Positions 1 through 64,000 of a stretch of DNA of 64,000 nucleotides are shown here, one piece after another. Positions within the stretch are counted from its first letter, which is position 1, and each line of letters starts with the position of its first letter. A program made the translations under genes and the position numbers. Below the pieces are notes generated by a model. The model saw only the letters and a list, made by a program, of their open reading frames with translations, had not been told where the DNA came from and searched no databases. The DNA lies in assembly GCA_947499125.1 (NCBI GenBank), contig CANMMP010000004.1, positions 310,001 through 374,000 on the forward strand, written 5' to 3'. Origin of the DNA: an uncultured Pontibacter sp. (GTDB lineage Bacteria > Bacteroidota > Bacteroidia > Cytophagales > Hymenobacteraceae).

Positions 1-173
1 AAAGTTATAGCACTCTCGGTAGCACCAGTATTTTTATAACCTGAGTCGAGGGTAATGTAACCGCTCTCTGCACGCAGGCTGTTTATATCTATTGCTTTTT
101 CATTTTCGGTACCTTCTACAATTGGCAGTTTGTATGATTTACCTTCTAAAATAATCTCAGCGAAATCTGACAT
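1..173 (-). CDS. gltA: Citrate synthase, N-terminal part (runs off the window)
   Basis: This is the first 57 codons of a minus-strand gene that leaves the window at base 1. The translation begins MSDFAEIILEGKSYKLP and continues with DINSLRAESGYITLDSGYKNTG and a following ATESAITF, which is the conserved N-terminal beta-domain of type II citrate synthase, ending just before the usual FLDGEKGILRYRGYP stretch. The enzyme condenses acetyl-CoA and oxaloacetate in the TCA cycle. The ATG (171-173) has no Shine-Dalgarno, as is normal in Bacteroidota. No catalytic residue falls inside the visible part, so the call rests on N-terminal similarity alone. Confidence 0.85.
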   Translation of the reverse strand, partial: MSDFAEIILEGKSYKLPIVEGTENEKAIDINSLRAESGYITLDSGYKNTGATESAIT

Positions 174-549
174 CGTTATTATGGGTTTATATCCGTGTTT
201 GAGTCTTTTTTTAACAAAGGCGAAATTATGCAAAAATGTAATAAAATGAAATTTGCATTGCCTTAAATATCTGATTTATGCCATATTTTAAGCCAGTTCA
301 GGCTATACTTATCACCTTAAACGGCCAATAGTGTAAAAGTTTGCAATTCGGGGAAATATAAAGTTAAGCACCGTTGCAACAAAGTATAAGCAATGGCAAT
401 TATAGGTTTTTCCTAAGATGGCAATTCTTTAACCTTCAACCAGCGTCATTATTTCATAATATCTGTAACATGGCGGTCCGGAAGTATAAATTATACCTGA
501 TTTAACAGCTTGCATTACAGGCATCTTACAACTATAACATGGCTTATAC
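174..549. other. Intergenic, 376 bp, promoter region of gltA
   Basis: I see no credible gene here; the ORFs at 429-710 and 583-939 are shadows. The region is AT-rich and must hold the leftward gltA promoter, but I cannot point to a convincing -33/-7 pair. A perfect 13-base palindrome (GTATAA-A-TTATAC, 484-496) is one instance of the TATA-containing words scattered over the whole window. Confidence 0.5.
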
Positions 550-876
550 TTACCACACAGGTGGTCTGTCCTCGTCCTCATTATGTGGGCCGGCGAAGCC
601 ATCGCGCGGATTGTAAGGTGTACCACGGCCTTCGAGGTGATTGCGCAGGTCGCGGTGCAGTTTAATTCTGTCGAGGTGTATGAACTCGCGCCACATTTCC
701 AAGTCGTCATCCGAAAAACAATCGATCAGATCCGAAATATCCAGGGATTTACCTTGTTGCACCAGGTCCTTTATGTTCGGGTCAGAATCCAGCAAAATCT
801 GTATGCGCACTCTGAAATACGAGTTCAGCTCCAGGTAACGTGCTTCGTCCCAATCCGCTTCCATATCAAACTCCAT
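550..876 (-). CDS. Hypothetical acidic protein, 108 aa
   Basis: I do not recognise this protein. It begins MEFDMEADWDEARYLELNSYF and ends in a charged, proline-containing tail (DEDRPPVW). The middle is helical and acidic, with a run LIDCFSDDDLEMWREFIHLDR. There is no signal peptide or membrane segment, so it is probably cytoplasmic. It is the leftmost of several small minus-strand genes that are spaced apart rather than overlapping. Codon use resembles the neighbours, which favours a real gene. A second ATG four codons in (MEADWDEARY) is an alternative start. Confidence 0.6.
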   Translation of the reverse strand: MEFDMEADWDEARYLELNSYFRVRIQILLDSDPNIKDLVQQGKSLDISDLIDCFSDDDLEMWREFIHLDRIKLHRDLRNHLEGRGTPYNPRDGFAGPHNEDEDRPPVW

Positions 877-928
877 ACTATAGCTATACTTGTATTGCTG
901 CCAACTGTTCGTTTATACCGGAACAGGC

Positions 929-1396
929 TTAGCTGTTAAAGTGGTATAAAAAGGTGATGATGCCCGAAAATGCCGGCTTCTTCTGGTCTTTAATCTCCAT
1001 TGTAACTTCTATCTGGGTTTTAGCAATACCACGCAGGTCTTTTATAGATAGTACTTTAGCTCGCAGGCGCACTTCGCTGTTTACGGTTACAGCCTGGTTA
1101 AAGCGCAGACTTTCTATCTCGTAGTTTACCTGCATTTTAAGGTTGTTTATAGTCACGATCTGGTGCCATAGGTAGGGCAGAAGCGAAACCGTAAGATAAC
1201 CGTGTGCAATGGTAGCCCCGAAAGGTGTTTCTTTTTTTGCCCGCTCTTCGTCGAGATGAATCCATTGGTGGTCGAGGGTGGCGTCGGCGAACTGGTTTAT
1301 CTGTTTCTGGGTAATGGTGTGGTATTCCGATACGCCCAGTTCGTTGCCTTCCATGGCGGTTAGTTCGGATAGGCTGTTAATTGTTATTGCGCTCAT
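929..1396 (-). CDS. MaoC-like (R)-specific enoyl-CoA hydratase
   Basis: This 155-residue protein carries the MaoC hot-dog hydratase signature FADATLDHQWIHLDEERA near residues 36-53, in which Asp42 and His47 fit the catalytic pair. It is followed by PFGATIAHGYLTVSLLPYL, the conserved hydratase-2 segment. The length is normal for single-domain members. The family hydrates trans-2-enoyl-CoA to (R)-3-hydroxyacyl-CoA in the cytoplasm. No polyhydroxyalkanoate or beta-oxidation genes are adjacent, so the physiological substrate is open. It lies just downstream of the frameshifted 1416-1849 gene on the same strand, separated by about 20 bp, and may be co-transcribed with it. Confidence 0.85.
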   Translation of the reverse strand: MSAITINSLSELTAMEGNELGVSEYHTITQKQINQFADATLDHQWIHLDEERAKKETPFGATIAHGYLTVSLLPYLWHQIVTINNLKMQVNYEIESLRFNQAVTVNSEVRLRAKVLSIKDLRGIAKTQIEVTMEIKDQKKPAFSGIITFLYHFNS

Positions 1397-1415
1397 AAGG
1401 TATAGTTGTGTGTTA

Positions 1416-1849
1416 TTACTTGTCGTCTTGTTGGTCGGGGTGTATGCCAGGTGGATTGAACAGGCCCCAGTCGTCGGCTACATAATTCCAGGGGTCGAAG
1501 CTTTTTACCCATTCCCGGAACAAAAGTTTATAGACCTCGATTGCTTCCCGGATAAGTACCAGGTAATGCGTGTCGTTAAAGCTATACATTTCGAGTGTGT
1601 GGCAATGGCTGCTGAGGTCGCGGGCTGCCTTGCGTATCAGGGTGGCATTCTCCATCCGGATATCATAGAGATCTCCGGCTTCGGCACCAGATACTTTAAC
1701 TGTAAGCAGCGCGGCATCTTCCAGCATCATGCCCTTTATATGGCTTAATATCTCGTCGCTGTCGGGCACCAGGCTATTATCTTGGCAGTGATCTCGAATA
1801 TCTCCTGGCCTTTCAGGTAAATGGGGAGCTGCCTGGCGTGTTCGTGCAT
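1416..1849 (-). pseudogene. Conserved helical protein, frameshifted near 1772
   Basis: The ORF track shows only 1416-1769, opening at a GTG (PDSDEILSHIKGMMLEDA...). Reading upstream in another frame, an ATG at 1847-1849 opens MHEHARQLPIYLKGQEIFEI followed by TAKIIA, and then runs into the wrong frame. Adding one base to the CC run at about 1772 (GCCTGGTG to GCCCTGGTG) joins the two into one protein reading ...KIIA-LVPDSDEIL.... I remember a Bacteroidota family with the same order: KGQEI near the N-terminus, an AGAEAGDLYDLRMENA core and WGLFNPPG at the end. The function is unknown. A sequencing error and a true one-base deletion are both possible. Confidence 0.7.
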
Positions 1850-1918
1850 AGGGGAACGGTGATGTTTATTTTACAACTCCCGAATGTATAAAATTATTTG
1901 TTGAGACGCAGCTTTTGA

Positions 1919-2233
1919 TCAACTATAGTGTACCTGCAGTTCCTGGCTGGACAAGCTAAATGCAATGGCGCGCAACAGAATGGCACCGCCTGGATGGCCG
2001 GGATTTTGCAGATCGCGGGCTATGTCTGCTATAGTTGTCTTTTCGGTGTCGCCCTCAAAAAAGCGGAACCATAGGTTCTTTTCAGTTTCTTCTTCTGCAT
2101 CTTCTTCGTCGGCCATAAGTTGCAGTTCCATTTCGCGCAGCTTCTCGAGTAGGGCATCAAGGTCCAGTTGCTGATCGAGGTATTGGTTAAATACCTGCAT
2201 CGCCATAGGAGTATAGTTGGATTGTTGGGGCAT
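1919..2233 (-). CDS. Hypothetical protein, 104 aa
   Basis: I do not recognise this protein. It starts MPQQSNYTPMAMQVFNQYLD, followed by a predicted coiled coil (LDALLEKLREMELQLMADEEDAEEETEKN, roughly residues 23-52) and a C-terminal part with DIARDLQNPGHPGGAILLRAIAF. There is no signal or membrane segment. The layout, an acidic coiled segment and then a small globular end, suggests a soluble regulator or adaptor, but that is a guess. The antisense ORF at 1965-2174 is serine-rich and is a shadow. Confidence 0.6.
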   Translation of the reverse strand: MPQQSNYTPMAMQVFNQYLDQQLDLDALLEKLREMELQLMADEEDAEEETEKNLWFRFFEGDTEKTTIADIARDLQNPGHPGGAILLRAIAFSLSSQELQVHYS

Positions 2234-2330
2234 GTGAGTTGTGGTTAGCGGTAGCCGCCTTTAAAAACTTCGTTTACGTGCCTGGTAGTAAACTCTGGAT
2301 TGGGTAAGTAGGCTTACTTTAGGAACACAA

Positions 2331-2570
2331 TTATAGTATAGAACTGATAATGAACTTTGGCTTATACTTTTCTACAGATTTTTCATAGAACCATCGCTTC
2401 TTCCCATCGTGTAATTCAACGGCATAGTACCAGCCTCTTTTATAGGAGTGTCGTGTTTCGCGCACGAAACCTAATGCACCGAATGTATATTTTACACCAT
2501 CTTCTATGCAAGTGCCATTTACAGTTACTTCTTCGCCTTCTTTAAATTCTGGTGGTAGGAATGATGTCAT
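2331..2570 (-). CDS. Small hypothetical protein, SH3-like fold suspected
   Basis: This 79-residue protein has a pattern of short strands around GEEVTVNG, GVKYTFGALGFVRE, RGWYYAVEL and KKRWFYEKSVEKY. That pattern resembles small SH3-like beta-barrels in which a glycine- and aromatic-rich loop binds a partner. It has a conserved-looking single cysteine (TCIEDG) and is basic overall. No signal peptide is seen. It stands alone, with AT-rich spacers of about 100-200 bp on both sides. The fold is inferred from the strand pattern only. Confidence 0.55.
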   Translation of the reverse strand: MTSFLPPEFKEGEEVTVNGTCIEDGVKYTFGALGFVRETRHSYKRGWYYAVELHDGKKRWFYEKSVEKYKPKFIISSIL

Positions 2571-2780
2571 TATGTTTCCGTTTATCTGTTTTAGCCTTTA
2601 TTTATTTGCTCTTATTACTCCCTTCTACTCTACAAGTTCTGGTATGTCCTTTATAATACTAACTTTTTGTAATTAGTTGAGGATAACCTATGGTTTCATA
2701 GTATTTATTATAAGGTGTCATTCTTTAGAACTCCAAGTTACAATACTTCTTAATTTGATGAAATTATACAAGCTTTAAAC

Positions 2781-3905
2781 CTACTCCCGCCACCAAGCCT
2801 TCCCCGGCACCTTCTTTCCTAGCACTATAGCTTCCCCAATTCTCGGCGTAGTCATGGGCACTTTCAATCTGGCAGCTTCGGCGGTGACGCGTTCTATCGG
2901 TTCAGTCCAGGAGTGCATGGCCAACGAGAAAGCACCCCAATGAATGGGCATGAGAAGTTTGCCTTTCAGGTCGAGGTGAGCTTGTACGGTTTGTTCGGGC
3001 ATCATGTGTATGTTAGACCATAGTTCGTTGTACTGGCCGCACTCCACCAGCGTCAGGTCGAAGGGGCCGTACTTATTACCTATCTCTTTAAAGCCATCAA
3101 AATAGCCGGAGTCGCCACTGAAGAAGATACGATCCTTTTTGCCAACTATAACCCACGAAGCCCACTGTGTTTCCATGCGGTCGGAGAGGCCACGGCCCGA
3201 GAAATGGCGGGATGGCGTAGCGGCAAAGGTCAGGCCTTTATAGTTTGTTTCCTGCCACCAGTCCAGTTCGGTTATTTTTTCGGCAGGCACGCCCCAGTGC
3301 TCCAGATGTGCGCCCACGCCAAGGGCTACAAAAAAGTGACCCGTCTTCTCATTCAGCTTCTGGATAGAACGATAGTCCAGGTGGTCGTAATGGTCATGCG
3401 AGATGAGGACGGCATCTATAACTGGCAGCTCATCCACTGTAATAGGTAAAGCAGCAAAGCGCTCTGGGCCGATAAAACTGAGAGGAGAAGCCACCTCACT
3501 AAGCATCGGGTCGAGCAGCAAGCGTTTACCATCCATCTCCACTATAAAAGCAGAATGGCCCAGCCAGGTTACTACAGTGGCCGTATCCTGCGGCACTTGC
3601 AAACGTGTCGGGTTTATTACTTTTACCCGAATCGGGCGGTCGGGGAGTTGCTCTACCGTTTCACCGAAAAGGCGGGTGCTGAGCAGCTTCATGTAGCCTT
3701 TAAATCCGATGTCCTTGTTCGTCTCCACCGGGTTCTGGAACTTGCCCTCGCGATAATTCGGCGATTGCTGCATTTTCTGCAGGCGCCCCCCTTCGGCTTC
3801 GGCACCAAACTGCGGCGAGAAGTTTAAAACAGAACAACCAGCTACTGTAGCCAGCACTATTAGAAACAGGAAAGCATACAGTATAACTTTAAGGGTTTTC
3901 TTCAT
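2781..3905 (-). CDS. MBL-fold metal-dependent hydrolase lipoprotein
   Basis: The N-terminus is a lipoprotein signal (FLFLIVLATVAGC, Cys about residue 24), so the protein should be anchored in the envelope. The catalytic domain begins near residue 110 (TWLGHSAFIVEMDG) and carries the metal-binding motif SHDHYDHLD, then RHFSGRG, FFSGDSGYFDGF and MPIHWGAFSLA. This order matches the UlaG/NAPE-PLD-like branch of the metallo-beta-lactamase superfamily, whose members hydrolyse phosphodiesters or related bonds using two metal ions. All the metal ligands I expect are present, and the 374-residue length is usual for the lipoprotein form. The substrate cannot be told from sequence. It stands as a single gene. 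Confidence 0.85.
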   Translation of the reverse strand: MKKTLKVILYAFLFLIVLATVAGCSVLNFSPQFGAEAEGGRLQKMQQSPNYREGKFQNPVETNKDIGFKGYMKLLSTRLFGETVEQLPDRPIRVKVINPTRLQVPQDTATVVTWLGHSAFIVEMDGKRLLLDPMLSEVASPLSFIGPERFAALPITVDELPVIDAVLISHDHYDHLDYRSIQKLNEKTGHFFVALGVGAHLEHWGVPAEKITELDWWQETNYKGLTFAATPSRHFSGRGLSDRMETQWASWVIVGKKDRIFFSGDSGYFDGFKEIGNKYGPFDLTLVECGQYNELWSNIHMMPEQTVQAHLDLKGKLLMPIHWGAFSLAMHSWTEPIERVTAEAARLKVPMTTPRIGEAIVLGKKVPGKAWWRE

Positions 3906-3984
3906 CAGGTACTTTATAGTTCGGGTTCTCCTGTATGCAACAGCTGTAGTTGGGCCATAGTTATAAGATAAACTATAGTTCGGG

Positions 3985-4542
3985 TTAATTTAACCTGCTG
4001 ATTCCGCAGCCCAGATTAGTTGTAAAATCGGTTTCGGAGCTTGTGCCGGTCAATTCAAATGCTTTTACCGATAATGATGCGCAGGCAAAGGCATCGGAAG
4101 CGGCCCGGTGGTGCAGGAAGTTGATGCGGTGCATGCTGCAGAGAGTTTTCAGGTCGTACTTGTGCAGGCCTTTCCATATGTTTTTAGAGAATTTCAGGCT
4201 GCAGGCGTAACGGGCTTCGGGCAACGGTATGTTATAGGTAGCCATCGTTTTGCGAAGCACGCTCATATCAAAACTGGCATTATGGGCAATAAGCAACTGA
4301 CCTTCCAAGTAGGGCTTCAACTGCGGCCACAACTCTGCAAAATCGGGCTGGTCTTTTACATCAGAAGGTAAAATGCCATGCACGCCAACATTAAATGAAT
4401 TAAAGTGCGGGTAGTACAACGGCTTTATCAGCCACGAACGCGTTTCAACTATAGCATTGTCGCGCACTACGGTAAGGCCAATTTCACAAGGGCTGTCGCG
4501 TTGCGGGGTGGCAGTCTCAAAATCAAGGGCTACAAAATCCAT
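3985..4542 (-). CDS. 3'-5' exonuclease, DEDDh (DnaQ-like)
   Basis: This 185-residue protein is a single RNase-T/DnaQ exonuclease domain. Motif I is FVALDFETATPQ (residues 3-14), motif II is IAHNASFDMSVL, and motif III is HHRAASDAFACASL, which gives the D-E-D-H-D set. Such proteins remove nucleotides from DNA or RNA 3' ends. It is not the replicative epsilon subunit by any context seen here. A C-terminal tail of about 25 residues (ETDFTTNLGCGISRLN) is unusual and its role is unknown. A separate exonuclease domain fused to GIY-YIG lies at 46712-48217. Confidence 0.85.
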   Translation of the reverse strand: MDFVALDFETATPQRDSPCEIGLTVVRDNAIVETRSWLIKPLYYPHFNSFNVGVHGILPSDVKDQPDFAELWPQLKPYLEGQLLIAHNASFDMSVLRKTMATYNIPLPEARYACSLKFSKNIWKGLHKYDLKTLCSMHRINFLHHRAASDAFACASLSVKAFELTGTSSETDFTTNLGCGISRLN

Positions 4543-4712
4543 CGTTAAAGATACTTGTTTCGCCGGATAAACACACCTGCTTTATAGTTCTGGCTATAGT
4601 TCCGGATGCACAGCTATAGTTTGTGATGGCTTAACTGGCAGTTTGTTATCATCTGTAAGCCACAAAAACGCGTATAGAAAATAAACTTCAGATTTTAAGA
4701 AATAATAGCGTT

Positions 4713-5153
4713 ATGATAATCTTTTGGACGTTTGTGATAGGGGCACTTCTGGGCTACCTTATCGGGCATTATATACGACCTAATTTACGCCTGCGCCAAA
4801 GCCTGGAGACGGTGAAGGAGCTGGCAAACTCTATGCTGCAGGAAGGCTCCAAAGGTGTGTATAAAACGATCGTTACCGATCATAACCAGACCTCGGAGCT
4901 TATAGTGGAAGTAAAGGAACTGGCCGTAACCAAAGGCGGACAGGTTAAAGTGGAATACATCAGTGCCAACTATAAAAACCCGGATTTCAGAACTCGTAAG
5001 GGCGAAGCGCTGCTTCAGGAAGTACGCGACCTGCTGGGCGACTACTTGCCCCTGGAAGACATAGAATGGTACGAAACCACCGAACAGCACGAAAAGATAA
5101 AACGAGACCTGCACACCGCAGACACGCTACATAAACAACACTTTGGATCGTAA
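4713..5153 (+). CDS. Membrane-anchored hypothetical protein, first gene of telA operon
   Basis: This 146-residue protein opens with one strong transmembrane helix (IIFWTFVIGALLGYLIGHYI). The soluble part that follows has a helix, then alternating strands around TIVTDHNQTSELIVEVKELAVTK, and a helical acidic C-terminus. I do not recognise the family. Its stop codon (5151-5153) is four bases before the telA ATG at 5158, and the next two genes are also tightly packed. It is therefore very likely co-transcribed with telA and may act at the inner face of the membrane with it. Confidence 0.75.
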   Translation: MIIFWTFVIGALLGYLIGHYIRPNLRLRQSLETVKELANSMLQEGSKGVYKTIVTDHNQTSELIVEVKELAVTKGGQVKVEYISANYKNPDFRTRKGEALLQEVRDLLGDYLPLEDIEWYETTEQHEKIKRDLHTADTLHKQHFGS

Positions 5154-5157
5154 CAAC

Positions 5158-6240
5158 ATGGAAAACACCAACCTGACAAAGGCCGAAGACAACACCCAAC
5201 TGGAGCAGAAAGCACAGGAGATCTCTAAAACAATAGACCCTGCCAAACCCGAAACGCTCACCAATTTTGGCGTGGAAACGCAGCGCAAACTAGGCCATTA
5301 TTCAAACGAACTACTCACCAAAGTTAAAGCAAAAGATGCCGGCGATGCGGGTGAAGCCATTAACGAACTGCTCACCCAGATCAACATGATCAAGATCGAT
5401 GAAGATGAGAAGCGGGGATTTTTGTCGCGGCTGCCGTTTGTAAATAAAATAAAAGACCGTAGCAAACGCCTGGCTATACAGTACAACAACATTTCCGAGA
5501 ATGTGGATGATGTGGTGGTAAAGCTGGAAAAGACACGCCAGAGTGTACTAAAGGATTCGACTAGCCTGGAAGTGATGTTTACCCAGGCCGTAGAATACAT
5601 ACACGAAGTGCGCGCCGTGATTGCTGCAGGTAAACTAAAGATAGCTGAACTCGAGAACGAACAGATACCGAACTTACAGGCCGAAGCAGAAGCCAACAAC
5701 CAGGACGAACTGACCGTGCAACGCCTGAGCGATATGGTAGCTTTTAAAGACCGCCTGGAAAAGAAAGTGCATGACCTCACGCTATCGCATACTATAGCCA
5801 CGCAGTCCATGCCGCAGATACGCATGATACAGACCACCAACGAGGTACTTGCCCAGAAAATACAGAATTCTATTGTTACCGTAATTCCGGTTTGGCGCCA
5901 GCAGGTAGCCATTGCGCTAGGCTTGGAAAAGCAGCGTAAGGCACTCGAGATACAGAAAAAAGTAACCGATACCACGAACGAAATGCTCCGCAAGAACTCA
6001 GAGTTACTGAAAGGCAATGTGGTATCAGCAGCCCAGGAAAACGAACGCGGCATTGTAGATGTAGATACGCTTAAAAAAGTGAACCGCGATATGGTGGAGA
6101 CGCTGGATGCGGTACTTAAAATATCAGAAGAAGGAAGCAAGAAAAGACAGGAAGCGGTAAAAGAGCTGGCAGCCGTGCAGGAAGAACTTAACACCAAGAT
6201 CATCAATTCCTTCAGCAAATCTAAACAGATCGAGACCTGA
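5158..6240 (+). CDS. telA: Toxic anion resistance protein (TelA family)
   Basis: The protein of about 360 residues matches the TelA/KlaA family. It is almost entirely helical, with FLSRLPFVNKIKDR near residues 90-105, the QSVLKDSTSLEVMF region, and a C-terminal NEMLRKNSELLKGN segment. Family members are tied to tellurite and cell-envelope stress tolerance, often beside TerD-type genes, but the biochemical role is unsettled. The ORF track starts at a TTG (5143) that lies inside the previous gene. I chose the ATG at 5158, directly after that gene's stop. It is followed two bases later by a 57-residue gene and then a 268-residue gene, so this is a compact four-gene unit. No Ter genes are present. 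Confidence 0.88.
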   Translation: MENTNLTKAEDNTQLEQKAQEISKTIDPAKPETLTNFGVETQRKLGHYSNELLTKVKAKDAGDAGEAINELLTQINMIKIDEDEKRGFLSRLPFVNKIKDRSKRLAIQYNNISENVDDVVVKLEKTRQSVLKDSTSLEVMFTQAVEYIHEVRAVIAAGKLKIAELENEQIPNLQAEAEANNQDELTVQRLSDMVAFKDRLEKKVHDLTLSHTIATQSMPQIRMIQTTNEVLAQKIQNSIVTVIPVWRQQVAIALGLEKQRKALEIQKKVTDTTNEMLRKNSELLKGNVVSAAQENERGIVDVDTLKKVNRDMVETLDAVLKISEEGSKKRQEAVKELAAVQEELNTKIINSFSKSKQIET

Positions 6241-6242
6241 TA

Positions 6243-6416
6243 ATGCCCGACGATAAAAAGCAGCCACAACCCAACAGCATCCTGACCAAAGAGCAGGAAG
6301 CCATTCTGGACCTGTATGTGATCAGGCTGGATGAAATTTTTGAAGAACTGAAAGCTGCTGATAAAATACAGGTTGAGATAGAAACGCGGCACCTAAAAAA
6401 GATACTCACTAAATGA
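6243..6416 (+). CDS. Small helical protein, 57 aa, telA operon
   Basis: This gene is too short for the ORF track. It begins ATG two bases after the telA stop and ends in an ATGA overlap with the next gene (6413), so translational coupling is likely. The protein begins MPDDKKQPQPNSILTKEQEA and continues as an acidic amphipathic helix (ILDLYVIRLDEIFEELKAAD), ending basic (RHLKKILTK). I do not recognise it. The tight spacing on both sides and the clean reading frame argue that it is expressed and may be a small subunit of a TelA-containing complex. Confidence 0.75.
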   Translation: MPDDKKQPQPNSILTKEQEAILDLYVIRLDEIFEELKAADKIQVEIETRHLKKILTK

Positions 6417-7219
6417 GCAACTTCTGGCGTTCCCTTTTCGGAAGTAAAAAAGCAGGCAACAACAGGAAGGTAATAGGGCTGCCCAAAACTATACCGGTCA
6501 ACGAGCTGCCTCACATCCAGGAATCCAAAAGGCGGCTTACGGCGCTGCAGCAATTATGCTCGCAATACAAAAGCACGCCCCACGCCCGACAAATAGAGCA
6601 GGTCTATCAGAAAACCAGGCGCATCCATGCGTACCTCACAGACAGGGGCAGGGGGCACGAACTGGAGCTTTTCCACCTGCAGCACACCGATCATTTTCTG
6701 AACACTTTTACCGTAATCTTGAATGTGCACCTGCAACACCATAACGTGCAGCAGGAACCTGAGGTAGCCAACAGTCGAAAAGTGGTAGCAAAATCTGTTA
6801 AGCGCGACATGCAAGCCGGGCTATCATACCGCAACTTAAACCGCAGGGTAAGCGAGCAGGTGCTTGAAGATACGAAGCAATCTGTTTACAGTGTGCCGAA
6901 GCTTAGTTTACCAGAGATCGCCCTGAATACTTACTCCCGTCTTGTTTACCTTAAAGAAGAGACCGCAGACATGCAACTCACTCATGAAATAGGCTATACT
7001 TCGGATGAGGAAGAGAAGGAAGCTTTTACCAGCTTTGTTTCAGAAAAATTTGACATTCACGACATCAGCTACATTGGCAACACCATAGTTTACTTTCCCG
7101 GTCATGCCCATACCACAGCCGACCTGGTACCGGTAATTTCCTGGAACGGGGGCCTCTATGTTGTTTGCCTGGAAGAAGTTCGCCTGTACCCGGTCAGCAC
7201 TTTCCGTAAACGTGATTGA
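6413..7219 (+). CDS. Hypothetical protein, last gene of telA operon
   Basis: This 268-residue protein overlaps the preceding small gene by four bases (ATGA). It starts MSNFWRSLFGSKKAGNN, a weakly amphipathic basic N-terminus. A helical middle with several histidines follows (LFHLQHTDHFLNTF, VHLQHHNVQQ), and then a C-terminal domain (SYIGNTIVYFPGHAHTTADL, WNGGLYVVCLEEVR). There is no signal peptide. I do not know the family. Placement after telA and the DUF-like membrane protein suggests a shared function in envelope stress. Its stop is five bases from the convergent mnmE stop. Confidence 0.72.
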   Translation: MSNFWRSLFGSKKAGNNRKVIGLPKTIPVNELPHIQESKRRLTALQQLCSQYKSTPHARQIEQVYQKTRRIHAYLTDRGRGHELELFHLQHTDHFLNTFTVILNVHLQHHNVQQEPEVANSRKVVAKSVKRDMQAGLSYRNLNRRVSEQVLEDTKQSVYSVPKLSLPEIALNTYSRLVYLKEETADMQLTHEIGYTSDEEEKEAFTSFVSEKFDIHDISYIGNTIVYFPGHAHTTADLVPVISWNGGLYVVCLEEVRLYPVSTFRKRD

Positions 7220-7224
7220 AAAAG

Positions 7225-8604
7225 TTATTTACCGATGCAGAACTTAGTAAAGATATTATCCAGCAGATCGTCGTTGGTTATCTCACCCGTTATCTGTCCT
7301 AAACTATAAAGGGCGCGTCGGATGTCGGCGGCAACAAGGTCGCCGCTCATGCCAAGGGCAATACCATTTAATACATCGTCCAGGGCTTCGTAGGTTTTGT
7401 TCAGGCTATCGACGTGGCGGAGATTAGTAACTATAGTTTGCTGCTGGGTGTTTAGTTTGCCCAGGTTCACTTTGTTTACCAATGCTTCTTTCAGGTGTTC
7501 GAGGTTGGCGCCTTCCGCAGCCGATATCTGTACCAGGTTGTTTATAGTTTCAAACTCAGCCAGGATTTCAGGGGTGGCCTGGTCTATTTTGTTGGCCACA
7601 GCTAAAAGCGGCAGGTTCTTCGGATTCAGTTTGTTTATCTCTTCCTGCACTTCTGTAGGAGTCGTTTCCGTAATATCAAACAGATACATCACCAACGCCG
7701 ATTGGCTTAGCTTTTGCATGGTGCGCTCAACGCCAATGGCTTCTACTTTATCGGTGGTTTCGCGCAGGCCGGCCGTATCAATAAACCGGAAAGTGATGCC
7801 AGCTATACTTATCTCGTCTTCAATAAAATCGCGGGTGGTGCCCGGCACATCCGATACGATAGCTTTTTCCTCGTTCAGCAGCAGATTGAGGAGCGTAGAT
7901 TTACCGGCATTCGGTTTACCAACTATAACTGTAGGTACACCATTCTTTATCACATTACCCAGTTCAAACGACTTCAGCAGCTCACGGATTATATTCTGGA
8001 TATTGCCTATAAGCGAGCGTAGCTGGTCGCGGTCCGCAAACTCTACATCTTCCTCACCAAAGTCCAGTTCCAGTTCTATCATAGAGGCAAAGTGCACCAA
8101 TTCGGCACGCAAGCGCTTAATTTCCTGCGAAAAGCCACCGCGCATCTGTTTCATGGCCACCTCATGCGAAAGGGCAGAATCCGAAGCGATCAGGTCGGCA
8201 ACGGCTTCGGCCTGGGCCAGGTCAAACTGCCCGTTCAGGAAAGCGCGTTTCGTAAACTCTCCGGCATTAGCCAACCGGGCACCGCGCTTCAGTAGTAATT
8301 TAATGATCTGCTGCACTATAAAGTCAGATCCATGGCAGGATATCTCCACCACATTTTCTTTGGTGTAGGAGTGAGGGGCCACAAACAATGACACCAACAC
8401 TTCATCTACAATTTTGCCTTCGTCGCGGATAGTACCGAAATGTATAGTATGGCTTGCCTGTTGCGCCAGGTCTTTTCCTTTAAAAACGGAATTTGTAATA
8501 GAGATTGCCTCAGGGCCAGATAAACGGATAACGGCAATAGCGCCGGTGCCCTGAGCGGTGGCTACGGCTACAATGGTATCGGTGGTAAGTATATTCAGGT
8601 TCAA
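7225..8604 (-). CDS. mnmE: tRNA uridine-5-carboxymethylaminomethyl modification GTPase
   Basis: This 459-residue protein is full length for MnmE/TrmE. The N-terminal tetrahydrofolate-binding domain holds TDTIVAVATAQGTGAIAVIR at the start. The G domain has G1 GKPNAGKS (229-236), G2 GTTRDF, G3 DTAGLRET and G4 NKID, and the chain ends in the invariant CIGK (Cys456). With MnmG it modifies U34 of certain tRNAs in the cytoplasm. It is transcribed alone, converging on the telA operon with only five bases between stop codons. The 323-residue ORF on the opposite strand (7397-8368) is a shadow. Confidence 0.97.
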   Translation of the reverse strand: MNLNILTTDTIVAVATAQGTGAIAVIRLSGPEAISITNSVFKGKDLAQQASHTIHFGTIRDEGKIVDEVLVSLFVAPHSYTKENVVEISCHGSDFIVQQIIKLLLKRGARLANAGEFTKRAFLNGQFDLAQAEAVADLIASDSALSHEVAMKQMRGGFSQEIKRLRAELVHFASMIELELDFGEEDVEFADRDQLRSLIGNIQNIIRELLKSFELGNVIKNGVPTVIVGKPNAGKSTLLNLLLNEEKAIVSDVPGTTRDFIEDEISIAGITFRFIDTAGLRETTDKVEAIGVERTMQKLSQSALVMYLFDITETTPTEVQEEINKLNPKNLPLLAVANKIDQATPEILAEFETINNLVQISAAEGANLEHLKEALVNKVNLGKLNTQQQTIVTNLRHVDSLNKTYEALDDVLNGIALGMSGDLVAADIRRALYSLGQITGEITNDDLLDNIFTKFCIGK

Positions 8605-8729
8605 GATATCGTGTTTTGTAAGAGTACAAATTTACGAACTTATCTGATGTGGTGGTTTGTATTTGGGTTATAGTTGTTTGATGATGGTTTTTATTAGTTA
8701 AGTATCGTTTAAAGGGAGATAGGAGTCTT

Positions 8730-8812
8730 TTGTCATCCGCGCACAGTAGAGGGAACTTATATATACTTAAAGTTCTCATTTGTCATTTCGAGCGTTAGTC
8801 GAGAAATCTTAT
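8730..8812. repeat. Two TTTGTCAT-led interspersed repeat units
   Basis: The units start at about 8730 (TTTGTCATCCGCGCAC, ending GAGGGAACTTAT) and 8779 (TTTGTCATTTCGAGCG, ending GAGAAATCTTAT). They share head and tail and are spaced about 49 bases apart. The second is the form I recall as widespread in Bacteroidota. Each can fold weakly around the ATTTC...GAAAT pairing. Confidence 0.6.
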
Positions 8813-9162
8813 ATGTCCTATAGTTTAAGACCTGGCAGTGTGCGCAGCTCCTGCTAGTGTCTGATATTCTATAGTTCAAGCAGCTTTCAACTTGAACCAA
8901 GCTATACTTTCATAGTATCCTTTTATCCTGGGAGCTCTATTTGCCTACAGTTTTATAGTTTCCTTGGCTCGCTCACGGCCGCGAGGCCTCGTCTTCGGGC
9001 ATCGCGCGGTGTACATTTCTTTTGCTCGTACCTCGCAATGCCTTACGGCACCAGAAATCTACAAGGCGCTCAACCCAAAGACTGGAAAGTTTCTCATAGC
9101 AACCGGTTAATTATAGCTTGAAACTATAAGCTTCGACCTTTCTCGTGGTTATACTTCCGTAG

Positions 9163-9182
9163 GGACAGGTCGCGACCTGTCC
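9163..9182. repeat. Perfect 20-bp palindrome
   Basis: GGACAGGTCG is followed directly by its reverse complement CGACCTGTCC, with no loop. A weaker relative, TGTCC...GGACA, lies at about 9237-9252. A perfect uninterrupted palindrome of this length is unlikely by chance and fits either a dimeric protein site or a member of a dispersed repeat family. Confidence 0.7.
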
Positions 9183-9349
9183 GTTCAATACCGTAAACTA
9201 TAAAACTATAACTATTGAAAAAATAGCAGCAGAAACTGTCCCCTTGAGGACAAGTGAGAATGGGAATTCGAAACTTGCGAGCAAAGCTCATAGGGGTGTA
9301 AAGACAGCAACTATAAAGCGTCAACTCAAACAATAGTAACATCAGAATT

Positions 9350-9371
9350 CCCCGCCTTGGATAAGGAGGGG
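9350..9371. repeat. Hairpin CCCCGCCTT / AAGGAGGGG
   Basis: The arms 9350-9358 and 9363-9371 pair around GGAT with one mismatch. The flanks AATT- and -TTAGGG match a repeat I recall from Cytophagales intergenic regions. It has no T-tract and is not a terminator of a neighbouring gene. Confidence 0.55.
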
Positions 9372-9442
9372 TTAGGGATGGTTTGATGTCGCACTATAAA
9401 ATTATAGCCACAGCTTTTACCATACCTATCCCTCCGGGCCAG

Positions 9443-9491
9443 TTGAGTCAGGAGACTCAATATTACCCTAAGTCACGAGTCTGGAGACTCG
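9443..9491. repeat. Two consecutive GAGTC-NGGA-GACTC hairpins
   Basis: TTGAGTC-AGGA-GACTCAA spans 9443-9460 and CGAGTC-TGGA-GACTCG spans 9476-9491. Both stems are perfect, and they share the core and loop pattern while differing in the outer pairs. This covariation-like difference suggests that the fold, not only the sequence, is maintained. Confidence 0.65.
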
Positions 9492-9675
9492 CGCCAGTTT
9501 ATAATAGTCTAACTAAAATTCAACAGCAATAACTCAAACACTGACCTATTTTTGAAAAAGTTAACCAGGTAAAAATAGGGGCAAAGGTTAGTTATTATTT
9601 AGCTTGTGCTTTGGGAAAGCTTAAAAAGAGCTAATACTCCAGCCTAATCCTGCAATCTAAAAAATCTTAAAAATC

Positions 9676-10224
9676 TTAGTTCTTTTTATCGTATTCCTGC
9701 CACGTAGTGGTTTTGTGGTGGTTGTCGCCGAAGTAGCGGATGATCTTCATAAAATTGGCTTTGTCGAGGTAGCCGGGCACGGGGCTAAGCATGTTCATTT
9801 GCTCATCCAGGTAAACCGTGGTAGGGTAGCTCATCTGGCCGTTCAATAGGGCTAAAGCCAGCTCGTGCGATTTATACTCAGGCTTAAACGTATAAGTGTG
9901 GCCGCGTACTGTAATGGGGTCTTTGCCTTCCGCATCCAGTTTTACAGCATAAAAGTTCTTGTTCACATAAGCAGCCACTTCGGGGTCAGAAAAGGTTGCT
10001 TTGTCCATTTTCTTGCACCAGCCACACCAGTCAGTATACACATCAATAAACACTTTGCGCGGCTCCTTTTTCATTTTGGCTTCTGCTTCTTCCATCGTGA
10101 TCCAGTTTATAGTTTCGACTTTAGAAGTTTGGCCTTTCTGAGCCAGGCTTAAAGTTGGCAGCGCGAAAGCAAGCAGGCACATAAAAAGCAACGTTCTGAT
10201 GTTTTGGAAACGTGGAGATCTCAT
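9676..10224 (-). CDS. Exported thioredoxin-like protein (CGWC)
   Basis: This 182-residue protein has a signal peptide (TLLFMCLLAFALPTLSLA) followed by a thioredoxin fold. The active site is TDWCGWCKKMDKATFSD near residues 66-82, and the cis-proline is in SYPTTVYL. The CGWC motif and the KKM continuation match the Thioredoxin_7/DUF255-like group of Bacteroidota. These are thought to act as periplasmic thiol oxidoreductases or disulfide carriers. It is a single gene with about 190 bp upstream to the manganese operon. The partner is unknown. Confidence 0.85.
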   Translation of the reverse strand: MRSPRFQNIRTLLFMCLLAFALPTLSLAQKGQTSKVETINWITMEEAEAKMKKEPRKVFIDVYTDWCGWCKKMDKATFSDPEVAAYVNKNFYAVKLDAEGKDPITVRGHTYTFKPEYKSHELALALLNGQMSYPTTVYLDEQMNMLSPVPGYLDKANFMKIIRYFGDNHHKTTTWQEYDKKN

Positions 10225-10416
10225 ATTAAAAAGCTGTTCGGTTTTGTTTTATAATGTTAAGAGCCTGTTTATAGTTCAACGCAATAAACGTGCCTTATAG
10301 TTTGGTGTTGCTATATTTTATAGTTTGATGAGGAAGCTTTCCAAAGAGAGAATTATAACTGCTGGAAAAGTTCTATCCCGATCTAAAACATAATACTAAA
10401 GACCAGTAATCAATAC

Positions 10417-11289
10417 TTAAGCCACCTGGGTACGACGGCGCTTAAAGTATAAACCGTGTGTCGGAGAAAACACGAAGGCCAGCGCAAACTGTAGTCCGGT
10501 TATAGTTGCCACTGCACCAGCTATAGAGCCATCGAGCCAATAAGCCAGGTAATAACCTATAACTACTGCCACAATACCGATCCCTACCGAAAACAAGAGC
10601 ATTGTTTTAAAGTTGTCGGTAAGCAGGTAAGCCGTGGCCGGCGGCCCGACCAGGAACGCTACTACCAATATTGCCCCAACCGATTCGAAGGAGGCTACTG
10701 TCGTCAGCGACACGGCTGTCATTAAAAGATAATACCACACAGTAGTTGAAATGCCGATAGCAGCAGCATACGCCGGATCGAAGGCTGTGAGGAAAAGCTC
10801 TTTGTAACCTGTAACTATAAACCCGATCACCAGTAATGTTACAAAACCGAGTGTCCAGAGGGTGCGGGGGCCAAAGCTTAGGCCGCTTTCCGTTATCCAG
10901 AGGTCCAGGGGCACATAGGCTATTTCGCCATACAGGACACAATCCTGGTCCAGGTCTATCTGCCCGGCAAACACCGAAATAAGTATAATGCCTATGGCAA
11001 AGAGCCAGGTAAACGTAATACCAATAGCGGCATCGGCCTGCACGCGCGCATACCGATGGAAAAACTCAATAAGCAGTGTCGTGATAACGCCCAGCAAACC
11101 AGCCCCGATGATCATGGGCAGAGAGTCGCGGGAACCAGTTAATAAAAAAGCGATCACAATGCCCGGCAACACCGCGTGCGAAATAGCATCACCTACCATC
11201 GCCATCCGACGAAGTATAAGATAGCAGCCCAGCAAACTACAGCATGTCGCTACCAAGGAGCCGGTCAGTATTATCCAGAATGCGTTCAC
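10417..11289 (-). CDS. Manganese/zinc ABC transporter permease
   Basis: This 290-residue inner-membrane protein of the ABC-3 family has seven to eight hydrophobic helices. The family hallmarks are YLILRRMAMVGDAISHAVLPG (residues about 25-45) and, later, SFESVGAILVVAFLVGPPATAYL. It is the last gene of the leftward metal-uptake operon. It follows the fused permease at 11451-12734 after a 161-bp gap that contains a palindromic repeat. Two different permeases in one operon suggest a heterodimeric channel, as in Bacillus mntCD. The metal assignment to manganese comes from the neighbouring MntR-type regulators, not from this chain. Confidence 0.88.
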   Translation of the reverse strand: MNAFWIILTGSLVATCCSLLGCYLILRRMAMVGDAISHAVLPGIVIAFLLTGSRDSLPMIIGAGLLGVITTLLIEFFHRYARVQADAAIGITFTWLFAIGIILISVFAGQIDLDQDCVLYGEIAYVPLDLWITESGLSFGPRTLWTLGFVTLLVIGFIVTGYKELFLTAFDPAYAAAIGISTTVWYYLLMTAVSLTTVASFESVGAILVVAFLVGPPATAYLLTDNFKTMLLFSVGIGIVAVVIGYYLAYWLDGSIAGAVATITGLQFALAFVFSPTHGLYFKRRRTQVA

Positions 11290-11349
11290 TTTTTAATTTA
11301 TGGTTGTTGTTTATTACTTGTTCGTAAGCCTGTTTTAAAACTACAACTT

Positions 11350-11377
11350 GATTGTTGGTGAAAAACATCAACAATGG
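11350..11377. repeat. Palindromic repeat, copy A (TTGTTGGTG/CATCAACAA)
   Basis: TTGTTGGTG and CATCAACAA flank AAAA-rich sequence, giving an almost perfect palindrome about 60 bp upstream of the second permease start. The same element occurs at 12832-12858 in the next gap of the operon and at 40721-40748 far away. I therefore read it as a dispersed extragenic palindrome rather than a metal-regulator operator. Confidence 0.6.
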
Positions 11378-11450
11378 CTCTGCTTGTTGTCGTAATCGCG
11401 CATGTTACTCTTATTCATTCATCATTATTTATTCACAGAATTACAAGTTC

Positions 11451-12734
11451 CTAGGGTATGCGTGTCTGATGCGGGTCCAGGGAAGGATAGTTTAGTTCTT
11501 CTATTAACTTATGCTCAAGTTCAGGGGTAATTATGTGTTCAATCGTTTCAGCATCTTCGTGTACGTGGTCGGATGCGAGTTGCAGATACTGTGTCAGGTA
11601 TAACTCCCAGAGTCGGTGCAGCCTTACCACGCGTTTACCCCTTACTTCACCCTCAGCTGTTAGGGCCCAACCGTTCTGCTGGTGTTGTACATAGCCTTGT
11701 CGTTTCAGTTTCCGGAGCCCGGTAAGCGCCTGTGGCCTTGGAATGTTGCGTTTGGTAAGTATGGTTTCAAGGGATCGGTTACTGAAATAGTCTTCTTCCT
11801 GTTCGCCGAGTTGGTAGAGGAGCTTCAGCAGGTTTTCTTCAAGTATCTGGGTACGGTTTCGTCGCTGGCGGAGTAATCTCGAGATCCAGCCGCGTTTAGG
11901 AGCCAGGGCAAAAGACAGTAGGGCGATCATAGACACGATAAGTACGATCCAGGGCCCTGTAGGCATGGAAGGGGCAGTGTAGGATACAAACGCACCGCTT
12001 ATACCTGAGAAAGCACCTATAAGAGCAGCCAGCACCAGCATTACCCCAAGCCGTTCGGTCCAGAAACGGGCAGCAGCAGCAGGCGTTATCAACATAGCAG
12101 CCATCAGAACCACACCTACCGCCTGTATACCAACTACCACGGCAAAAACAGTAAGCGTAGTTAAAAGCAATTCCAGCGTCCGGACCGGGAAACCTATACT
12201 TTTGGCGAAGGTCTCATCAAAACAAAGCAGCTTTAACTCTTTATAGAACAATACTGTGGTAGCCAGCAGCAATACTGCAACTGCCCCAAACACGACCAGG
12301 TCTTCGCCCACTAACGAAGCCGCTTTCCCGAACAGAAACTTATCGAGACCACTTTGCGCGGCATTACCCGAGTGCTGTATGGCTGTGAGTAACAAAATTC
12401 CGATACCAAAGAACACTGAAAGGACCAGGCCAATAGCTGTATCTTCTTTAATGCGGGACCGTGAAGTAATATAATCGATGAGGACCAGGGAGAGCCAGCC
12501 GGTAATAAAAGCGCCGAGTAAAAGTATAAATGGATTTTTAGTGCCTGAAAGTATAAATGCAAGGCAGACACCCGGCAGAACAGCATGCGCCACGGCATCG
12601 CCTACCAGCGCGCGTTTCCGGAGCAGCGTAAAGCAACCAACTACAGCCGAACTACTGGCTAGCAGCACAGAGCCCAGCGTAACATACCTTACGTTGGCAT
12701 CCGAAAATGAAAAGAACTCTGTAAACTCGCTCAT
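11451..12734 (-). CDS. ABC-3 permease fused to a C-terminal MntR/DtxR-like domain
   Basis: Residues 1 to about 280 form a normal ABC-3 metal permease (LLRKRALVGDAVAHAVLPGVCLAF, then VGIQAVGVVLMAAMLITPAAAA). From about residue 290 the chain continues as a DtxR-family fold. A winged helix comes first (QILEENLLKLLYQLG, then LTGLRKLKRQGYVQHQQNGWALT), followed by a dimerisation and metal domain (HRLWELYLTQYL, HVHEDAETIEH). The ligand residues H-x3-E and H/E/E-H are in place, with Glu where iron-type DtxR has its key Cys, as in manganese-sensing MntR. The 427-residue length confirms a true fusion. It sits between the ATPase and the second permease. Confidence 0.88.
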   Translation of the reverse strand: MSEFTEFFSFSDANVRYVTLGSVLLASSSAVVGCFTLLRKRALVGDAVAHAVLPGVCLAFILSGTKNPFILLLGAFITGWLSLVLIDYITSRSRIKEDTAIGLVLSVFFGIGILLLTAIQHSGNAAQSGLDKFLFGKAASLVGEDLVVFGAVAVLLLATTVLFYKELKLLCFDETFAKSIGFPVRTLELLLTTLTVFAVVVGIQAVGVVLMAAMLITPAAAARFWTERLGVMLVLAALIGAFSGISGAFVSYTAPSMPTGPWIVLIVSMIALLSFALAPKRGWISRLLRQRRNRTQILEENLLKLLYQLGEQEEDYFSNRSLETILTKRNIPRPQALTGLRKLKRQGYVQHQQNGWALTAEGEVRGKRVVRLHRLWELYLTQYLQLASDHVHEDAETIEHIITPELEHKLIEELNYPSLDPHQTRIP

Positions 12735-12786
12735 ACGTTCTTTATACAGAAGCTGTTTAAGGCTTTATAAAACCTGGTTAAATGCC

Positions 12787-12858
12787 CTTACTGTGTGTTT
12801 TCACCAGCAGGTGGAAGCAGCCTGGTATTCTGATTGTAAGTGAAAATACCAACAATGG
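12787..12858. repeat. Paired palindromes, copy B
   Basis: CTTACTGTGTGTTTTCACC followed by AGCAGG (12787-12811) and, 20 bp on, GATTGTAAGTGAAAATACC with ACAATGG (12832-12858). Both halves recur, in the same order, on the opposite strand at 40788-40721; the first halves agree at 22 of 25 positions. Copy B lies in the 197-bp gap between the ATPase and the fused permease. Confidence 0.65.
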
Positions 12859-12931
12859 CTTGTTATTTATCTTATAAGATTTAAACTCTAAACAGGTTCA
12901 TGATTAATTGTAACTGTTTGTCTATCAGATG

Positions 12932-13744
12932 TTAAAGGATGACATTATTTTGCCTTCTTGTTTCCCTGGCCGGGAATTCCTGTTTGCGCAATAAGTCGCC
13001 TACTTTGCTGAGTACTGTTAGTTTGCCTCCATAGGTATGCTCCAGTAACTCCTGTGTCATTACCTGCTGAGTTGGGCCTGATGCTACAAGGCGCATGTTC
13101 AGCAATACCACCCAATCGAAGTATTCGCTCGCAGATTGCAGGTCATGGTGCACTACTACTACTGTTTTGCCTTGTTCGCGCATAGTGCGGAGTAATTCTA
13201 TAATAGCTGTTTCGGTAGCAATATCAACGCCGGCAAAAGGCTCATCCATAAAATAGATGTCTGCATTCTGAGCAAGTGCCCTGGCTAAGAACACACGCTG
13301 TTGCTGCCCACCCGACAATTGTGAGATCTGGCGATCGGCAAAACCTTGCATGCCTACTTTTTCCAGTGCCTGCATGGCCGCATCTTTGTCTGCTTTTCGT
13401 GGCCGCTTAAACAAACCCAGGTTACCGTATCTTCCCATCAACACTACATCAAATACCGAAGCCGGGAAATCCCAGTCTACGGACTCGCGCTGCGGCACAT
13501 ACGAAATGCGTTTACGCACCTGCTTTAGCGGCTCATTAAATATGCGAACGTACCCGCTACTGGCTGGCAACAGGTCCATCATGGCTTTTATCAATGTAGA
13601 CTTACCTGCACCATTTGGCCCGATAACACCTACCAACGAACCGGCAGGCAGTGTCAGGTCAACACCCCAAAGCACCGGCTTACGGTCGTAGCTTACTGTC
13701 AGGTCATGCACCTCAACTACCGGATCATCTACTTGAAGTATCAT
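12932..13744 (-). CDS. Manganese ABC transporter ATP-binding protein
   Basis: This 270-residue ATPase is complete. It has Walker [11 protein letters not shown]-loop [13 protein letters not shown], signature LSGGQQQR, Walker [13 protein letters not shown] and the switch histidine VVVHHDL. The DWDFP stretch after the Q-loop is typical of the manganese/zinc/iron (MntB/ZnuC/SitB) group. It sits 12 bp downstream of the binding-protein gene and couples ATP hydrolysis to metal import through the two permeases encoded next. Confidence 0.92.
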
Positions 13745-13756
13745 AGTGTAATATGT

Positions 13757-14689
13757 TTATTTTAAAGCAGATACAATACTGTTTACGTTGTGCCGTACCA
13801 TACCTGTATAAGTGCCTGCTTGAGTGCCTTCTTCGCCGAGCGCATCAGAATATAAGGTGCCGCCAATCCGGACTTTATGGTCTTTCTTCCGGCAACCGAT
13901 CACGACAGCCTCAATAGCCTTCGGAGCCACTGACGACTCCACAAACACCGCTTTTATTTTCCTGTTAACTATAAAATTGACAAGTGACGACACATCCTGC
14001 AAACCAAATTCTGATACAGTGGAAAGCCCCTGTAATCCCCGGACTTCGATGTTATAAGCTTTCCCGAAATAGCCGAAAGCATCGTGCGCAGTAATCAGTG
14101 TGCGTTGCTGAGCCGGCACGGTAGCTATATTTTGTAAGGTATAAGCATGTAACTCTTCAAGCTCCTGTAAGTAGTCATCTGTATTTCGGGCGTATAGTTC
14201 AGCATTCTTCGGGTCTTTGCGTTGTAGTTCGGTGCTCAGGTGTTTTACTACTTCCTGCCACAGCGATACATCAAACCACACATGGGGATCGTAGCTGTCG
14301 GCATAGTCTCCGGATGGTAGCATACGGTCCTTTGGTAAGTTTTCGGCCGCGGCTACTACAGTTTTAAAGCGATCGAGCTTAGCCAGCACTTCACCCATTT
14401 TGCCCTCCAGGTGCAGACCATTGTAAATAATGATGTCGGCATCGGTCAGCTTTTGCAGATCGCCCTGGGTGGCCTTGTACAAGTGCGGGTCTACGCCACT
14501 ACCCATTACGCCTTCAACCCTGGCTGCGTCACCGGTAATGTGTTGCACGGCATCTGCAAGTATACCAGTGGTTGTTACCACATACATGGTTTCACCTTCT
14601 GGTACCGGGCCTTTGTCTATAGTTTGCGCGCACCCGGCAACTATAAAACTTGTCAGCAAGGGCAGGAGAAAAGTATAGAAACGTTTCAT
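13757..14689 (-). CDS. Manganese/zinc ABC transporter substrate-binding lipoprotein
   Basis: This 310-residue cluster A-I binding protein begins with a lipoprotein signal (LLPLLTSFIVAGCAQ). The metal ligands seen are His in YNGLHLEGKM, His in SYDPHVWFDV, an acidic residue near FVESSVAPKA and Asp in LYSDALGEEG. The His-His-Glu-Asp pattern without a long histidine-rich loop is the manganese-type (PsaA/MntA-like) set. It sits between the regulator (10 bp upstream) and the ATPase (12 bp downstream), so all are probably one transcript. Confidence 0.9.
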   Translation of the reverse strand: MKRFYTFLLPLLTSFIVAGCAQTIDKGPVPEGETMYVVTTTGILADAVQHITGDAARVEGVMGSGVDPHLYKATQGDLQKLTDADIIIYNGLHLEGKMGEVLAKLDRFKTVVAAAENLPKDRMLPSGDYADSYDPHVWFDVSLWQEVVKHLSTELQRKDPKNAELYARNTDDYLQELEELHAYTLQNIATVPAQQRTLITAHDAFGYFGKAYNIEVRGLQGLSTVSEFGLQDVSSLVNFIVNRKIKAVFVESSVAPKAIEAVVIGCRKKDHKVRIGGTLYSDALGEEGTQAGTYTGMVRHNVNSIVSALK

Positions 14690-14698
14690 GTACCAGAC

Positions 14699-15379
14699 TC
14701 AGGCTGACAGGAAAATGTTATGCGCTACCTCACTCGAAACAACAAGATTCCTTTTGTTTTCAATGTTGATCTCTAAGGAGTTGTCGTATGGTATCTTATC
14801 CAGTACTTTAATTCTGGCTCCCAGGAAAATTCCCATCTTATCGAGGTACTGCAGGAACAGGGGCTGCGAATCGTTAACGCCAACTACCTGGCCGGTTTCG
14901 CTTATCTCCATTTCGGCCAGCAGGCGTTGAGGTTTTTGTTTCAGCTTACCGTCTTCAGAAGGAATAGGGTCGCCGTGTGGGTCGAACTGGGGGTAACCCA
15001 GGAACTCATCAAGCCGGCGGGTAAGCGTTTCAGAGCTGATGTGCTCCAGCTCTTCGGCTACTTCATGCACCTCGTCCCAGTTAAATTTCAACTTCTCAAC
15101 TAAAAAAACCTCCCATAGCCTATGCTTCCGGATAACCTGCAAAGCCAGTCGCTCGCCAGCTTCGGTAAGACTTACGCCTTTGTAGCGCACATAGTCTACC
15201 ATACCTTTGGCGCTAAGCTTGCGCAGCATATCCGTAACGGAGGCAGCCTTTGTATTGAGGGTTTCAGCTATGGCATTCGTGTTCACGCCATCCTGCCCGC
15301 CCCCCGATAGCTTATAGATCGCCTTGATGTAGTTTTCTTCAGTAAAGCTGTGCACAGAAGTCAGATTAATAATGAACAA
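14699..15379 (-). CDS. mntR: MntR/DtxR family metal-dependent repressor
   Basis: This 226-residue regulator has the full DtxR layout. The winged helix is SFTEENYIKAIYKL with recognition helix KAASVTDMLRKLSAKG. The dimerisation domain holds HRLWEVFLVEKL and VHEVAEELEH, and a C-terminal FeoA/SH3-like domain (MGIFLGARIKVLDK) follows. Glu replaces the iron-type Cys in the second metal motif, which points to manganese sensing. It is the first gene of the metal-uptake operon, so it likely represses its own transcript when manganese is high. A long inverted repeat just upstream (15371-15433) overlaps the start. The gene symbol is given by family and context. Confidence 0.87.
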   Translation of the reverse strand: MFIINLTSVHSFTEENYIKAIYKLSGGGQDGVNTNAIAETLNTKAASVTDMLRKLSAKGMVDYVRYKGVSLTEAGERLALQVIRKHRLWEVFLVEKLKFNWDEVHEVAEELEHISSETLTRRLDEFLGYPQFDPHGDPIPSEDGKLKQKPQRLLAEMEISETGQVVGVNDSQPLFLQYLDKMGIFLGARIKVLDKIPYDNSLEINIENKRNLVVSSEVAHNIFLSA

Positions 15380-15433
15380 TGATCAATAAAAAGTATAGGG
15401 CTTATCCGTATATCTTATTGATCCTTGTTCATT
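15371..15433. promoter_or_regulatory. Long inverted repeat at the mntR start
   Basis: AATGAACAATGATCAATAA (15371-15389) and TTATTGATCCTTGTTCATT (15415-15433) are 19-base arms with one mismatch, separated by 25 bases. The left arm begins inside the first codons of mntR and the right arm ends about 20 bp from the fabH stop. It could be an operator for the repressor, a leader hairpin hiding the start, or an intergenic repeat. A terminator for fabH is less likely because the stem is AT-rich. Confidence 0.55.
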
Positions 15434-15452
15434 AGCCATTAATAATTTAAAA

Positions 15453-16451
15453 CTACCAACGGATAAGCGCTGATGCCCAGGTAAAGCCTGAACCAAAGGC
15501 AGCAAGGCAAACCAGGTCGCCTTCTTTTATGCGGCCTTCCTGCACAGCCTCGCTCAGGGCGATAGGCACAGATGCCGCCGTGGTATTGCCATACTTGTGT
15601 ATGTTGCTCATTACTTTTTCGGCTGGCAAGCCCATCTTTTGCTGTATATAAGACGTGATGCGCAGGTTAGCCTGGTGAGGTATAAGCATATCAATGTCAG
15701 TAGCTTTATAGCCGTTCTTGTTAAGTGCTTCTTCAATCACTTCCGGGAAGCGGGTAACTGCGTGCTTAAACACCATATTACCATTCATGTAAGGGTAGAT
15801 AGAGCCATCTTCAAGCATCTCGTGTGTCAGGCGGTCCTTCTTATTCGTGGCAGGGGCCAGTACGGCCAGTTCTTCGGCAAACTCTCCGTCGGCGTGAAGG
15901 TGCGTGCTTAAAACGCCTTTATCATTGCTTTCGGAAGGAGTGAGGACAAGCGCTCCGGCACCATCACCGAATATAACTGAAACACCACGACCCCTTGTAG
16001 AGAAGTCAAGTCCGCTGGAATGGATCTCGGAGCCTACAACCAGCACATTGTTATACATACCGGTCTTAATGAACTGGTCGGCTACAGAGAGGGCATAAAT
16101 AAACCCTGAACACTGGTTACGGATATCAATAGCAGGAATCTCTTTAATGCCCAGTTCGCGCTCTAACAACACACCAGAACCAGGGAAAACGTAATCGGGG
16201 CTAAGTGTGGCAAATACGATCAGGTCTATTTGTTCCGGCTGAAGGTTCGCCATTTCGAGTGCCTTGCGAGATGCCTTGGCAGCCATGTTGGCGGTGGTAT
16301 CCACGCCTTCGGTAAAATAGCGACGCTCCTTTATACCGGTTCTTTCCTGTATCCATTCATCTGATGTATCCATCAACTGTTCCAGATCCTTATTTGTAAC
16401 TACCTGCTCAGGTACATAATGGCCAACGCCAGCTATTTTTGAATTGCGCAT
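15453..16451 (-). CDS. fabH: 3-oxoacyl-[acyl-carrier-protein] synthase III
   Basis: This 332-residue ketosynthase is full length. It starts MRNSKIAGVGHYVPEQVVTN and carries the catalytic Cys in DIRNQCSGFIYAL, His in IPHQANLRI and Asn in KYGNTTAAS. It condenses an acyl-CoA starter with malonyl-ACP, the first step of fatty acid synthesis. In Bacteroidota the starters are often branched. It is not next to plsX or rpmF here, which is where many bacteria keep one fabH copy, so this may be one of several paralogues. The 75 bp to mntR hold the long inverted repeat. Confidence 0.93.
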   Translation of the reverse strand: MRNSKIAGVGHYVPEQVVTNKDLEQLMDTSDEWIQERTGIKERRYFTEGVDTTANMAAKASRKALEMANLQPEQIDLIVFATLSPDYVFPGSGVLLERELGIKEIPAIDIRNQCSGFIYALSVADQFIKTGMYNNVLVVGSEIHSSGLDFSTRGRGVSVIFGDGAGALVLTPSESNDKGVLSTHLHADGEFAEELAVLAPATNKKDRLTHEMLEDGSIYPYMNGNMVFKHAVTRFPEVIEEALNKNGYKATDIDMLIPHQANLRITSYIQQKMGLPAEKVMSNIHKYGNTTAASVPIALSEAVQEGRIKEGDLVCLAAFGSGFTWASALIRW

Positions 16452-16537
16452 AGTTTTGTCTTTTAATATCCAAATATACTATTAATTTCTGAATTTAGGT
16501 TAGTCTAAAAATAAATTTATTTAAAACCCCACTTGAC

Positions 16538-17671
16538 CTATTCTGGTTTTAACAGCGGTTTTATGGCCTCAAACAGTTTCTGCTCTTCACTTTCCCAGAA
16601 AACATCCTCAGGTATACCGTAACTATAGTATGAGCTGTTGTAAGCGTTTGTTAATAAGGGGTTAATATTTAATTGCTTAAAGTTTATAGTTAAGCCTGCA
16701 TCTGCTTTTTTTATTAACGATTCCCACAAAGGATTGTCTTGCATCAGTACAGGAAGGCCATAAGCCATATACTCGTATAGTTTGGTAGGGATACAGCGAA
16801 TTGTACTTGGGTTAGGGCGATATGGAAGCAGGCCAAGATCGTGACTAGCGATAGCTTGTAATATTTCGGTATGCGGCACCAGCTTATCTCCGCCAATTAA
16901 CCTGATGTATGGCTTGCCGGCTATCTTGTTTTTTAACTTCTGAAGGGTGCTTGCCTGGGCGCAGTAACCTATAATTGTTAAGGTTACTTCATGGTTTTGC
17001 TCATGCCATTCATCTGCCAGCTTTATCGCTTCGAACACGCCGTATACTTCCGAGATAGTGCCGGACATTAGTAACCGGACTTTGTTTGCTGGTATACTTA
17101 CCGGTGTTTTTTTAGGGCTATAATCGGTTGCCGGTTTATACTTGTTCTCGATGACGGTATACCTGTTACCTACAAACGACAACTCATCGGCGTAGCTTTG
17201 TTCGGCCAGCAGGAAGTGACTTATACTTTTAGCTGAAAGGTACTCGATACTTCTAACTCCAATTCCCAGTACATTTTTAAGTATAGCCGGGTAAGCATCC
17301 TGCGTGGTCAAATTCATTTTATAGTTCTCACGAACATCATATACCAGTTTGCATTTATACTTTATAGTATAGAGCCAGGCTGTTAAAAGTAATTCGTGGG
17401 TGCCAACTATAAGCAGGTCTGGCTTTATTTCGGTAAGTAGATTCCAGAAAGTGCGGTGTGCAGTAAAACGATTTATACTTATGCGCTTAAAACTGAAGAC
17501 CGGGTGAAAGTGAATGTTGGCAGGTGCTGCCTTGGGTAATGGTGCCTCGAAGCCTGCTATGTGTACGTGTGCGCCGCTAAGCTTGCTAAGCGATAGCCCC
17601 AGTTTACCGTACATACGGGTGTCGTTCACGGGTTTTAGCAGCGAGGCCAGCAGAATTCTCTTTTCAGACAT
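16538..17671 (-). CDS. Glycosyltransferase, GT4-like (GT-B fold)
   Basis: This 377-residue protein has two Rossmann halves. The N-terminal acceptor domain contains KPDLLIVGTHELLLTAWLY and KLVYDVRENYK. The C-terminal nucleotide-sugar domain contains VRLLMSGTISEVYGVFEAI and TLTIIGYC, then PSTIRCIPTKLYEYMAYGLP with the glutamate of the E-x7-E type region. There is no signal peptide, so it acts at the cytoplasmic face. The donor and acceptor are not predictable. It stands alone, divergent from dapD with a 49-bp gap, which is odd for a polysaccharide gene normally found in clusters. Confidence 0.82.
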   Translation of the reverse strand: MSEKRILLASLLKPVNDTRMYGKLGLSLSKLSGAHVHIAGFEAPLPKAAPANIHFHPVFSFKRISINRFTAHRTFWNLLTEIKPDLLIVGTHELLLTAWLYTIKYKCKLVYDVRENYKMNLTTQDAYPAILKNVLGIGVRSIEYLSAKSISHFLLAEQSYADELSFVGNRYTVIENKYKPATDYSPKKTPVSIPANKVRLLMSGTISEVYGVFEAIKLADEWHEQNHEVTLTIIGYCAQASTLQKLKNKIAGKPYIRLIGGDKLVPHTEILQAIASHDLGLLPYRPNPSTIRCIPTKLYEYMAYGLPVLMQDNPLWESLIKKADAGLTINFKQLNINPLLTNAYNSSYYSYGIPEDVFWESEEQKLFEAIKPLLKPE

Positions 17672-17720
17672 CGGTTAAATTTAATACTTTTACGCATTAT
17701 TCAATACAAACTATATTTAA

Positions 17721-18533
17721 ATGGCGCTTCAGACGATAATAGAGCAAGCCTGGGAAAACAGAGCATTGCTTCAGGAGCAGGCTACTGCAGATGCAGTACG
17801 CGCTGTAATAGAGGAATTAGATAAAGGCAGGCTTCGTGTTGCCGAGCCAGATGGCGATAACTGGAAAGTTAATGAGTGGGTAAAGAAAGCCGTACTGTTG
17901 TATTTCCCGATCCAGGCCATGAAAACGATCGAGGTTGGTCCTTTTGAGTTTCATGATAAAATTGAGTTGAAGAAGAACTATGCAGCGCAGGGTGTGCGTG
18001 TAGTACCTCATGCTATTGCCCGTTATGGCTCGTTCCTGGAGAAAGGTGTGATCATGATGCCATCTTACGTGAACATTGGCGCTTATGTAGGCGAAGGAAC
18101 TATGGTGGATACCTGGGCTACGGTAGGCAGTTGCGCACAGGTAGGTAAAAATGTGCACCTGAGTGGTGGCGTTGGTTTAGGTGGCGTACTTGAGCCGGTT
18201 CAGGCTGCCCCGGTTATCATTGAAGACAATGCTTTTGTTGGTTCCAGAAGTATATTGGTAGAAGGTTGCCGTATTGGCCGCGAAGCTGTGATTGGTGCCG
18301 GTGTAACTATAACAGGCAGCTCTAAGATAATTGACGTGACAGGAAGCGAGCCTGTAGAGTACAAGGGCTATGTGCCGCCGCGCTCAGTAGTTATACCTGG
18401 TTCGTACACTAAAAAATTCCCTGCCGGAGATTTCCAGGTGCCGTGTGCGCTTATTATTGGCCAACGCAAAGAAAGCACTGACCTGAAGACCTCACTGAAC
18501 GATGCGTTGCGCGAAAATGCAGTAGCGGTTTAA
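17721..18533 (+). CDS. dapD: 2,3,4,5-tetrahydropyridine-2,6-dicarboxylate N-succinyltransferase
   Basis: This 270-residue enzyme matches DapD in length and in its left-handed beta-helix hexapeptide repeats: GAYVGEGTMVDTWATVGSCA, then GKNVHLSGGVGLGG and EDNAFVGSRSILVEG. The helical N-terminal domain contains WKVNEWVKKAVLLYF, and the RYGSFLEKGVIMMPSYVNIG segment leads into the helix. It makes N-succinyl-2-amino-6-ketopimelate from succinyl-CoA in the lysine/diaminopimelate pathway. It is monocistronic, with a terminator at 18601-18635. Confidence 0.95.
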   Translation: MALQTIIEQAWENRALLQEQATADAVRAVIEELDKGRLRVAEPDGDNWKVNEWVKKAVLLYFPIQAMKTIEVGPFEFHDKIELKKNYAAQGVRVVPHAIARYGSFLEKGVIMMPSYVNIGAYVGEGTMVDTWATVGSCAQVGKNVHLSGGVGLGGVLEPVQAAPVIIEDNAFVGSRSILVEGCRIGREAVIGAGVTITGSSKIIDVTGSEPVEYKGYVPPRSVVIPGSYTKKFPAGDFQVPCALIIGQRKESTDLKTSLNDALRENAVAV

Positions 18534-18600
18534 TGTTTAAATTGTTTTAGGTTTAATTGTTGATGGTTTAACGATTAAGCTAGTCAACTATAGATTTTAG

Positions 18601-18635
18601 GAGCCTCTGCCTTTTTGGTGGAGGCTCTTTGTTTT
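18601..18635 (+). terminator. Terminator after dapD
   Basis: GAGCCTC (18601-18607) pairs with GAGGCTC (18621-18627), followed by TTTGTTTT. It lies 67 bp past the dapD stop. Confidence 0.75.
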
Positions 18636-18731
18636 ATTGGTGGCAAGACGCTCACAGGTCTGGTAGACACTGTGAGGTCAATGGATAATTATCTTGTAAA
18701 TCCTTAGGGTCTATTTATAAATTCAGATAAA

Positions 18732-18765
18732 TAAAAAGCCGCTGCAAGTATAACCTGCAGCGGCT
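18732..18765 (-). terminator. Terminator after the hydroxyacyl-CoA dehydrogenase gene
   Basis: AGCCGCTGCA (18737-18746) pairs perfectly with TGCAGCGGCT (18756-18765). On the minus strand the stem is followed by a T run (from AAAAA at 18733-18737). Confidence 0.8.
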
Positions 18766-18827
18766 CTATAGTATAGTTTGACAGATAAATTAAACTATTA
18801 ACAATTTAACCATCCAACCATCAGTAA

Positions 18828-19721
18828 TTACTTCTTCTTAAAACGATCAGCTACTATTAGCTCTTTGGTGCCATGTGTCCAGCTATAAAAGCCCTGGCCT
18901 GATTTAACACCTTTGTGTCCGGCTTGTACCATGTTTACTAACAGTGGGCAAGGAGCGTATTTCGGATTTCCGAAGCCATCGTGCAACACGTTAAGTATAG
19001 ACAGGCAAACATCAAGACCAATAAAGTCAGCTAACTGCAGCGGGCCCATTGGGTGCGCCATACCTAACTTCATGATCGTATCGATCTCTTCCACGCCGGC
19101 AACGCCCTCATATAAACTATAGATCGCTTCGTTTATCATCGGCATCAGGATGCGGTTCGCTACAAAGCCAGGGTAATCATTGCACTCAGTAGGTACTTTG
19201 CCCAGTTGCAACGACATATCCATTACCTGTTGCGTTACTTCATCTGATGTAGAGTAACCTCGTATGATCTCTACCAGCTTCATTACCGGAACCGGATTCA
19301 TAAAGTGCATACCTATTACTTTCTCAGGTCGGCCGGTAACCGAGGCTATTTTAGTAATAGAGATGGACGATGTGTTCGATGCAAGTATAGCTTCAGGCTT
19401 TGTAAAGCTATCCAGGTCGCGGAATATCTTAAGTTTCAGGTCTACGTTCTCAGTTGCAGCTTCTACAACAAGGTCAGCGTTCTTTACGCCTTCCTGCATA
19501 TTGGTATAAGTCGTGATGTTGCCTAAGGTCTGCTGCTTCTGCTCTTCGGTCAGGTTGCCTTTCGCTATTATGCGGTCCAGGTTCTTGGAGATAGTGGCCA
19601 AAGCTTTGTTCAGGGCCTCTTCCGAGATATCTACCAATGCTACATTAAAACCATTTTGCGCAAAAACGTGGGCTATGCCATTGCCCATAGTGCCTGAGCC
19701 AATAACTGCTATATTCTTCAT
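18828..19721 (-). CDS. 3-hydroxybutyryl-CoA dehydrogenase
   Basis: This 297-residue enzyme begins with an NAD-binding Rossmann motif (IAVIGSGTMGNGIAHVFAQNG). It then has ASNTSSISITKIASVTGRPE, the catalytic His region GMHFMNPVPVMKLVEIIRG, and PGFVANRILMPMINEAI. This fits single-domain PaaH/Hbd-type dehydrogenases, which interconvert 3-hydroxyacyl-CoA and acetoacetyl-CoA. There is no fused enoyl hydratase. It is not in an operon, so its pathway (butanoate, beta-oxidation or aromatic degradation) is undetermined. Confidence 0.92.
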   Translation of the reverse strand: MKNIAVIGSGTMGNGIAHVFAQNGFNVALVDISEEALNKALATISKNLDRIIAKGNLTEEQKQQTLGNITTYTNMQEGVKNADLVVEAATENVDLKLKIFRDLDSFTKPEAILASNTSSISITKIASVTGRPEKVIGMHFMNPVPVMKLVEIIRGYSTSDEVTQQVMDMSLQLGKVPTECNDYPGFVANRILMPMINEAIYSLYEGVAGVEEIDTIMKLGMAHPMGPLQLADFIGLDVCLSILNVLHDGFGNPKYAPCPLLVNMVQAGHKGVKSGQGFYSWTHGTKELIVADRFKKK

Positions 19722-20143
19722 AGATGATATGTGGTCGTGAAATTCTGTTACACTACAAAGCTAAAAGAAATTACGTTAATCTTTGTTTGGTAAGTGTCTA
19801 ATCTTGGCATATTTCAATATCTGCTTTATAGCTGTATTTGCTTTCACTTTAATATTTCTTTTATAGTTTATCCTGAGCTGCTTAAAAGTAAGTCTTAAAA
19901 GTAGCTGGTGTAACCGTTGTGTAAACATCAAAATTATAAGTAGTTAGGCAGGCAGGGGAGAAGGCGCTTTTGATACATTTATAAACTTAAATATTTGCAT
20001 GAAGTATAAAAAAGTAGATTTTAATAAATCCTTTATAATATATATGCGTAAAAGCTTAAACAAAAAAGTACAACAACTACCAGGCACTGGTGTGTAGCCG
20101 TTAACTCTGGTAGTTATAACAAACAACATAAGACTCTTTAACT
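19722..20143. other. Intergenic, 422 bp, divergent promoter region
   Basis: I see no gene here. The stretch separates the leftward dehydrogenase from the rightward small membrane peptides. It is AT-rich with a short direct repeat (CTTAAAAGTA, twice around 19883-19905). A lone -7-like TAGCTTTG on the minus strand (19756-19763) lacks a matching -33 element. Confidence 0.5.
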
Positions 20144-20296
20144 ATGGGAAATTTACTTTATATCATCGCCGTTGTGCTGATAATTTTCTGGCTGATCGGC
20201 TTTCTGGGATTCCCGGATGCTGTAGGTGGTATCATTCACGTACTACTTGTATTAGCCGTAATTGCCGTGTTACTCCGACTCATTCGGGGAGTTTAA
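20144..20296 (+). CDS. Small membrane protein, lmo0937-like (copy 1)
   Basis: This 50-residue gene is missing from the ORF track. It reads MGNLLYIIAVVLIIFWLIGF, then LGFPDAVGGIIHVLLVLAVI and ends LLRLIRGV. Two hydrophobic helices are separated by a conserved FPDAVGG turn, which is the pattern of the lmo0937 family of tiny membrane proteins. A second, nearly identical copy follows at 20364. Such proteins are abundant in stress-related settings in several phyla, but no function is established. Confidence 0.85.
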   Translation: MGNLLYIIAVVLIIFWLIGFLGFPDAVGGIIHVLLVLAVIAVLLRLIRGV

Positions 20297-20363
20297 CCAT
20301 GTGTTAAAATTCACGTTAATATAGAAAAACACTACTTCTAACATTCATTAAACAATTAAAACT

Positions 20364-20513
20364 ATGGGAAATTTATTGTATATTATAGCTGTGGTCCTTG
20401 TGATCTTTTGGCTGATCGGTTTCTTAGGATTCCCTGATGCCGTAGGTGGTTTGATCCACATATTATTAGTAATTGCCGTTATCATGGTACTGCTACGCCT
20501 CATACGGGGTTAG
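20364..20513 (+). CDS. Small membrane protein, lmo0937-like (copy 2)
   Basis: This is a 49-residue tandem paralogue of the gene at 20144, also missing from the ORF track. The protein differs mainly by conservative changes (GLIH for GIIH, MVLLRLIRG at the end), while many third codon positions differ. The duplication is therefore not recent and both copies are under selection at the protein level. Both start in the same context (ACTATGGGAAATTTA/T). The two genes end in a shared strong terminator at 20545-20574. Confidence 0.85.
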   Translation: MGNLLYIIAVVLVIFWLIGFLGFPDAVGGLIHILLVIAVIMVLLRLIRG

Positions 20514-20544
20514 CGTGATCCATTGATCTATACTTTTTAAATAC

Positions 20545-20580
20545 AAAAGGACAGCCCTGTAAGGCTGTCCTTTTGTATTT
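20545..20580. terminator. Bidirectional terminator
   Basis: AAAAGGACAGCC (20545-20556) pairs with GGCTGTCCTTTT (20563-20574), with T-rich sequence on both strands. It serves the small membrane genes on the left and the convergent gene ending at 20602. Confidence 0.85.
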
Positions 20581-20601
20581 TTATACTTTTAATTGCTGTG
20601 C

Positions 20602-21321
20602 TTAGCGCCTGAAAGGTAAGTTTATACCCGCTCTAATAACCGGGTTACTATAAGGGTTTACCTCGTCTTCGTTCACATTATACAGGAGCAGTAGATCGAA
20701 AGAAGCTTTTTCGCTGATGAACTGGCGATAACCGACACCTACCATTGGCAGCACCAGTGTTTTGCGATGTTTTTCGTAAGCTGTTTGCGTCGCATTTACC
20801 ATCAGGTATTGCCTGCTCATAAATTCTGCTTCGGCATGTGCCAGCAAAGCGCCTTCCCCGATCTGCACAACCTCTACCTGCGTAAACAGGCGTCCGCCAT
20901 AGTTATGCAATGAGTACTCGCCATCTTTTATAAAATGATATACCACGCCGGTGCCTACATTAAACTTAGGAGTAACTCTGTAACCTATAATGGGTAGCAA
21001 CGAGATGTTGGTATAAGAGCCAAACTGTAAACCAAAGCTGCCGCCAAAGTATAAACGGTCTATCAGTTCAGGTATTTCTTCCTCTTCTTTTATAGCAACA
21101 GGCTCCTGGGGGTGCTCCTGTATAGTTGGTTGCGGCTTAGGCTGTGGCTTAGGTGGCGTATAAACCGGCTGCTGACCCGGAGGGCCGGTTGGCAACGATG
21201 GTTTACGCTTTACCGTGTCGGGCTCTACCTGCGCTACTGCTACCAGGCTGGCGAATATAAAAAAGCAAAGTGCCACAAGGCACTTTGCAAGAACAGGAAG
21301 TTGAAATGATCTGGCTACCAT
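20602..21321 (-). CDS. Exported protein with proline-rich linker and beta-barrel-like domain
   Basis: This 239-residue protein starts with a signal peptide (LVALCFFIFASLVAVAQ). A proline-rich linker follows (PVYTPPKPQPKPQPTIQEHP, about residues 50-72), then an acidic patch and a C-terminal region of alternating strands (YFGGSFGLQFGSYTNISLLP, YRVTPKFNVGTGVVYHF). The strand pattern and terminal Arg-Arg after a hydrophobic strand suggest a small outer-membrane-associated barrel. I do not know the family. It is six bases downstream of the ABC-F gene and probably shares its transcript. Confidence 0.65.
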   Translation of the reverse strand: MVARSFQLPVLAKCLVALCFFIFASLVAVAQVEPDTVKRKPSLPTGPPGQQPVYTPPKPQPKPQPTIQEHPQEPVAIKEEEEIPELIDRLYFGGSFGLQFGSYTNISLLPIIGYRVTPKFNVGTGVVYHFIKDGEYSLHNYGGRLFTQVEVVQIGEGALLAHAEAEFMSRQYLMVNATQTAYEKHRKTLVLPMVGVGYRQFISEKASFDLLLLYNVNEDEVNPYSNPVIRAGINLPFRR

Positions 21322-21327
21322 TTATAG

Positions 21328-22953
21328 TTACACAGTTGCTTTTTCGTACATTTTTTTACGCAGCTCACGGATATTGTCATCCTGCAGATATTCTTCGTAA
21401 GTCATGCGTTTATCGATCATGCCGTTTGGCGTAAGCTCTATAATACGGTTAGCGATGGTATCCACGAACTGTAAGTCATGAGACGAGAACAGGATGGTAC
21501 CATCAAAATCGCGGAGCGAGTTGTTAAGCGCTGTGATCGATTCCAGGTCAAGGTGGTTCGTTGGCTCATCAAAAACCAATACGTTACCCGACTGCAGCAT
21601 CATACGCGAAAACATACAACGCACTTTTTCGCCACCCGATAAAACGTTAGCCTTTTTAAGCGATTCCTCGCCTGAGAAAAGCATACGACCCAGGAAACCA
21701 CGAATAAAGCTCTCATCTTTTTCTACAGAGTACTGGCGCAACCAGTCTACCAGGTTCAGGTCAGTATCGAAGAACTCCTGGTTATCTTTCGGGAAGAAAG
21801 AGGCAGTTATAGTTGTACCCCACTTGAACTCACCCGAATCAGCTTTCTCTTCGTTAAATAATATCTTAAAGAAAGATGAAGCGGCAATATCGTTACGGCC
21901 TATCACTGCGATCTTATCGCCTTTATCAACCATAAAATCTACGCCTGTAAATATCGGCTGGCCATCTACATATTTGCTCAGGTTCTCAACGTGCAGTATC
22001 TGGTTTCCGGCTTCGCGCTCCGGTTTAAAAGCAATGTATGGGTACTTACGCGACGATGGCTGAATATCATCAACAGTAAGTTTTTCAAGCAATTTAGCGC
22101 GCGATGTTGCCTGCTTCGATTTGGATGCGTTGGCGCTGAAGCGACGAATAAATTCTTCGAGTTCTTTACGCTTATCTTCTGTCTTCTTGTTCGCATCAGA
22201 GCGCTGCTTCACAGCAAGCTGGCTCGACTCGTACCAGAAGCTATAGTTACCGGCATACATCTTTATCTTACCAAAGTCGATGTCGGCTACGTGCGTACAC
22301 ACGGCATCCAGGAAGTGGCGGTCGTGCGATACAACTATAACCGTGTTCTGGAAGTTGTCGAGGAAGTTCTCCAGCCACATAATGGATTCAGCATCAAGGT
22401 GGTTGGTAGGTTCGTCCAGCAATAGGATATCAGGGTTACCGAACAGGGCCTGCGCTAATAAAACGCGTACTTTCTCGCTACCGCTCAGATCTTTCATCTG
22501 GGCGTAATGCAGGTTTTCAGTAATTCCCAGTCCGCTCAGGAGCTCGGCTGCTTCGTATTCGGCATTCCAGCCTTCCATGTCGGCAAAGTCGCCTTCCAGC
22601 TCAGCGGCACGCAAACCATCTTCTTCCGAGAAATCGGGCTTAGCATAGATCGCGTCTTTTTCCTGCATAATATCAAACAGGCGCTTGTGGCCCATTATAA
22701 CAGTCTGCAATACCTGGTATTCGTCGTATTCGAAATGGTTCTGCTTTAATACAGCAAGCCTGGCCTTCGGTGGAATTTCCACAGTACCGGTATTGGCCTC
22801 AATTTCACCGGATAATATTTTAAGGAATGTTGATTTACCGGCACCGTTCGCGCCAATAAGGCCATAGCAGTTGCCGGGTACAAATTTTATAGTTACATCT
22901 TCAAATAATGTGCGCTTGCCGTAGCGCAAGCTTACATTGTTAGTACTGATCAT
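21328..22953 (-). CDS. ABC-F family ATPase (YbiT-like)
   Basis: This 541-residue soluble ABC-F protein has two ATPase domains joined by the linker RFSANASKSKQATSRAKLLE, which is typical of the YbiT group. Domain 1 has Walker A GANGAGKST and a changed signature, LSGSE. Domain 2 has a normal signature (LSGGEKVR) and Walker B (VLVFDEPTNHLD), but its Walker A position reads VIGRNDIAASSFFKIL, without the Gly-Lys-Ser/Thr. One of the two composite ATP sites is therefore intact and the other degenerate. ABC-F proteins act on the ribosome E site to help translation. There are no membrane segments. Confidence 0.9.
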   Translation of the reverse strand: MISTNNVSLRYGKRTLFEDVTIKFVPGNCYGLIGANGAGKSTFLKILSGEIEANTGTVEIPPKARLAVLKQNHFEYDEYQVLQTVIMGHKRLFDIMQEKDAIYAKPDFSEEDGLRAAELEGDFADMEGWNAEYEAAELLSGLGITENLHYAQMKDLSGSEKVRVLLAQALFGNPDILLLDEPTNHLDAESIMWLENFLDNFQNTVIVVSHDRHFLDAVCTHVADIDFGKIKMYAGNYSFWYESSQLAVKQRSDANKKTEDKRKELEEFIRRFSANASKSKQATSRAKLLEKLTVDDIQPSSRKYPYIAFKPEREAGNQILHVENLSKYVDGQPIFTGVDFMVDKGDKIAVIGRNDIAASSFFKILFNEEKADSGEFKWGTTITASFFPKDNQEFFDTDLNLVDWLRQYSVEKDESFIRGFLGRMLFSGEESLKKANVLSGGEKVRCMFSRMMLQSGNVLVFDEPTNHLDLESITALNNSLRDFDGTILFSSHDLQFVDTIANRIIELTPNGMIDKRMTYEEYLQDDNIRELRKKMYEKATV

Positions 22954-23281
22954 GTGCTTGATTTAGAGAATTAATAAAGATTCCTGGTACAAAACTACGA
23001 AATAAAAATATGGAAAGTGAATATGCAGTAAACGTCTGATGTCGGGTATTTATAGTTTGCGTATAAGGGCTTTAAAACCAACAATTTAACAGATTGTATT
23101 CAAAAAATTATGCTGCAAATCACAACGCCACGCTTCATTCCATAGTATATATTTTAAATAATATACAATACCCTGCGCTTTACGTATAAGCCGAGCAAAC
23201 AGGGGCTCGTACTATAACTAAACGTAAAGCTAAACTGTTCATTTATAAAAGATTAATAGATAAAACAATAATATAACACAT
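22954..23281. other. Intergenic, 328 bp, divergent promoters and a structured leader
   Basis: I see no gene here. The region separates the leftward ABC-F gene from the rightward DUF4199 pair. It holds the nested inverted repeat listed at 23177-23230 and long AT-rich runs (TATATATTTTAAATAATATA at about 23145). Confidence 0.5.
23177..23230 (+). promoter_or_regulatory. Nested inverted repeat upstream of the DUF4199 genes
   Basis: The outer arms GCTTTACGT (23177-23185) and ACGTAAAGC (23222-23230) are perfect. Inside them CGAGC (23192-23196) pairs with GCTCG (23205-23209). The structure ends 51 bp before the first DUF4199 start, so it could be an RNA leader or an operator. Confidence 0.45.
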
Positions 23282-23749
23282 ATGGCAACCACAAAAGTTA
23301 GTTACCAAAACATAGCTGTAAAATATGGCATCTTTGTAGGCATAGCGCACATCCTGTTCTTCCTGCTGATGGGACTACTTGGCCTGCTCGATGTGATAGA
23401 GCTTTCCTTTATAAGTGCGATCTTTCTTATAATTGGTATTTTAGTTGCCATCTCCAAGTATAAAAGCATGCATGGCTCTGTGGGTTACTTTTCGGGGCTT
23501 GGCATTGGTGCCACTACGGGCGTGGTTTCTTCGGCGCTGCTGGCTGTATTCCTGATGATCTACCTTAACCTGTTTGATGAAACATATTTAAATAACCTGC
23601 AGGCAAGCGCACTGTTCCCGGACGGCCTTTCTAAACTTTGGCTGTTTATACTTACCATTGTCTACGGTACCATTCCGGGGTTCTTTATAGGCTTTATTGC
23701 CATGCAATGGTTTAAACGTGCCGACCATTCGATGCCGGAGCGTGTATAA
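23282..23749 (+). CDS. DUF4199 domain membrane protein (copy 1)
   Basis: This 155-residue protein has four hydrophobic helices (FVGIAHILFFLLMGLLGLLD, FISAIFLIIGILVAISK, TGVVSSALLAVFLMIY, LFILTIVYGTIPGFFIGFIA) and ends AMQWFKRADH. This is the usual DUF4199 form in Bacteroidota. The conserved turn KYKSMHGSVGYFSGLGIG sits between helices 2 and 3. The function is unknown. The next gene, 42 bp downstream, is a paralogue. Confidence 0.85.
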   Translation: MATTKVSYQNIAVKYGIFVGIAHILFFLLMGLLGLLDVIELSFISAIFLIIGILVAISKYKSMHGSVGYFSGLGIGATTGVVSSALLAVFLMIYLNLFDETYLNNLQASALFPDGLSKLWLFILTIVYGTIPGFFIGFIAMQWFKRADHSMPERV

Positions 23750-23791
23750 CCCGGCGTTACCAGCTTACTTAAACACATAAACCCTTATACT

Positions 23792-24250
23792 ATGGAAAAG
23801 ATAGGCCTGAAGTATGGCTTGTTCACGGCTATCGGCCTGATCGCGTATTTCCTGCTCATGACCCTGATCGGGATGGCGCATATTGTAGAGCTCCGTTTCC
23901 TGAATGCCCTCATCATGACGGTAGGAATTATTGTGGCGCTTCGGGCGCACAGGCGGTCTAAACGAGGCGACATTGGTTATTTAAGTGGATTGGGAACGGC
24001 ATTTTTAACTTCGTTGGTTGCCACGCTGCTGTTCGCAACTTTTATGCTGGTGTATATTAAAACCTTTGACGAGAACCTGCTTAAAGTGCTGACTGACAAC
24101 AGGCTGGTAGGAGAGCGGGTTGCCAGCACACCCGGGCTTGTAATTTTTATGGTGCTGATGCTGGAGGGTGTAATTTCGGGCGCTATGATCGGGTTTATTG
24201 CCATGCAGTTCTTTAAGCGACCTGATCACACGGTACCAAACAGCCCCTGA
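23792..24250 (+). CDS. DUF4199 domain membrane protein (copy 2)
   Basis: This 152-residue paralogue of the preceding gene has the same four-helix plan and matching landmarks: KYGLFTAIGLIAYFLLM, RSKRGDIGYLSGLGTAF, and MIGFIAMQFFKRPDHTVP at the end. The two proteins have diverged considerably but keep the G-YLSGLG turn and the IGFIAMQ-FKR-DH tail. Tandem DUF4199 copies suggest a heteromer or an old duplication. The pair ends in a 19-bp perfect-stem terminator. Confidence 0.85.
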   Translation: MEKIGLKYGLFTAIGLIAYFLLMTLIGMAHIVELRFLNALIMTVGIIVALRAHRRSKRGDIGYLSGLGTAFLTSLVATLLFATFMLVYIKTFDENLLKVLTDNRLVGERVASTPGLVIFMVLMLEGVISGAMIGFIAMQFFKRPDHTVPNSP

Positions 24251-24270
24251 GCAGAATCTTAAAATATAAT

Positions 24271-24317
24271 ATAACAGAAAGGCCGCAGGGAGTTAATTCC
24301 TGCGGCCTTTCTGTTAT
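24271..24317. terminator. Strong bidirectional terminator
   Basis: The 19-base arms 24271-24289 (ATAACAGAAAGGCCGCAGG) and 24299-24317 are perfect reverse complements. They end the DUF4199 pair and the convergent gene at 24332. Confidence 0.85.
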
Positions 24318-24331
24318 ATGATTTGTGATAC

Positions 24332-24562
24332 TTATTTTACCATATGGTCGGGTCTCTGAATGATCTGTACTACTATTTCGTGAAGGTCGCCTTCTTTATC
24401 CTTTAATCGGAAAGTTAGCTGTGGGTTGTCTATGTTGTGTTCTGCTTTAATATCAACTACCTGGGCCTGGTCTATCCTTGATTCCAGATGGGGGCTCAGA
24501 TCATGAAAAGCCTTCGCAAAATCAACTTCTAAGTTACTTGGGTTATAGTGTTGCGTTCTCAT
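24332..24562 (-). CDS. Hypothetical protein, 76 aa
   Basis: I do not recognise this small soluble protein. It reads MRTQHYNPSNLEVDFAKAFH, followed by a helix and then strands (QLTFRLKDKEGDLHEIVVQI). The acidic-basic alternation and the two-strand end look like a small folded domain. There is no signal peptide. It is a single gene, bounded by the strong terminator on its 3' side. Confidence 0.6.
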   Translation of the reverse strand: MRTQHYNPSNLEVDFAKAFHDLSPHLESRIDQAQVVDIKAEHNIDNPQLTFRLKDKEGDLHEIVVQIIQRPDHMVK

Positions 24563-24877
24563 AAAATCTGGTCATTTTGCTAACCTTGATGCCACTTAAT
24601 GGCTGGCGCTTGTTAAAATGCTAAACTTGGTCTTATGTTACCTTATACCCCTTTAAGTAGGCTATGTTACCATAATTGTGTTTTATATATAATATTCTTT
24701 ATATAATGTTGATGCGTTTTGAAATAATCATATTTATAGGTTAGTGCTCAGAATTTTACGACGCTGATTAAATATTAAAAATATACTAAAAATAGCCTAA
24801 CCTGATTTAGATTTCTCCGTTGAAGTACAATGTAACACAACCTGTAGTTTGCAGGTGCATATTTTAGCTTTAACCCT
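24563..24877. other. Intergenic, 315 bp, AT-rich
   Basis: This is a divergent spacer without a gene. It contains long AT runs (TTTTATATATAATATTC at about 24681) and presumably promoters for both flanking genes. I cannot name a specific site. Confidence 0.45.
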
Positions 24878-25249
24878 ATGAAATCCCTTTTATTTATACT
24901 TGCCTTTTTATTAACTACAACTGCTGGTTTTTCGCAGCGCATTACCAGAGGCGACGATGGCCTGGATAAGAAAGTATTGTCGGTAGAAGTGAGTGGTCCT
25001 GAATTGCTGACCCTGGAAATGGTAAAAGAACTGCAGCTTACCGAGCCGCAGCAACAGGAAGTAAAAGCCTTAAACGAACAGCGCTACCTGCAACTACAGC
25101 AAACCGCACAAGCTACTGAACTTCAGAAGATACACTTACAGAACGATAAAGCGCTGACGCGTATACTTACCTCAGAGCAGTTCCGAAGATTTATGGAGCT
25201 GGAAGGCAGGCAACATGCCACCCACCTGAGCGAACTGGACAACAATTAA
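24878..25249 (+). CDS. Small exported protein, 123 aa
   Basis: The N-terminus is a signal peptide (SLLFILAFLLTTTAGFSQ). The mature part is helical and glutamine-rich: LTLEMVKELQLTEPQQQEVK followed by LNEQRYLQLQQTAQ, and a segment LTRILTSEQFRRFMELEGR. This LT-x-Q-x-x-VK/LT-EQ arrangement resembles the periplasmic Spy/CpxP-like helical repeat proteins common in Bacteroidota, but the match is only in pattern. It is a single gene ending near a shared terminator at 25274-25305. Confidence 0.65.
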   Translation: MKSLLFILAFLLTTTAGFSQRITRGDDGLDKKVLSVEVSGPELLTLEMVKELQLTEPQQQEVKALNEQRYLQLQQTAQATELQKIHLQNDKALTRILTSEQFRRFMELEGRQHATHLSELDNN

Positions 25250-25273
25250 ATTTTAGAAAATAGATAAGAAAAG

Positions 25274-25305
25274 CAAAGCCCGGGATTACTCGGGCTTTGT
25301 TATTT
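25274..25305. terminator. Terminator overlapping a stop codon
   Basis: CAAAGCCCG (25274-25282) pairs with CGGGCTTTG (25291-25299). The hairpin covers the last codons of the minus-strand gene that ends at 25286, so the two convergent genes share it. Confidence 0.7.
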
Positions 25306-25687
25306 TATCAGGCTGATAATAATTGACCGACGATACTTTGCCAAGTGAATTGATGCGAACTTCCACGCGGTTAGCATCCGATAGTTCGGCTTTGTTCTGG
25401 CATTGATCGCCTGGCTCGATATAATAGTAATAAATACGCTCGCTGCGTTTCAGCAGGTTCTCTTTATCAGGTTTGCCAAGCACGCTGCGCACAAGGTATT
25501 CTTTTTTCCCGATCATGTCTTTCCTGAATTTCTCGAAAGCTGGTACAAGGTCGGTTCTTTTGGCTTCGCAGCCGTTCTTATCGGCTTTCCAGGTGTCGCT
25601 GTCGAAGTCGCGCATACTTTCGGGGGTGGTGCAGGCGGCAAGCAGCAAAAGTATAAACAGGGCAAATATGGAGTTCAGATGTTTCAT
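25286..25687 (-). CDS. Lipoprotein, possible BamE/SmpA-like fold
   Basis: This 133-residue protein begins with a lipoprotein signal (FALFILLLLAACTT). The mature part contains the stretch LVRSVLGKPDKENLLKRSER, then IYYYYIEPGDQC and VEVRINSLGKVSSVNYYQPD. The G-x-P-D followed by YYY and a final VSSV strand resembles the small BamE/SmpA-type beta-alpha fold of outer-membrane lipoproteins. Three cysteines occur in the mature chain. The function is unknown. Confidence 0.6.
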   Translation of the reverse strand: MKHLNSIFALFILLLLAACTTPESMRDFDSDTWKADKNGCEAKRTDLVPAFEKFRKDMIGKKEYLVRSVLGKPDKENLLKRSERIYYYYIEPGDQCQNKAELSDANRVEVRINSLGKVSSVNYYQPDKITKPE

Positions 25688-25923
25688 GCTGCAAAGTAAA
25701 GTATAAAATGGAAATAAGGCAGCAAATTAAGTTGTAAGTATACTTTAAAGAATTAAGTTTAATAATATACTTTTAATCATGTGGTTATCGTTTGTAACTA
25801 TACAGAATTTGCTTAAATTTTGAACAGCGTTTTAGAAGGAGTATATAGTAGCAATGGAACAATTAAGGCCTTTTTTACTGTTACAATCTGAATCCGCGAA
25901 TAAAAACACAACCTGAAAGACCT

Positions 25924-26724
25924 ATGTTGAGAACAGCTATCCTTCTACTAACCTTAAGCCTTCTGTCATTCCGTACACCGGTTTCGCCTACTATTGCAGG
26001 TGAGAACCTATCTGCTAAAGCCCATCTGACAGCGCTTAGCGGCATGACATTCGAGCAAAAACAATTAGCTTTTACAGAACATGTTACCCAAATATACCAG
26101 GAACTAAGCCTTAAAAACCAGGGCCTCGCGCTACCGGTATTCCAGAAAGCGTTTGTTGGTTTACTTAACCTGAAAGAACAAGGCCTGGTGCCAGCTTCAA
26201 AATCTATACTTACTGTTGTTGATTTCACTAAATCGAGCAACAAGAAGCGTATGTGGGTGATCGACCTGGCATCTAAAAAAGTACTTATGAATACGCTGGT
26301 GGCTCATGGCCGCAATACCGGCAATGTTAAAGCAGAAAAATTCTCGAATACACCAAACTCTTTCATGAGCAGCATGGGCTTTTATGTTACCAGCCATACT
26401 TATTATGGTAAGCATGGCCTGTCGCTTCGCCTGAAGGGAATGGACGAGGGCTTTAACTCGAACGCAATGGAACGCGCTATTGTAGTACATGGTGCCGACT
26501 ATGCAACCGACGACTTTATAAAGCAATATGGCCGCCTTGGCCGCAGCCTGGGTTGCCCGGCCGTTCCAACAGAGATCTCTAAAGAACTGATCGAAACTAT
26601 AAAAGACGAAACCGTACTTTATGTACACAGCAACGATGCTTCTTATACTTCGGATTACCTGAACATGAAGCCTGTTGTAGAAAACTTTGCAACTGAACTG
26701 ACTGACATGACCGTTAGTATCTAA
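25924..26724 (+). CDS. Murein L,D-transpeptidase catalytic domain protein
   Basis: This 266-residue exported protein has a short N-terminal signal (LLLTLSLLSFRTPVSP). A helical region follows, and then a YkuD-like catalytic domain from about residue 95 (MWVIDLASKKVLMNTLVAHG). The active-site stretch is VVHGADYA ... GRSLGCPAVP, in which Cys is the presumed nucleophile and His the partner. The family forms or breaks 3-3 cross-links in peptidoglycan or attaches lipoproteins. It is monocistronic, with a strong terminator at 26737-26784. Confidence 0.85.
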   Translation: MLRTAILLLTLSLLSFRTPVSPTIAGENLSAKAHLTALSGMTFEQKQLAFTEHVTQIYQELSLKNQGLALPVFQKAFVGLLNLKEQGLVPASKSILTVVDFTKSSNKKRMWVIDLASKKVLMNTLVAHGRNTGNVKAEKFSNTPNSFMSSMGFYVTSHTYYGKHGLSLRLKGMDEGFNSNAMERAIVVHGADYATDDFIKQYGRLGRSLGCPAVPTEISKELIETIKDETVLYVHSNDASYTSDYLNMKPVVENFATELTDMTVSI

Positions 26725-26736
26725 GTAGAAATATTT

Positions 26737-26784
26737 AAAAGCAAAAGCCCCTGCTATACTTACATAGCAGGGGCTTTTGCTTTT
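26737..26784. terminator. Long bidirectional terminator
   Basis: The 21-base arms 26737-26757 and 26764-26784 (AAAAGCAAAAGCCCCTGCTA and complement) pair perfectly. They separate the transpeptidase gene from the convergent gene at 26800. Confidence 0.85.
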
Positions 26785-26799
26785 TAGATCCTTATAGCT

Positions 26800-26997
26800 T
26801 TAGGTTTGGTCTTTGGTAGTTTTAACCAGGCTGATACCCGAAAAAAAGAATATCAGACCGATCACGAATGGCACAGCAGCAGTAAACTGACCTACAGCAA
26901 TACCATCGCCACCCATCAGGAAGGCATATGCTCCCCAAATGATGCCTATGATACCTAATATCGTGAGCAAGGCACCAAATGTCCTTTTCATATTCAT
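26800..26997 (-). CDS. Small two-helix membrane protein, 65 aa
   Basis: The protein has two hydrophobic helices (TFGALLTILGIIGIIWGAYAF and VPFVIGLIFFFSGISLV) joined by MGGDGIAVGQF, with basic residues before the first helix. I do not recognise a named family. It is plausible as a real gene because its codon use and hydrophobic pattern are coherent and a terminator follows. Confidence 0.65.
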   Translation of the reverse strand: MNMKRTFGALLTILGIIGIIWGAYAFLMGGDGIAVGQFTAAVPFVIGLIFFFSGISLVKTTKDQT

Positions 26998-27261
26998 AAT
27001 TCTATTGTTTTAGGTTTACCATCTGCCTGTCAGGGCAGTAATGTATAGGTAATACGATAAGCAAATAAATAAGTATAGCATTTTAACCATGAATTTATAC
27101 TTCCGTACAGGCTAAACACGATAGGTGGCGTAACATAAAATCTTTATAAAGTAAGCTGCAAGCCCATTATGGGCGTATAAAAGGCAAGCCTTCCCTGGGT
27201 TATAGGTATAGTTAGGCAAGGCAGCTAATTGAATATTTAAAGGTTTTATAAACATAACAGC

Positions 27262-28071
27262 ATGAGAGGTTTAATAAAGTTTATTATTGCCATACTTATC
27301 GCGGCGGTGTCGTTGGTGACCTATTGGTGTAATACCGAACAAAACGAATTTACCGGCGAAGAGCAGCACGTAGACATGACCGTGGAACAGGAAATTGCTC
27401 TTGGTTTGCAGGCAGCCCCCGAAATGGCATCGCAATATGGTGGCCTGCACCCCGACCAGGAGGCCGCCGCACGCATAAAGGAGATAGGGCAGCAACTTGT
27501 GCAAAGCACCGATGTATCAGGCACACCTTACCAGTTCGATTTCCATTTACTTGCCGATGAGCAGACGGTAAATGCTTTTGCTTTGCCGGGCGGGCAAATA
27601 TTTATAACAGCCGGTTTACTGCGCAGGCTCAGCACCGAAGGACAGGTAGCCGGCGTGTTAGGTCACGAAATAGGCCATGTGGTAGCCCGCCATTCTGCGG
27701 AGCAGTTAGCAAAAGCCAAGTTAACGCAGGGACTATCAGGTGCAGCAGCTATTGCTACTTACGACCCCGACAACCCTGCCAGCCGTACAGGTGCCATTGC
27801 TGCGGCCATGGTTGGTAAGCTTTTGAATATGCGCTATGGCCGCGAAGATGAACTGGAGTCGGATAGGCTGGCGGTGCGCTTAACAGGCCAGACAGGCTAC
27901 GACCCGCGGGCTATGATAGAGGTGATGCGCATATTGGGAGAAGCCAGCGGAGGAGCCAGCGGCCCGGAATTTACACAGACACACCCTAACCCGGGTAACC
28001 GAATTGCAGAGATAGAGCAGGCCATTCAAGAAGAATATCCGAATGGTTTACCAGTTGGTTTACTGCCTTAA
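27262..28071 (+). CDS. M48 family metallopeptidase
   Basis: This 269-residue peptidase carries the zinc motif HEIGHVVARH (near residues 135-144) and the third ligand in EDELESDRLAVRL. NAFALPGGQIFITAGLLRRL precedes them and THPNPGNRI lies near the end. This is the LoiP/BepA-like M48 layout. The N-terminus has a hydrophobic segment (FIIAILIAAVSLVTYWC) that could be a membrane anchor; the cysteine is not in a standard lipobox. Such proteins act in quality control of outer-membrane proteins. A paralogue lies at 35102-35920. Confidence 0.85.
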   Translation: MRGLIKFIIAILIAAVSLVTYWCNTEQNEFTGEEQHVDMTVEQEIALGLQAAPEMASQYGGLHPDQEAAARIKEIGQQLVQSTDVSGTPYQFDFHLLADEQTVNAFALPGGQIFITAGLLRRLSTEGQVAGVLGHEIGHVVARHSAEQLAKAKLTQGLSGAAAIATYDPDNPASRTGAIAAAMVGKLLNMRYGREDELESDRLAVRLTGQTGYDPRAMIEVMRILGEASGGASGPEFTQTHPNPGNRIAEIEQAIQEEYPNGLPVGLLP

Positions 28072-28206
28072 AGTATAAAATATATAGGCTGTGCTAAAAC
28101 CTTGTATAAAAGTAAAAGTATAAACTATGCATATACACTTCAGAACACAGGTATACCTGTGGGCACATCTGCACTTTAAAACAAACTTAATTTTAAGCTA
28201 TTCATA

Positions 28207-28410
28207 ATGGCAACTAAAAACGACAATCAGAAAAACTCTCCTAAAGGTTCGTCCTCATCGTCAGCCTCAGGAAAGACAAATGCTGCAAAATCAACTACCT
28301 CTAAAGCAACAGGAAGCGGTAGCAGTGGCAGCAGCAGCTCGTCGGGCTCATCTTCCAGATCAGGTTCATCTGGCTCACCAGGTTCATCTGGTTCAAAGTC
28401 CGGCAAATAG
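28207..28410 (+). CDS. Ser/Gly-rich low-complexity small protein
   Basis: This 67-residue ORF begins MATKNDNQKNSPKGSSSS. It then becomes almost entirely serine and glycine with a few basic residues, ending SGSKSGK. The serine codons are mixed (AGC, TCG, TCA, TCT), so it is not a simple DNA tandem repeat. This argues that the amino-acid composition is selected. It is intrinsically disordered and basic. A terminator follows at 28447. The function is unknown. Confidence 0.6.
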   Translation: MATKNDNQKNSPKGSSSSSASGKTNAAKSTTSKATGSGSSGSSSSSGSSSRSGSSGSPGSSGSKSGK

Positions 28411-28446
28411 CGCGTATACTTAAGTTACTTAAATGTAATTTACAGG

Positions 28447-28476
28447 AAAACCAGCCTCAGGAGGTTGGTTTTTTTG
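28447..28476 (+). terminator. Terminator after the Ser/Gly-rich gene
   Basis: AACCAGCCTC pairs with GAGGTTGGTT with one bulge, followed by a run of T. Confidence 0.65.
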
Positions 28477-28538
28477 TGCTCATCAAAAACAAAACGATTT
28501 GCGTATGAGATGTACGTGAATTGCAAATTATACTTATT

Positions 28539-29450
28539 ATGCAGGAAAAACACCCTCCCGGCCATTTGCTGTTCGTAATAAACCCAATAGCCGGCGACAT
28601 AGATAAAGAAGAACTGGAAGAAGACATACGAGACATATGCCAGCAGCATGCTATAACCTGCAACATCTATAAAACTACGGGGCAACAGGATGCTGCACAC
28701 ATAAAGCAGCTGATAGCCGAAAATAAACCCTATGCGGTTTTTGCAGTAGGAGGGGATGGCACTGTAAACCTGATAGGCGACCTTCTGATCAGTTCTGATA
28801 TTAGGTTGGGTATTATTCCGCTGGGCTCAGGCAATGGGCTGTCTAAGGACTTGGGCATACCCCAGGACACCGAAGACGCGCTGCAACTCATACACCGGCA
28901 CCAGGTACGTAAAATCGATACGCTCGAGATAAACGGTCAACCCAGCATACACCTCGCCGACCTTGGGTTTAATGCCCTGGTTGTAAAGCAGTTTTCGGAA
29001 GGGGAAACGCGCGGGCCCGGATCGTATGCCTGGATCGCCCTGCAGGAATACTTGGGCTACGAACCAAAGCATTATAAGATCGATACCGACAATGAAGTTT
29101 TTGAAGGCGAAGCTTTTATGGTTACCATTGCCAATGCCAATGCGTTTGGCAGCAACGCCAACATTAACCCGACCGGTATCCTGAACGATGGACGTTTTGA
29201 GATCTGCCTGATAGAGCCATTCCCCAGGTCAGCAGCGCTCGGTATCCTTTACAAACTATACACTGATAGTATTGACGAATCGGTGTATACCAGGAAACTG
29301 AGTTGCCAGCGCGCTACTATTTACAACTATAGCAACGAGGTGATGCATATCGACGGGGAGCCGGTGGAACCTGTTAAAGAGATTAAGGTTAAGATGAAAG
29401 CTAAAAGCCTGAAAGTGTTGCTGCCTGTGCCGGATTCGGACGAAGTATAA
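28539..29450 (+). CDS. Diacylglycerol/lipid kinase (YegS/DgkB type)
   Basis: The kinase core is clear: LLFVINPIAG at the start, the nucleotide loop VFAVGGDGTVNLIGDLL, and LGIIPLGSGNGLSKDLGIP. These are hallmarks of the DAGK catalytic domain, which phosphorylates lipids such as diacylglycerol at the membrane. The C-terminal half is the beta-sandwich domain ending MHIDGEPVEP. The ORF track begins at a TTG (28521). I prefer the ATG at 28539, which gives MQEKHPPGHLLFVINP. The product is about 303 residues. It converges on the phosphoesterase at 29459. Confidence 0.88.
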   Translation: MQEKHPPGHLLFVINPIAGDIDKEELEEDIRDICQQHAITCNIYKTTGQQDAAHIKQLIAENKPYAVFAVGGDGTVNLIGDLLISSDIRLGIIPLGSGNGLSKDLGIPQDTEDALQLIHRHQVRKIDTLEINGQPSIHLADLGFNALVVKQFSEGETRGPGSYAWIALQEYLGYEPKHYKIDTDNEVFEGEAFMVTIANANAFGSNANINPTGILNDGRFEICLIEPFPRSAALGILYKLYTDSIDESVYTRKLSCQRATIYNYSNEVMHIDGEPVEPVKEIKVKMKAKSLKVLLPVPDSDEV

Positions 29451-29458
29451 GCTATACC

Positions 29459-30676
29459 TTACACGCGCTCGGTTTGGGGCACCAGTATACTTTCCAGCTT
29501 CTTTCGGAACACGACTTCGGTATTTAAAGCGCCCTCTTCCGGAACGACATGTACCTCCAGCCATACTTCACTGTTGCTGTAATAGTTAAATACCATAAAG
29601 CCATGCTGCTCTAAGGTAAAAGTTGCATTTCCGCCTTTTTTAACGAACGATGTTTTGCTGCCTGAGCCGCTTACCAGGTAATGGTTGCCTCGCTTCTCGA
29701 AGTGCTGCAGGTTATGGTCGTGGCCTGCAACGTAAATAATGTTATTATACCTATGGAAAACCTGCAACAGCCTTTTGCGCATACGTTTATACTTTTTATG
29801 CGACATGTCTTCGTAGGCCCCGAAAAATTTGCGGTAGAATGGGTATAGCGAGCCAAGTATAGGCAATGGCACCAGAAAACGTTTGTTGGCTGCTGTTAGC
29901 GGGAACAGGTGCTGCTTTACCGTAAACTTGCCTCCGTGCAGGGCATTGCTGTAAAGCGGGTGATGCGCAGCTACAATAATGCGTTGGTGCCTGTTCCTGC
30001 GAAGCACATCGTTCAGGGCAAGGTAAAATTCCTCGATATCATTATAAGGGCAGTTAAACGAAGCGCCTATCGGTTTTGGACCGCGCTGCACCCACCATTG
30101 CGTATTTATCACCAGCAACAATAATCCATCAGCCAACTGTATGGTTTCCGGGCCTGGGCAGCCATTTGGTGGCAGGTATACTTCCTGGCTTTGCAAAGCT
30201 TCCGTAATATATTTTTCCTGGCGCAGCATGTAGTCGTAACCGTCGTTCCGGCCTTTGTTCCAATCGTGGTTGCCGCTTAAGAACAGGCTGCGGGTACTAT
30301 ACTGTTGTAACTGGCCAAGTATGGTCTTCAGGCGTTCCTCTGCCAGTGGGCGGTGGCGGTGCTCCTCAGGCGGCAAACCCACCGGGTATAAGTTATCACC
30401 TAAAAAAACAGCTATACTATTTGTTGGGTTCTGTTTTTGCCAGTCCTGAAGCAGGCCTAGCACCGGATCAGAGCCATCGGTAGCAACAGCGCCAATATCG
30501 CCGAGCATTGCCAGGGTATATACTTTTTCATCATCGGGTGGGGGAGTGCAGGTACGCCAGCCTACATCGGCCATTTTATAGTATGGCTTACGTCGGTACT
30601 TCCATTCCTGCCAGTAACTGAAAAGCAGAAACGTAGCGAAAAGGGTAGGTATTATGATGAGGAAATAGAGCAGCAT
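29459..30676 (-). CDS. Membrane-anchored metallophosphoesterase
   Basis: This 405-residue protein has an N-terminal membrane helix (FLIIIPTLFATFLLFSYW) and then a calcineurin-like phosphoesterase domain. The motifs seen are MLGDIGAV (motif I, with Gly-Asp), VFLGDNLYPVGLP (II), LSGNHDWNKG (III), IIVAAHHPLYSNALHGG (IV) and YVAGHDHNLQHF (V). The D-D-N-H-H-H metal set is complete. This type is common in Bacteroidota, sometimes fused to an outer-membrane barrel, which is absent here. Its substrate is unknown. The LON-domain gene is three bases upstream of its start. Confidence 0.86.
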   Translation of the reverse strand: MLLYFLIIIPTLFATFLLFSYWQEWKYRRKPYYKMADVGWRTCTPPPDDEKVYTLAMLGDIGAVATDGSDPVLGLLQDWQKQNPTNSIAVFLGDNLYPVGLPPEEHRHRPLAEERLKTILGQLQQYSTRSLFLSGNHDWNKGRNDGYDYMLRQEKYITEALQSQEVYLPPNGCPGPETIQLADGLLLLVINTQWWVQRGPKPIGASFNCPYNDIEEFYLALNDVLRRNRHQRIIVAAHHPLYSNALHGGKFTVKQHLFPLTAANKRFLVPLPILGSLYPFYRKFFGAYEDMSHKKYKRMRKRLLQVFHRYNNIIYVAGHDHNLQHFEKRGNHYLVSGSGSKTSFVKKGGNATFTLEQHGFMVFNYYSNSEVWLEVHVVPEEGALNTEVVFRKKLESILVPQTERV

Positions 30677-30679
30677 ACG

Positions 30680-31318
30680 TTAAAAGTTGGGTGGCAACAA
30701 CGACCTGAAATGGCCGTTCAGCTTTACGCGTTCTTTCAGGCGTTCGGTTTCCTGCACAATGGGCAGTATGTTTTCGAGGTGTAGCCGTAAGCCCTCCAGG
30801 CGGTCGGCTTCGCTGTTTACCTGCAGCAGCGCATATTCCTGTTCCAGGCTGAGGCCAAGCTGGTGCGCTATAGTATAACTGTTCAACTGGCTTTCTTCCA
30901 GGTTCTTCGAAAGGCTTTTCAGGCCCATCGTTTCGTATAGTTGCTGCATGAGTTCTTTTATCCGCACCTGTGTTACAATGTCGCCGTCATCTTTATTTTC
31001 TATATACTCTATTTCGCCGCCTGCATACAACCTGTCGGGTGCCTTCTTATCAAATTTAAGTAGTTTAAATATACGCAGCCCTTTGCAGCGAATGTCCATC
31101 TCGCCGTTATCGTATTTTTTTTCGATGCTTAGCAGTTCTGTTTCAGTACCGTAATGGCCTACAGCGTTTTTAATATAGGTCGGGATGCCAAAATTTTTGT
31201 TAGTAGTCTCACAGTCCAGCACCAGTTGTTTGTAACGCGGCTCAAAAATATGCAGATTCAGTTTTTCGCCGGGATACACTACAATATTTAAAGGGAACAT
31301 AGGAAGGTATTCTGACAT
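30680..31318 (-). CDS. LON N-terminal (substrate-binding) domain protein
   Basis: This 212-residue protein consists of only the LON substrate-binding domain. It opens LPMFPLNIVVYPGEKLNLHI and FEPRYKQLVLDC, the usual LON-N start, followed by a helical C-terminal part (LGLSLEQEYALLQVNSEADR). There is no AAA or protease domain, so it is not the Lon protease. The family may bind partly unfolded protein, but the role is not established. The downstream phosphoesterase starts three bases on. Confidence 0.85.
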   Translation of the reverse strand: MSEYLPMFPLNIVVYPGEKLNLHIFEPRYKQLVLDCETTNKNFGIPTYIKNAVGHYGTETELLSIEKKYDNGEMDIRCKGLRIFKLLKFDKKAPDRLYAGGEIEYIENKDDGDIVTQVRIKELMQQLYETMGLKSLSKNLEESQLNSYTIAHQLGLSLEQEYALLQVNSEADRLEGLRLHLENILPIVQETERLKERVKLNGHFRSLLPPNF

Positions 31319-31432
31319 AAGCTTCGGGGTAATTAAAGGCCAGGGCGTATACTTATTTTAACCGCTTACGAGTGCCTGTGGTTTTATAGTTTGTAAACTG
31401 CTGCATTTTTATTAAAAATTACCTGAAAGCTA

Positions 31433-31440
31433 TACCTTTG
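31433..31440 (+). promoter_or_regulatory. -7 element (TACCTTTG) before mtgA
   Basis: TACCTTTG matches the Bacteroidota -7 consensus TAnnTTTG exactly and lies 22 bp upstream of the mtgA start. I find no good -33 element at the expected distance, so confidence is moderate. Confidence 0.4.
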
Positions 31441-31462
31441 CGCCATTAACCTAACCTGTTTT

Positions 31463-32200
31463 ATGAGTAAGAAGCGCAAAGGCCTGCGGGTTGCAAAACT
31501 GATTTTTGCCAAGCTGGTGCTAAGCCTGTTTTTGATAAGTATAGCCTGGGTGCTGCTCTATAAATGGGTAGATCCTCCGGCTACGCTGCACATGGTAAAG
31601 CGCCGCGCCGAAGCAGGCAAAGCCGAAAAACAGGACCCGGCCATAAACTATAAGTTTGTAGACCTGGACGAGATGTCGGAACAGTTGCCGCTGGCGGTGG
31701 TTGCCAGCGAAGACCAGCTGTTCCTGGAACATAGTGGCTTTGATGTGAAAGCTATCAGGGATGCCTTCGAACGTAACCAAAAGGGTGGAAACATTCGGGG
31801 AGGAAGCACGATCAGCCAGCAGGTTGCCAAAAATGTGTTTCTGTGGCATGGACGCAGCTACCTGCGCAAAGCCGTGGAAGCTTATTTTACCGTACTTATC
31901 GAGCTGATCTGGGGCAAGCAGCGCATCATAGAGGTTTACCTGAACATTGCCGAACTAGGCGATGGGGTTTTTGGTGTAGAAGCTGCCAGCCAGCTATACT
32001 TTAAAAAACCGGCAAAGGATGTTGGCCGTCGACAGGCGGCTTTACTGGCTGCTGTACTGCCTAACCCAATTAAATACAGCGCTAAAAGGCCCGGCTCATA
32101 CGTGTTGCGCAGGCAGGTACGTATAGCACGGGCCATGGGCCGCTTAGGAGGCACCACTTATATTAAAACTATACTTCCGGACTATGAAGAGCAGAACTAA
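31463..32200 (+). CDS. mtgA: Monofunctional peptidoglycan transglycosylase
   Basis: This 245-residue glycosyltransferase of family GT51 has one N-terminal membrane helix (ILFISI-type stretch around residues 15-35). Its catalytic motifs are VVASEDQLFLEHSGFD (with the catalytic Glu), GGSTISQQVAKNVFL, KQRIIEVYLNIAELGDGVFG and AALLAAVLPNP. It polymerises lipid II into glycan strands at the outer face of the inner membrane. No transpeptidase domain is attached, as expected for MtgA. It overlaps the next gene by 17 bp, so both are probably translated from one message. Confidence 0.95.
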   Translation: MSKKRKGLRVAKLIFAKLVLSLFLISIAWVLLYKWVDPPATLHMVKRRAEAGKAEKQDPAINYKFVDLDEMSEQLPLAVVASEDQLFLEHSGFDVKAIRDAFERNQKGGNIRGGSTISQQVAKNVFLWHGRSYLRKAVEAYFTVLIELIWGKQRIIEVYLNIAELGDGVFGVEAASQLYFKKPAKDVGRRQAALLAAVLPNPIKYSAKRPGSYVLRRQVRIARAMGRLGGTTYIKTILPDYEEQN

Positions 32201-32663
32201 TTATTTTATACTTACAGCTTTAGCATTGCTGTTTATACTTTCCTCGTGCCAGACAGATAAACCGGAAGTTATTAATAAAACTATAAACCAGCAGGAAGCT
32301 ACCACGCAGGTAGAAACTGTTTTAGCGGAACAGGCCGAATGCTGGAGCGCCGGTGATCTGGATTGCTACATGCAAGGCTACTGGAAATCCGATTCGTTGT
32401 TGTTTGTAGGGAAAAGCGGCTTAACCTATGGCTGGCAGCAAACCCTGGATAACTATAAACGCAATTACCCCGATGCATCGGCAATGGGCAAACTTACTTT
32501 CGACCTAAAGGAAACGAGGGCGCTATCGCCAGAAACAATACTGGTAGTAGGGAAGTGGCACCTGCAGCGCGAAGCTACTAAGGGCAACCTTGAAGGTCAT
32601 TTCTCAGTTATTTTTAAACAATTTCCCGAAGGCTGGAAGATCGTTGCGGACCATTCGAGTTAA
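32184..32663 (+). CDS. DUF4440/NTF2-like lipoprotein
   Basis: The N-terminus is a lipoprotein signal (LTALALLFILSSCQTD). The mature part is an NTF2-like fold, with VLAEQAECWSAGDLDCYMQG then YWKSDSLLFVGKSGLTYGW, and LEGHFSVIFKQFPEGWKIVA at the end. These match DUF4440 domains, which share the SnoaL/NTF2 shape and often bind small ligands. The start overlaps the mtgA 3' end. Its stop lies 28 bp before the attC-like integron site. A second protein of this type sits at 61498-61950. Confidence 0.82.
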   Translation: MKSRTNYFILTALALLFILSSCQTDKPEVINKTINQQEATTQVETVLAEQAECWSAGDLDCYMQGYWKSDSLLFVGKSGLTYGWQQTLDNYKRNYPDASAMGKLTFDLKETRALSPETILVVGKWHLQREATKGNLEGHFSVIFKQFPEGWKIVADHSS

Positions 32664-32683
32664 ACCTGATCATGTTTGGGTTG

Positions 32684-32751
32684 AATTGAACGGTTTGTAC
32701 ATAAAGCGAGCAAGGCGTAGCCGAGGCTTGGCTTATGTGCCATGTTGTAGC
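32684..32751 (-). other. attC-like integron recombination site
   Basis: On the minus strand the site runs GCTACAAC ... GTTCAAT. The arms ACATAA/TTATGT, GC/GC and CAAG/CTTG pair, and the unpaired bases (A, GAG, G) sit on one arm only, which is the hallmark of attC extrahelical bases. The R'' core GCTACAAC is the exact complement of GTTGTAGC at the other end of the cassette (33167-33174). The spacing from AAC to GTT is 58 bp, within the attC size range. Confidence 0.65.
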
Positions 32752-33173
32752 ATGTTGTTTTTATCTTCTATTTATAGTTATAAAGACTACAGTTCCGATG
32801 AATAGCCCATACACGAATATCAACTGAAAAACTCCAAGTAGCTTAAGCAAAGCCTTATTCGAAGCATTGTGCTTTTTGAGCACTTCTCTTTGCTTTGGAA
32901 AATTTAGAAAATATTTTCTACTAAAGAGAAAGTTAAACAAAAATATTACTGCTACGATTACTGCAAGTTCATTCGCACTCATGCTAAAAAGTTTGTCGGT
33001 AGCAAGCAAAAGGAACAAGCTCAAACTAAGTATTGACAAACAAGTTGAATGTATAGTCGAGCTTACTTGGTTACGCCCTAGAATTGCATTCCTTGGTACA
33101 ACTGAATAGATGCATAAGTAGGTGTAATCAAACAAACTCATTTATACTTTTTCTTAATTCCAATTTGCTACAA
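32691..33173 (-). mobile_element. Integron-type gene cassette, 483 bp
   Basis: The cassette is bounded by two G^TT cores. It begins TTGTAGCAAATTGG on the minus strand at 33173, contains one gene (33141 to 32761, minus), and ends at the attC-like site with G^TTCAAT at 32691. The match between the first seven bases of the cassette and its own R'' core is what circular cassette integration predicts. The interior is more AT-rich than the flanks. It lies on the same strand as the IntI-like remnant, which ends 144 bp upstream. Confidence 0.65.
32761..33141 (-). CDS. Cassette-borne membrane protein, 126 aa
   Basis: I do not recognise this protein. It has three hydrophobic segments: LSILSLSLFLLLATDKLF, ANELAVIVAVIFLFNFLFS and LLGVFQLIFVYGLFIGTVVF. 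A basic region (RKYFLNFPKQREVLKKHN) lies between the second and third, and the short N-terminal part contains cysteines. The gene is more AT-rich than its neighbours and fills most of the cassette, as is typical of single-gene integron cassettes. It has no visible promoter of its own beyond the short cassette leader. A toxin or defence role would be speculation. Confidence 0.7.
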   Translation of the reverse strand: MSLFDYTYLCIYSVVPRNAILGRNQVSSTIHSTCLSILSLSLFLLLATDKLFSMSANELAVIVAVIFLFNFLFSRKYFLNFPKQREVLKKHNASNKALLKLLGVFQLIFVYGLFIGTVVFITINRR

Positions 33174-33316
33174 CTACCTCGAAAGCGTGAACATACCGTT
33201 ATTGACACTATGTGCGAAGGTATAAATTTGCAAATTCACTATTGGCAAAGTACCTGGCTGTCCGTTCCTCACTGCTTCCATTTGTTTAAATTTACTTCAG
33301 CTAATATAATACACTC

Positions 33317-33510
33317 CTACAAACAATCCAGCGGACTCGTAATTTTATCTAAAGCATGGCTTGTAACATGTGTGTAGATCTCACTAGTCCTGCTCGAGTT
33401 ATGGCCAAGCAGCTTTTGTATATACCGCAGATTGGTGCCCTGCTCCAGCAGGTGAGTGGCAAAAGAGTGCCGGAGGGTATGCGGAGTTGCCTTTGTTTTT
33501 ACACCTGCGA
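33317..33510 (-). pseudogene. Integron integrase (IntI-like) C-terminal remnant
   Basis: The last 65 or so codons of a tyrosine recombinase are preserved: [18 protein letters not shown], then [20 protein letters not shown] and a SPLD-x-L ending. This contains the box II His-x-x-Arg, the Leu-Gly-His motif and the catalytic Tyr (EIYTH). The SPLDxL tail is shared with IntI-type integrases such as IntI1. Box I and the rest of the protein are missing. Upstream of about codon AGVKTK the minus-strand frame turns into sequence antisense to a zinc-ribbon gene, so the protein is 5'-truncated and surely inactive. Confidence 0.75.
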
Positions 33511-33848
33511 GCGGACGAATTGATAAAAAGTATTGTTCGAACCAATGCAGGGCCACGGCAGGCAACAGGCGTAAAGAAGATGATAAGGGAGAACAGCTGT
33601 TGCGGGATATAAACAACCGGTTACGCCACAACCGCAAACTGCTGCGCCAGGCAAGCCCCGAAGGTAAGACGACTCTTAGAAAAACATCGCAACAGCAGGC
33701 AGGCTTCTATTTCAGGCATTTTACGCTCCTTTACCGTACAAAACAGGACAATACCTACTACTTTTGCTACGATTATGGCTACATGCTTTTAGAAGACGAA
33801 AAGGTGCTGGTGGTAAACTGGCAACCTTATATGGCCAATACCTTATAA
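33456..33848 (+). pseudogene. Zinc-ribbon protein with replaced 5' end
   Basis: From about residue 19 the protein reads [20 protein letters not shown], then [16 protein letters not shown] and YYFCYDYGYMLLEDEKVL. I recognise this as a small Bacteroidota family with an N-terminal C-x2-C...C-x3-C zinc finger. The first 18 codons come from DNA that is antisense to the integrase remnant, so the original first cysteine pair has been lost. The borrowed sequence (ECRRVCG) happens to supply two cysteines. Whether the hybrid folds is unknown; I place the junction at about 33505-33515. Confidence 0.6.
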
Positions 33849-33873
33849 AAAAAGCCCGCAACTAATTGCGGGC
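33847..33873 (-). terminator. Terminator of the App1-like gene
   Basis: GCCCGCAA (33854-33861) pairs with TTGCGGGC (33866-33873). The A run on its left gives a T tract on the minus strand. Confidence 0.8.
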
Positions 33874-33902
33874 CCCTGTATTATAGCTTACCTCTGAGCA
33901 CA

Positions 33903-35045
33903 TCAATCGTTTGCTTCATCTATTTCAACTTCTTTCTCTACTTCCTTCACTTCCTCCACATATATAAACCCGCAGTTAGCGGCGTGTTTGGCGGCTTCAT
34001 CTGTTTCTTTTACCAAGAGCATCTCTACGTCGCCACCGCCTTTCTTAAGTTCGTCGGCTAAGCTCACCACTTTGCGTGTATGCTTTTCTATGTTCACGTC
34101 GCGAATATAGATGGCCATTATCCGGCCTGGGTGGTTCTTTACCACTTCGCTGTAAATGGCTGCGTCTTGCTGGCCACTGTCGCCTATAAGTATAAAGTCC
34201 AACTCGGGATAGGTTATGAGTATATTCTCGATCTCTTTATACTTGTGGCTCATGTGGTCGGAGTGGCCCATCTTATCTTCGTCTATGCCAAAGTCGCGGA
34301 GCAGGAGCGGGCCTTCCGGTATCTCGTTCAGCTCCAGGAAATGATAGAGTAAATCGTAGTTGTTCCAGGGGCTGCTGCTCACGTAAAAGAATGGGTTGTT
34401 GCGCTTGCCATTACGGCCCAGCTGCAGCGACTTATAAAACTGCGACACCCCATGGAAAGGAATACGGGTATGCGCATTATTTAAAAGTACGTTACGGCCA
34501 CTCTCCAGCAGGCTGGTGGCACCGGTGCGCATAATGGTATCGTCTATATCCGAAATTACGCCATATTCGGCATCGGGTGGTGGAACCAGCACATAAGCAG
34601 TTTCTTTTATACCTGCCTTAAAATTACTTACAGGGGCATCAGTCAGCTCCAGTTCTATAGGGTGCCAAACGTCCTCCAGTTGCAGCGGGGTTTCAGGTTG
34701 AAGGTTCAGTACAAAGTAGCCCTCGGTATCTGTCGTAATTTCGTGCTGCTTGCCCTGCAGGGTAATTTGCATCCGTGCGCCTGGTATCTCGTCGCTCTCA
34801 AAACGGCGGTACATGTTCATCAGGTTCTCCCAGGTAGTGTCAGCTCCTTCCGATTGCCTGATGCCTTTATTTACCAGCACCCGGCCTTTTACATACAAGC
34901 GCTCGGGCGTACCATAGCTGCGGTAAACCATAATGTGCAGCGGGCGGTTAGGCCATAGTTTATCTTTTAGTTTAAAGGTGAGATGGTCTATTTTCTCTTC
35001 GGCTTTAAGTATAGAACTGGTTATGGTGTCTTTTACCTTTTTCAT
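33903..35045 (-). CDS. App1-like phosphatidate phosphatase domain protein (DUF2183)
   Basis: The HAD-type catalytic part carries YGVISDIDDTIMRTGATSL (nucleophile DxDxT), FFYVSSSPWNNYDLLYHFL and FILIGDSGQQDAAIY, matching the App1/DUF2183 family known from yeast phosphatidate phosphatase. An N-terminal beta-rich domain of about 150 residues precedes it (RPLHIMVYRSYGTPERLYVKG). No signal peptide is seen. The ORF track starts at 35093, but that codon lies inside the terminator hairpin of the upstream gene. The ATG at 35043-35045 (MKKVKDTITSSI) is the better start, giving 380 residues. The bacterial substrate is unproven. Confidence 0.82.
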   Translation of the reverse strand: MKKVKDTITSSILKAEEKIDHLTFKLKDKLWPNRPLHIMVYRSYGTPERLYVKGRVLVNKGIRQSEGADTTWENLMNMYRRFESDEIPGARMQITLQGKQHEITTDTEGYFVLNLQPETPLQLEDVWHPIELELTDAPVSNFKAGIKETAYVLVPPPDAEYGVISDIDDTIMRTGATSLLESGRNVLLNNAHTRIPFHGVSQFYKSLQLGRNGKRNNPFFYVSSSPWNNYDLLYHFLELNEIPEGPLLLRDFGIDEDKMGHSDHMSHKYKEIENILITYPELDFILIGDSGQQDAAIYSEVVKNHPGRIMAIYIRDVNIEKHTRKVVSLADELKKGGGDVEMLLVKETDEAAKHAANCGFIYVEEVKEVEKEVEIDEAND

Positions 35046-35066
35046 AGTTGTAGCGGAGTTTAGCAA

Positions 35067-35095
35067 AAATGCCTGCCGTTTTGGGGCAGGCATTT
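35067..35095 (-). terminator. Terminator of the upstream M48 gene
   Basis: AAATGCCTGCC (35067-35077) and GGCAGGCATTT (35085-35095) pair perfectly around GTTTTGG. It starts six bases after the M48 stop. Confidence 0.85.
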
Positions 35096-35101
35096 CTTAG
35101 T

Positions 35102-35920
35102 TTAATTTAAAGCATTTTTAAGTGCCGTAAAGTCGCTGTCAGGTCCGGAAGCAGTGCTGCATCCTTCTTCTTTCGCCTTGTCCTGTATGTTCTGGATGCG
35201 GTTATCCGGGTTAGGGTGTGTGCTCAGGAATTCTGGTGGCGTACCCTGTGCTGCTTCTTCATTCATTTTTATAAAGAAACCGGCAGCCCCATCGCAGGCA
35301 TAGTAATCTGTGCCGCCCAGATACTCTACAGAGTAGTTGTCAGCCTCGGTTTCGGCGTCGCGGCTAAACTTAAGTCCGGCCAGCGTGCCCGATAGTTGCC
35401 CGGCAATTTCGCGCAGAGCGCTTGGGTTATTACCCAGTGCTATCGATAATAAAAGGCTGATGCCATACTGGCGCTGCAATTGCTTAACGGAGTGGCGACG
35501 GTCGGCGTGTGCAATTTCGTGGGCAATAACACCGGCAAAATGGTCTTCGTCGTTCAGGTACTTAATCAGCCCGCTAAACACATAAATATGGCCGCCCGGT
35601 GTGGCGAAAGCGTTCAGTTGCTCGTCGTCGTTTATCAGCTTTACATCCCAGGCAAATTCCTGGCGGTATTGTACTTCACCGGAGTTAAGTACGCGGTTCA
35701 CGATGCGATCGAGGGCGGCATACGCCTGCGGGTTTGCGCTGCGCTCCACCAATTGGCCCTGCGCGCGGTAGGTAGAGTCTACCTGTGCCGAAACCTGCTG
35801 GCCAAGCTGCACATCATCTTCTATCGAAAAAAGTACTACGCCGTCGTCTCCGCAGCTACTAAGGGTAAATGCGCTGGCAGCTACCAGCGTAAAATGTGCT
35901 AAGGTCTTTTTAAAATTCAT
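35102..35920 (-). CDS. M48 family metalloprotease lipoprotein
   Basis: After a lipoprotein signal (LVAASAFTLSSCGDD, Cys about residue 23) the protein shows NAFATPGGHIYVFSGLIKYL, the zinc motif HEIAHADRRH, the third ligand region RDAETEADNYSVEYLGG, and THPNPDNRI. It is a paralogue of the protease at 27262-28071, with the same order of motifs. I moved the start from the ORF-track position (36013) to the ATG at 35918-35920, because MNFKKTLAHFT gives a proper signal peptide; length 272. It probably works at the outer membrane in protein quality control. Confidence 0.86.
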   Translation of the reverse strand: MNFKKTLAHFTLVAASAFTLSSCGDDGVVLFSIEDDVQLGQQVSAQVDSTYRAQGQLVERSANPQAYAALDRIVNRVLNSGEVQYRQEFAWDVKLINDDEQLNAFATPGGHIYVFSGLIKYLNDEDHFAGVIAHEIAHADRRHSVKQLQRQYGISLLLSIALGNNPSALREIAGQLSGTLAGLKFSRDAETEADNYSVEYLGGTDYYACDGAAGFFIKMNEEAAQGTPPEFLSTHPNPDNRIQNIQDKAKEEGCSTASGPDSDFTALKNALN

Positions 35921-36061
35921 AAATAACAGATTAGGTATATATAGTGCTACTGCACTACAAAGTCTGTGCCTGAAAACAGGTACATGTAGCACGTTTACGC
36001 ATTTGTTGGGCAAGCGGGTTGCAGTTTATACTTTAGAGTTGCTTTGCTATAGTGCAAAAAA

Positions 36062-36088
36062 AAAGCCCCTGACCATGTCAGGGGCTTT
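36062..36088 (-). terminator. Terminator of the M16 protease gene
   Basis: AAAGCCCCTGA and TCAGGGGCTTT pair around CCATG. An A run on the left gives a T tract on the minus strand. Confidence 0.85.
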
Positions 36089-36106
36089 CCAGTGTGTAGT
36101 ATTAGC

Positions 36107-38956
36107 TTATTTTACGGAAGAGGTACCAACCTGGTTTCCATCCATGTCAAGCTCTACAATTTCGTAGTTCAGCTTCTGAAGTTCCGGTAATACCGTCTTT
36201 TTGTCGCCTACTACTACAATGTGCATCTTGTCAGCTGGCAGGTGTTTCGCTGCCAGTGCGTCGATCTCTTTCTTCGAGATGTTGTTCAGTATCTGCGTCT
36301 GCTTGGCTACATAATCCTTTTTCAGGTCGTACTCCAGAATGCGACCCAGGAAGCCGGCTTTCTGACCAGGCGTTTCATACTTACGCGCATCCGACTGGCC
36401 GATAGAGTTCTTCATGAACTGCAGTTCAGCTTCAGTGATACCATTCTTTCTGAAATCTTCGATCTCTTTCATGAACTCTACAACAGAGGCTGCAGTAGCA
36501 TCGGCACGCACACCAGCTGAAGCTGTGAACGGACCCGGATACTTGCTGCCACCAAAGCCAGAACGGGCACCATACGTATACCCTTTGTCTTCGCGCAGGT
36601 TCAGGTTGATACGGCTGTTAAAGGCTCCGCCAAGGGCAAAGTTCATTAACGACGTTTTATAGTATTCGCCGGTGGCATCGTAAGGCATAGCTACATAACC
36701 GATACGGATCTCAGACTGTGCTGCACCCGGCTTATCTACCATGTAGATCTTCGTTTTAGCGATAGCCGGAGCTTTCGTCTCGGTTGGTATAGTTACGTTC
36801 TTCTTTTTCCACTTCTTCAGGAAGTCCAGTTTGCCCAGTATCTCTTTTTCTGAGATATCACCAACAATTACCAGGTCAGAAACAGAAGGAGAGTAGTTCG
36901 CATTATAGAACTTCTTCACATCATCGAGGGTAATGTTTGTTACCGATTCTGTTGTACCTGATGCAGGAACAGCCATGATGTGGTTGTCGCCATATAATAG
37001 TTTGCTGTATACACCGCTGGCAATTGCAGTAGGCTGCGTTGCCTGGTTAGCAATACCTTCCAGTTGCTGTTTCTTCAGGCGGTCAAAGTCCTCCTGCGTA
37101 AACTTAGGACGGAACATACGCTCTTCTAACAAAGCAAGTGTCTTGTCCAGGTTCTTTTTAAGCGACTGAACTACGATGTAGGTATCTTCTGTGCCTGATC
37201 CAACACGGATAGAGCTACCCAGTTTGTCCAGCTCGCTGCTGAACTGCTCTGAAGTATAGTTCTCTGTATCTTCGTTCAGCATAGAGGCTGTAAGCGATGC
37301 AATACCGGCTTTGTTCGGGTTAGCAGCAGATAATCTGTGGCCACCGGCTATAGTTAACTGCAGTGTTACAGTTGGTATCTCATCCGATTTCGTTCCGATC
37401 ACTTCCATGCCGTTCTTGAACTTGGCAGTGTAGTAATTTGGTACAGTTACGGCTGTTGCCTGGCCTGCAGTAGGGCGCTTCGTTCTATCGAAAGTATCAA
37501 CTGCTTTTGTATACTTCAGGTCGCCGTAGTTCTGTGGACTAGCTACCGACTTGCTGTTATCTACAGTATAGTTGTCCGCCTTGGCGATCATATCTGATTT
37601 GCCTTTAGGTACTACACTAAGTATAACTGAAGGCTGACCTTTGATGTACTCATTGTAAACGCGCATAACGTCTGCTTTGGTAACAGCGTTGATACGGCGC
37701 AGGGCTTCCTGAATATAGTTCGGGTTGTTCTCGAATGTTTCGAAAGCAGCTAACTGAGAAACTTTACCGCTTACGCTGGCCAGACGGTTGATCAGGCTTG
37801 ACTCGGCAGATGCCTTGTAACGCTGCAGGTCTTCGTCTGTAACGCCGCGTGTCTCGAACTCAGCAATTGATTGACGCACCATTTCTTCGGCGGTAGCCAG
37901 GTTAGTAGTAGGGAATACCACTACTGTTACGCCAAACTCACCGGCAAGCTCAGAAGTAGAGTTGTTAGCTGATGCCTGTAACGCTTTCTGCTCTTTTACC
38001 ATGTTCTTGTAGAAGATGGAGTTTCTACCCTGGCCAATTATCTCAGCCAGAACATCCAGTGCGGGCTCGTCTTTATGACCAGCTTCCGGAGTCGGGTAGG
38101 TCATGCGCAGCATCGGGAAACGAACGTTGTCTTCGTAAGAAATATAACGGTCTTTTTCCAGGTTAGCTACCATTGGCTTCATGTCGTCTACAGCAGGGCC
38201 GGCAGGTATAGCGCCAAAGTATTTCTCAACCAGTTTTACTACATCTGCAGGCTTCACGTCGCCACCAACTGTTACGGTCGCGTTGTTCGGGCCATACCAG
38301 CGCAGGAAGAAGTTCTTCAGGTCGTTTACGTTTACACGGTTAAGGTCTTCAATGTAACCTATAGTTGTCCAGGAATACGGGTGACCGAAAGGATACAGGT
38401 TCTGAGAAGTTTTCTCGTAAACCAGGCCATACGGACGGTTATCGTAGTTCTGGCCACGCTCGTTCTTTACAGTTTCGCGCTGAACTTCAAATTTCTTCTG
38501 GGTAACGGCATCCAGTAAAAAGCCCATGCGGTCTGCTTCCAGCCACAGCGCAGTTTCTAACTGGTTGCTTGGTACAGTTTCGAAATAATTCGTTCTGTCG
38601 CGGTTTGTCGTACCGTTCAGGGTTCCACCTGCATCCGATACGATCTTGAAGTGCTCCTCGTCGGCTACGTTATCCGAGCCCTGGAACATCATGTGTTCGA
38701 AAAAGTGTGCGAAACCAGACTTGCCTACCTCTTCTCGGGCCGAGCCTACGTGGTACGTAACATCTACGTGCACTACCGGGTCGGAGTGGTCTTCGTGAAC
38801 GATCAGGGTAAGTCCGTTGGACAGTTTATACTTCTCGTAAGGTATAACCAGCTCATCGCCTTTTTTGGTTACCTTCTCTACGAGTTTAGTTTGCGCATCG
38901 GCCGCGCTTATTACGCTCGCGGTCAGTACAATGCTCAAGCCAATTTTTTGTAGCAT
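36107..38956 (-). CDS. M16 family zinc metallopeptidase, two-domain, exported
   Basis: This 949-residue protein has a signal peptide (IVLTASVISAADAQ). The first M16 domain contains the inverted zinc motif HFFEHMMFQG (HxxEH, about residues 83-92), with the downstream Glu region TVKNERGQNYDNRPYG. A second M16 repeat starts near residue 500 (FKNGMEVIGTKSDEIPTVTL). Where HxxEH should be, the second repeat has AGIASLTASMLNEDT, so it is the inactive partner. Active-plus-inactive M16 pairs in one chain form a clamshell that degrades peptides. Location is probably periplasmic or surface. It is a single gene. Confidence 0.9.
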   Translation of the reverse strand: MLQKIGLSIVLTASVISAADAQTKLVEKVTKKGDELVIPYEKYKLSNGLTLIVHEDHSDPVVHVDVTYHVGSAREEVGKSGFAHFFEHMMFQGSDNVADEEHFKIVSDAGGTLNGTTNRDRTNYFETVPSNQLETALWLEADRMGFLLDAVTQKKFEVQRETVKNERGQNYDNRPYGLVYEKTSQNLYPFGHPYSWTTIGYIEDLNRVNVNDLKNFFLRWYGPNNATVTVGGDVKPADVVKLVEKYFGAIPAGPAVDDMKPMVANLEKDRYISYEDNVRFPMLRMTYPTPEAGHKDEPALDVLAEIIGQGRNSIFYKNMVKEQKALQASANNSTSELAGEFGVTVVVFPTTNLATAEEMVRQSIAEFETRGVTDEDLQRYKASAESSLINRLASVSGKVSQLAAFETFENNPNYIQEALRRINAVTKADVMRVYNEYIKGQPSVILSVVPKGKSDMIAKADNYTVDNSKSVASPQNYGDLKYTKAVDTFDRTKRPTAGQATAVTVPNYYTAKFKNGMEVIGTKSDEIPTVTLQLTIAGGHRLSAANPNKAGIASLTASMLNEDTENYTSEQFSSELDKLGSSIRVGSGTEDTYIVVQSLKKNLDKTLALLEERMFRPKFTQEDFDRLKKQQLEGIANQATQPTAIASGVYSKLLYGDNHIMAVPASGTTESVTNITLDDVKKFYNANYSPSVSDLVIVGDISEKEILGKLDFLKKWKKKNVTIPTETKAPAIAKTKIYMVDKPGAAQSEIRIGYVAMPYDATGEYYKTSLMNFALGGAFNSRINLNLREDKGYTYGARSGFGGSKYPGPFTASAGVRADATAASVVEFMKEIEDFRKNGITEAELQFMKNSIGQSDARKYETPGQKAGFLGRILEYDLKKDYVAKQTQILNNISKKEIDALAAKHLPADKMHIVVVGDKKTVLPELQKLNYEIVELDMDGNQVGTSSVK

Positions 38957-39037
38957 AAGATTAAGATTAGTTGTTTGTTCGTTTTAGACTAAAATAACTA
39001 CTTCAGGTTTAATTCCTTTCATTAAATATACTAACAC

Positions 39038-39445
39038 CTATTTTGTATCGACCAAAACCTGCCTGCTGAACATGATAGAAACCGTTAAGGTCAGCAGGGA
39101 GATAATGAGCATGCCGGTAGTTAGTAAAAAGGCCATGCCTGATGTTTGTGTAGCCGCCGAGTCGCCGCTTTGTTGCACCATATCCAGCAGCCTGATAAAA
39201 TAGGTACCTGCACGCCAGCCAAGTAATAAAGTAAGCAATGCCGCTTCTGCTGCTCCCAGCATAAATGCCCAGCGGTGTCCGCGGTTCAGGAAGTGACCCG
39301 CCGTGAGGGCTATAAATCCGCCTGCGCCCCCTGTTATAAGCGCGGTGTTGGCCTGCTCGCCGGCAATATCTACAGCCACAGCACCGCATCCGATCAGGAA
39401 AGCACCGTAAAAGGCATACAGGTATGATATGTTCTTATGCATCAT
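39038..39445 (-). CDS. Four-helix membrane protein, 135 aa
   Basis: The chain has four hydrophobic segments (ISYLYAFYGAFLIGCGAVAV, ALITGGAGGFIALTAGHFL, WAFMLGAAEAALLTLLLGW, AFLLTTGMLIISLLTLTVSI). Glycine-rich helix starts and the AGHFLNRGHRWAFMLG turn resemble the TMEM14-type small membrane proteins, though I cannot confirm this. The ORF at 39009-39389 overlaps in another frame and lacks such a pattern. It is a single gene divergent from topoisomerase IB. Confidence 0.65.
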   Translation of the reverse strand: MMHKNISYLYAFYGAFLIGCGAVAVDIAGEQANTALITGGAGGFIALTAGHFLNRGHRWAFMLGAAEAALLTLLLGWRAGTYFIRLLDMVQQSGDSAATQTSGMAFLLTTGMLIISLLTLTVSIMFSRQVLVDTK

Positions 39446-39568
39446 GGTTGGTAAGTATAAAGTTGTGCCTGCAAATTAACAGCTGAAAGTTAAAGTATAG
39501 CAAACTATAAGTATAAGCTACAACTTTTAGGTATAAGTATAGTATGATGTGCAGGTAATTTAAGATAA

Positions 39569-40633
39569 ATGGCAAAGAAAAACGATTTGAGCGAGCTGCA
39601 CGGCGATCATGCTATGTCGGCGGAGGAGGCAGGGTTGCGTTATACTTCGGATGAGAAACCGGGCTATGCACGCAAAAAAGCAGGGAAGGGATATCAGTAT
39701 CTTACTGCCAAAGGCGAACACATTACCGACGATAAAATACTTGACCGCATAAACAAATTAGTTATACCCCCCGCCTGGACCGAAGTATGGATATGCCCGA
39801 GTGCAAAGGGGCACCTGCAGGCAACTGGCCGCGATGCCAAAGGCCGCAAACAATACCTGTACCACCCCGAGTGGCAGCATGCCCGCAACAAAACGAAATT
39901 CGGCCGCATGCTGGCGTTTGGTAAGAACCTGCCTAAAATTCGTGAAAGTATTCAGAAAGACATACAGTCTAAAAAGCTGGACCGCCGGAAAGTGACCGCT
40001 TTGGTACTTTCTATTATGGACAATGCCCTTATCCGGATCGGAAACCGCCAGTATGCTAAATCAAACAACTCGTATGGGTTAACCACAATGCGCGACCGCC
40101 ATGTAAAAATCAACGGCAGCCAGGTAAAGTTTTCGTTCCGGGGCAAAAAAGGAGTGGAGCACGACATCGACCTGAAAGACAGAAGGCTGGCTAACCTGGT
40201 GAAGAAATGCAAGGATATACCGGGCTACGACCTGTTCCAGTATTACGATGAAGACGGGGAGCGGCAGGTGCTGGAATCGGGCGATGTGAATGCTTACCTG
40301 CGCGAAGTAACCGACCAGTCCTTTACAGCAAAAGATTTCCGGACCTGGGGCGGCTCGGTACGCATGGTGCAATGCCTCGAAAATGTAATTGACCGCAACC
40401 CCGACCTTGACAAGGAAAAGTATATTAAAGAAGCGGTAAAAGATGTTGCCAAAGGCTTAGGAAATACGCCCAGTGTGTGCAGCAAATACTACATTCATCC
40501 AGAAGTAGTTAATATGTTCCGAGAAGACAAACTGATGGACTACCTGCGTCGCCATGATGCCACCAAATCGAAAAACGCATACCTGTCTGGTACCGAAGAA
40601 CTCATGCTGAAAATGCTAAGAAAAAAGAACTAA
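39569..40633 (+). CDS. DNA topoisomerase IB
   Basis: This 354-residue protein has an N-terminal domain (LRYTSDEKPGYARKKAGKGY, VIPPAWTEVWICPSAKGHLQ and ATGRDAKGRKQYLYHPEW) and a catalytic domain with RIGNRQYAKSNNSYGLTTMR, KDFRTWGGSVRMVQCLENV and the active-site Tyr in SVCSKYYIHPEV near residue 315. This is the poxvirus/eukaryote-type enzyme found in a subset of bacteria, which nicks and reseals one strand through a 3'-phosphotyrosine. It relaxes supercoils without ATP. It is monocistronic. Confidence 0.93.
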   Translation: MAKKNDLSELHGDHAMSAEEAGLRYTSDEKPGYARKKAGKGYQYLTAKGEHITDDKILDRINKLVIPPAWTEVWICPSAKGHLQATGRDAKGRKQYLYHPEWQHARNKTKFGRMLAFGKNLPKIRESIQKDIQSKKLDRRKVTALVLSIMDNALIRIGNRQYAKSNNSYGLTTMRDRHVKINGSQVKFSFRGKKGVEHDIDLKDRRLANLVKKCKDIPGYDLFQYYDEDGERQVLESGDVNAYLREVTDQSFTAKDFRTWGGSVRMVQCLENVIDRNPDLDKEKYIKEAVKDVAKGLGNTPSVCSKYYIHPEVVNMFREDKLMDYLRRHDATKSKNAYLSGTEELMLKMLRKKN

Positions 40634-40720
40634 GATCTACAGGATGGAAGGATTTCAGAATTTTATACTTTGATCTGGAAAGTGCTAAGACTTTAGCTAT
40701 CTCAAGACGAGCCATTAGTT

Positions 40721-40788
40721 CCGTTTTTGGTGTTTTTACCAACAATCCTTTTGGGTGTTTATACTTGCTGGTGAAAACACGCAGCAAG
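40721..40788. repeat. Paired palindromes, copy C (reverse orientation)
   Basis: CTTGCTG-GTGAAAACACG-CAGCAAG (40764-40788) and, 15 bp away, GGTGTTTTTACCAACAATCC (40729-40748). It is the reverse-oriented counterpart of copy B in the manganese operon. It lies between topIB and the convergent lipoprotein gene. Confidence 0.65.
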
Positions 40789-40839
40789 GGAGCTGTAAGT
40801 TGTTATTATTTCTAATAGTGTAGTTTGAGTTTTATAGAT

Positions 40840-40877
40840 CCTTAAATCCTAAAATCCTCTAATCTTAAAAATCTTAG
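40840..40877. repeat. Degenerate ATCCTAAA-type repeat beside a stop codon
   Basis: Near-tandem words CCTTAAATCC, TAAAATCCTC and AATCTTAAAAATCTTAG precede the minus-strand stop codon at 40880-40882. The 17-mer AATCTTAAAAATCTTAG is also at 9662-9678, where it overlaps another minus-strand stop codon. Confidence 0.5.
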
Positions 40878-40879
40878 TC

Positions 40880-42460
40880 CTAGTTGCCTTCTCTATCGTA
40901 GGCGTGTACTTTAACATCGGAAGTGGTTTTGTCCTGGGCTTCTGTGCCAAAGTATAGTTCGTTACCGCGTTCGGTGTCGTAGATGCGGGTTTGTTTGCTC
41001 CAGCCTTTTACTACCGACCTATCACTTATCTCGTCTTCGCCGCGGCCCCCGTAAATTTTGAGTGAGATACTTTTGTTTACATTTCCTTCTACTATAAATG
41101 TGTCGTCTTCTGCTAGGCCGTAAAGTATAAGCTCGTTGGTTTCGGAAGTATAGAATATTCGATTGTATAGTTGCATGGCGGGCAGGTTGTCGGATTCGGA
41201 TCGATTAACGATAACCTGGGTGCGGTCATCGTCAAGGCGCTTCACTATAAATTCTTCTTCCTGATCGGAGCCAACTATAGTTACTTCTTTTGCCAGTATC
41301 TCATACACCTTCTGTGCAGCTTCCGGAAGTTGTTTCCGTCGTTCTTTTAGCTTTGTAGTAAGTTCATTTCCAGTCAGTTTGTAAATGGGCTGTGGCAATT
41401 GCTTAACGGCTGTTTCAATTACATCATCGGTTATACTTGCCTGGAGTTCTTTCGCTATGCGTTGCCAGTCGGTGGCTGTAAGCTCGTTCAGTAAGCGCTT
41501 ATCTATAAACTCCGCGTTTATCATCAGGGCCTTTACATCGCTTATGTTCTTATTAAAGGTCTGTAGTTTTCGGGCCATCAGTTTGCTGGTAGCTATAAAC
41601 GGAACTACGCCATCATCCATTTTCAGGAAAACCTGGTCACGGTCTTTAGGTATAGGTTCAAAGTATACTTCTGTTCCTTTCTTTACCATGGCCCAGTCCC
41701 ATTGCCCCTTATGGCGGTCCCAGTCCCCGATAAGCACATCCAGCAATCGCGCGCGGGCAAAAGCCTCCTGATCGAAGTGGTGGTTATTTGTGTTAAAGCG
41801 TAGTTTCAGCACATCTTCTGATCCTTCAAAATCAAAGGCATGGCTAAGTGCGGGAGTTCTGTCTACCGGAGATTTAAACTTCTCTTCCAGTATAAAAAGT
41901 TTGCCTTGCGCATAAGGGCTGTGTTCGCCAAAGCTGGTATCGCCTGTAGGTACATAGTATACTTCCGGGGTAGTATGATAAACGCCTGCTGCCTTTGCCA
42001 GTACAGGTACAACTAAGGCCCCATACGGGTCGTTGGCTGATGTCTGGTCGCGGAGGATGTTTGTAACAAAAGTTGGCTTCCAGAAATCGTAGAGCACATG
42101 CACCGGATCTTTGTCGATAGAGCGCAAAGCATATTCTCTGCCAACAGAATCCAGCAATTCGAAACTGGTTGTCTGGTAACCTCCGCCTTTTTCAGATAAG
42201 GTCAGGCCTCCTTTTAGCCGGGTCATATCAAACACAGGCACTTTTACTGGTGCAGCCCATATGGCGCGGTAATGGTCGCCCCAGAAAAAACGGTGAAAAG
42301 CGCCTGTGTTGTAATGCCTGCCTGCCGTTGCCCAAACGCTATCGGCAGGAGCATCCCGGGCAATGCGCGCATCCTCCTGAAAAAAGTTATCGTCGGCACA
42401 ACTGCTAAGTATAAACCCAGGCAGAAGTATAAGTACCGTAAATTTTTTCAGGAGGCGCAT
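40880..42460 (-). CDS. Lipoprotein with kinase-like (CotH/HipA-like) signature
   Basis: This 526-residue protein starts with a lipoprotein signal (LILLPGFILSSCADD). The N-terminal part (GAFHRFFWGDHYRAIWAAPV, GGLTLSEKGGGYQTTSFEL, YALRSIDKDP) and the stretch LDVLIGDWDRHKGQWDW followed by PIPKDRDQVF match a domain I know inside much larger Bacteroidota outer-membrane proteins that also carry phosphoesterase and barrel domains. The D-x-D-R-H-x3-W ... D-R-D order resembles the catalytic and metal loops of CotH/HipA/FAM20-type atypical kinases. Here the domain stands alone. The kinase idea is inference; location is the envelope. Confidence 0.65.
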   Translation of the reverse strand: MRLLKKFTVLILLPGFILSSCADDNFFQEDARIARDAPADSVWATAGRHYNTGAFHRFFWGDHYRAIWAAPVKVPVFDMTRLKGGLTLSEKGGGYQTTSFELLDSVGREYALRSIDKDPVHVLYDFWKPTFVTNILRDQTSANDPYGALVVPVLAKAAGVYHTTPEVYYVPTGDTSFGEHSPYAQGKLFILEEKFKSPVDRTPALSHAFDFEGSEDVLKLRFNTNNHHFDQEAFARARLLDVLIGDWDRHKGQWDWAMVKKGTEVYFEPIPKDRDQVFLKMDDGVVPFIATSKLMARKLQTFNKNISDVKALMINAEFIDKRLLNELTATDWQRIAKELQASITDDVIETAVKQLPQPIYKLTGNELTTKLKERRKQLPEAAQKVYEILAKEVTIVGSDQEEEFIVKRLDDDRTQVIVNRSESDNLPAMQLYNRIFYTSETNELILYGLAEDDTFIVEGNVNKSISLKIYGGRGEDEISDRSVVKGWSKQTRIYDTERGNELYFGTEAQDKTTSDVKVHAYDREGN

Positions 42461-42470
42461 GCCGGGGGTG

Positions 42471-44120
42471 TTAATAGCTGTTGTGTTTGTAAAACTGCAC
42501 CAGGTTATTTGTTGATGAGTCGTGATCTCCTTTTTTATCGTGGAGCAACTCTTTTTCTATAGTTGTAGCCAGTTGCTTCCCTAACTCAACTCCCCACTGG
42601 TCGAAGCTATAGATGTTCCAGATGATGCCCTGCACAAACGTTTTATGCTCATACATGGCCAGCAAAGCACCTAAATTATAAGGCGTCAGCTGCTGCATCA
42701 TAATAGATGTAGTGGGTTTGTTACCTTCAAATAGTTTGTGTGGCAGTAGCGCTTCCAAGTCATCATTTGCCATGTTTTTCTGCTCCAGTTCAGCACGAAC
42801 TTCCTGCTCGTTCTTGCCACGCATCAGGGCTTCAGTTTGTGCAAAGAAGTTTGACATAAGCAGCGCCTGGTGTTCACCTATCGGGTTATTTGTTTTAGCG
42901 GCCGCAATAAAATCGCAAGGTATAAGTATGGTGCCCTGATGTATAAGCTGGAAAAAAGAGTGCTGGCTATTAGTGCCTGCCGCTCCCCAGATTACAGGTT
43001 GTGTCTGGTAAGTTACCGGTTTGCCGTTCCGGTCGGTGGTTTTGCCATTGCTTTCCATCAGCAGCTGTTGCAGAAACTCGGGCAGCAGGCGCATGTATTG
43101 GTCATACGGGAGTATAGCATGCGTCTGACAACCATAAAAATTCGTGTACCAGATGCTGAGCATAGCCATTAAAACAGGCACGTTCTGGCGCAACGGTGTT
43201 TTCCGGAAATGCTTGTCCATCGACTCGGCACCACGCAGCAATTGCTCAAAGTTATTGTAACCTAACGCGCAGGCAATGGACAAACCTATAGCTGACCACA
43301 ATGAAAAACGACCGCCAACCCAGTCCCAGAAACGGAACGTGTTTTCAGGTGCTATACCAAATTTTTCTACCTCGGCAGTGTTCGTTGATAAGGCCACAAA
43401 GTGCTTCTTGACATGCACCTGGTCATTTGCGTTCTCTAAAAACCAGTTGCGTGCCGTGTGGGCGTTTGTTATAGTTTCTTTGGTGGTAAACGTTTTGGAG
43501 GCGATGATAAAAAGTGTCGTTTCCGGGTCTAGTTTCTTCAGTACTTCTGCTGCATCGGTGCCATCCACATTCGAAATAAAGTGTACTTCGAGGTTTGGTT
43601 TCTGGTAGCTTTTCAGGGCTTCGCAAACCATCTGCGGGCCAAGGTGCGAGCCGCCGATACCAATATTTACCACATGCTTAAATGCTTTGCCCGTGTAGCC
43701 TTTTAAGGAACCGTTATGGATGTTATCGCAGAATCTTTTCATCTGTTGTTGCACGTCGCGCACTTCCTCCAGTATGTTCTCACCGTCAAGTATAAGTTCG
43801 CTGTCGCTGAAGTTGCGGAGGGCAGTGTGCAGTACAGCGCGGTTCTCCGTTACATTTATTTTATCGCCGGCAAACATACTTTCAATAGCACCCTGCAAGT
43901 CCATTTCTTCGGCCAGGTTTACTAGCAGGTCCAGTGTTTCCGGTGTTATACGGTTCTTGGACAGGTCGAACAAAAAGTCCTCAAATGCTATAGTTAATTT
44001 TTTATATCGGTCCGGGTTGTTGGCGAATAGGTCGCGGAGCTGATCTGTTTTGGTTTTGTTAAAGTGGTCCTGCAGTTTTTGCCAGGCATCAGTAGTGTTT
44101 GGGGCGATATTTTTAAGCAT
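42471..44120 (-). CDS. pgi: Glucose-6-phosphate isomerase
   Basis: The protein shows VVNIGIGGSHLGPQMVCEAL, FIIASKTFTTKETITNAHTA, the GGRFSLWSAIGLSIACALGY segment and QYMRLLPEFLQQLLMESNGK. These are PGI signatures. It interconverts glucose-6-phosphate and fructose-6-phosphate. I chose the ATG at 44118-44120 (MLKNIAPNTTDAWQKL) over the ORF-track TTG at 44159, which gives 549 residues, the normal PGI length. otsB and fbaA lie next to it on the right in a sugar-phosphate neighbourhood, but on separate transcripts. It ends 11 bp before the lipoprotein start. Confidence 0.95.
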   Translation of the reverse strand: MLKNIAPNTTDAWQKLQDHFNKTKTDQLRDLFANNPDRYKKLTIAFEDFLFDLSKNRITPETLDLLVNLAEEMDLQGAIESMFAGDKINVTENRAVLHTALRNFSDSELILDGENILEEVRDVQQQMKRFCDNIHNGSLKGYTGKAFKHVVNIGIGGSHLGPQMVCEALKSYQKPNLEVHFISNVDGTDAAEVLKKLDPETTLFIIASKTFTTKETITNAHTARNWFLENANDQVHVKKHFVALSTNTAEVEKFGIAPENTFRFWDWVGGRFSLWSAIGLSIACALGYNNFEQLLRGAESMDKHFRKTPLRQNVPVLMAMLSIWYTNFYGCQTHAILPYDQYMRLLPEFLQQLLMESNGKTTDRNGKPVTYQTQPVIWGAAGTNSQHSFFQLIHQGTILIPCDFIAAAKTNNPIGEHQALLMSNFFAQTEALMRGKNEQEVRAELEQKNMANDDLEALLPHKLFEGNKPTTSIMMQQLTPYNLGALLAMYEHKTFVQGIIWNIYSFDQWGVELGKQLATTIEKELLHDKKGDHDSSTNNLVQFYKHNSY

Positions 44121-44312
44121 AGCTATATGGTAATTCGAGTGGTTGGTTGTTGGGCTCAACTACTCTGTTTTTGAAGTATAAGTTACGGTTTAAGTACAGG
44201 ATTTAGGTTTAAAGAGGCAGGATTTATATACAATTTTGCCCGTTACCGTATGAGTCATAGTATAGGTGCATCTTGTGCCTGCTACGAATTTTTTACAAGT
44301 AACTAAAAAGCT

Positions 44313-44498
44313 ATGAAAGAAATAGAGAAAAATAACGATACAAATAAACCAGGCCGTAAACAGATACTCCGCGAAGATGATGGCAAGAGAACGCCTCCGC
44401 AGCCAAGTGCACACCATACCGGCGATGCGCATCGCAATACCCGGCCAGAGCAAGCTCCTGATGTTCCGCCACATGAGCGCACCGAAGGTATTCCGTAA
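44313..44498 (+). CDS. Small hydrophilic protein, 61 aa
   Basis: This ORF encodes MKEIEKNNDTNKPGRKQILR, then a charged, proline- and histidine-rich chain ending PPHERTEGIP. It has no hydrophobic core and is probably disordered. The AAGCTATGAAAG start context and a terminator-like hairpin after it (44529-44578) favour a real gene, but the antisense ORFs in the same place show that the evidence is modest. The function is unknown. Confidence 0.5.
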   Translation: MKEIEKNNDTNKPGRKQILREDDGKRTPPQPSAHHTGDAHRNTRPEQAPDVPPHERTEGIP

Positions 44499-44528
44499 GC
44501 GGTAACCTGATACATAAGTATAAAGTAT

Positions 44529-44578
44529 AAAAATCCGGCTGGCGTAAACTATAGAACTATAGTGCCGGCCGGTTTTTA
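44529..44578 (+). terminator. Terminator before otsB
   Basis: AAAAATCCGGCTGGC pairs with GCCGGCCGGTTTTT with two mismatches around a long loop that includes CTATAGAACTATAG, which can itself pair. A T-rich tail follows. Confidence 0.6.
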
Positions 44579-44653
44579 TTTTTACATATCCAACATTTTA
44601 AAACTATACTTGCCACAAACTTACCTGATCAAATTCCACTACAAGTATAAACT

Positions 44654-45475
44654 ATGACCAACACTCCCAACCCAAAGGTCCGGAAACGCGACGCATCTGA
44701 ACTAGCTTCCGCTTTCGAACATTTGGATGATCTTCTGAAAGATAAAACGCCCGCTGTTTTCCTGGATTATGATGGATGCCTGACACCTATTACCAGCCAG
44801 CCGGAACAGGCTATACTTTCCGCAGAAATGAAATCGGTGTTGCAGCAACTGGCAACCCTTTGCCCGGTAGCTGTAGTAAGCGGCCGCGACAGGCAGAACG
44901 TGCAAGACCTGGTGAAGCTGAATGAGTTATACTTTGCCGGGTCGCATGGGTTTGATATTGAAGGACCAAACGGGATGAAAACGGAACCAGGCGGTGCTGC
45001 GGATGCCTTACCAGCTTTAGAGCAGGCTGACAAATTATTGACTCAGGAATTAAAGGATGTAAAAGGTGCTTTGGTAGAGCGTAAACGCTATGCTATTGCC
45101 GTGCATTTCCGGAATGTGGCTGAGACCGATGTACCTAAAGTTAAGGAGGCAGTGAATGATGCCTTGGAGAGATATCCGCAGCTTAAAAAAGGACTTGGCA
45201 AAAAGATATATGAGCTAAAACCAAACCTGGACTGGCATAAAGGCAAGGCTGTATTGTGGTTACTGAAAGAACTTAAGTTAGATAAGCCGGCTATACTGCC
45301 AATTTACATAGGAGACGATATTACCGACGAGGATGCTTTTGCCGAACTGCAGGGCAGGGGAGTTGGTATTCTGGTTGGCGAACACGACGACAGAACGGCC
45401 GCAACCTATAAACTGGAAGACGTTGATGAAGTTCAGCAGTTTCTGCAACAACTAGCCGATAAACTGAAAGTATAA
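44654..45475 (+). CDS. otsB: Trehalose-6-phosphate phosphatase
   Basis: This 273-residue HAD phosphatase has AVFLDYDGCLTPI (the DxDx nucleophile, residues 33-45), VAVVSGRDRQNVQDL, the GSHGFDIEGP cap segment and IYIGDDITDEDAFAEL. These features match OtsB/T6PP. It removes phosphate from trehalose-6-phosphate to give the osmoprotectant trehalose. No trehalose-phosphate synthase (otsA) is in the window, so its partner must be elsewhere. It is single, with a strong terminator at 45482-45511. Confidence 0.92.
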   Translation: MTNTPNPKVRKRDASELASAFEHLDDLLKDKTPAVFLDYDGCLTPITSQPEQAILSAEMKSVLQQLATLCPVAVVSGRDRQNVQDLVKLNELYFAGSHGFDIEGPNGMKTEPGGAADALPALEQADKLLTQELKDVKGALVERKRYAIAVHFRNVAETDVPKVKEAVNDALERYPQLKKGLGKKIYELKPNLDWHKGKAVLWLLKELKLDKPAILPIYIGDDITDEDAFAELQGRGVGILVGEHDDRTAATYKLEDVDEVQQFLQQLADKLKV

Positions 45476-45481
45476 GCTATA

Positions 45482-45512
45482 AAAAAGGTGGAGTTTTCGC
45501 TCCACCTTTTTA
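45482..45512. terminator. Bidirectional terminator
   Basis: AAAAAGGTGGAG (45482-45493) pairs with CTCCACCTTTTT (45500-45511) around TTTTCG. It is shared by otsB and the convergent fbaA. Confidence 0.85.
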
Positions 45513-45529
45513 GTTTTAACTATAAACCC

Positions 45530-46600
45530 TTATGCATTTCGGTTCATACAGTTAAGGTCTTCAAACGCCTCTTTCAAGCGCGCTATAAAGTTCTTCTCAC
45601 CTTCACGTAACCAAACACGTGGGTCGTAATATTTCTTGTTCGGAACATCTGCTCCGTCCGGGTTACCTAACTGGCCCTGCAGGTAATCACGCTTGCCCTC
45701 GTAGTAGTTTTTAACGCCATCCCAGAACGCCCACTGCATATCAGTATCAATGTTCATTTTGATAGCGCCATACTCAATAGCCTCCTTTATCTTAGCTTTC
45801 TCAGAACCAGAACCGCCATGGAAAACAAAGTTTACCGGGTTAGGGCCTGTACCATACTTCTGCTGAATAAACTCCTGTGAGTTCTTCAGGATGTCTGGGC
45901 GAAGCTCTACGTTACCTGGTTTGTAAACACCGTGCACATTACCAAAAGCGGCTGCTACAGTAAAGCGGGTACTTACCTTTTTCAGTTCTTCGTAAGCAAA
46001 AGCTACTTCGTCAGGTTGCGTATAAAGCCTTGAGCTGTCAACACCGGTGTTATCTACGCCGTCTTCTTCGCCGCCTGTTACGCCAAGCTCAATTTCTACG
46101 GTCATGCCAATGCGATCCATGCGTTTCAGGTAGCTGGCACAGGTCTCAATGTTCTCTTTTATCTCTTCCTCCGATAGGTCGAGCATATGCGAACTATAAA
46201 GTGGCTTGCCATGCTGCTCGTAATATTTCTCACCAGCATCCAGCAATCCGTCTATCCAGGGTAATAATTTTTTTGCAGCGTGGTCTGTGTGAAGTATAAC
46301 CGGAACTCCGTAGGCTTCAGCCATTAAGTGGATGTGCTGCGCACCGGATATGGCACCGGCAACGGCTGCTTTCTGGTTATCGTTAGCAAGGCCTTTGCCT
46401 GCAAAGAACTGCGCACCACCATGCGAGAACTGAATGATAACCGGTGAATTTACTTCGCGGGCTGTTTCCAGCACGGCGTTTACTGAATTGGTACCTATAA
46501 CGTTTACAGCCGGTAGCGCAAAGTTATTCTCGTTGGCATAGCGGAAAAGCTCGCTTACTTCGTCGCCAAACAATACGCCCGGCCTAAATCTTTTTTCCAT
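45530..46600 (-). CDS. fbaA: Class II fructose-bisphosphate aldolase
   Basis: This 356-residue class II aldolase has FALPAVNVIGTNSVNAVLET, VPVILHTDHAAKKLLPWIDG (with the catalytic Asp and a zinc His), the second zinc region FGNVHGVYKPGNVELRPDIL and FVFHGGSGSEKAKIKEAIEY. It matches the longer FbaA type. It cleaves fructose-1,6-bisphosphate into DHAP and glyceraldehyde-3-phosphate. A well-formed Bacteroidota promoter lies just upstream at 46637-46667, and transcription should be strong. Confidence 0.95.
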   Translation of the reverse strand: MEKRFRPGVLFGDEVSELFRYANENNFALPAVNVIGTNSVNAVLETAREVNSPVIIQFSHGGAQFFAGKGLANDNQKAAVAGAISGAQHIHLMAEAYGVPVILHTDHAAKKLLPWIDGLLDAGEKYYEQHGKPLYSSHMLDLSEEEIKENIETCASYLKRMDRIGMTVEIELGVTGGEEDGVDNTGVDSSRLYTQPDEVAFAYEELKKVSTRFTVAAAFGNVHGVYKPGNVELRPDILKNSQEFIQQKYGTGPNPVNFVFHGGSGSEKAKIKEAIEYGAIKMNIDTDMQWAFWDGVKNYYEGKRDYLQGQLGNPDGADVPNKKYYDPRVWLREGEKNFIARLKEAFEDLNCMNRNA

Positions 46601-46636
46601 GTCTTATTCGTAAAATTTAATGAGTGTTTTATACTT

Positions 46637-46667
46637 CAAAAGTATGTTATAATTGAGATTAAACAAT
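46637..46667 (-). promoter_or_regulatory. Bacteroidota-type promoter for fbaA
   Basis: On the minus strand, TTG (in ATTGTTT) is followed by 19 bases and then TACTTTTG. This fits the Bacteroidota -33 TTG / -7 TAnnTTTG consensus with canonical spacing, about 37 bp upstream of the fbaA ATG. Confidence 0.65.
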
Positions 46668-46711
46668 AAAAGGATGTTGCAGACAAGTATAAATTTACCT
46701 GTGGTATTATC

Positions 46712-48217
46712 TTAATCAAACACGATCACTTTGTCTTTATGCTTGCCGCGCATATAGTTCCGGATGATCTGCTGTACGTCTTTGTTATCGTTGTAACGTG
46801 TAATGGCATCTCTAAAGTCTTCGAGGGTGCTGGCAGAAAAGGTATCATCTACAAAACCGAAACCCATGTAAGTGCCATGCTCCACTAATACTATAGATCG
46901 CTCGCCGGGTTCGCGCCCTTTGCCAATAATTACAAAACTGTTGTGCTCATACGTAATAGAATCGATAGCGGCATTAACGCGAACATTATACTCTTCGGGT
47001 GTTTCTTTGCCAATACAGGCTCCGTTACACTGGTGCACCTGGTAATCGAAACAGGCACCTCCGGTCTTATACAGGTCGCATAGTTTCTGGCACAGGTTAT
47101 ACTTGGCCACCTTATGAAACAGAAAACCCTTTGCTTTATAGTGATTCGACAAAGCAATAAGCGGCGTCATGCTGGTATTATCCACCCGATTTACGCTGCT
47201 GTAGGTTAAGCGTTTGTAGCCTTTCTCATCTTCGTACACAAAAACACCGGTATTAAATACACTACGGCGTTGCTGCCGGTTATACTGTGGTTTCATGCGC
47301 TTTATCTCCGCCGACTCATACAGCAAAGCAGTCAGCTCATTGCCTAACAGTTCGTAAGTAATATCGGCTATGTTGTTTTTAAAATCCAGCGATTTGCGGC
47401 TTTTATAGTCGATATTAAAATGCTGGATAATACGCTTACGTATGTTTATACTTTTACCAACATAGATCACCTCGCCTTTGTCGTTGTAAAAATAATATAC
47501 CCCGGGCACGGTCGGCAAGGCATCTACCTGCGCTTTGCTGATATTAGGAGGTAACAGCGAAGTTTTGATCTCCTGTTTTAAGACCTGCGAAGTATGCTCG
47601 GCGGCCATATTCATGTTGCCATCTACTACCGGTTTGTTAATTTTTATCAGCTTATCGAACAGGTGGGCAGTTGCTTCGGCATCTCCGATGGCACGGTGGC
47701 GTAACTTTAAAGGTATATCTATACTTTTACAAAGCTTGCCCAAACTATACGATGGAAGTCCGGGAATAAGCGCGCGGCTCAATCGTACGGTACACAGCGT
47801 TTTGCGTTGGAAAGTATAGCCCAGGTCGGCAAATTCCTTTTTAATGAAAGAGTAGTCGAAGCGTACGTTGTGCGCCACAAACACTTTGCCTTCCGTAAAC
47901 TCTACAATCTCTTTGGCTACTTCGTAAAACTTTGGCGCATCTTTCACCATGTCATCCGAAATGCCGGTAAGCTGGGTAATAAAGTAGGGGATAGGTCGCT
48001 GTGGGTTTATCAGGGTATTGTATTTGTCTACCACTTTCTGCCCGTCGTGTATAAATATAGCGATCTCTGTTATCCTGTCCTGTGCGGGTTGTCCGCCAGT
48101 TGTTTCAATGTCGATAATAGCGTACAAATTGCTCTGATTTAGATCTGATCCGATAGCTGCTGCGGCTGTTGCCGGCAACTCTTCATCTAAACCAATTTTT
48201 TTAGTAAACCGTTTCAA
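46712..48217 (-). CDS. DnaQ exonuclease fused to a GIY-YIG (UvrC/Cho-like) nuclease
   Basis: Residues about 30-200 form a DEDDh exonuclease (YAIIDIETTGGQPAQDRITE, FVAHNVRFDYSFIKKEF, HRAIGDAEATAHL). A GIY-YIG domain follows from about residue 235 (GVYYFYNDKGEVIYVGKSIN, IRKRIIQHF) and then a cysteine cluster (CQKLCDLYKTGGACF, HQCNGACIG) like the iron-sulfur-type cysteines of UvrC and Cho. The UvrC C-terminal endonuclease and HhH domains are absent. This points to a repair nuclease able to incise and trim DNA, but its pathway is not established. It is a single gene. Confidence 0.88.
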   Translation of the reverse strand: MKRFTKKIGLDEELPATAAAAIGSDLNQSNLYAIIDIETTGGQPAQDRITEIAIFIHDGQKVVDKYNTLINPQRPIPYFITQLTGISDDMVKDAPKFYEVAKEIVEFTEGKVFVAHNVRFDYSFIKKEFADLGYTFQRKTLCTVRLSRALIPGLPSYSLGKLCKSIDIPLKLRHRAIGDAEATAHLFDKLIKINKPVVDGNMNMAAEHTSQVLKQEIKTSLLPPNISKAQVDALPTVPGVYYFYNDKGEVIYVGKSINIRKRIIQHFNIDYKSRKSLDFKNNIADITYELLGNELTALLYESAEIKRMKPQYNRQQRRSVFNTGVFVYEDEKGYKRLTYSSVNRVDNTSMTPLIALSNHYKAKGFLFHKVAKYNLCQKLCDLYKTGGACFDYQVHQCNGACIGKETPEEYNVRVNAAIDSITYEHNSFVIIGKGREPGERSIVLVEHGTYMGFGFVDDTFSASTLEDFRDAITRYNDNKDVQQIIRNYMRGKHKDKVIVFD

Positions 48218-48267
48218 AATAGCAGGGTAAGCATCGGGTTTGCAAATGATTTTAGCAGTAGCTCAGG

Positions 48268-49419
48268 TTACAGGTCTTCCGGGGTGTCTTTATTGCGTTT
48301 TCCACGGACAATTCCATTCCATATTTCCTGCATCCAGTTCCCGACCCGGCTTCGCCGTTTAGGAGATACTTCATCAATATCAGCCAGTAAAAAACCAAAT
48401 GGTTTAAGCGGCTCATGGGCATCAAATACAACCTTTAACATCGCAATCAGCGGTATCGACAGGATCATGCCGGCAGCACCCCATATCTCGCCCCCGATCA
48501 AGAGCCCAAGTATAGCCGAGAAAGGGTTAAGGCTTACTTTAGAGCCCACCACATAAGGTGTTATAAAATTACCTTCCAGGAACTGAACGAACATAAAAAC
48601 TATTACCACCAGCAACGCATCAATAAAATGTCCAGTTGTTGCCAATGTAAAAAGGGCGGGTAGCAAAGCTCCGATCAGTATGCCGATATAAGGTATAATG
48701 GTAAGTATAGAAGCAAATATTCCGAAGAAGATGGCATATTTAACGCCAAGTATAAGCAAGCCAGCGGAGTTCAAAAGCGACACGATCACGATCACGATCA
48801 TCAGACCCGAAATGTAGCTTTGAACCACATGTTGTATATTGGTTATGGTCTGTACCATATTGCCTCGCCGGTCTTTTGCTACAAACTTAAACACGAATTG
48901 CTCCAGGTGGTCGCGGTAGTATAACAACAGAAAAACGAAGATCGGAACGATGGTAAAAGCAGCAAGTGCACCTGTTGTCATGGAGATGGTATTACCCAGG
49001 AAAGTGGTGGCAATATCCTGAAAACCTCCGACAGCATTTCGCACCAGGTCGCTTCTGTTTGAGGGCTCTATGCCAAAACGGGTTTGCAGGTATAACTGTA
49101 CTTTATCTACCAGGTCGCCGATGTTATTGCCTATCGTATCGAGTTCCGAAGTAAGGCTGAGAACCTGCATGGATATAAACCACACCACAAGCCCAAGCAC
49201 GATAACAACAAGTATAATACTGAGCATAATAGCAATAGGGCGAGGCATCCGTAAACGCGTTTCCATATCGCGCACGCCCGGCAGCAACAGCATCGAAATC
49301 AGCAAGGCAAAAGAAAGAGGAACCAAAACAGACTTAAACATCTGCATCAGCCAGATAAGCAGAATTATGCCAAGCAGGATAATGGTATACTTAAAATAGG
49401 ATGGTAATTTTATTTCCAT
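48268..49419 (-). CDS. AI-2E family transporter (PerM-like)
   Basis: This 383-residue membrane protein has the family layout of about seven to eight helices: IILLGIILLIWLMQMFKSVL at the start, FTIVPIFVFLLLYYRDHLEQ, then LEGNFITPYVVGSKVSLNPF and GLLIGGEIWGAAGMILSIP. The central soluble section (LDTIGNNIGDLVDKVQLYLQ) is present. Members export autoinducer-2 or act as ion antiporters, so the substrate cannot be assigned. It is monocistronic. Confidence 0.88.
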   Translation of the reverse strand: MEIKLPSYFKYTIILLGIILLIWLMQMFKSVLVPLSFALLISMLLLPGVRDMETRLRMPRPIAIMLSIILVVIVLGLVVWFISMQVLSLTSELDTIGNNIGDLVDKVQLYLQTRFGIEPSNRSDLVRNAVGGFQDIATTFLGNTISMTTGALAAFTIVPIFVFLLLYYRDHLEQFVFKFVAKDRRGNMVQTITNIQHVVQSYISGLMIVIVIVSLLNSAGLLILGVKYAIFFGIFASILTIIPYIGILIGALLPALFTLATTGHFIDALLVVIVFMFVQFLEGNFITPYVVGSKVSLNPFSAILGLLIGGEIWGAAGMILSIPLIAMLKVVFDAHEPLKPFGFLLADIDEVSPKRRSRVGNWMQEIWNGIVRGKRNKDTPEDL

Positions 49420-49753
49420 GCAGGAAGCTATAGGGCTTATTTACGGGTTATTATACGCGAAACTAACGGTAAAAATATATAAAAGTAGATATATTTTGAT
49501 GCTAATTTAATTAGTATAAATTAAAGGGCAATATCATAGTTTTATATGAACCAGAAGCTTACTTTTATAGTTGTATATACTATAGGATGAGCAGTAGCTA
49601 CTATCATTAAATTTAAAAAGCTAATTTATTTAGCAAATAATTTTTATTAATTTGCAAACTGGCAGGCGGCCGGAACTATTATTGCGTCTTGTCTCTTTAT
49701 TTTTCTATATTTCCGATTGATTATTCCAACCAAACTACACTTACGCTTACAGA
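49420..49753. other. Intergenic, 334 bp, promoter region of parE
   Basis: This is a divergent spacer with no gene. It is strongly AT-rich (TTTATTTAGCAAATAATTTT at about 49626) and holds several TATA words. The parE promoter must be here, but no -33/-7 pair stands out. Confidence 0.45.
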
Positions 49754-51616
49754 ATGGCAGAGTTAGAACATAATTATAACGAAGACAGCATCCGCTCTCT
49801 GGAGCCCCGCGAGCACATCAGGCTGCGCCCTGGTATGTATATTGGTAAGCTCGGCGACGGTTCGGCTGCTGACGACGGTATTTACATTTTAGTGAAAGAG
49901 GTGATCGACAACTCCATCGACGAACATGTGATGGGTTTCGGTAAGACCATTGATATCAAAATATCTGACCACAAAGTACAGGTGCGCGACTATGGTCGTG
50001 GTATTCCGCTTGGTAAAGTGATCGATTGCGTTAGCAAGATAAACACCGGTGGTAAATACGACAGCAAAGCCTTCCAGAAGTCAGTAGGTCTGAACGGTGT
50101 GGGTACTAAAGCGGTCAATGCCCTTTCGAGCCAATTCCGCATACAGTCGGTTCGTGATGGGCAAATGAAAGTTGCCGAGTTTGAGCGCGGCGTGCTTACC
50201 AACGATTTGCCGCTGGAACCAACTTCGCAGCGCAACGGTACGCTTACCGTTTTCTCACCAGACGATACCATATTCAAGAACTACCAGTTTAACCCGGAGT
50301 ATCTCGAGAACCAGATATGGAACTATGTGTACCTGAATGCGGGCTTAACTATAAACTTCAACGGCAAGAAATTTTATTCCGAGAATGGTCTGCTTGACCT
50401 GCTTCGCAACAAAGCTGATGAAGATAGCATGCGTTACCCGATCATCCACCTGAAAGGGGACGATATTGAGTTGGCGCTTACGCACGGCAACGATTACGGC
50501 GAAGAATACTATTCGTTTGTGAACGGCCAGTATACTACCATGGGAGGTACGCACCTGGCGGCTTTCCGTGAGGCTGTAGTTAAAACGGTGCGCGACTTCT
50601 ATAAAAAGGATTACGATGCAGCCGATATCCGCGGCTCTATAGTTGGTGCTATCTCGCTGCGCGTGCAGGAACCTGTATTTGAATCGCAGACGAAAACAAA
50701 ACTGGGCTCCATGGAAATGGGACCTGACGGACCGGCCGTACGTGCCTTTATTAACGATTTCGTAAAAGAGAACCTTGATAATTACCTACACAAGAACCAG
50801 GCAACAGCCGAAGCGCTGAAAAAGCGAATTGAGCAGAGTGAGCGTGAGCGTAAGGATATGGCGGGTGTTAAAAAACTGGCTAACCAGCGCGCTAAAAAAG
50901 CCAACCTGCACAACCGCAAACTACGCGACTGCCGTCTGCACTTTAACGAAGATAAACACGAGAATTCCATGCTTTCCACACTCTTCATAACAGAGGGTGA
51001 CTCGGCAAGTGGTTCTATTACCAAGTCTAGGAACGTAGATACAGAAGCTGTTTTCAGTTTAAGAGGTAAACCGCTTAACTGCTTTGGCCTTAAAAAGAAA
51101 GTAGTTTACGAGAACGAGGAATTTAACCTGCTGCAGCACGCCCTTAACATTGAAGAAGGCCTGGAAGGATTACGTTACAACCGTGTTGTTATAGCTACCG
51201 ATGCCGACGTTGACGGTATGCACATCCGTCTGTTGCTGCTTACCTTCTTCCTGCAGTTCTTCCCCGACCTGGTGCGTAACGGCCACGTGTTTATATTGGA
51301 GACACCATTGTTCCGGGTCCGCAACAAGAAAGAAACGATCTATTGCTACAACGAAAGCGAAAAGCAGGAAGCAATTCAGAAACTTGGCAAGCGTCCTGAG
51401 ATAACCCGATTCAAAGGTTTGGGTGAGATCTCGCCGGATGAGTTTGGTAAGTTTATAGGTGACAACATTAAGTTGAAGCCGGTGATCCTGCAGAAAGATA
51501 CCACGATACAGAAAATACTGAGCTACTACATGGGCAAGAACACGCCGGAGCGCCAGAATTTCATTATCGATAATTTGAAGATTGAGAAAGATATAGTTGA
51601 AGAAGTATATGCATAA
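49754..51616 (+). CDS. parE: DNA topoisomerase IV subunit B
   Basis: This 620-residue GHKL-type topoisomerase subunit has the ATP site ([36 protein letters not shown]), the transducer domain, and the TOPRIM region [17 protein letters not shown] and [19 protein letters not shown]. It lacks the extra insertion of many GyrB proteins, and the parE-parC pairing supports topo IV. It works with ParC to decatenate chromosomes using ATP. Its stop overlaps the parC start by eight bases (ATGCATAA). Confidence 0.93.
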
Positions 51617-54356
51617 CGACGAGCTGAATAACGAGATAGAAAGAGAAGACGAGCTGGAAGTTGCGTTTACCGATGGCGTAGAAGAAGTTATACATAACGT
51701 AACCCCTGTTTCCGGACTTTATGAAAACTGGTTTTTAGAGTATGCTTCTTACGTAATTCTGGAGCGTGCGGTACCAGCTATAGAAGACGGTTTAAAACCT
51801 GTGCAGCGCCGTATTCTGCACGCCATGAAGGAGATGGACGATGGCCGCTTTAACAAGGTTGCCAACGTTATTGGTCAAACCATGCAGTACCACCCGCATG
51901 GCGATGCTTCTATTGGCGACGCGATGGTGAACCTGGGCCAGAAAGACCTTTTAATTGAAACGCAGGGTAACTGGGGTGATGTGCGTACCGGCGACAGTGC
52001 GGCAGCTCCGCGTTACATTGAGGCGCGCTTATCTAAATTTGCACTCGATGTAGTTTTCAACCCGCAGACGACACTGTGGCAGCTAAGCTACGACGGCCGT
52101 AAGAACGAGCCGGTTACCTTACCAGTTAAATTCCCGTTGCTATTGGCGCAGGGCGTGGAAGGTATAGCCGTAGGTTTATCTACCAAAATAATGCCGCACA
52201 ACTTCAAAGAGCTGATCAAAGGTTCTATTGATGTGTTGAAAGGCCGTAGCACTACATTGCTTCCTGATTTCCCGAATGGAGGCATGGTAGACGTGACCAA
52301 CTATAACGGTGGTTCGCGTGGCGGAAAAATTCGTGTGCGTGCAACTATAGAGAAGGTAGACAAGACCATGCTCATCATCCGTGATGTGCCTTATGGTATT
52401 ACCACTACCGGCCTGATGGAATCTATAGTTAAGGCAAGCGAGAACAATAAGATCAAGATCAAGAAGGTGATCGACAACACAGCTGCGAATGTAGAGATAC
52501 AGGTGCAGTTGCCGCCGGGTGTTTCTCCTGACCTGACAATGGATGCGCTATATGCCTTTACGGATTGCGAAGTATCCATCTCTCCGAATACCTGTGTTAT
52601 TATAGATGATAAGCCGCACTTCTTAAATGTGGATGAGCTGCTTCGTATCTCTACTTTTAAAACAGTAGACCTGCTGAAGCGTGAACTGGAAATTCGCAAA
52701 GGTGAACTGGAAGACAAGTGGCATTACTCTTCTCTGGAGAAAATATTTATCGAGAATCGTATCTACCGCGATATAGAAGAGTGCGAGACTTGGGAAGCTG
52801 TACTGAACGCTATAGATACAGGCCTGGATCCGTTTAAAAAGTTGCTTCGTCGTGATGTTACAGAAGAAGATATTATTCGTCTGACAGAGATCAGGATCAA
52901 GCGTATCTCTAAATTCGACTCTTTCAAGGCGGATGAATATATCAATAAGCTGGAAGAGGAGATGGCTGAGGTAGATGATAACCTGGCGAACCTGATCCGT
53001 TATGCCATTGCCTACTTCGAAGGTTTACTGAAGAAGTATGGACAGGGCAAAGACCGTAAAACTCAGATCAAAACGTTTGATGTAATTACAGCACAGAAGG
53101 TTGCTATTGCTAACCAGAAGCTATACATGAACGCCAAAGACGGTTTTATAGGTACCAGCTTACGCAAAGACGAATTTGTATGCGACTGCTCTGATATGGA
53201 CGACATCATCGTGTTCCGTAAAGACGGTAAGTTTACCGTTACTAAAGTAGCTGACAAGACCTTTGTTGGGAAAGACATTATTATGGCCGGCGTTTATAAT
53301 AAGAACGACGAGCACATGGTATATAACATGATTTATGTAGATGGAAAGACAGGCGTATCGTTTGCGAAGCGCTTTGCCGTGAAGTCTATTACAAGAGATA
53401 AAGAATACGACCTGACCAAAGGCAATAAGGGTTCCAAAGTACATTACCTGACTGCCAACCCCAACTCAGAATCGGAAGTGGTAAGTATAACTTTAGCGCC
53501 GCAGTCAACAGCCCGAATAAAGCAGTTCGATTACGACTTTGCTGAGTTGATGATCAAAGGTAAGGGCTCGAACGGTAACATCGTTACGAAATACCCGATC
53601 AAGAAGGTAGTTCAGAAGAGCCTGGGTGAGTCTACTTTAGGTGGCCGTGAGATCTTCTACGATGAAGTGATCGGTCGTTTGAACACCGAAGGACGTGGCC
53701 GTTACTTAGGCTCCTTTAATACAGACGATACGATACTGGTGATCTATGAAGATGGTACGTATGAGCAAACCTCGTTTGACCTGGCGAACCATTATTCTAT
53801 CGAAAAGATAAAAGTGTTGCAGAAGTTCGATCCTGAACTGGTTGTATCCGCTATTTATTACGAAGGTGACAATAAAACATACTATGTAAAGCGTTTCAAG
53901 ATCGAGACCTCTACGGTTGGCAAAAAATTCACGTTCATTTCAGAAAGTAAGAACTCCAGGCTGGAAGCTGTTTCCACGCATCCGGAACCATTGGCAGATA
54001 TTAAATTCAAGCGTAGCCTGCGTGGCGAGAAAGAATCTGAAAAGATACTGCTGAGTGAATTTATAGATGTGAAAGGCTGGAAGGCAATGGGTAACAAGTT
54101 GAATTACTTCAAGATATTTGATGTTACTGTGCCGAAGCAGGAAGTAGTGGAGTATGAAGAAGATAAGCCTAAAACTAAAAAAACTTCAACGAAGCGTGAA
54201 CCTGTAACACTACCATCTGAGCTGAAAGAACTTGCCGAAGAAGCAGCCCGTGTAAGCGGTACCCAACCAGATGAGCTGGAAACCGTAGAAGAATCAATAC
54301 AAGAAAATAGTAAAACAAAGACGCTGAAAGAAAAGAAACAGTTAGATCTTTTCTAA
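51609..54356 (+). CDS. parC: DNA topoisomerase IV subunit A
   Basis: The 915-residue catalytic subunit contains the QRR-type motif ([18 protein letters not shown]), the active-site Tyr in [14 protein letters not shown], and a C-terminal beta-pinwheel ([40 protein letters not shown]). The chain ends in a charged helical tail. The ORF-track start is a TTG (51597). I use the ATG at 51609-51611, which overlaps the parE stop. ParC cuts and rejoins both DNA strands to pass another duplex. The two subunits are translationally coupled. Confidence 0.93.
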
Positions 54357-54408
54357 AATAAGTGCAAAAAGTATTTTCTTGACATATGGTTTAGATAAAA
54401 ATATAGTT

Positions 54409-55185
54409 ATGAAGCAAAGACTTCTAAAGTTACTGTTGGTATTGATGCTCGGTTTTTATATGCCTGTAAGTATGGCATCCGGTGCTGGTACCGAACAGTT
54501 ACTGAAGAAGGCTGAAGAACTAATGATCAGTCACCGCGACAGCGAAGCACTTGCCATGTATGAGCAGGTGCTTCTTGCTGCTCCGGAAAACTATACAGCG
54601 CTATGTAAAGCCAGCTTACTTATCTGTCGGATGGGGGAGCGGATATCTGACGACGGTACAAAAGAAGCATTTTACGCGAAGGCTAAAGAGTATGCCATGC
54701 GTGCCTATGCTATAAAACCTGCCGACGCGGAGTCTAATTTTGTAATGGCGCTTTCAGTTGGTGCTATTGCAATGGTTTCGGGTCCTAAGCAAAGGTTAGC
54801 AGGTATAAACCAGATGAAAGCTTTTCTGGATGCTGCTCTTGCAGAGGATAAGAAGCATGCAGGTAGTTGGTATCTATTAGGCCGCTGGCACTTTAAAATG
54901 GCTAATCTCAACTTTGCCGAAATTACTGCCGCTAAAATGTTCTTCGGAGGTGTTTCGGATATCGCTACAAACGAAGCTGCTGCTGAAGCTATTACTACCG
55001 CAATAAAGTATAACCCACATCAAATACGCTATTACTACGACCTGGCTACAGTATACAAGGAAATGAAAAATGCCGATGCTTGTAAGCAAACGCTGGAGCA
55101 GGCCATAGCCTTGCAGGTAACGACGCGCGAAGAGCTTGAAATTTCGCGCAGGTGTAAATTATTGTTACAGGATCATAAAAAGTAA
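54409..55185 (+). CDS. Exported TPR-repeat protein, 258 aa
   Basis: The ATG at 54409 gives a signal peptide (LLKLLLVLMLGFYMPVSMAS). Helical TPR-type repeats follow, for example EQLLKKAEELMISHRDSEAL, AMYEQVLLAAPENYTALCKA and AITTAIKYNPHQIRYYYDLA. The ORF-track start (54379) would place a non-signal leader in front. The final helices contain paired cysteines (DACKQTLEQAI, RRCKLLLQ). It sits 52 bp after parC and ends in a terminator. A periplasmic scaffold role is likely; the partner is unknown. Confidence 0.75.
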   Translation: MKQRLLKLLLVLMLGFYMPVSMASGAGTEQLLKKAEELMISHRDSEALAMYEQVLLAAPENYTALCKASLLICRMGERISDDGTKEAFYAKAKEYAMRAYAIKPADAESNFVMALSVGAIAMVSGPKQRLAGINQMKAFLDAALAEDKKHAGSWYLLGRWHFKMANLNFAEITAAKMFFGGVSDIATNEAAAEAITTAIKYNPHQIRYYYDLATVYKEMKNADACKQTLEQAIALQVTTREELEISRRCKLLLQDHKK

Positions 55186-55206
55186 TATCCTATAAGCTAA
55201 TTAAGA

Positions 55207-55240
55207 GAGCCTGTTGCGATACGTAACAGGCTTTTCTTTT
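55207..55240 (+). terminator. Terminator after the TPR gene
   Basis: GAGCCTGTT pairs with AACAGGCTT around GCGATACGT, followed by TTTCTTTT. Confidence 0.75.
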
Positions 55241-55290
55241 ATACATGGTACATCAGTATTTACATAAATATTACCTAATTTAGCAGCTTA

Positions 55291-56391
55291 ATGCATAATC
55301 CTGGTAAACATACTTCCTTGTTGGGGCACCTAAAAGCAGCCTTTTTACTACTTCCTTTTATAGTAGGTAGTGTGGCATGCAACCCGCAACAGAAAAAAGG
55401 GGAGCAGATGGTTAACCTGGAAAAAGTATCGAATGACGAGGCTGCTGCTATCAGGCACTTAGACAATGCCATACAGAATAACCAGAAGGATGCCAGCCTT
55501 TATGCACGAAGAGCTACTCTATATCTGAAGAAAGGCAACTTTAACGAGGCATTACAGGATGTGGAAGATGCGATAACCCGTAATAAAAATGAATTAGCAT
55601 ACCTGGTTTTAAAAGCACAGGTATTGCGGGCAAAAGGTAACCCGAAAGCTGCTTTGCCATTTGCCTTAAAAGCAGAACGGAATGGCCACCAAAGTACAGG
55701 TTTGTATATATTATTGAGCGATCTATACTTACAGTTAGATGAACGACAAACCGCTGAAACGTATGCCCGAAAAGCCTTGGAACTTGGTCCTCGTAATGCG
55801 TTTGCTTTATACTATAACGGTTTGGTAAGTACTGCTTCCGGAGACACGACTAAGGCGGTCAATCATTTCAGGAAAGCTTTAAAAGAGAAAGCAGGGTTTA
55901 CAGAAGCAAAACGGGAGTTGAGCAACCTGCTTATAGGTCGCGGAGAACTGGAAGAAGCCCGCAAATTATTGAATAGTGCGTTAGCTGATAAACCTGCAGA
56001 TGGCAAAAGCTGGTACTACAAAGGCTTACTTTTTAACGAACTGCAAAAGTCTGATAGCGCCCTTTATAGTTACTCGAAAGCAGTTGGTATAGCAGATACC
56101 TTGCAGAAGGCCCATTACGAAGCTGGCAAGCTCTATTACCAGAAAGGTAACTATGAAGCTGCGATCACGCATCTTAAAAAAGCACCTGCTTCTGTTTTTA
56201 GTTCTGAGCAGTTGGTATTAATGCTGGCAGTAGCTTACGAAAGAACAGGAGAGAATATTAAAGCGTTAGAACAATACCAGCGTTTTGGCAGCATGCAACC
56301 CGACAACAGGTTAGCGCAACAGGGAGTGGCAAGAACAAAGTCAAAGCTCACCATGCCGGCTGTAGTTAACGCTAACGATACAATTAGATAA
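55291..56391 (+). CDS. TPR-repeat lipoprotein, 366 aa
   Basis: A lipoprotein signal ([15 protein letters not shown], Cys about residue 30) leads into eight or so TPR units. Examples are [57 protein letters not shown] and [20 protein letters not shown]. It is probably a periplasmic or outer-membrane-facing adaptor, as for many Bacteroidota TPR lipoproteins. It lies 37 bp upstream of thrS and may share its transcript. Confidence 0.82.
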
Positions 56392-56428
56392 AGATAAAGC
56401 ATACTATCACGAGTCAATAAAACGATAC

Positions 56429-58366
56429 ATGATCAACATCACATTACCAGATGGCTCTGTAAAACAATTCCCGGAAGGAGTTACAAGTCACGAGATTGCA
56501 CTAAGCATTAGTGAAGGACTGGCGCGAAACGTGCTGGCCGCAAAAGTTAACGACACTGTTTGGGACTCCAACAGGCCAATAACGGAAGATGCTAAAGTAC
56601 AGCTGCTCACCTGGAACGATGATCTGGGTAAAAATGCATTCTGGCACTCGTCTGCTCACTTGCTGGCTGAGGCATTGGAAGAGGTATTTCCGGGAATTAA
56701 ATTCGGGATAGGACCACCAGTTGAAAATGGCTTCTATTACGACGTTGACCTGGGAGATAGAACTTTCTCGCAGGATGATTTTGCTAAAGTAGAGCAGAAA
56801 ATGCTGGAACTGGCCCGTAACAAAAGCGAGTTTAAGCGCCGTGAGGTATCAAAAGCAGAAGCTGAGAAATATTTCACAGAGAAAGGTGATGAGTATAAAC
56901 TCGACCTGATAAAGGACCTGGAAGATGGAAGTATAACTTTTTATGAGCAAGGCAATTTCGTAGACCTTTGTCGCGGGCCGCACATCCCGAACACTGGCTT
57001 TATTAAAGCGGCCAAGCTGATGAACGTTGCCGGAGCCTACTGGCGTGGTGATGAGTCGAAGAAACAGCTTACCCGCATCTATGGCGTAACCTTCCCTAAA
57101 CAGAAGGAGCTTACTGAATACCTGGAGCGTCTGGAAGAAGCCAAGAAGCGTGACCACCGTAAGCTGGGCAAGGAAATGGAGCTATTCGCTTTCTCTGAGA
57201 AAGTGGGAATGGGCCTGCCGCTTTGGTTGCCGAAAGGCACTTTGCTGCGCGAGCGTTTAGAGCAGTTCATGCGTAAAGCACAGGTGAAAGCCGGTTACCA
57301 GCCGGTAGTTACACCACACATTGCCAGCAAAGAGCTTTACGTTACTTCAGGTCACTACGAGAAGTATGGCGCCGATTCGTTTCAACCGATCAAAACTCCG
57401 AATGAAGGAGAAGAGTTCTTCCTGAAACCAATGAACTGCCCGCACCACTGCGAGATCTATAAAACAAGACCACGCTCTTATAAGGAGTTACCAGTGCGAC
57501 TGGCAGAGTTCGGTACTGTATATCGTTACGAGCAAAGCGGCGAGCTGCATGGCCTCACAAGGGTTCGTGGCTTTACCCAGGATGACGCGCACATATTCTG
57601 CCGTCCGGACCAGGTAAAAGAAGAGTTCATTAAAGTGATAGACCTGGTACTATATGTGTTTAAAGCTCTTGGTTTTGAAGATTATACAGCTCAGATATCG
57701 CTGCGCGACCCGGACAACAAAGCGAAGTATATTGGCAGCGATGAAGCCTGGGAGAAAGCAGAGAGCGCTATTATAGAAGCTGCTGCTGAGAAAGGTTTAA
57801 CTACTGTAACCGAACTGGGTGAGGCTGCGTTTTACGGACCTAAGCTTGACTTTATGGTACGCGATGCGCTGGGCCGCAAGTGGCAACTCGGAACTATTCA
57901 GGTAGATTATAACTTACCAGAAAGATTCCAGTTGGAGTACATTGGTGCTGATAACGCCAAGCACCGCCCGGTTATGATCCACCGTGCTCCATTTGGTTCG
58001 CTGGAGCGTTTTGTGGCTGTACTGATCGAGCACTGTGGTGGTAACTTCCCGTTATGGTTAAGCCCTGAGCAGTTCTCTATACTTCCTATCTCGGAGAAGT
58101 ATCATGATTTTGCCCAGCAGGTGTATGACCTACTGGCAGAAATGGACATCCGTGGTTTTGTAGACAACCGTGATGAGAAGATAGGCCGTAAGATACGCGA
58201 TGCGGAAGTTAGGAAGGTGCCGTACATGCTTATTGTAGGAGAGAAGGAGCAGGAAGAGAACGCGGTATCGGTACGCCGACATGGTGAAGGTGACCTTGGG
58301 TCGATGAAAGTTGATGCTTTTATTCAGCTTTTTCAGAGTAAAATAACTGAAATACTGAACAATTAA
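56429..58366 (+). CDS. thrS: Threonyl-tRNA synthetase
   Basis: This 645-residue class II synthetase has the TGS domain ([20 protein letters not shown]), the editing domain with [16 protein letters not shown], the catalytic motifs (motif 2 [20 protein letters not shown], zinc ligand in MNCPHHC, motif 3 [18 protein letters not shown]) and the anticodon-binding end ([20 protein letters not shown]). It charges tRNA-Thr. It is followed by infC, rpmI and rplT in the conserved order, so IF3 and ribosomal feedback probably act on the same transcript. Confidence 0.97.
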
Positions 58367-58433
58367 GCAAAGAATTTTCTTTTTGATAGATTAATTGCGA
58401 TATTCGCACCCTGATTGTGAAATTAAAAAAGAA

Positions 58434-58451
58434 TAAGGAGGTAATACTATA
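58434..58451 (+). promoter_or_regulatory. Perfect Shine-Dalgarno and AUA start of infC
   Basis: TAAGGAGGT (58434-58442) is a full anti-SD complement, seven bases before ATA (58449-58451). Other genes here lack such sites. The SD decides the start and reveals the non-AUG codon. Confidence 0.85.
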
Positions 58452-59012
58452 GCTACGCAGAACAGGCGCTTTATCCCACGCGGAAAAGTGGAGGAGCCAT
58501 ACAAAGTCAATGATAAAATAACTGCCCGAGAAGTAAGGCTAGTTGGTGACAATGTAGAGCAGGGAGTCTATCCAACAAGACAGGCCCAGCAAATGGCCAA
58601 TGAGCAAAACCTTGATCTGGTAGAGATTTCTCCAACTGCCAATCCACCGGTTTGCCGCATCATCGACTACTCGAAATTTAAGTACGAGCAGAAGAAAAAG
58701 ACGCGGGAAATGAAGGCAAAAGCGCAGAAGGTTGTTGTGAAAGAGATCCGTTTCGGTCCTAACACAGATGACCATGATTTTGAGTTTAAACTCAAACACG
58801 CGAAGTCTTTCCTGGAAAGCGGCTTTAAGATCAAATCGTATGTTCACTTTGTTGGTAGAACGATCGTGTTTAAAGAGCGCGGTGAGATTTTATTGCTTAA
58901 ATTTGCACAGGCGTTGGAAGAAGTAGCTAAAGTAGAGCAGCTGCCTAAGCTGGAAGGAAAGAGAATGTTCCTGATGCTGGCACCGAAAGTTGCACCGCCT
59001 GCTAAAAAGTAA
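58449..59012 (+). CDS. infC: Translation initiation factor IF-3, AUA start codon
   Basis: The ORF track begins at an internal GTG (58488), but the reading frame continues upstream as (ATA)[20 protein letters not shown], the normal IF-3 N-terminus. The perfect SD at 58434 sets the start at ATA 58449, giving about 187 residues. The N-domain has [20 protein letters not shown] and the C-domain [21 protein letters not shown]-3 rejects non-AUG starts, so a rare start codon on its own mRNA gives negative feedback, as with the AUU start in Escherichia coli. It is followed by L35 and L20 genes. Confidence 0.93.
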
Positions 59013-59036
59013 TTTGTTTAAATCAATTATATACAC

Positions 59037-59231
59037 ATGCCAAAAGTTAAAACTAAATCTGGTGCAAAGAAGCGTTTTTCTTTGACAGGTACTGGCAAGA
59101 TCAAGCGTAAGCACGCTTACAAAAGCCACATCCTGACCAAGAAAACGACAAAGCAGAAGCGTAATTTAACTCACTCTGGCCTAGTTAGCACAGCTGACAT
59201 GGACCGCGTGAAACTTATGCTTCAAATCTAA
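59037..59231 (+). CDS. rpmI: 50S ribosomal protein L35
   Basis: This 64-residue protein is [20 protein letters not shown], then [17 protein letters not shown], the L35 pattern of basic residues around KKRF and KAYKSH. It starts 24 bp after infC and lies 96 bp before rplT, the universal infC-rpmI-rplT order. It binds 23S rRNA in the large subunit. Confidence 0.97.
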
Positions 59232-59327
59232 TTCCAGGAATTAGAAGGTTAATTAATTAGTATAAACCCAGTGTCTGGTCTTTAAAAGATTAAAAGATTA
59301 ATCACCAGCCGCTAAAACTGTAAAGAA

Positions 59328-59672
59328 ATGCCTAGATCGGTAAACGTCGTTGCAGCACGACACAGAAGAAAGAAAATAATGAAAATGGCCAAAGGTTACT
59401 TTGGCCGTCGTAAGAACGTTTGGACAGTAGCGAAAAACGCTGTTGAAAAAGGTTTAACTTACGCATACCGCGACAGAAAGCAGAAGAAAAGAGATTTCCG
59501 CGCACTTTGGATCCAGCGTATCAACGCAGGTGCACGTGAGCACGGTCTTTCTTATTCAGCTTTAATGGGCGCCCTTAAAAAGGCTAACATCGACCTTAAC
59601 CGCAAAGTACTTGCTGACCTGGCGATGAACCACCCTGAAGCTTTCAAGAGCATCGTTGATAAAGTAAAGTAA
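59328..59672 (+). CDS. rplT: 50S ribosomal protein L20
   Basis: This 114-residue protein begins [20 protein letters not shown] and shows [20 protein letters not shown] and [20 protein letters not shown], all L20 signatures. In other bacteria L20 represses its own operon by binding the message; the 96-bp rpmI-rplT spacer could carry such a site, but I cannot fold it reliably. A strong terminator follows. Confidence 0.97.
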
Positions 59673-60023
59673 TTTACTTCGTTATATAACACAAAAAGGG
59701 CTTAGCTTCGGTTAAGCCCTTTTTGCATTTATACCTACAAGCTTTTTATAGTTTATACTTTATGCTGTTGTGAGGTGTATGTAATAGTGAGATAAAACGA
59801 CTGAAGTATAAATGGATAATGAGAAACATAACTTTATCCGAGGATCGAAGTTGATCCGGTTATAAACTAAGGAGTACTAAGTTTATACTTTAGTTTGTCG
59901 ATTTAACAACAGTGCTATACTTACTGGGCTTGAGAATTTATTTGAATCAGAAGTTCAAAAAGGTGATAGTATAAGAGTTAATGAATAAACCAGTGTCTCA
60001 TTATTGAAGGGCACCTTTTATAC
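59673..60023. other. Intergenic, 351 bp
   Basis: The stretch holds the rplT terminator and then AT-rich sequence with several AAGTATAAA/TATACTTT words. I see no gene here. Confidence 0.5.
59693..59724 (+). terminator. Terminator of the thrS-rplT operon
   Basis: AAAAAGGGCTTA pairs with TAAGCCCTTTTT around GCTTCGGT. Confidence 0.85.
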
Positions 60024-60563
60024 TTAAGCTTTACTATCTGACTGATCTGTATACTTGATAGCGGTAATTTTAACGTTCTCTGTATCACGGCCAAGTTTTA
60101 TAGGTATAGTTTGTCCTAGTTTTGCTCCGGTAACAGCACGCGCTATAGGTGCCACAAATGCTATCAGGCCATCTTCTACAGATGCCTCATCCACACCAAC
60201 TATAGTAAAAGTTCTTTCCTGCCCTTCGTTTTTGCCGTCTAAGGATTCCATGGTTATTGTTGCTCCGAATCGGACCTGCTTTGGTGGCTGCCCTTTAACA
60301 TCTATAACTCTTGCAGTAGCGATACGGGAATTCAAGGCAGCAATGCGTCCATTTAATATGGTCAGTTGCCTGGTACGTTCCGCATCATTCTCACGGTTTG
60401 CTTCAGTAAGGCTTCTTTCTGTTTCCAGTTCTGTTAGTTCGTTGCGGAGCAGTTCCAGCCCTCGTGGAGTTACGTAGTTTGTTACACCTGGCGGTAATGC
60501 CGCTCGTGGTGGAATAATGGGGGCTTCTCCCGAATCGTCTTCTTTTACAAATGCTCTGCTCAT
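60024..60563 (-). CDS. GreA/GreB family transcription elongation factor
   Basis: I chose the ATG at 60561-60563 (MSRAFVKEDDSGEAPIIPP), the typical GreB-like opening; the ORF-track start adds 37 unlikely residues. The 179-residue protein has the coiled-coil arm (GLELLRNELTELETERSLTE) with an acidic tip (NRENDAERTRQ) and the C-terminal FKBP-like domain (ALIAFVAPIARAVTGAKLG region). Gre factors enter the RNA polymerase secondary channel and stimulate cleavage of backtracked RNA. GreA versus GreB cannot be decided here. Confidence 0.83.
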   Translation of the reverse strand: MSRAFVKEDDSGEAPIIPPRAALPPGVTNYVTPRGLELLRNELTELETERSLTEANRENDAERTRQLTILNGRIAALNSRIATARVIDVKGQPPKQVRFGATITMESLDGKNEGQERTFTIVGVDEASVEDGLIAFVAPIARAVTGAKLGQTIPIKLGRDTENVKITAIKYTDQSDSKA

Positions 60564-60851
60564 GCCCGTTAAAACGGATTTATACTTTCTCAGTTTCGAG
60601 GCGCAGGATTGAAAACTATAATTTGTAAAGCTAAAAGGTGGGGTTATAGATCTATACTTGGGTAAGAATATCAATTGTCAGAAAATTAATTTTTCATCTT
60701 TTTATCGGAAATTCGGCTATTTACTGATTTTAAGGAGGAACTTATATAATATTTAGGAGATGGAACTATAACTCACAACATTTCTGGCACACCAATTGTA
60801 AATACCCTACTCAGTTGAAAACAACGGATTTTAAAATTTAAATTTTGAGTT

Positions 60852-61385
60852 ATGAAAAAGGTAATAAGTTTTACTCTAAGCCTGGTATTGATAGTAGCTG
60901 TTACATTTAATGTATCTGCTCAAACGAAAGAACGTAAAGGCTGGAGCCCGCAAGCAAAAGGTGCTGTTATTGGTGCTGCTACTGGTGGTGCCGCCGGTGC
61001 TATAATTCACAAGCGTAACCGTGTAGTTGGTGGTGCTGTAGGTGCCGTAGTTGGTGCCGGTGCTGGTTATGGTGTAGGTAAGATAATAGACAACAAACAA
61101 AAGAAAAAAGAAGCAGAGCGTATTGCAGAAGCAAACAGACAGGCTGCTGAAGCCAGAACTGCCAATGCAAGGTTAGCCTCAGCTAAAAGAACAAGTGCTC
61201 CGGCACGAACTGTAGCTCCTAAACCTGCTGCTAACACAATGGTTGCAATGCAGCCTGCCGCAGCAAGTTTCGATAATGCAAACTCAATGGCGTACCTGGC
61301 AAGTAATATGTTCCTGCCAAACCCATACTATGGAGACCGTGATAAGCCGTATCATTCTTCAGAATACAGAAGAAAGAGCTGGTAA
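60852..61385 (+). CDS. Exported glycine-zipper protein
   Basis: After a signal peptide (LSLVLIVAVTFNVSAQ), residues about 33-80 form a glycine zipper (AKGAVIGAATGGAAGAI and VVGGAVGAVVGAGAGYGVG). A charged helix (KKKEAERIAEANRQAAEART) and an alanine/proline-rich tail ending in HSSEYRRKSW follow. Glycine zippers insert in or pack across membranes, here probably the outer membrane. A good terminator follows. The function is unknown, and membrane stress roles are a family generalisation only. Confidence 0.75.
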   Translation: MKKVISFTLSLVLIVAVTFNVSAQTKERKGWSPQAKGAVIGAATGGAAGAIIHKRNRVVGGAVGAVVGAGAGYGVGKIIDNKQKKKEAERIAEANRQAAEARTANARLASAKRTSAPARTVAPKPAANTMVAMQPAAASFDNANSMAYLASNMFLPNPYYGDRDKPYHSSEYRRKSW

Positions 61386-61402
61386 TTAAAGCTGATTGAA
61401 AT

Positions 61403-61434
61403 AAAAAAACCAGGCAGCTTAGCCTGGTTTTTTT
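61403..61434 (+). terminator. Terminator after the glycine-zipper gene
   Basis: AAAAAAACCAGGC pairs with GCCTGGTTTTTTT around AGCTTA. Confidence 0.85.
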
Positions 61435-61497
61435 ATTAACGTATAAGTCCCAAATAAATAGAATTTGAAAACATTTTATACTTTAAACTATAAGATT

Positions 61498-61950
61498 ATG
61501 AGATCATTACTGATAATGTTGAGTATGGCATTTTTGTTTGCCTCTTGCAGCAACAGTGAGCAGGTGAACGTGGAAGAGTTAAACAGAGCTTTTATTGATG
61601 CCTGGAATGATAATGATGAGCGAAAGCTGGAAGAGATGCTGGCCGATGACGTTGACTTTGTACAGGGAGAGATCCATTACAGAGGCAAAGCTGAGGTAGC
61701 AGACAAATGGGTAAATGAAACTATCGAAACTATAGATGACCTGCGTTTACGTACCATTAGTTCTGGTGTAGATGAAGGTATAGCTTACGAAGCAGGTACA
61801 TTTACTGTAGATGTGCTGCCATTGGCACCCGGTGAGCCGGAAGGAGAGGGCGAAGGTAACTTTATGCTTCTCTGGAAAAAAATGGAAGACGGTACCTGGA
61901 AATTAGCTTATGCCCAACTGGAAGACCTTCCTGTGAAAGCTAAACTATAA
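61498..61950 (+). CDS. DUF4440/NTF2-like lipoprotein
   Basis: The ATG at 61498 gives a lipoprotein signal (LLIMLSMAFLFASCSNS). The mature 130 residues form an NTF2-like domain: NRAFIDAWNDNDERKLEEML, then ADDVDFVQGEIHYRGKAEVA and a late GNFMLLWKKMEDGTWKLAYA strand pair. The upstream ORF-track start (61465) has no signal sequence. It resembles the DUF4440 protein at 32184-32663 only in fold, not closely in sequence. It ends in a terminator. Confidence 0.78.
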   Translation: MRSLLIMLSMAFLFASCSNSEQVNVEELNRAFIDAWNDNDERKLEEMLADDVDFVQGEIHYRGKAEVADKWVNETIETIDDLRLRTISSGVDEGIAYEAGTFTVDVLPLAPGEPEGEGEGNFMLLWKKMEDGTWKLAYAQLEDLPVKAKL

Positions 61951-61971
61951 ATATATCTAACTATAAAGAAT

Positions 61972-62011
61972 AAATGGCCGCCTTGTTATGCAAGTGCGGC
62001 CATTTGTTTTT
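61972..62011 (+). terminator. Terminator after the NTF2-like gene
   Basis: AAATGGCCGC pairs with GCGGCCATTT around a 14-base loop, followed by GTTTTT. Confidence 0.8.
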
Positions 62012-62125
62012 ATGGTCTCATCTGGGTCTTGTTGCGATTCCTAAGATTTAAGGAGGCTAAAGTATAAATACACTTAAATTATACTTGCCTGGTTTTATAG
62101 TTAGCCTTAGGCACCTAAAAACAAA

Positions 62126-62155
62126 AAAGCCTGTCAGAATAAACTAACAGGCTTT
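62126..62155 (-). terminator. Terminator of tRNA-Met
   Basis: AAAGCCTGT pairs with ACAGGCTTT. On the minus strand a T run follows directly after the stem, six bases past the tRNA 3' end. Confidence 0.75.
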
Positions 62156-62160
62156 GCTTG

Positions 62161-62234
62161 TAGCGGGGAGCAGAATCGAACTGCCGACCTCAGGGTTATG
62201 AATCCTGCGCTCTAACCATCTGAGCTACCCCGCC
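62161..62234 (-). tRNA. tRNA-Met (CAT), elongator
   Basis: The minus-strand 74 bases fold as a complete cloverleaf. The acceptor is GGCGGGG/CCCCGCT (first pair G-U), the D stem GCTC/GAGC, the anticodon arm CAGGA-TTCATAA-CCCTG and the T arm GGCAG-TTCGATT-CTGCT, with discriminator A. The anticodon is CAT. The base-paired first position and the absence of the GGG/CCC initiator anticodon stem indicate the elongator form. The 31-39 pair is an A-C mismatch. CCA is not encoded. Lysidine-type tRNA-Ile is less likely. Confidence 0.9.
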
Positions 62235-62370
62235 GAATTGTGATGCAAAAGTAGGTAAAAGTTTTTATTTCGCACAACAGTTTTGCCCGAAAAAAAATAT
62301 TTTATTTTCGATATATTAATAGAATCAAAAAATAACACTATACTTACTAAATCACTTACCATATTACTCT

Positions 62371-62775
62371 ATGATGAGAACTACAAAGACCAAGTTTGTT
62401 GGAGAGTACCCTATCAATGCATCGGCTAAATTGCTTTATCCTTACCTTAGTTCTGCAAGCGGTTTAGCCCAGTGGTTTTGCGACGACGTAAAGATCGAGG
62501 AAGATAAAGTTTATAATTTCCAGTGGGATGGCAAAAACCATTATGCCGAACTAACCAGCCTTCGTCAGAACAGGTCCGTGCGCTTTCTGTTCCTCGACCA
62601 GAACAAACAGCATGCTGCTGATCCATCATATATCGAGTTCTCAATCGAATCAAGTGAGTTAACGCAGGAGCAGTTCCTGAAAGTGGTCGATTATTCTGAC
62701 GAAGAAGATCAGGAAGAACTGGCCGAGCTGTGGGATCATTTGATGCAAAACCTGAGAGAAATAATAGGCGGGTAG
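62371..62775 (+). CDS. START-like (SRPBCC) domain protein
   Basis: This 134-residue protein shows the START-like beginning TKFVGEYPINASAKLLYPYL and the loop ASGLAQWFCDDVKIEEDKVY, followed by strands (FQWDGKNHYAELTSLRQN, YIEFSIESSELTQEQFL) and a long C-terminal helix (ELAELWDHLMQNLREIIGG). This matches small Bacteroidota proteins of the SRPBCC/AHSA1-like superfamily, which bind hydrophobic ligands. It lies 102 bp upstream of the LptF/G-type permease and may be in the same operon. The ligand is unknown. Confidence 0.82.
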   Translation: MMRTTKTKFVGEYPINASAKLLYPYLSSASGLAQWFCDDVKIEEDKVYNFQWDGKNHYAELTSLRQNRSVRFLFLDQNKQHAADPSYIEFSIESSELTQEQFLKVVDYSDEEDQEELAELWDHLMQNLREIIGG

Positions 62776-62797
62776 CATTCTGCTACGATCTGCTGCG

Positions 62798-62805
62798 TAT
62801 CTTTG
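62798..62805 (+). promoter_or_regulatory. -7-like element (TATCTTTG) before the LptF/G gene
   Basis: TATCTTTG matches TAnnTTTG and lies 72 bp upstream of the permease start. A -33 TTG at the expected spacing is not present, so this is tentative. Confidence 0.35.
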
Positions 62806-62877
62806 CACGTTTTTAAAAGCGCGGGCGTTTAAGTATAAACCCGGCTTTGGGTAAAGCCGCAAAGGTTTCTGGCTCTC

Positions 62878-64000
62878 ATGAAGAAATTAGATAAACTTAT
62901 TATAAGGGCTTTTATAGGTCCGTTTATATTAACTTTTGCTGTGGTAGAGTTTATTCTGCTCACACAGTATATGCTGAAGTACCTCGACGAACTGGTTGGC
63001 AAAGACCTTGGCGCGAGCGTATTCGGCGAACTCCTTTTCTATTTTAGCCTGAATATGGCTCCGGTAGCGCTGCCGCTTGCCGTGCTGCTCTCTTCCCTGA
63101 TGACCTATGGCACAATGGGGGAACACAATGAGCTGACCGCTATTAAGACATCCGGTATACCTCTTCCGCGTATTCTGCGTCCAGTGCTTCTTTTCGCTGT
63201 TATACTTGGTGTAAGCGCCTTTTACTTTAACAATAATATTGTACCGAAAGCCAACCTGAAAGCTTATAGTTTATTGTGGGATATCCGTCAGACGAAGCCT
63301 ACCATGAACTTTAAGGAAGGTGCTTTTTATAACGGCTTACCTGGCTATAGTATAAAGATAAATGAAAAGTTGGGCGATGGAGGCATAGTGCGCGACGTCA
63401 TGATTTACGACCATACTCAAGGAGGTAACAGCAGCCGGGTTATACTTGCCGATTCAGGTAAAATGTATACCGAATACGGCGATAGCTATCTGGTGCTCGA
63501 GTTGTTTGACGGCAATGTATACATCAACCAGAATGATGGCAGCATCCGAAGTACAGGCGAGCAGTTTATGAGGCAGCAGTTCGAGGAAAGCAAACTCATG
63601 TTCAGTTTGTCGTCTTTTGACCTAAACCGTACCCGGGAGGAATATTTTTCTGATAACAAGATGATGAAAAATATAAGCCAGCTGCACGTAGTAACCGATT
63701 CTCTTCAAACCCAGGCTGCAAAAGAGCGGACAAACTATGTCTCGAATGTAGATCCGTTCTACATGTACCTGAGGGTTGATACTACACGCGCTAAATTTGG
63801 TGGAAGACCAACAGTTACATCTGAAATGGACCGTGAGCTGCCTGCCGTAAGTGCCACAACTATGGTGATGGCCAAGAACAAAGCGCGTAATATTAAAAGC
63901 TTTACAACAAGCTATATAGAGCGGGTTAACAGTACCATTCGTGAGTCTAAGAATTTCGAGATCGAGATATGGAAAAAGTATACCCAATCAGCAAGCATCA
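62878..64000 (+). CDS. LptF/LptG-family (YjgP/YjgQ) permease, partial
   Basis: The gene starts at ATG 62878 and continues past the window end with no stop in 374 codons. The beginning KKLDKLIIRAFIGPFILTFA is the LptF/LptG opening helix. It is followed by LNMAPVALPLAVLLSSLMTY, GEHNELTAIKTSGIPLPRIL and the large periplasmic beta-jellyroll. The family pairs with LptB to extract lipopolysaccharide or a related lipid from the inner membrane. It is absent from the ORF track because it is cut by the window edge. F versus G cannot be decided. Confidence 0.9.
   Translation, partial: MKKLDKLIIRAFIGPFILTFAVVEFILLTQYMLKYLDELVGKDLGASVFGELLFYFSLNMAPVALPLAVLLSSLMTYGTMGEHNELTAIKTSGIPLPRILRPVLLFAVILGVSAFYFNNNIVPKANLKAYSLLWDIRQTKPTMNFKEGAFYNGLPGYSIKINEKLGDGGIVRDVMIYDHTQGGNSSRVILADSGKMYTEYGDSYLVLELFDGNVYINQNDGSIRSTGEQFMRQQFEESKLMFSLSSFDLNRTREEYFSDNKMMKNISQLHVVTDSLQTQAAKERTNYVSNVDPFYMYLRVDTTRAKFGGRPTVTSEMDRELPAVSATTMVMAKNKARNIKSFTTSYIERVNSTIRESKNFEIEIWKKYTQSASI

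Follow-up and report, generated by a model that had tools for sequence, protein, structure and literature searches.

Why would a metal importer carry a repressor-like, putative metal sensor on one of its membrane subunits when the same operon also encodes a free repressor? This question is raised by a gene of an uncultured Pontibacter sp. that lies in the window, the whole 64,000-nucleotide stretch of DNA that was analysed. The gene occupies 11451-12734 on the minus strand and encodes 427 residues plus a stop codon, fusing an ABC-3 permease to a C-terminal tail of the DtxR type.

The fusion gene and its operon

The reading frame contains no internal stop over its 427 residues and is divided into three parts. 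Residues 15-277 (11904-12692, minus strand) form the ABC-3 permease domain (Pfam PF00950, E 1.5e-69), residues ~299-358 (11661-11840, minus strand) form the winged helix, the DNA-reading half of the DtxR fold, and residues 359-427 (11454-11660, minus strand) form a metal-binding and dimerisation domain (Fe_dep_repr_C, PF02742, E 8e-22; 77.5 bits, above the cut-off of 27). The tail has H373 and E377 in an H-x3-E pattern and E396, E399 and H400 in an E-x2-E-H pattern, with H392 as an additional ligand. The winged helix (Fe_dep_repress, PF01325, residues 300-353) scores 14.7 bits against a Pfam cut-off of 26 and is therefore judged to be divergent, but its fold is retained in the AlphaFold2 model. 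The earlier note on this DNA had described a single uninterrupted 427-residue ORF that combines a permease, a winged helix and a metal domain with both ligand patterns, and this description is borne out.

The best PDB sequence matches are the PsaBC permease for the first part of the protein and SloR and DR2539 for the tail. The single-chain AlphaFold2 model, built with 47 sequences, has a pLDDT of 87.7 and a pTM of 0.76. Foldseek matched its membrane part to PsaBC (7kyp, TM-score 0.91 on the target, 35% identity) and its tail to the manganese repressor DR2539 (8pw0, TM-score 0.84, rmsd 1.5 Å). In the model, one continuous helix, residues 283-313 (11796-11888, minus strand, pLDDT about 87-92), leads from the last membrane helix, where the membrane domain ends, into the winged helix.

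Conservation across the genus and the order rules out chance or misassembly as the origin of the fusion. A same-genus search found it at full length and free of stops in 28 of 36 genomes, with 78-89% identity, and the remaining eight gave matches to the tail only, which belong to free DtxR proteins. The fusion was also found across the order, beyond the genus. A recent capture of the local mntR as the source of the tail is unsupported, as the free proteins form one side of a branch with a support of 95 and the tethered domains lie apart, in a tree whose deep branches are unresolved.

The fusion gene belongs to a minus-strand cluster with the order FabH-like gene, mntR-like gene, binding protein, ATPase, fusion and second permease. 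The second ABC-3 permease (10417-11289) has 290 residues and no tail, the ABC ATPase (12932-13744) has 270 residues, and the substrate-binding protein (13757-14689, 310 residues) is of the ZnuA/MntC family (PF01297, E 1.5e-77). The free MntR-like repressor that the earlier note had placed in this operon is present at 14699-15379 with DtxR and FeoA domains. Its start is likely a GTG near 15355, because its relatives begin there. The FabH-like gene (15453-16451), named from its sequence alone, lies between mntR and a putative MntR box, and the position of the box makes it possibly the first gene of the mntR transcription unit; another FabH-like gene in the genome is 43% identical to it.

Several repeats in this region were also considered. 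An 18-nt repeat (89%) is located upstream of each permease gene (11362-11379 and 12843-12860), and inspection by eye did not find it in the equivalent gaps at eight Pontibacter loci. Candidate operator repeats lying between the two permease genes (AAAAnnnnCAACAATGGCT) were rejected, because reading the intergenic flanks at eight Pontibacter loci by eye did not reveal them. A large inverted repeat at 15370-15434 was also set aside; it resembles a terminator and seems peculiar to the species, other Pontibacter loci having different repeats.

Constraint on the tail and the candidate MntR operator

Among 47 aligned fusions from several phyla, H373, E377, E399, H400 and H422 are invariant, position 392 is His in 44 and Asp in the rest, and position 396 is Glu in 40 and Asp in the rest. 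Position 301, which corresponds to the helix 1 ligand of DtxR/MntR, is Asn, Asp or His in all 47. The same ligands are invariant in 31 Chlamydiota except for one E396D. Loss of the ligands in homologues, which the earlier note had named as a refutation of its reading, was found in Bacillota only, and elsewhere (the 47 fusions and the 31 Chlamydiota) the ligands are conserved.

Compared with its counterpart in the co-resident free MntR, the DNA-reading half is under much weaker constraint. Across 21 Bacteroidota genomes that encode both proteins, mean pairwise identity of the HTH and wing is 34% for the tethered and 57% for the free domain, compared with 67% and 72% for the metal half. The recognition helix of the tail is not conserved (40% identity versus 64% in free MntR of the same genomes), and this includes positions 335, 337 and 338, which are conserved in the free protein. 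At nine Pontibacter loci, the pN/pS of the HTH and wing is 0.47 tethered and 0.14 free, and that of the metal half is 0.17 tethered and 0.13 free. Over 27 same-genus fusions, pN/pS is 0.10 for the permease, 0.38 for the HTH and wing, and 0.13 for the metal half. By these values, the metal half is almost as tightly constrained as the permease, and the DNA-reading half is not. The pN/pS of the HTH is still well below 1, which shows that some constraint persists there, and its fold is probably preserved. We note that HTH drift alone is not sufficient to exclude DNA binding, because the tail HTH of Chlamydiota is as variable as that of the window (25% identity) and both DNA binding and repression have been reported for Chlamydia YtgR (PMC5599777, PMC6504234).

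A putative MntR operator, TTTAGGTTAGTCTAAA, is found at 16494-16509, within the 86-bp gap that precedes the FabH-like gene. It is the single match to TTTAGNNNNNNCTAAA in the window, where 0.12 would be expected. Of the 20 Bacteroidota loci with both proteins in the fetched stretch (L090-L105, L107, L110, L112 and L113), 17 have the palindrome TTTAGRNNNNYCTAAA upstream of the transcription unit that contains the free mntR. The copies in L101 and L097, counted among the 17, each have a single inner mismatch to this stricter consensus. No box was found in L096, L105 and L107. L153 also has the box. The whole genome contains 13 box sites, compared with three for a reversed control pattern, and we infer that the box at 16494-16509 is an MntR operator. 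A second good match, TTTAGATTTGTCTAAA, is located at G000:C2:544312-544327 (L207), just upstream of a 266-residue ORF.

In three genomes in which the fusion is the only DtxR-type protein (G044, G053 and G055), the transporter loci that were fetched show no box near the fusion gene, consistent with free MntR being the reader of the box. The exception is L166, a metagenome-assembled genome with no other PF02742 match and thus apparently fusion-only, where the box lies just upstream of the fusion gene; this assembly may be incomplete.

Tail states in other bacteria

The counts in this section describe samples picked by score and by even drawing (a phylum sample and named genomes) and not a census, and the 80 loci of the genome scan are likewise a best-scoring sample, because the scan used a consensus as its first row. 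The window represents type A, in which one permease carries the winged helix and the metal domain and the second is plain; this type is found in Bacteroidota, Verrucomicrobiota, Chlamydiota and others. In type C, found in Saprospiraceae and relatives, the tail has an additional FeoA/SH3 domain (about 498 residues), and in the Saprospiraceae-type loci the box lies just upstream of the fusion gene. Eight type C genomes have exactly one ABC-3 permease each, so their transporter should be a homodimer that carries two tethered sensors. One Latescibacterota and one Planctomycetota genome have an operon in which the metal domain is present on each of the two permeases. In type B, both permeases have the winged helix only and no metal domain, in Flavobacteriaceae, Rhodothermota, Omnitrophota and Chloroflexota; the permease pairs of L061-L074, L145 and L152 end in this way.

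The tail is present with its ligands lost in Bacillota, including MntC of Bacillus spizizenii, and is absent from members of Paenibacillus and Rubrobacteraceae. In a 1.1-Mb genome (G057, locus L044), the permease has 289 residues and no tail, which is likely a loss in a small genome. On the permease tree, five changes are needed among the tail states. We found no description of the constraint split, of the type A, B and C states or of the relic tail of Bacillus MntC in the open-licence literature.

L078-L085 (for example L079:2143-3169) contain proteins of ~345 residues in which a single N-terminal membrane helix is combined with a DtxR-like domain and two FeoA domains, the domain content being that of the L079 protein, on which the scan was run. 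Their genes are flanked by that of a free DtxR on one side and by a split FeoB on the other (FeoB_N E 4e-62 in L079). This appears to be a second type of importer with a membrane-tied DtxR-like module.

Role of the tail and comparison with known systems

Our preferred reading, to which we give an even chance of being correct, is that the tail works as a tethered metal sensor and restrains import, while control of transcription is left to free MntR. The strong preservation of the metal-binding half and the drift of the DNA-reading half suggest that the tail may sense metal to control the channel rather than genes. The fusion would be one permease subunit of an Mn2+ (or Mn2+/Fe2+) ABC importer, with a DtxR-like cytoplasmic sensor fixed to its last membrane helix. 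When cytoplasmic manganese or iron is high, the sensor would bind metal and change shape or dimerise, and the rigid helix would transmit this change to the transporter, which would be slowed by feedback inhibition. Free MntR of the same cluster would handle the transcriptional part. We infer the identity of the metal, its binding and the inhibition step.

The preferred reading is consistent with the ligands conserved in 47 fusions of several phyla, with the relaxed HTH and constrained metal half, seen in both identity and pN/pS, and with the predicted continuous helix and the fold match to DR2539. The genome already encodes a free MntR whose transcription unit has a conserved palindrome, the three fusion-only genomes G044, G053 and G055 have no box near the fusion gene, and single-permease type C genomes and operons with the domain on both permeases add to the case. 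On the other side, a relaxed HTH is compatible with DNA binding, as the Chlamydiota tails and YtgR illustrate. The window has a tail on only one of two permeases, which means that two transporters, or some partner, would be required to form a sensor dimer. Ligand loss in Bacillota and the winged-helix-only tails of type B imply that the metal part is not essential to the transporter family. The earlier note had proposed that the tail senses cytoplasmic metal and gates the transporter, or else holds operator DNA near the membrane. This interpretation is partly supported: the first proposal is the one that the evolutionary evidence, the predicted helix and the separate MntR with its box favour most, and the second is disfavoured for this genome by the drift of the HTH.

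The alternative that survives best, though we consider it unlikely, is that the tail acts as a metal-dependent repressor on the transporter operon, either after release by proteolysis or from the membrane. Its precedent is Chlamydia YtgCR (CT069), which has the same architecture and is reported to be cleaved, giving an iron-dependent repressor (PMC5599777, PMC7755916). Most sampled Chlamydiota genomes have no PF02742 domain other than the fused copy, and the box upstream of the fusion gene in Saprospiraceae-type loci, among them the apparently fusion-only L166 with the reservation made above, also favours this alternative. However, the HTH is much less constrained than that of free MntR in the same genomes, the recognition-helix positions are not conserved, the genome of the window has a free MntR, and three fusion-only genomes have no box near the fusion.

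We regard it as rather improbable that the tail uses its conserved dimerisation surface to bind free MntR and keep it at the membrane, which would tune the repressor to transporter abundance or metal flux. The conserved dimerisation and metal half of both proteins and their location in one cluster speak for such pairing, as does the single tail, which leaves a dimer surface unpaired for each presumed heterodimer, but fusions also occur in genomes without any free DtxR. Still less probable is a non-regulatory tail that stores metal, or hands it on, where the permease opens to the cytoplasm. Conserved ligands after the last membrane helix and a rigid predicted link would suit this function, but a complete dimer-type DtxR fold with both sites exceeds the needs of a buffer. 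It is very improbable that the tail is vestigial or structural and persists for the sake of folding or stability, since the metal half in the window lineage is nearly as constrained as the permease, even though Bacillota tails without ligands, tails with a winged helix only and the tailless members of Paenibacillus and Rubrobacteraceae would fit this reading.

Compared with DR2539, SloR, MntR and DtxR, the tail of the window shares the fold and the ligand pattern, but it is tethered, its HTH has diverged and it lacks the FeoA/SH3 domain. PsaBC of Streptococcus pneumoniae (7kyp) shares the membrane fold of the permease and has no tail. MntC of the Bacillus MntABCD system belongs to the same permease family, and the predicted secondary structure of its tail is alike through the winged helix, but its metal ligands are lost and Pfam detects no DtxR domain. 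These statements on MntC rest on B. spizizenii L125 (L125:5974-7281), whose tail looks DtxR-type, a separate Bacillus MntC sequence having served as a probe in the query alignment only; the L125 model has low confidence (pLDDT 64.6), with only its tail usable, and its DtxR matches are weak (E 0.025). The importers MetNI and ModBC have C-terminal regulatory domains, cytoplasmic ligand domains that slow import by feedback inhibition. Their likeness to the window lies in the proposed working principle only, as the domain there is on the ATPase and has an unrelated fold.

The closest known system is Chlamydia YtgCR, and the fusion is thus of an already known kind; a 2017 review reports permease-repressor fusions in 11 phyla. 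The earlier note knew of no functional study, which is incorrect for the field, as YtgCR has been studied (PMC5599777, PMC7755916). Like YtgCR, the window has one ORF in which an ABC-3 permease is followed by a DtxR-like winged helix and a metal domain, keeps the DtxR metal ligands, and has a binding protein, an ATPase and a second permease in the operon. Unlike YtgCR, its genome adds a free MntR and a conserved operator-like box. L199, a relative that is 36% identical to the Chlamydiales query and tentatively placed with Chlamydiaceae from its WWW motif, has the same ligands as the window. Its tail after the last membrane helix is ~19 kDa, whereas the literature, which describes DNA binding and repression by YtgR as iron-dependent, gives about 28-30 kDa for its C-terminal fragment, and a 28-kDa fragment of L199 would start near residue 206, inside the permease; this comparison relies on gel sizes, which are unreliable for membrane proteins.

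We further propose, at slightly short of even chances, that the fused DtxR-like domains on ABC-3 permeases in many phyla are transport-regulating metal sensors and not repressors, a repressor module having become an allosteric domain. If so, Chlamydia YtgR, now regarded solely as a repressor, would need re-examination for a role in transport. A tail that gates transport would provide post-translational feedback on a manganese ABC importer and would mean that a gene repressor fold has been reused as a transporter domain across several phyla. It would also raise the question of whether YtgCR, the only studied member, acts solely through release of a repressor, and the ligand residues and the free MntR box offer direct tests.

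Follow-up and report, generated by a model that had tools for sequence, protein, structure and literature searches.

The 64-kb window analysed here, a piece of a 3.98-Mb draft genome, very probably (at a rough probability of 85%) contains a chromosomal integron platform of Pontibacter, now in decay, that holds one real gene cassette and whose type of recombinase, lacking the additional (I2) domain of integron integrases, would act by an integron-type mechanism. More broadly, genome comparison reveals integrons in Pontibacter and in many other Bacteroidia, and their recombinase is without the helix-bearing insert that is regarded as the defining feature of an integron integrase. The system is integron-like by every sequence test of its cassettes and is outside the canonical definition in the domain make-up of its integrase; in Pontibacter it is also outside that definition with respect to extrahelical bases.

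The window cassette and its decayed platform

On the minus strand the locus reads as a recombinase remnant (33508-33317), about 100 nt of sequence, an attI-like site (33220-33172), the cassette (33173-32691) with its ORF (33141-32761), and an attC site (32751-32685), the only attC within the window; 3' of it a DUF4440 gene encoded on the opposite strand ends. The cassette begins at the crossover G^TTGTAGC (33174/33173) and ends at the G of R' (32691), a 483-bp minus-strand unit whose boundaries a preliminary description, made from the letters of the DNA, had placed exactly. That description also correctly gave R'' (GCTACAAC, 32751-32744) as the exact complement of the cassette's first bases, which match at 5/5 core positions, and R' as GTTCAAT, which we locate at 32691-32685; between them the stem is formed by ACATAA.. 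and ..TTATGT. The predicted product of the ORF, likewise anticipated as a three-helix membrane protein, has 126 aa and three hydrophobic, predicted transmembrane segments. It matches no family, and we found no homologue, whether inside a cassette or in a non-cassette context, in 148 other genomes or in sets of genome contigs and of plasmids. With its matching cores and a leader of 32 nt, the cassette is typical of those in congeneric genomes. The preliminary description was right about the cassette; what escaped it were the remnant of the recombinase, the attI site and the larger system around them.

When the region was used as a query against 59 genomes, matches were found in 38: the 37 genomes of the genus, its own included, and one weak match within the same order. 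These BLAST matches form three blocks: one over the end of the recombinase, one over the attI-like site and one over the attC. Among congeners, the upstream block of attI and recombinase end matches with E values down to 2.1e-48 and the attC with E values down to 7.8e-17. An Rfam search gave no match.

The remnant (33317..33508, minus strand) is what is left of a tyrosine recombinase gene, its final ~63 codons, and ends in SPLDCL; it aligns to the intact copies and to positions 253-315 of the TIGR02249 profile. It retains HxLRH and the catalytic tyrosine and is without Arg-I and Lys, so it should be inactive. Immediately beside it, on the plus strand, stands a 5'-truncated gene (33504..33848) for a treble-clef-like YCSxxC protein, and next comes a minus-strand gene for an APP1-like phosphatase. 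In intact loci this partner gene is divergent from a recombinase gene of ~480-500 aa, the 3' end of which faces attI, and alignment with the intact integron of genome G003 (L181) shows that homology jumps from locus position ~619 to ~2053. A single continuous deletion, its junction lying at ~33504-33508, has thus joined what remains of the two genes: the recombinase has lost its 5' part, the partner its start, and the sequence between the genes is missing altogether. The partner gene occurs in 32/37 congeners, where it usually adjoins the recombinase, and at 8/20 of the loci from other genera; for this reason we rejected the idea that the plus-strand ORF 33456-33848 is a host gene broken by insertion. 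Partner proteins of the window, L108, L111 and other loci show a weak match to the DUF2116 treble clef. The partner could be a regulator or a recombination factor.

Between the recombinase stop codon and the first cassette, intact integrons have a conserved site ending in G^TT. Its counterpart in the window is the attI-like site CCTTCGCACATAGTGTCAATAACGGTATGTTCACGCTTTCGAGGTAGTT (33172..33220, minus strand), with the crossover G^TT at its end, which is conserved both in intact integrons and in solitary sites. Shortly 3' of the recombinase stop codon is TATATTAG (33301..33308, minus strand), a candidate -10 element of a cassette promoter, which recurs in nearly all of the intact loci listed. At about 20 other sites in the genus an attI-like element stands with no recombinase, in most cases ahead of one to three attC-ended cassettes, and further truncated recombinase copies exist in other genomes. 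Together, these suggest that platforms spread and then lose the recombinase. The solitary attI-like sites (L028 1343-1297, minus; L029 1674-1634, minus; L030 1550-1591, plus; L220-L239) have unrelated 5' flanks.

The chromosomal address of the platform can be recognized in relatives, all of them different species of the genus and not sister strains. In six of these genomes DUF4440 and APP1 are convergent neighbours only 71-188 bp apart, an empty site that matches the cassette-free flanks that had been suggested as a check; in the window the gap between the same genes is 1245 bp, and several other relatives also have larger gaps. Genome G004 carries an intact partner and recombinase with at least 13 attC beside the same APP1 gene, and G008 has a broken version of the integron there. 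One address is therefore found in empty, full and decayed states.

Cassettes and attC sites across Pontibacter

To describe the attC sites of the genus we used a purpose-built covariance model, R1, made from 26 attC. It matches the window at 32684-32751 with 77.8 bits, a circular score because the window site is in the training set; the BLAST matches given above are not circular. With R1 (E<=0.001), attC are found in 37/37 Pontibacter genomes, with at least 9 to 56 in each; these are minimum counts, since scoring covered 138 candidates in every genome. Across the 26 aligned sites the core AAC/GTT is invariant, 93.4% of cells in the stem are paired versus 26-37% in slid controls, and 40 cells are compensatory double changes. 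The alignment contains a 1x1 mismatch, a 2x3 apical loop and, in 23/26 sites, a conserved G.T pair between columns 27 and 50. The hairpin has an unpaired central spacer that is asymmetric (5-7 nt versus 3-4 nt) and an apical part that varies in length.

In integrons, the terminal R'' of a cassette is complementary to the cassette's own first bases. This self-match arises because a single attC, present in the free circular cassette, is the source of both. For 124 consecutive cassettes from congeners, the agreement over the five variable core positions averages 4.46/5, versus 1.91 (s.d. 0.10) when shuffled, about 25 standard deviations above the shuffles, and all of the first three positions are matched in 105/124 cassettes where 13 are expected. 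In 22 loci with 162 attC altogether, every attC of an array points the same way, which is also the direction of the recombinase. The longest ORF is forward in 121/124 cassettes, with a median leader of 25 nt and a median coding fraction of 0.81. The abundance in relatives of cassettes that have this hairpin and whose cores self-match bears out the proposal that the window unit is a genuine cassette. At least one transmembrane segment is predicted in 54/122 cassette proteins (L031, L033, L166-L185).

In a canonical attC the R''-L'' arm carries extrahelical bases, two or three in number (PMC2727003), and the window hairpin had been described as having unpaired bases on one arm only. The alignment, in which the two arms of the 26 attC have 15 columns each and no indels, does not support this description. 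In a fold scan of 87 Pontibacter attC, 64 have no bulge and 77 have no single-base bulge on the R''-L'' arm, whereas the extrahelical bases of the canonical control set, consisting of three sites, were recovered (aadA1 two, aadA2 two, cmlA1 one plus an asymmetric loop). The bottom strand folds more stably than the top in 159/162 attC, by a mean of 2.5 kcal/mol, compared with 0.4 kcal/mol for the class 1 control attC (n=3). Outside the genus attC are mixed, some being perfect stems with G.T pairs and others having one or two canonical extrahelical bases. We therefore rejected the generalization that such bases are missing throughout the Bacteroidia; their absence is no group-wide rule. At L186 and L195, I2-less recombinases accompany attC with canonical extrahelical bases, so the two traits are not strictly coupled.

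A recombinase without the I2 domain

The recombinase is present in 33/37 congeners with invariant catalytic residues, the full catalytic set being found in intact copies; its named relatives are mostly from Pontibacter, with others from Rufibacter, Adhaeribacter and Botryobacter. The spacing from GKGxKxR to HxLRH is 58 in 46/46 sequences (30 from the genus and 16 measurable ones from other Bacteroidia); it is 100 in every canonical IntI measured (12/12), and the values for two Xer are 64 and 66. Residues ~208-249 of VchIntIA (2A3V) have no counterpart in it. Both observations indicate that the additional (I2) domain of IntI is absent. The N-terminus is extended instead: residues 1-200 of L048 form two tandem repeats of ~65 residues that precede the core-binding and catalytic domains, and AlphaFold (mean pLDDT 82.6) predicts each repeat as beta-beta-alpha-beta-beta-alpha-beta. 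This extension matches no Pfam family, and the PDB fold matches listed are to whole tyrosine recombinases. Homologues in other Bacteroidia mostly match only the second N-terminal repeat or the catalytic part.

By sequence and fold, the best matches of the core-binding and catalytic domains are to the Xer enzymes (XerC/XerD/XerA), which likewise have no I2, and VchIntIA comes next. Unlike those enzymes, the recombinase has the SPLD.L C-terminal motif of IntI and is linked to attI and cassette arrays. We rejected its identification as a housekeeping XerC or XerD because the genome has separate Xer-like genes of 307 and 293 aa and because the XerC/XerD profiles score well below their cut-offs. 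The TIGR02249 profile also scores it below cut-off, and the genome as a whole contains no match over that cut-off. In a weakly rooted tree, with long branches and only two Xer outgroups, all canonical IntI group together in a single clade at the end of a long branch, and the I2-less enzymes are placed around it.

The family extends well beyond the genus, to 195/395 Bacteroidia genomes (E<=1e-50), with matches mostly over the C-terminal 270-360 residues. A stem scan 3' of 20 recombinase genes from outside the genus found 31 attC-like sites in the same orientation and 0 in the opposite one, with cores that self-match at 4.23/5 versus 1.87 shuffled, and R1 matches agree in 20/21 cases. Many recombinase genes in other Bacteroidia stop near a contig edge on the 3' side, as would be expected if repeated attC arrays break assemblies. 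Canonical IntI exceed the cut-off in 84/297 genomes of the phylum, and only one of the 84 (G199) is in the same class.

The resemblance to canonical integrons (IntI1 of plasmid R100, VchIntIA, chromosomal integrons) includes one forward ORF per cassette, a short leader, a self-matching 5' core and R'', a hairpin with an unpaired central spacer and a G after AAC, and an attI that adjoins the recombinase gene. The differences are the missing domain of ~40 residues, the N-terminal extension, the lack of extrahelical bases in most Pontibacter attC, and a recombinase gene that points towards attI. In the last respect the 'reverse' integrons of Treponema come to mind; these are set apart by description only, the accessible text of PMC3607928 reporting no missing domain. 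Integrons of the Bacteroidetes group have been sparsely described, with one complete example, that of Salinibacter ruber M1, named in IntegronFinder 2.0 beside Chlorobi and Ignavibacteriae (PMC9024848). Although it comes from the same Bacteroidetes/Chlorobi group, it was found with IntI profiles, which would probably miss the present integrons or call them attC-only clusters. The additional domain has been treated as defining (PMC9668308). Its insertion is not fully conserved among 'integron-like' tyrosine recombinases according to the accessible part of PMC8138268, which ties no insertion-less member of that subgroup to cassette arrays. We found no account of I2-less integrons in the open-licence literature, subscription papers and preprints being outside the search.

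Mechanism, rival readings and significance

We hypothesize that the intact recombinase would cut at the G^TT of attI and in the folded bottom strand of attC, and that the cassette circle would join attI by a single strand exchange to be resolved by replication, as in canonical integrons. As I2 is absent and extrahelical bases mostly are too, the bottom strand would be picked by its greater stability, which may come from G.T pairs at positions that form C.A mismatches in the top strand and from a GTA loop, and the asymmetric unpaired spacer may also contribute to this choice. In the window, where the recombinase is presumably dead, the cassette would be mobile only if another recombinase acts in trans. 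An intact recombinase does exist elsewhere in the genome, but it is paired with a different type of attI, making such a rescue uncertain. This other type (L168, L166, L167, L033) has, in some intact integrons, a near-perfect inverted repeat just before G^TT, such as AACAGGAGTA-GG-TACTCCTGTT; the window's type has no such repeat.

I2 has been linked to single-strand recombination (PMC4792948, PMC7790495), and work cited in the accessible part of PMC7790495 reports it to be necessary for cassette capture. The chemistry of I2-less enzymes might therefore be a different one, or they might depend on a partner. The same report, that I2 is essential, would favour real cassettes moved, now or formerly, by a canonical I2-bearing integrase in trans, with the linked I2-less recombinase as a passenger or otherwise employed, and canonical IntI do occur elsewhere in the phylum, in other classes (84/297 genomes). 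However, the genome itself has no match over the TIGR02249 cut-off, G199 is the single positive in its class, and it is the I2-less recombinase that, in Pontibacter as in other genera, immediately precedes attI and the array and shares their orientation; we find this explanation improbable. Somewhat less so, but still unlikely, is an Xer-like mode of action, in which double-stranded attC is the substrate of the I2-less enzyme and the hairpin is a mere legacy or a regulatory feature. A catalytic core nearest to Xer in sequence and fold and the lack of an I2 to hold a folded strand are compatible with this. Stem covariation and better folding of the bottom strand (159/162) are expected only if the single strand matters, though, and the arrays are strictly oriented.

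Two other readings dispense with recombination altogether. Hairpins 3' of genes are common, and the homogeneity of these sequences within the genus could suggest that ordinary genes are here followed by terminators of transcription or by some dispersed palindromic repeat; yet a terminator gives R'' no reason to match the first bases of its own unit, ~25 s.d. over the shuffles, and the invariant AAC/GTT core of 26 sites, the lack of a T-run and the uniform orientation leave this reading very little credence. The single attC of the 64-kb window might by itself be taken as a chance hairpin beside an ordinary orphan gene, a reading refuted by the relatives and negligible in the face of the BLAST matches, the attC in 37 congeners, the core self-match and the empty sites.

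Returning to an integron-type mechanism, we put at even odds the broader hypothesis that a widespread lineage in the Bacteroidia has an I2-less recombinase that captures cassettes through single-stranded attC hairpins, with the strand set by stem stability and not by extrahelical bases. Such a lineage would be either the living counterpart of an I2-less ancestor of the integrase or one in which I2 was lost with function kept. I2 and the extrahelical bases have been called co-evolved, posing the chicken-and-egg paradox of how I2 could be selected before attC existed (PMC4792948), and a lack of intermediates has been noted (PMC7790495). If I2-less recombinases do drive these cassette arrays, the question of the origin of I2 and attC would become directly testable. 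Surveys based on IntI profiles would then be overlooking integrons in a major bacterial class, and with them a large reservoir of unknown cassette genes.
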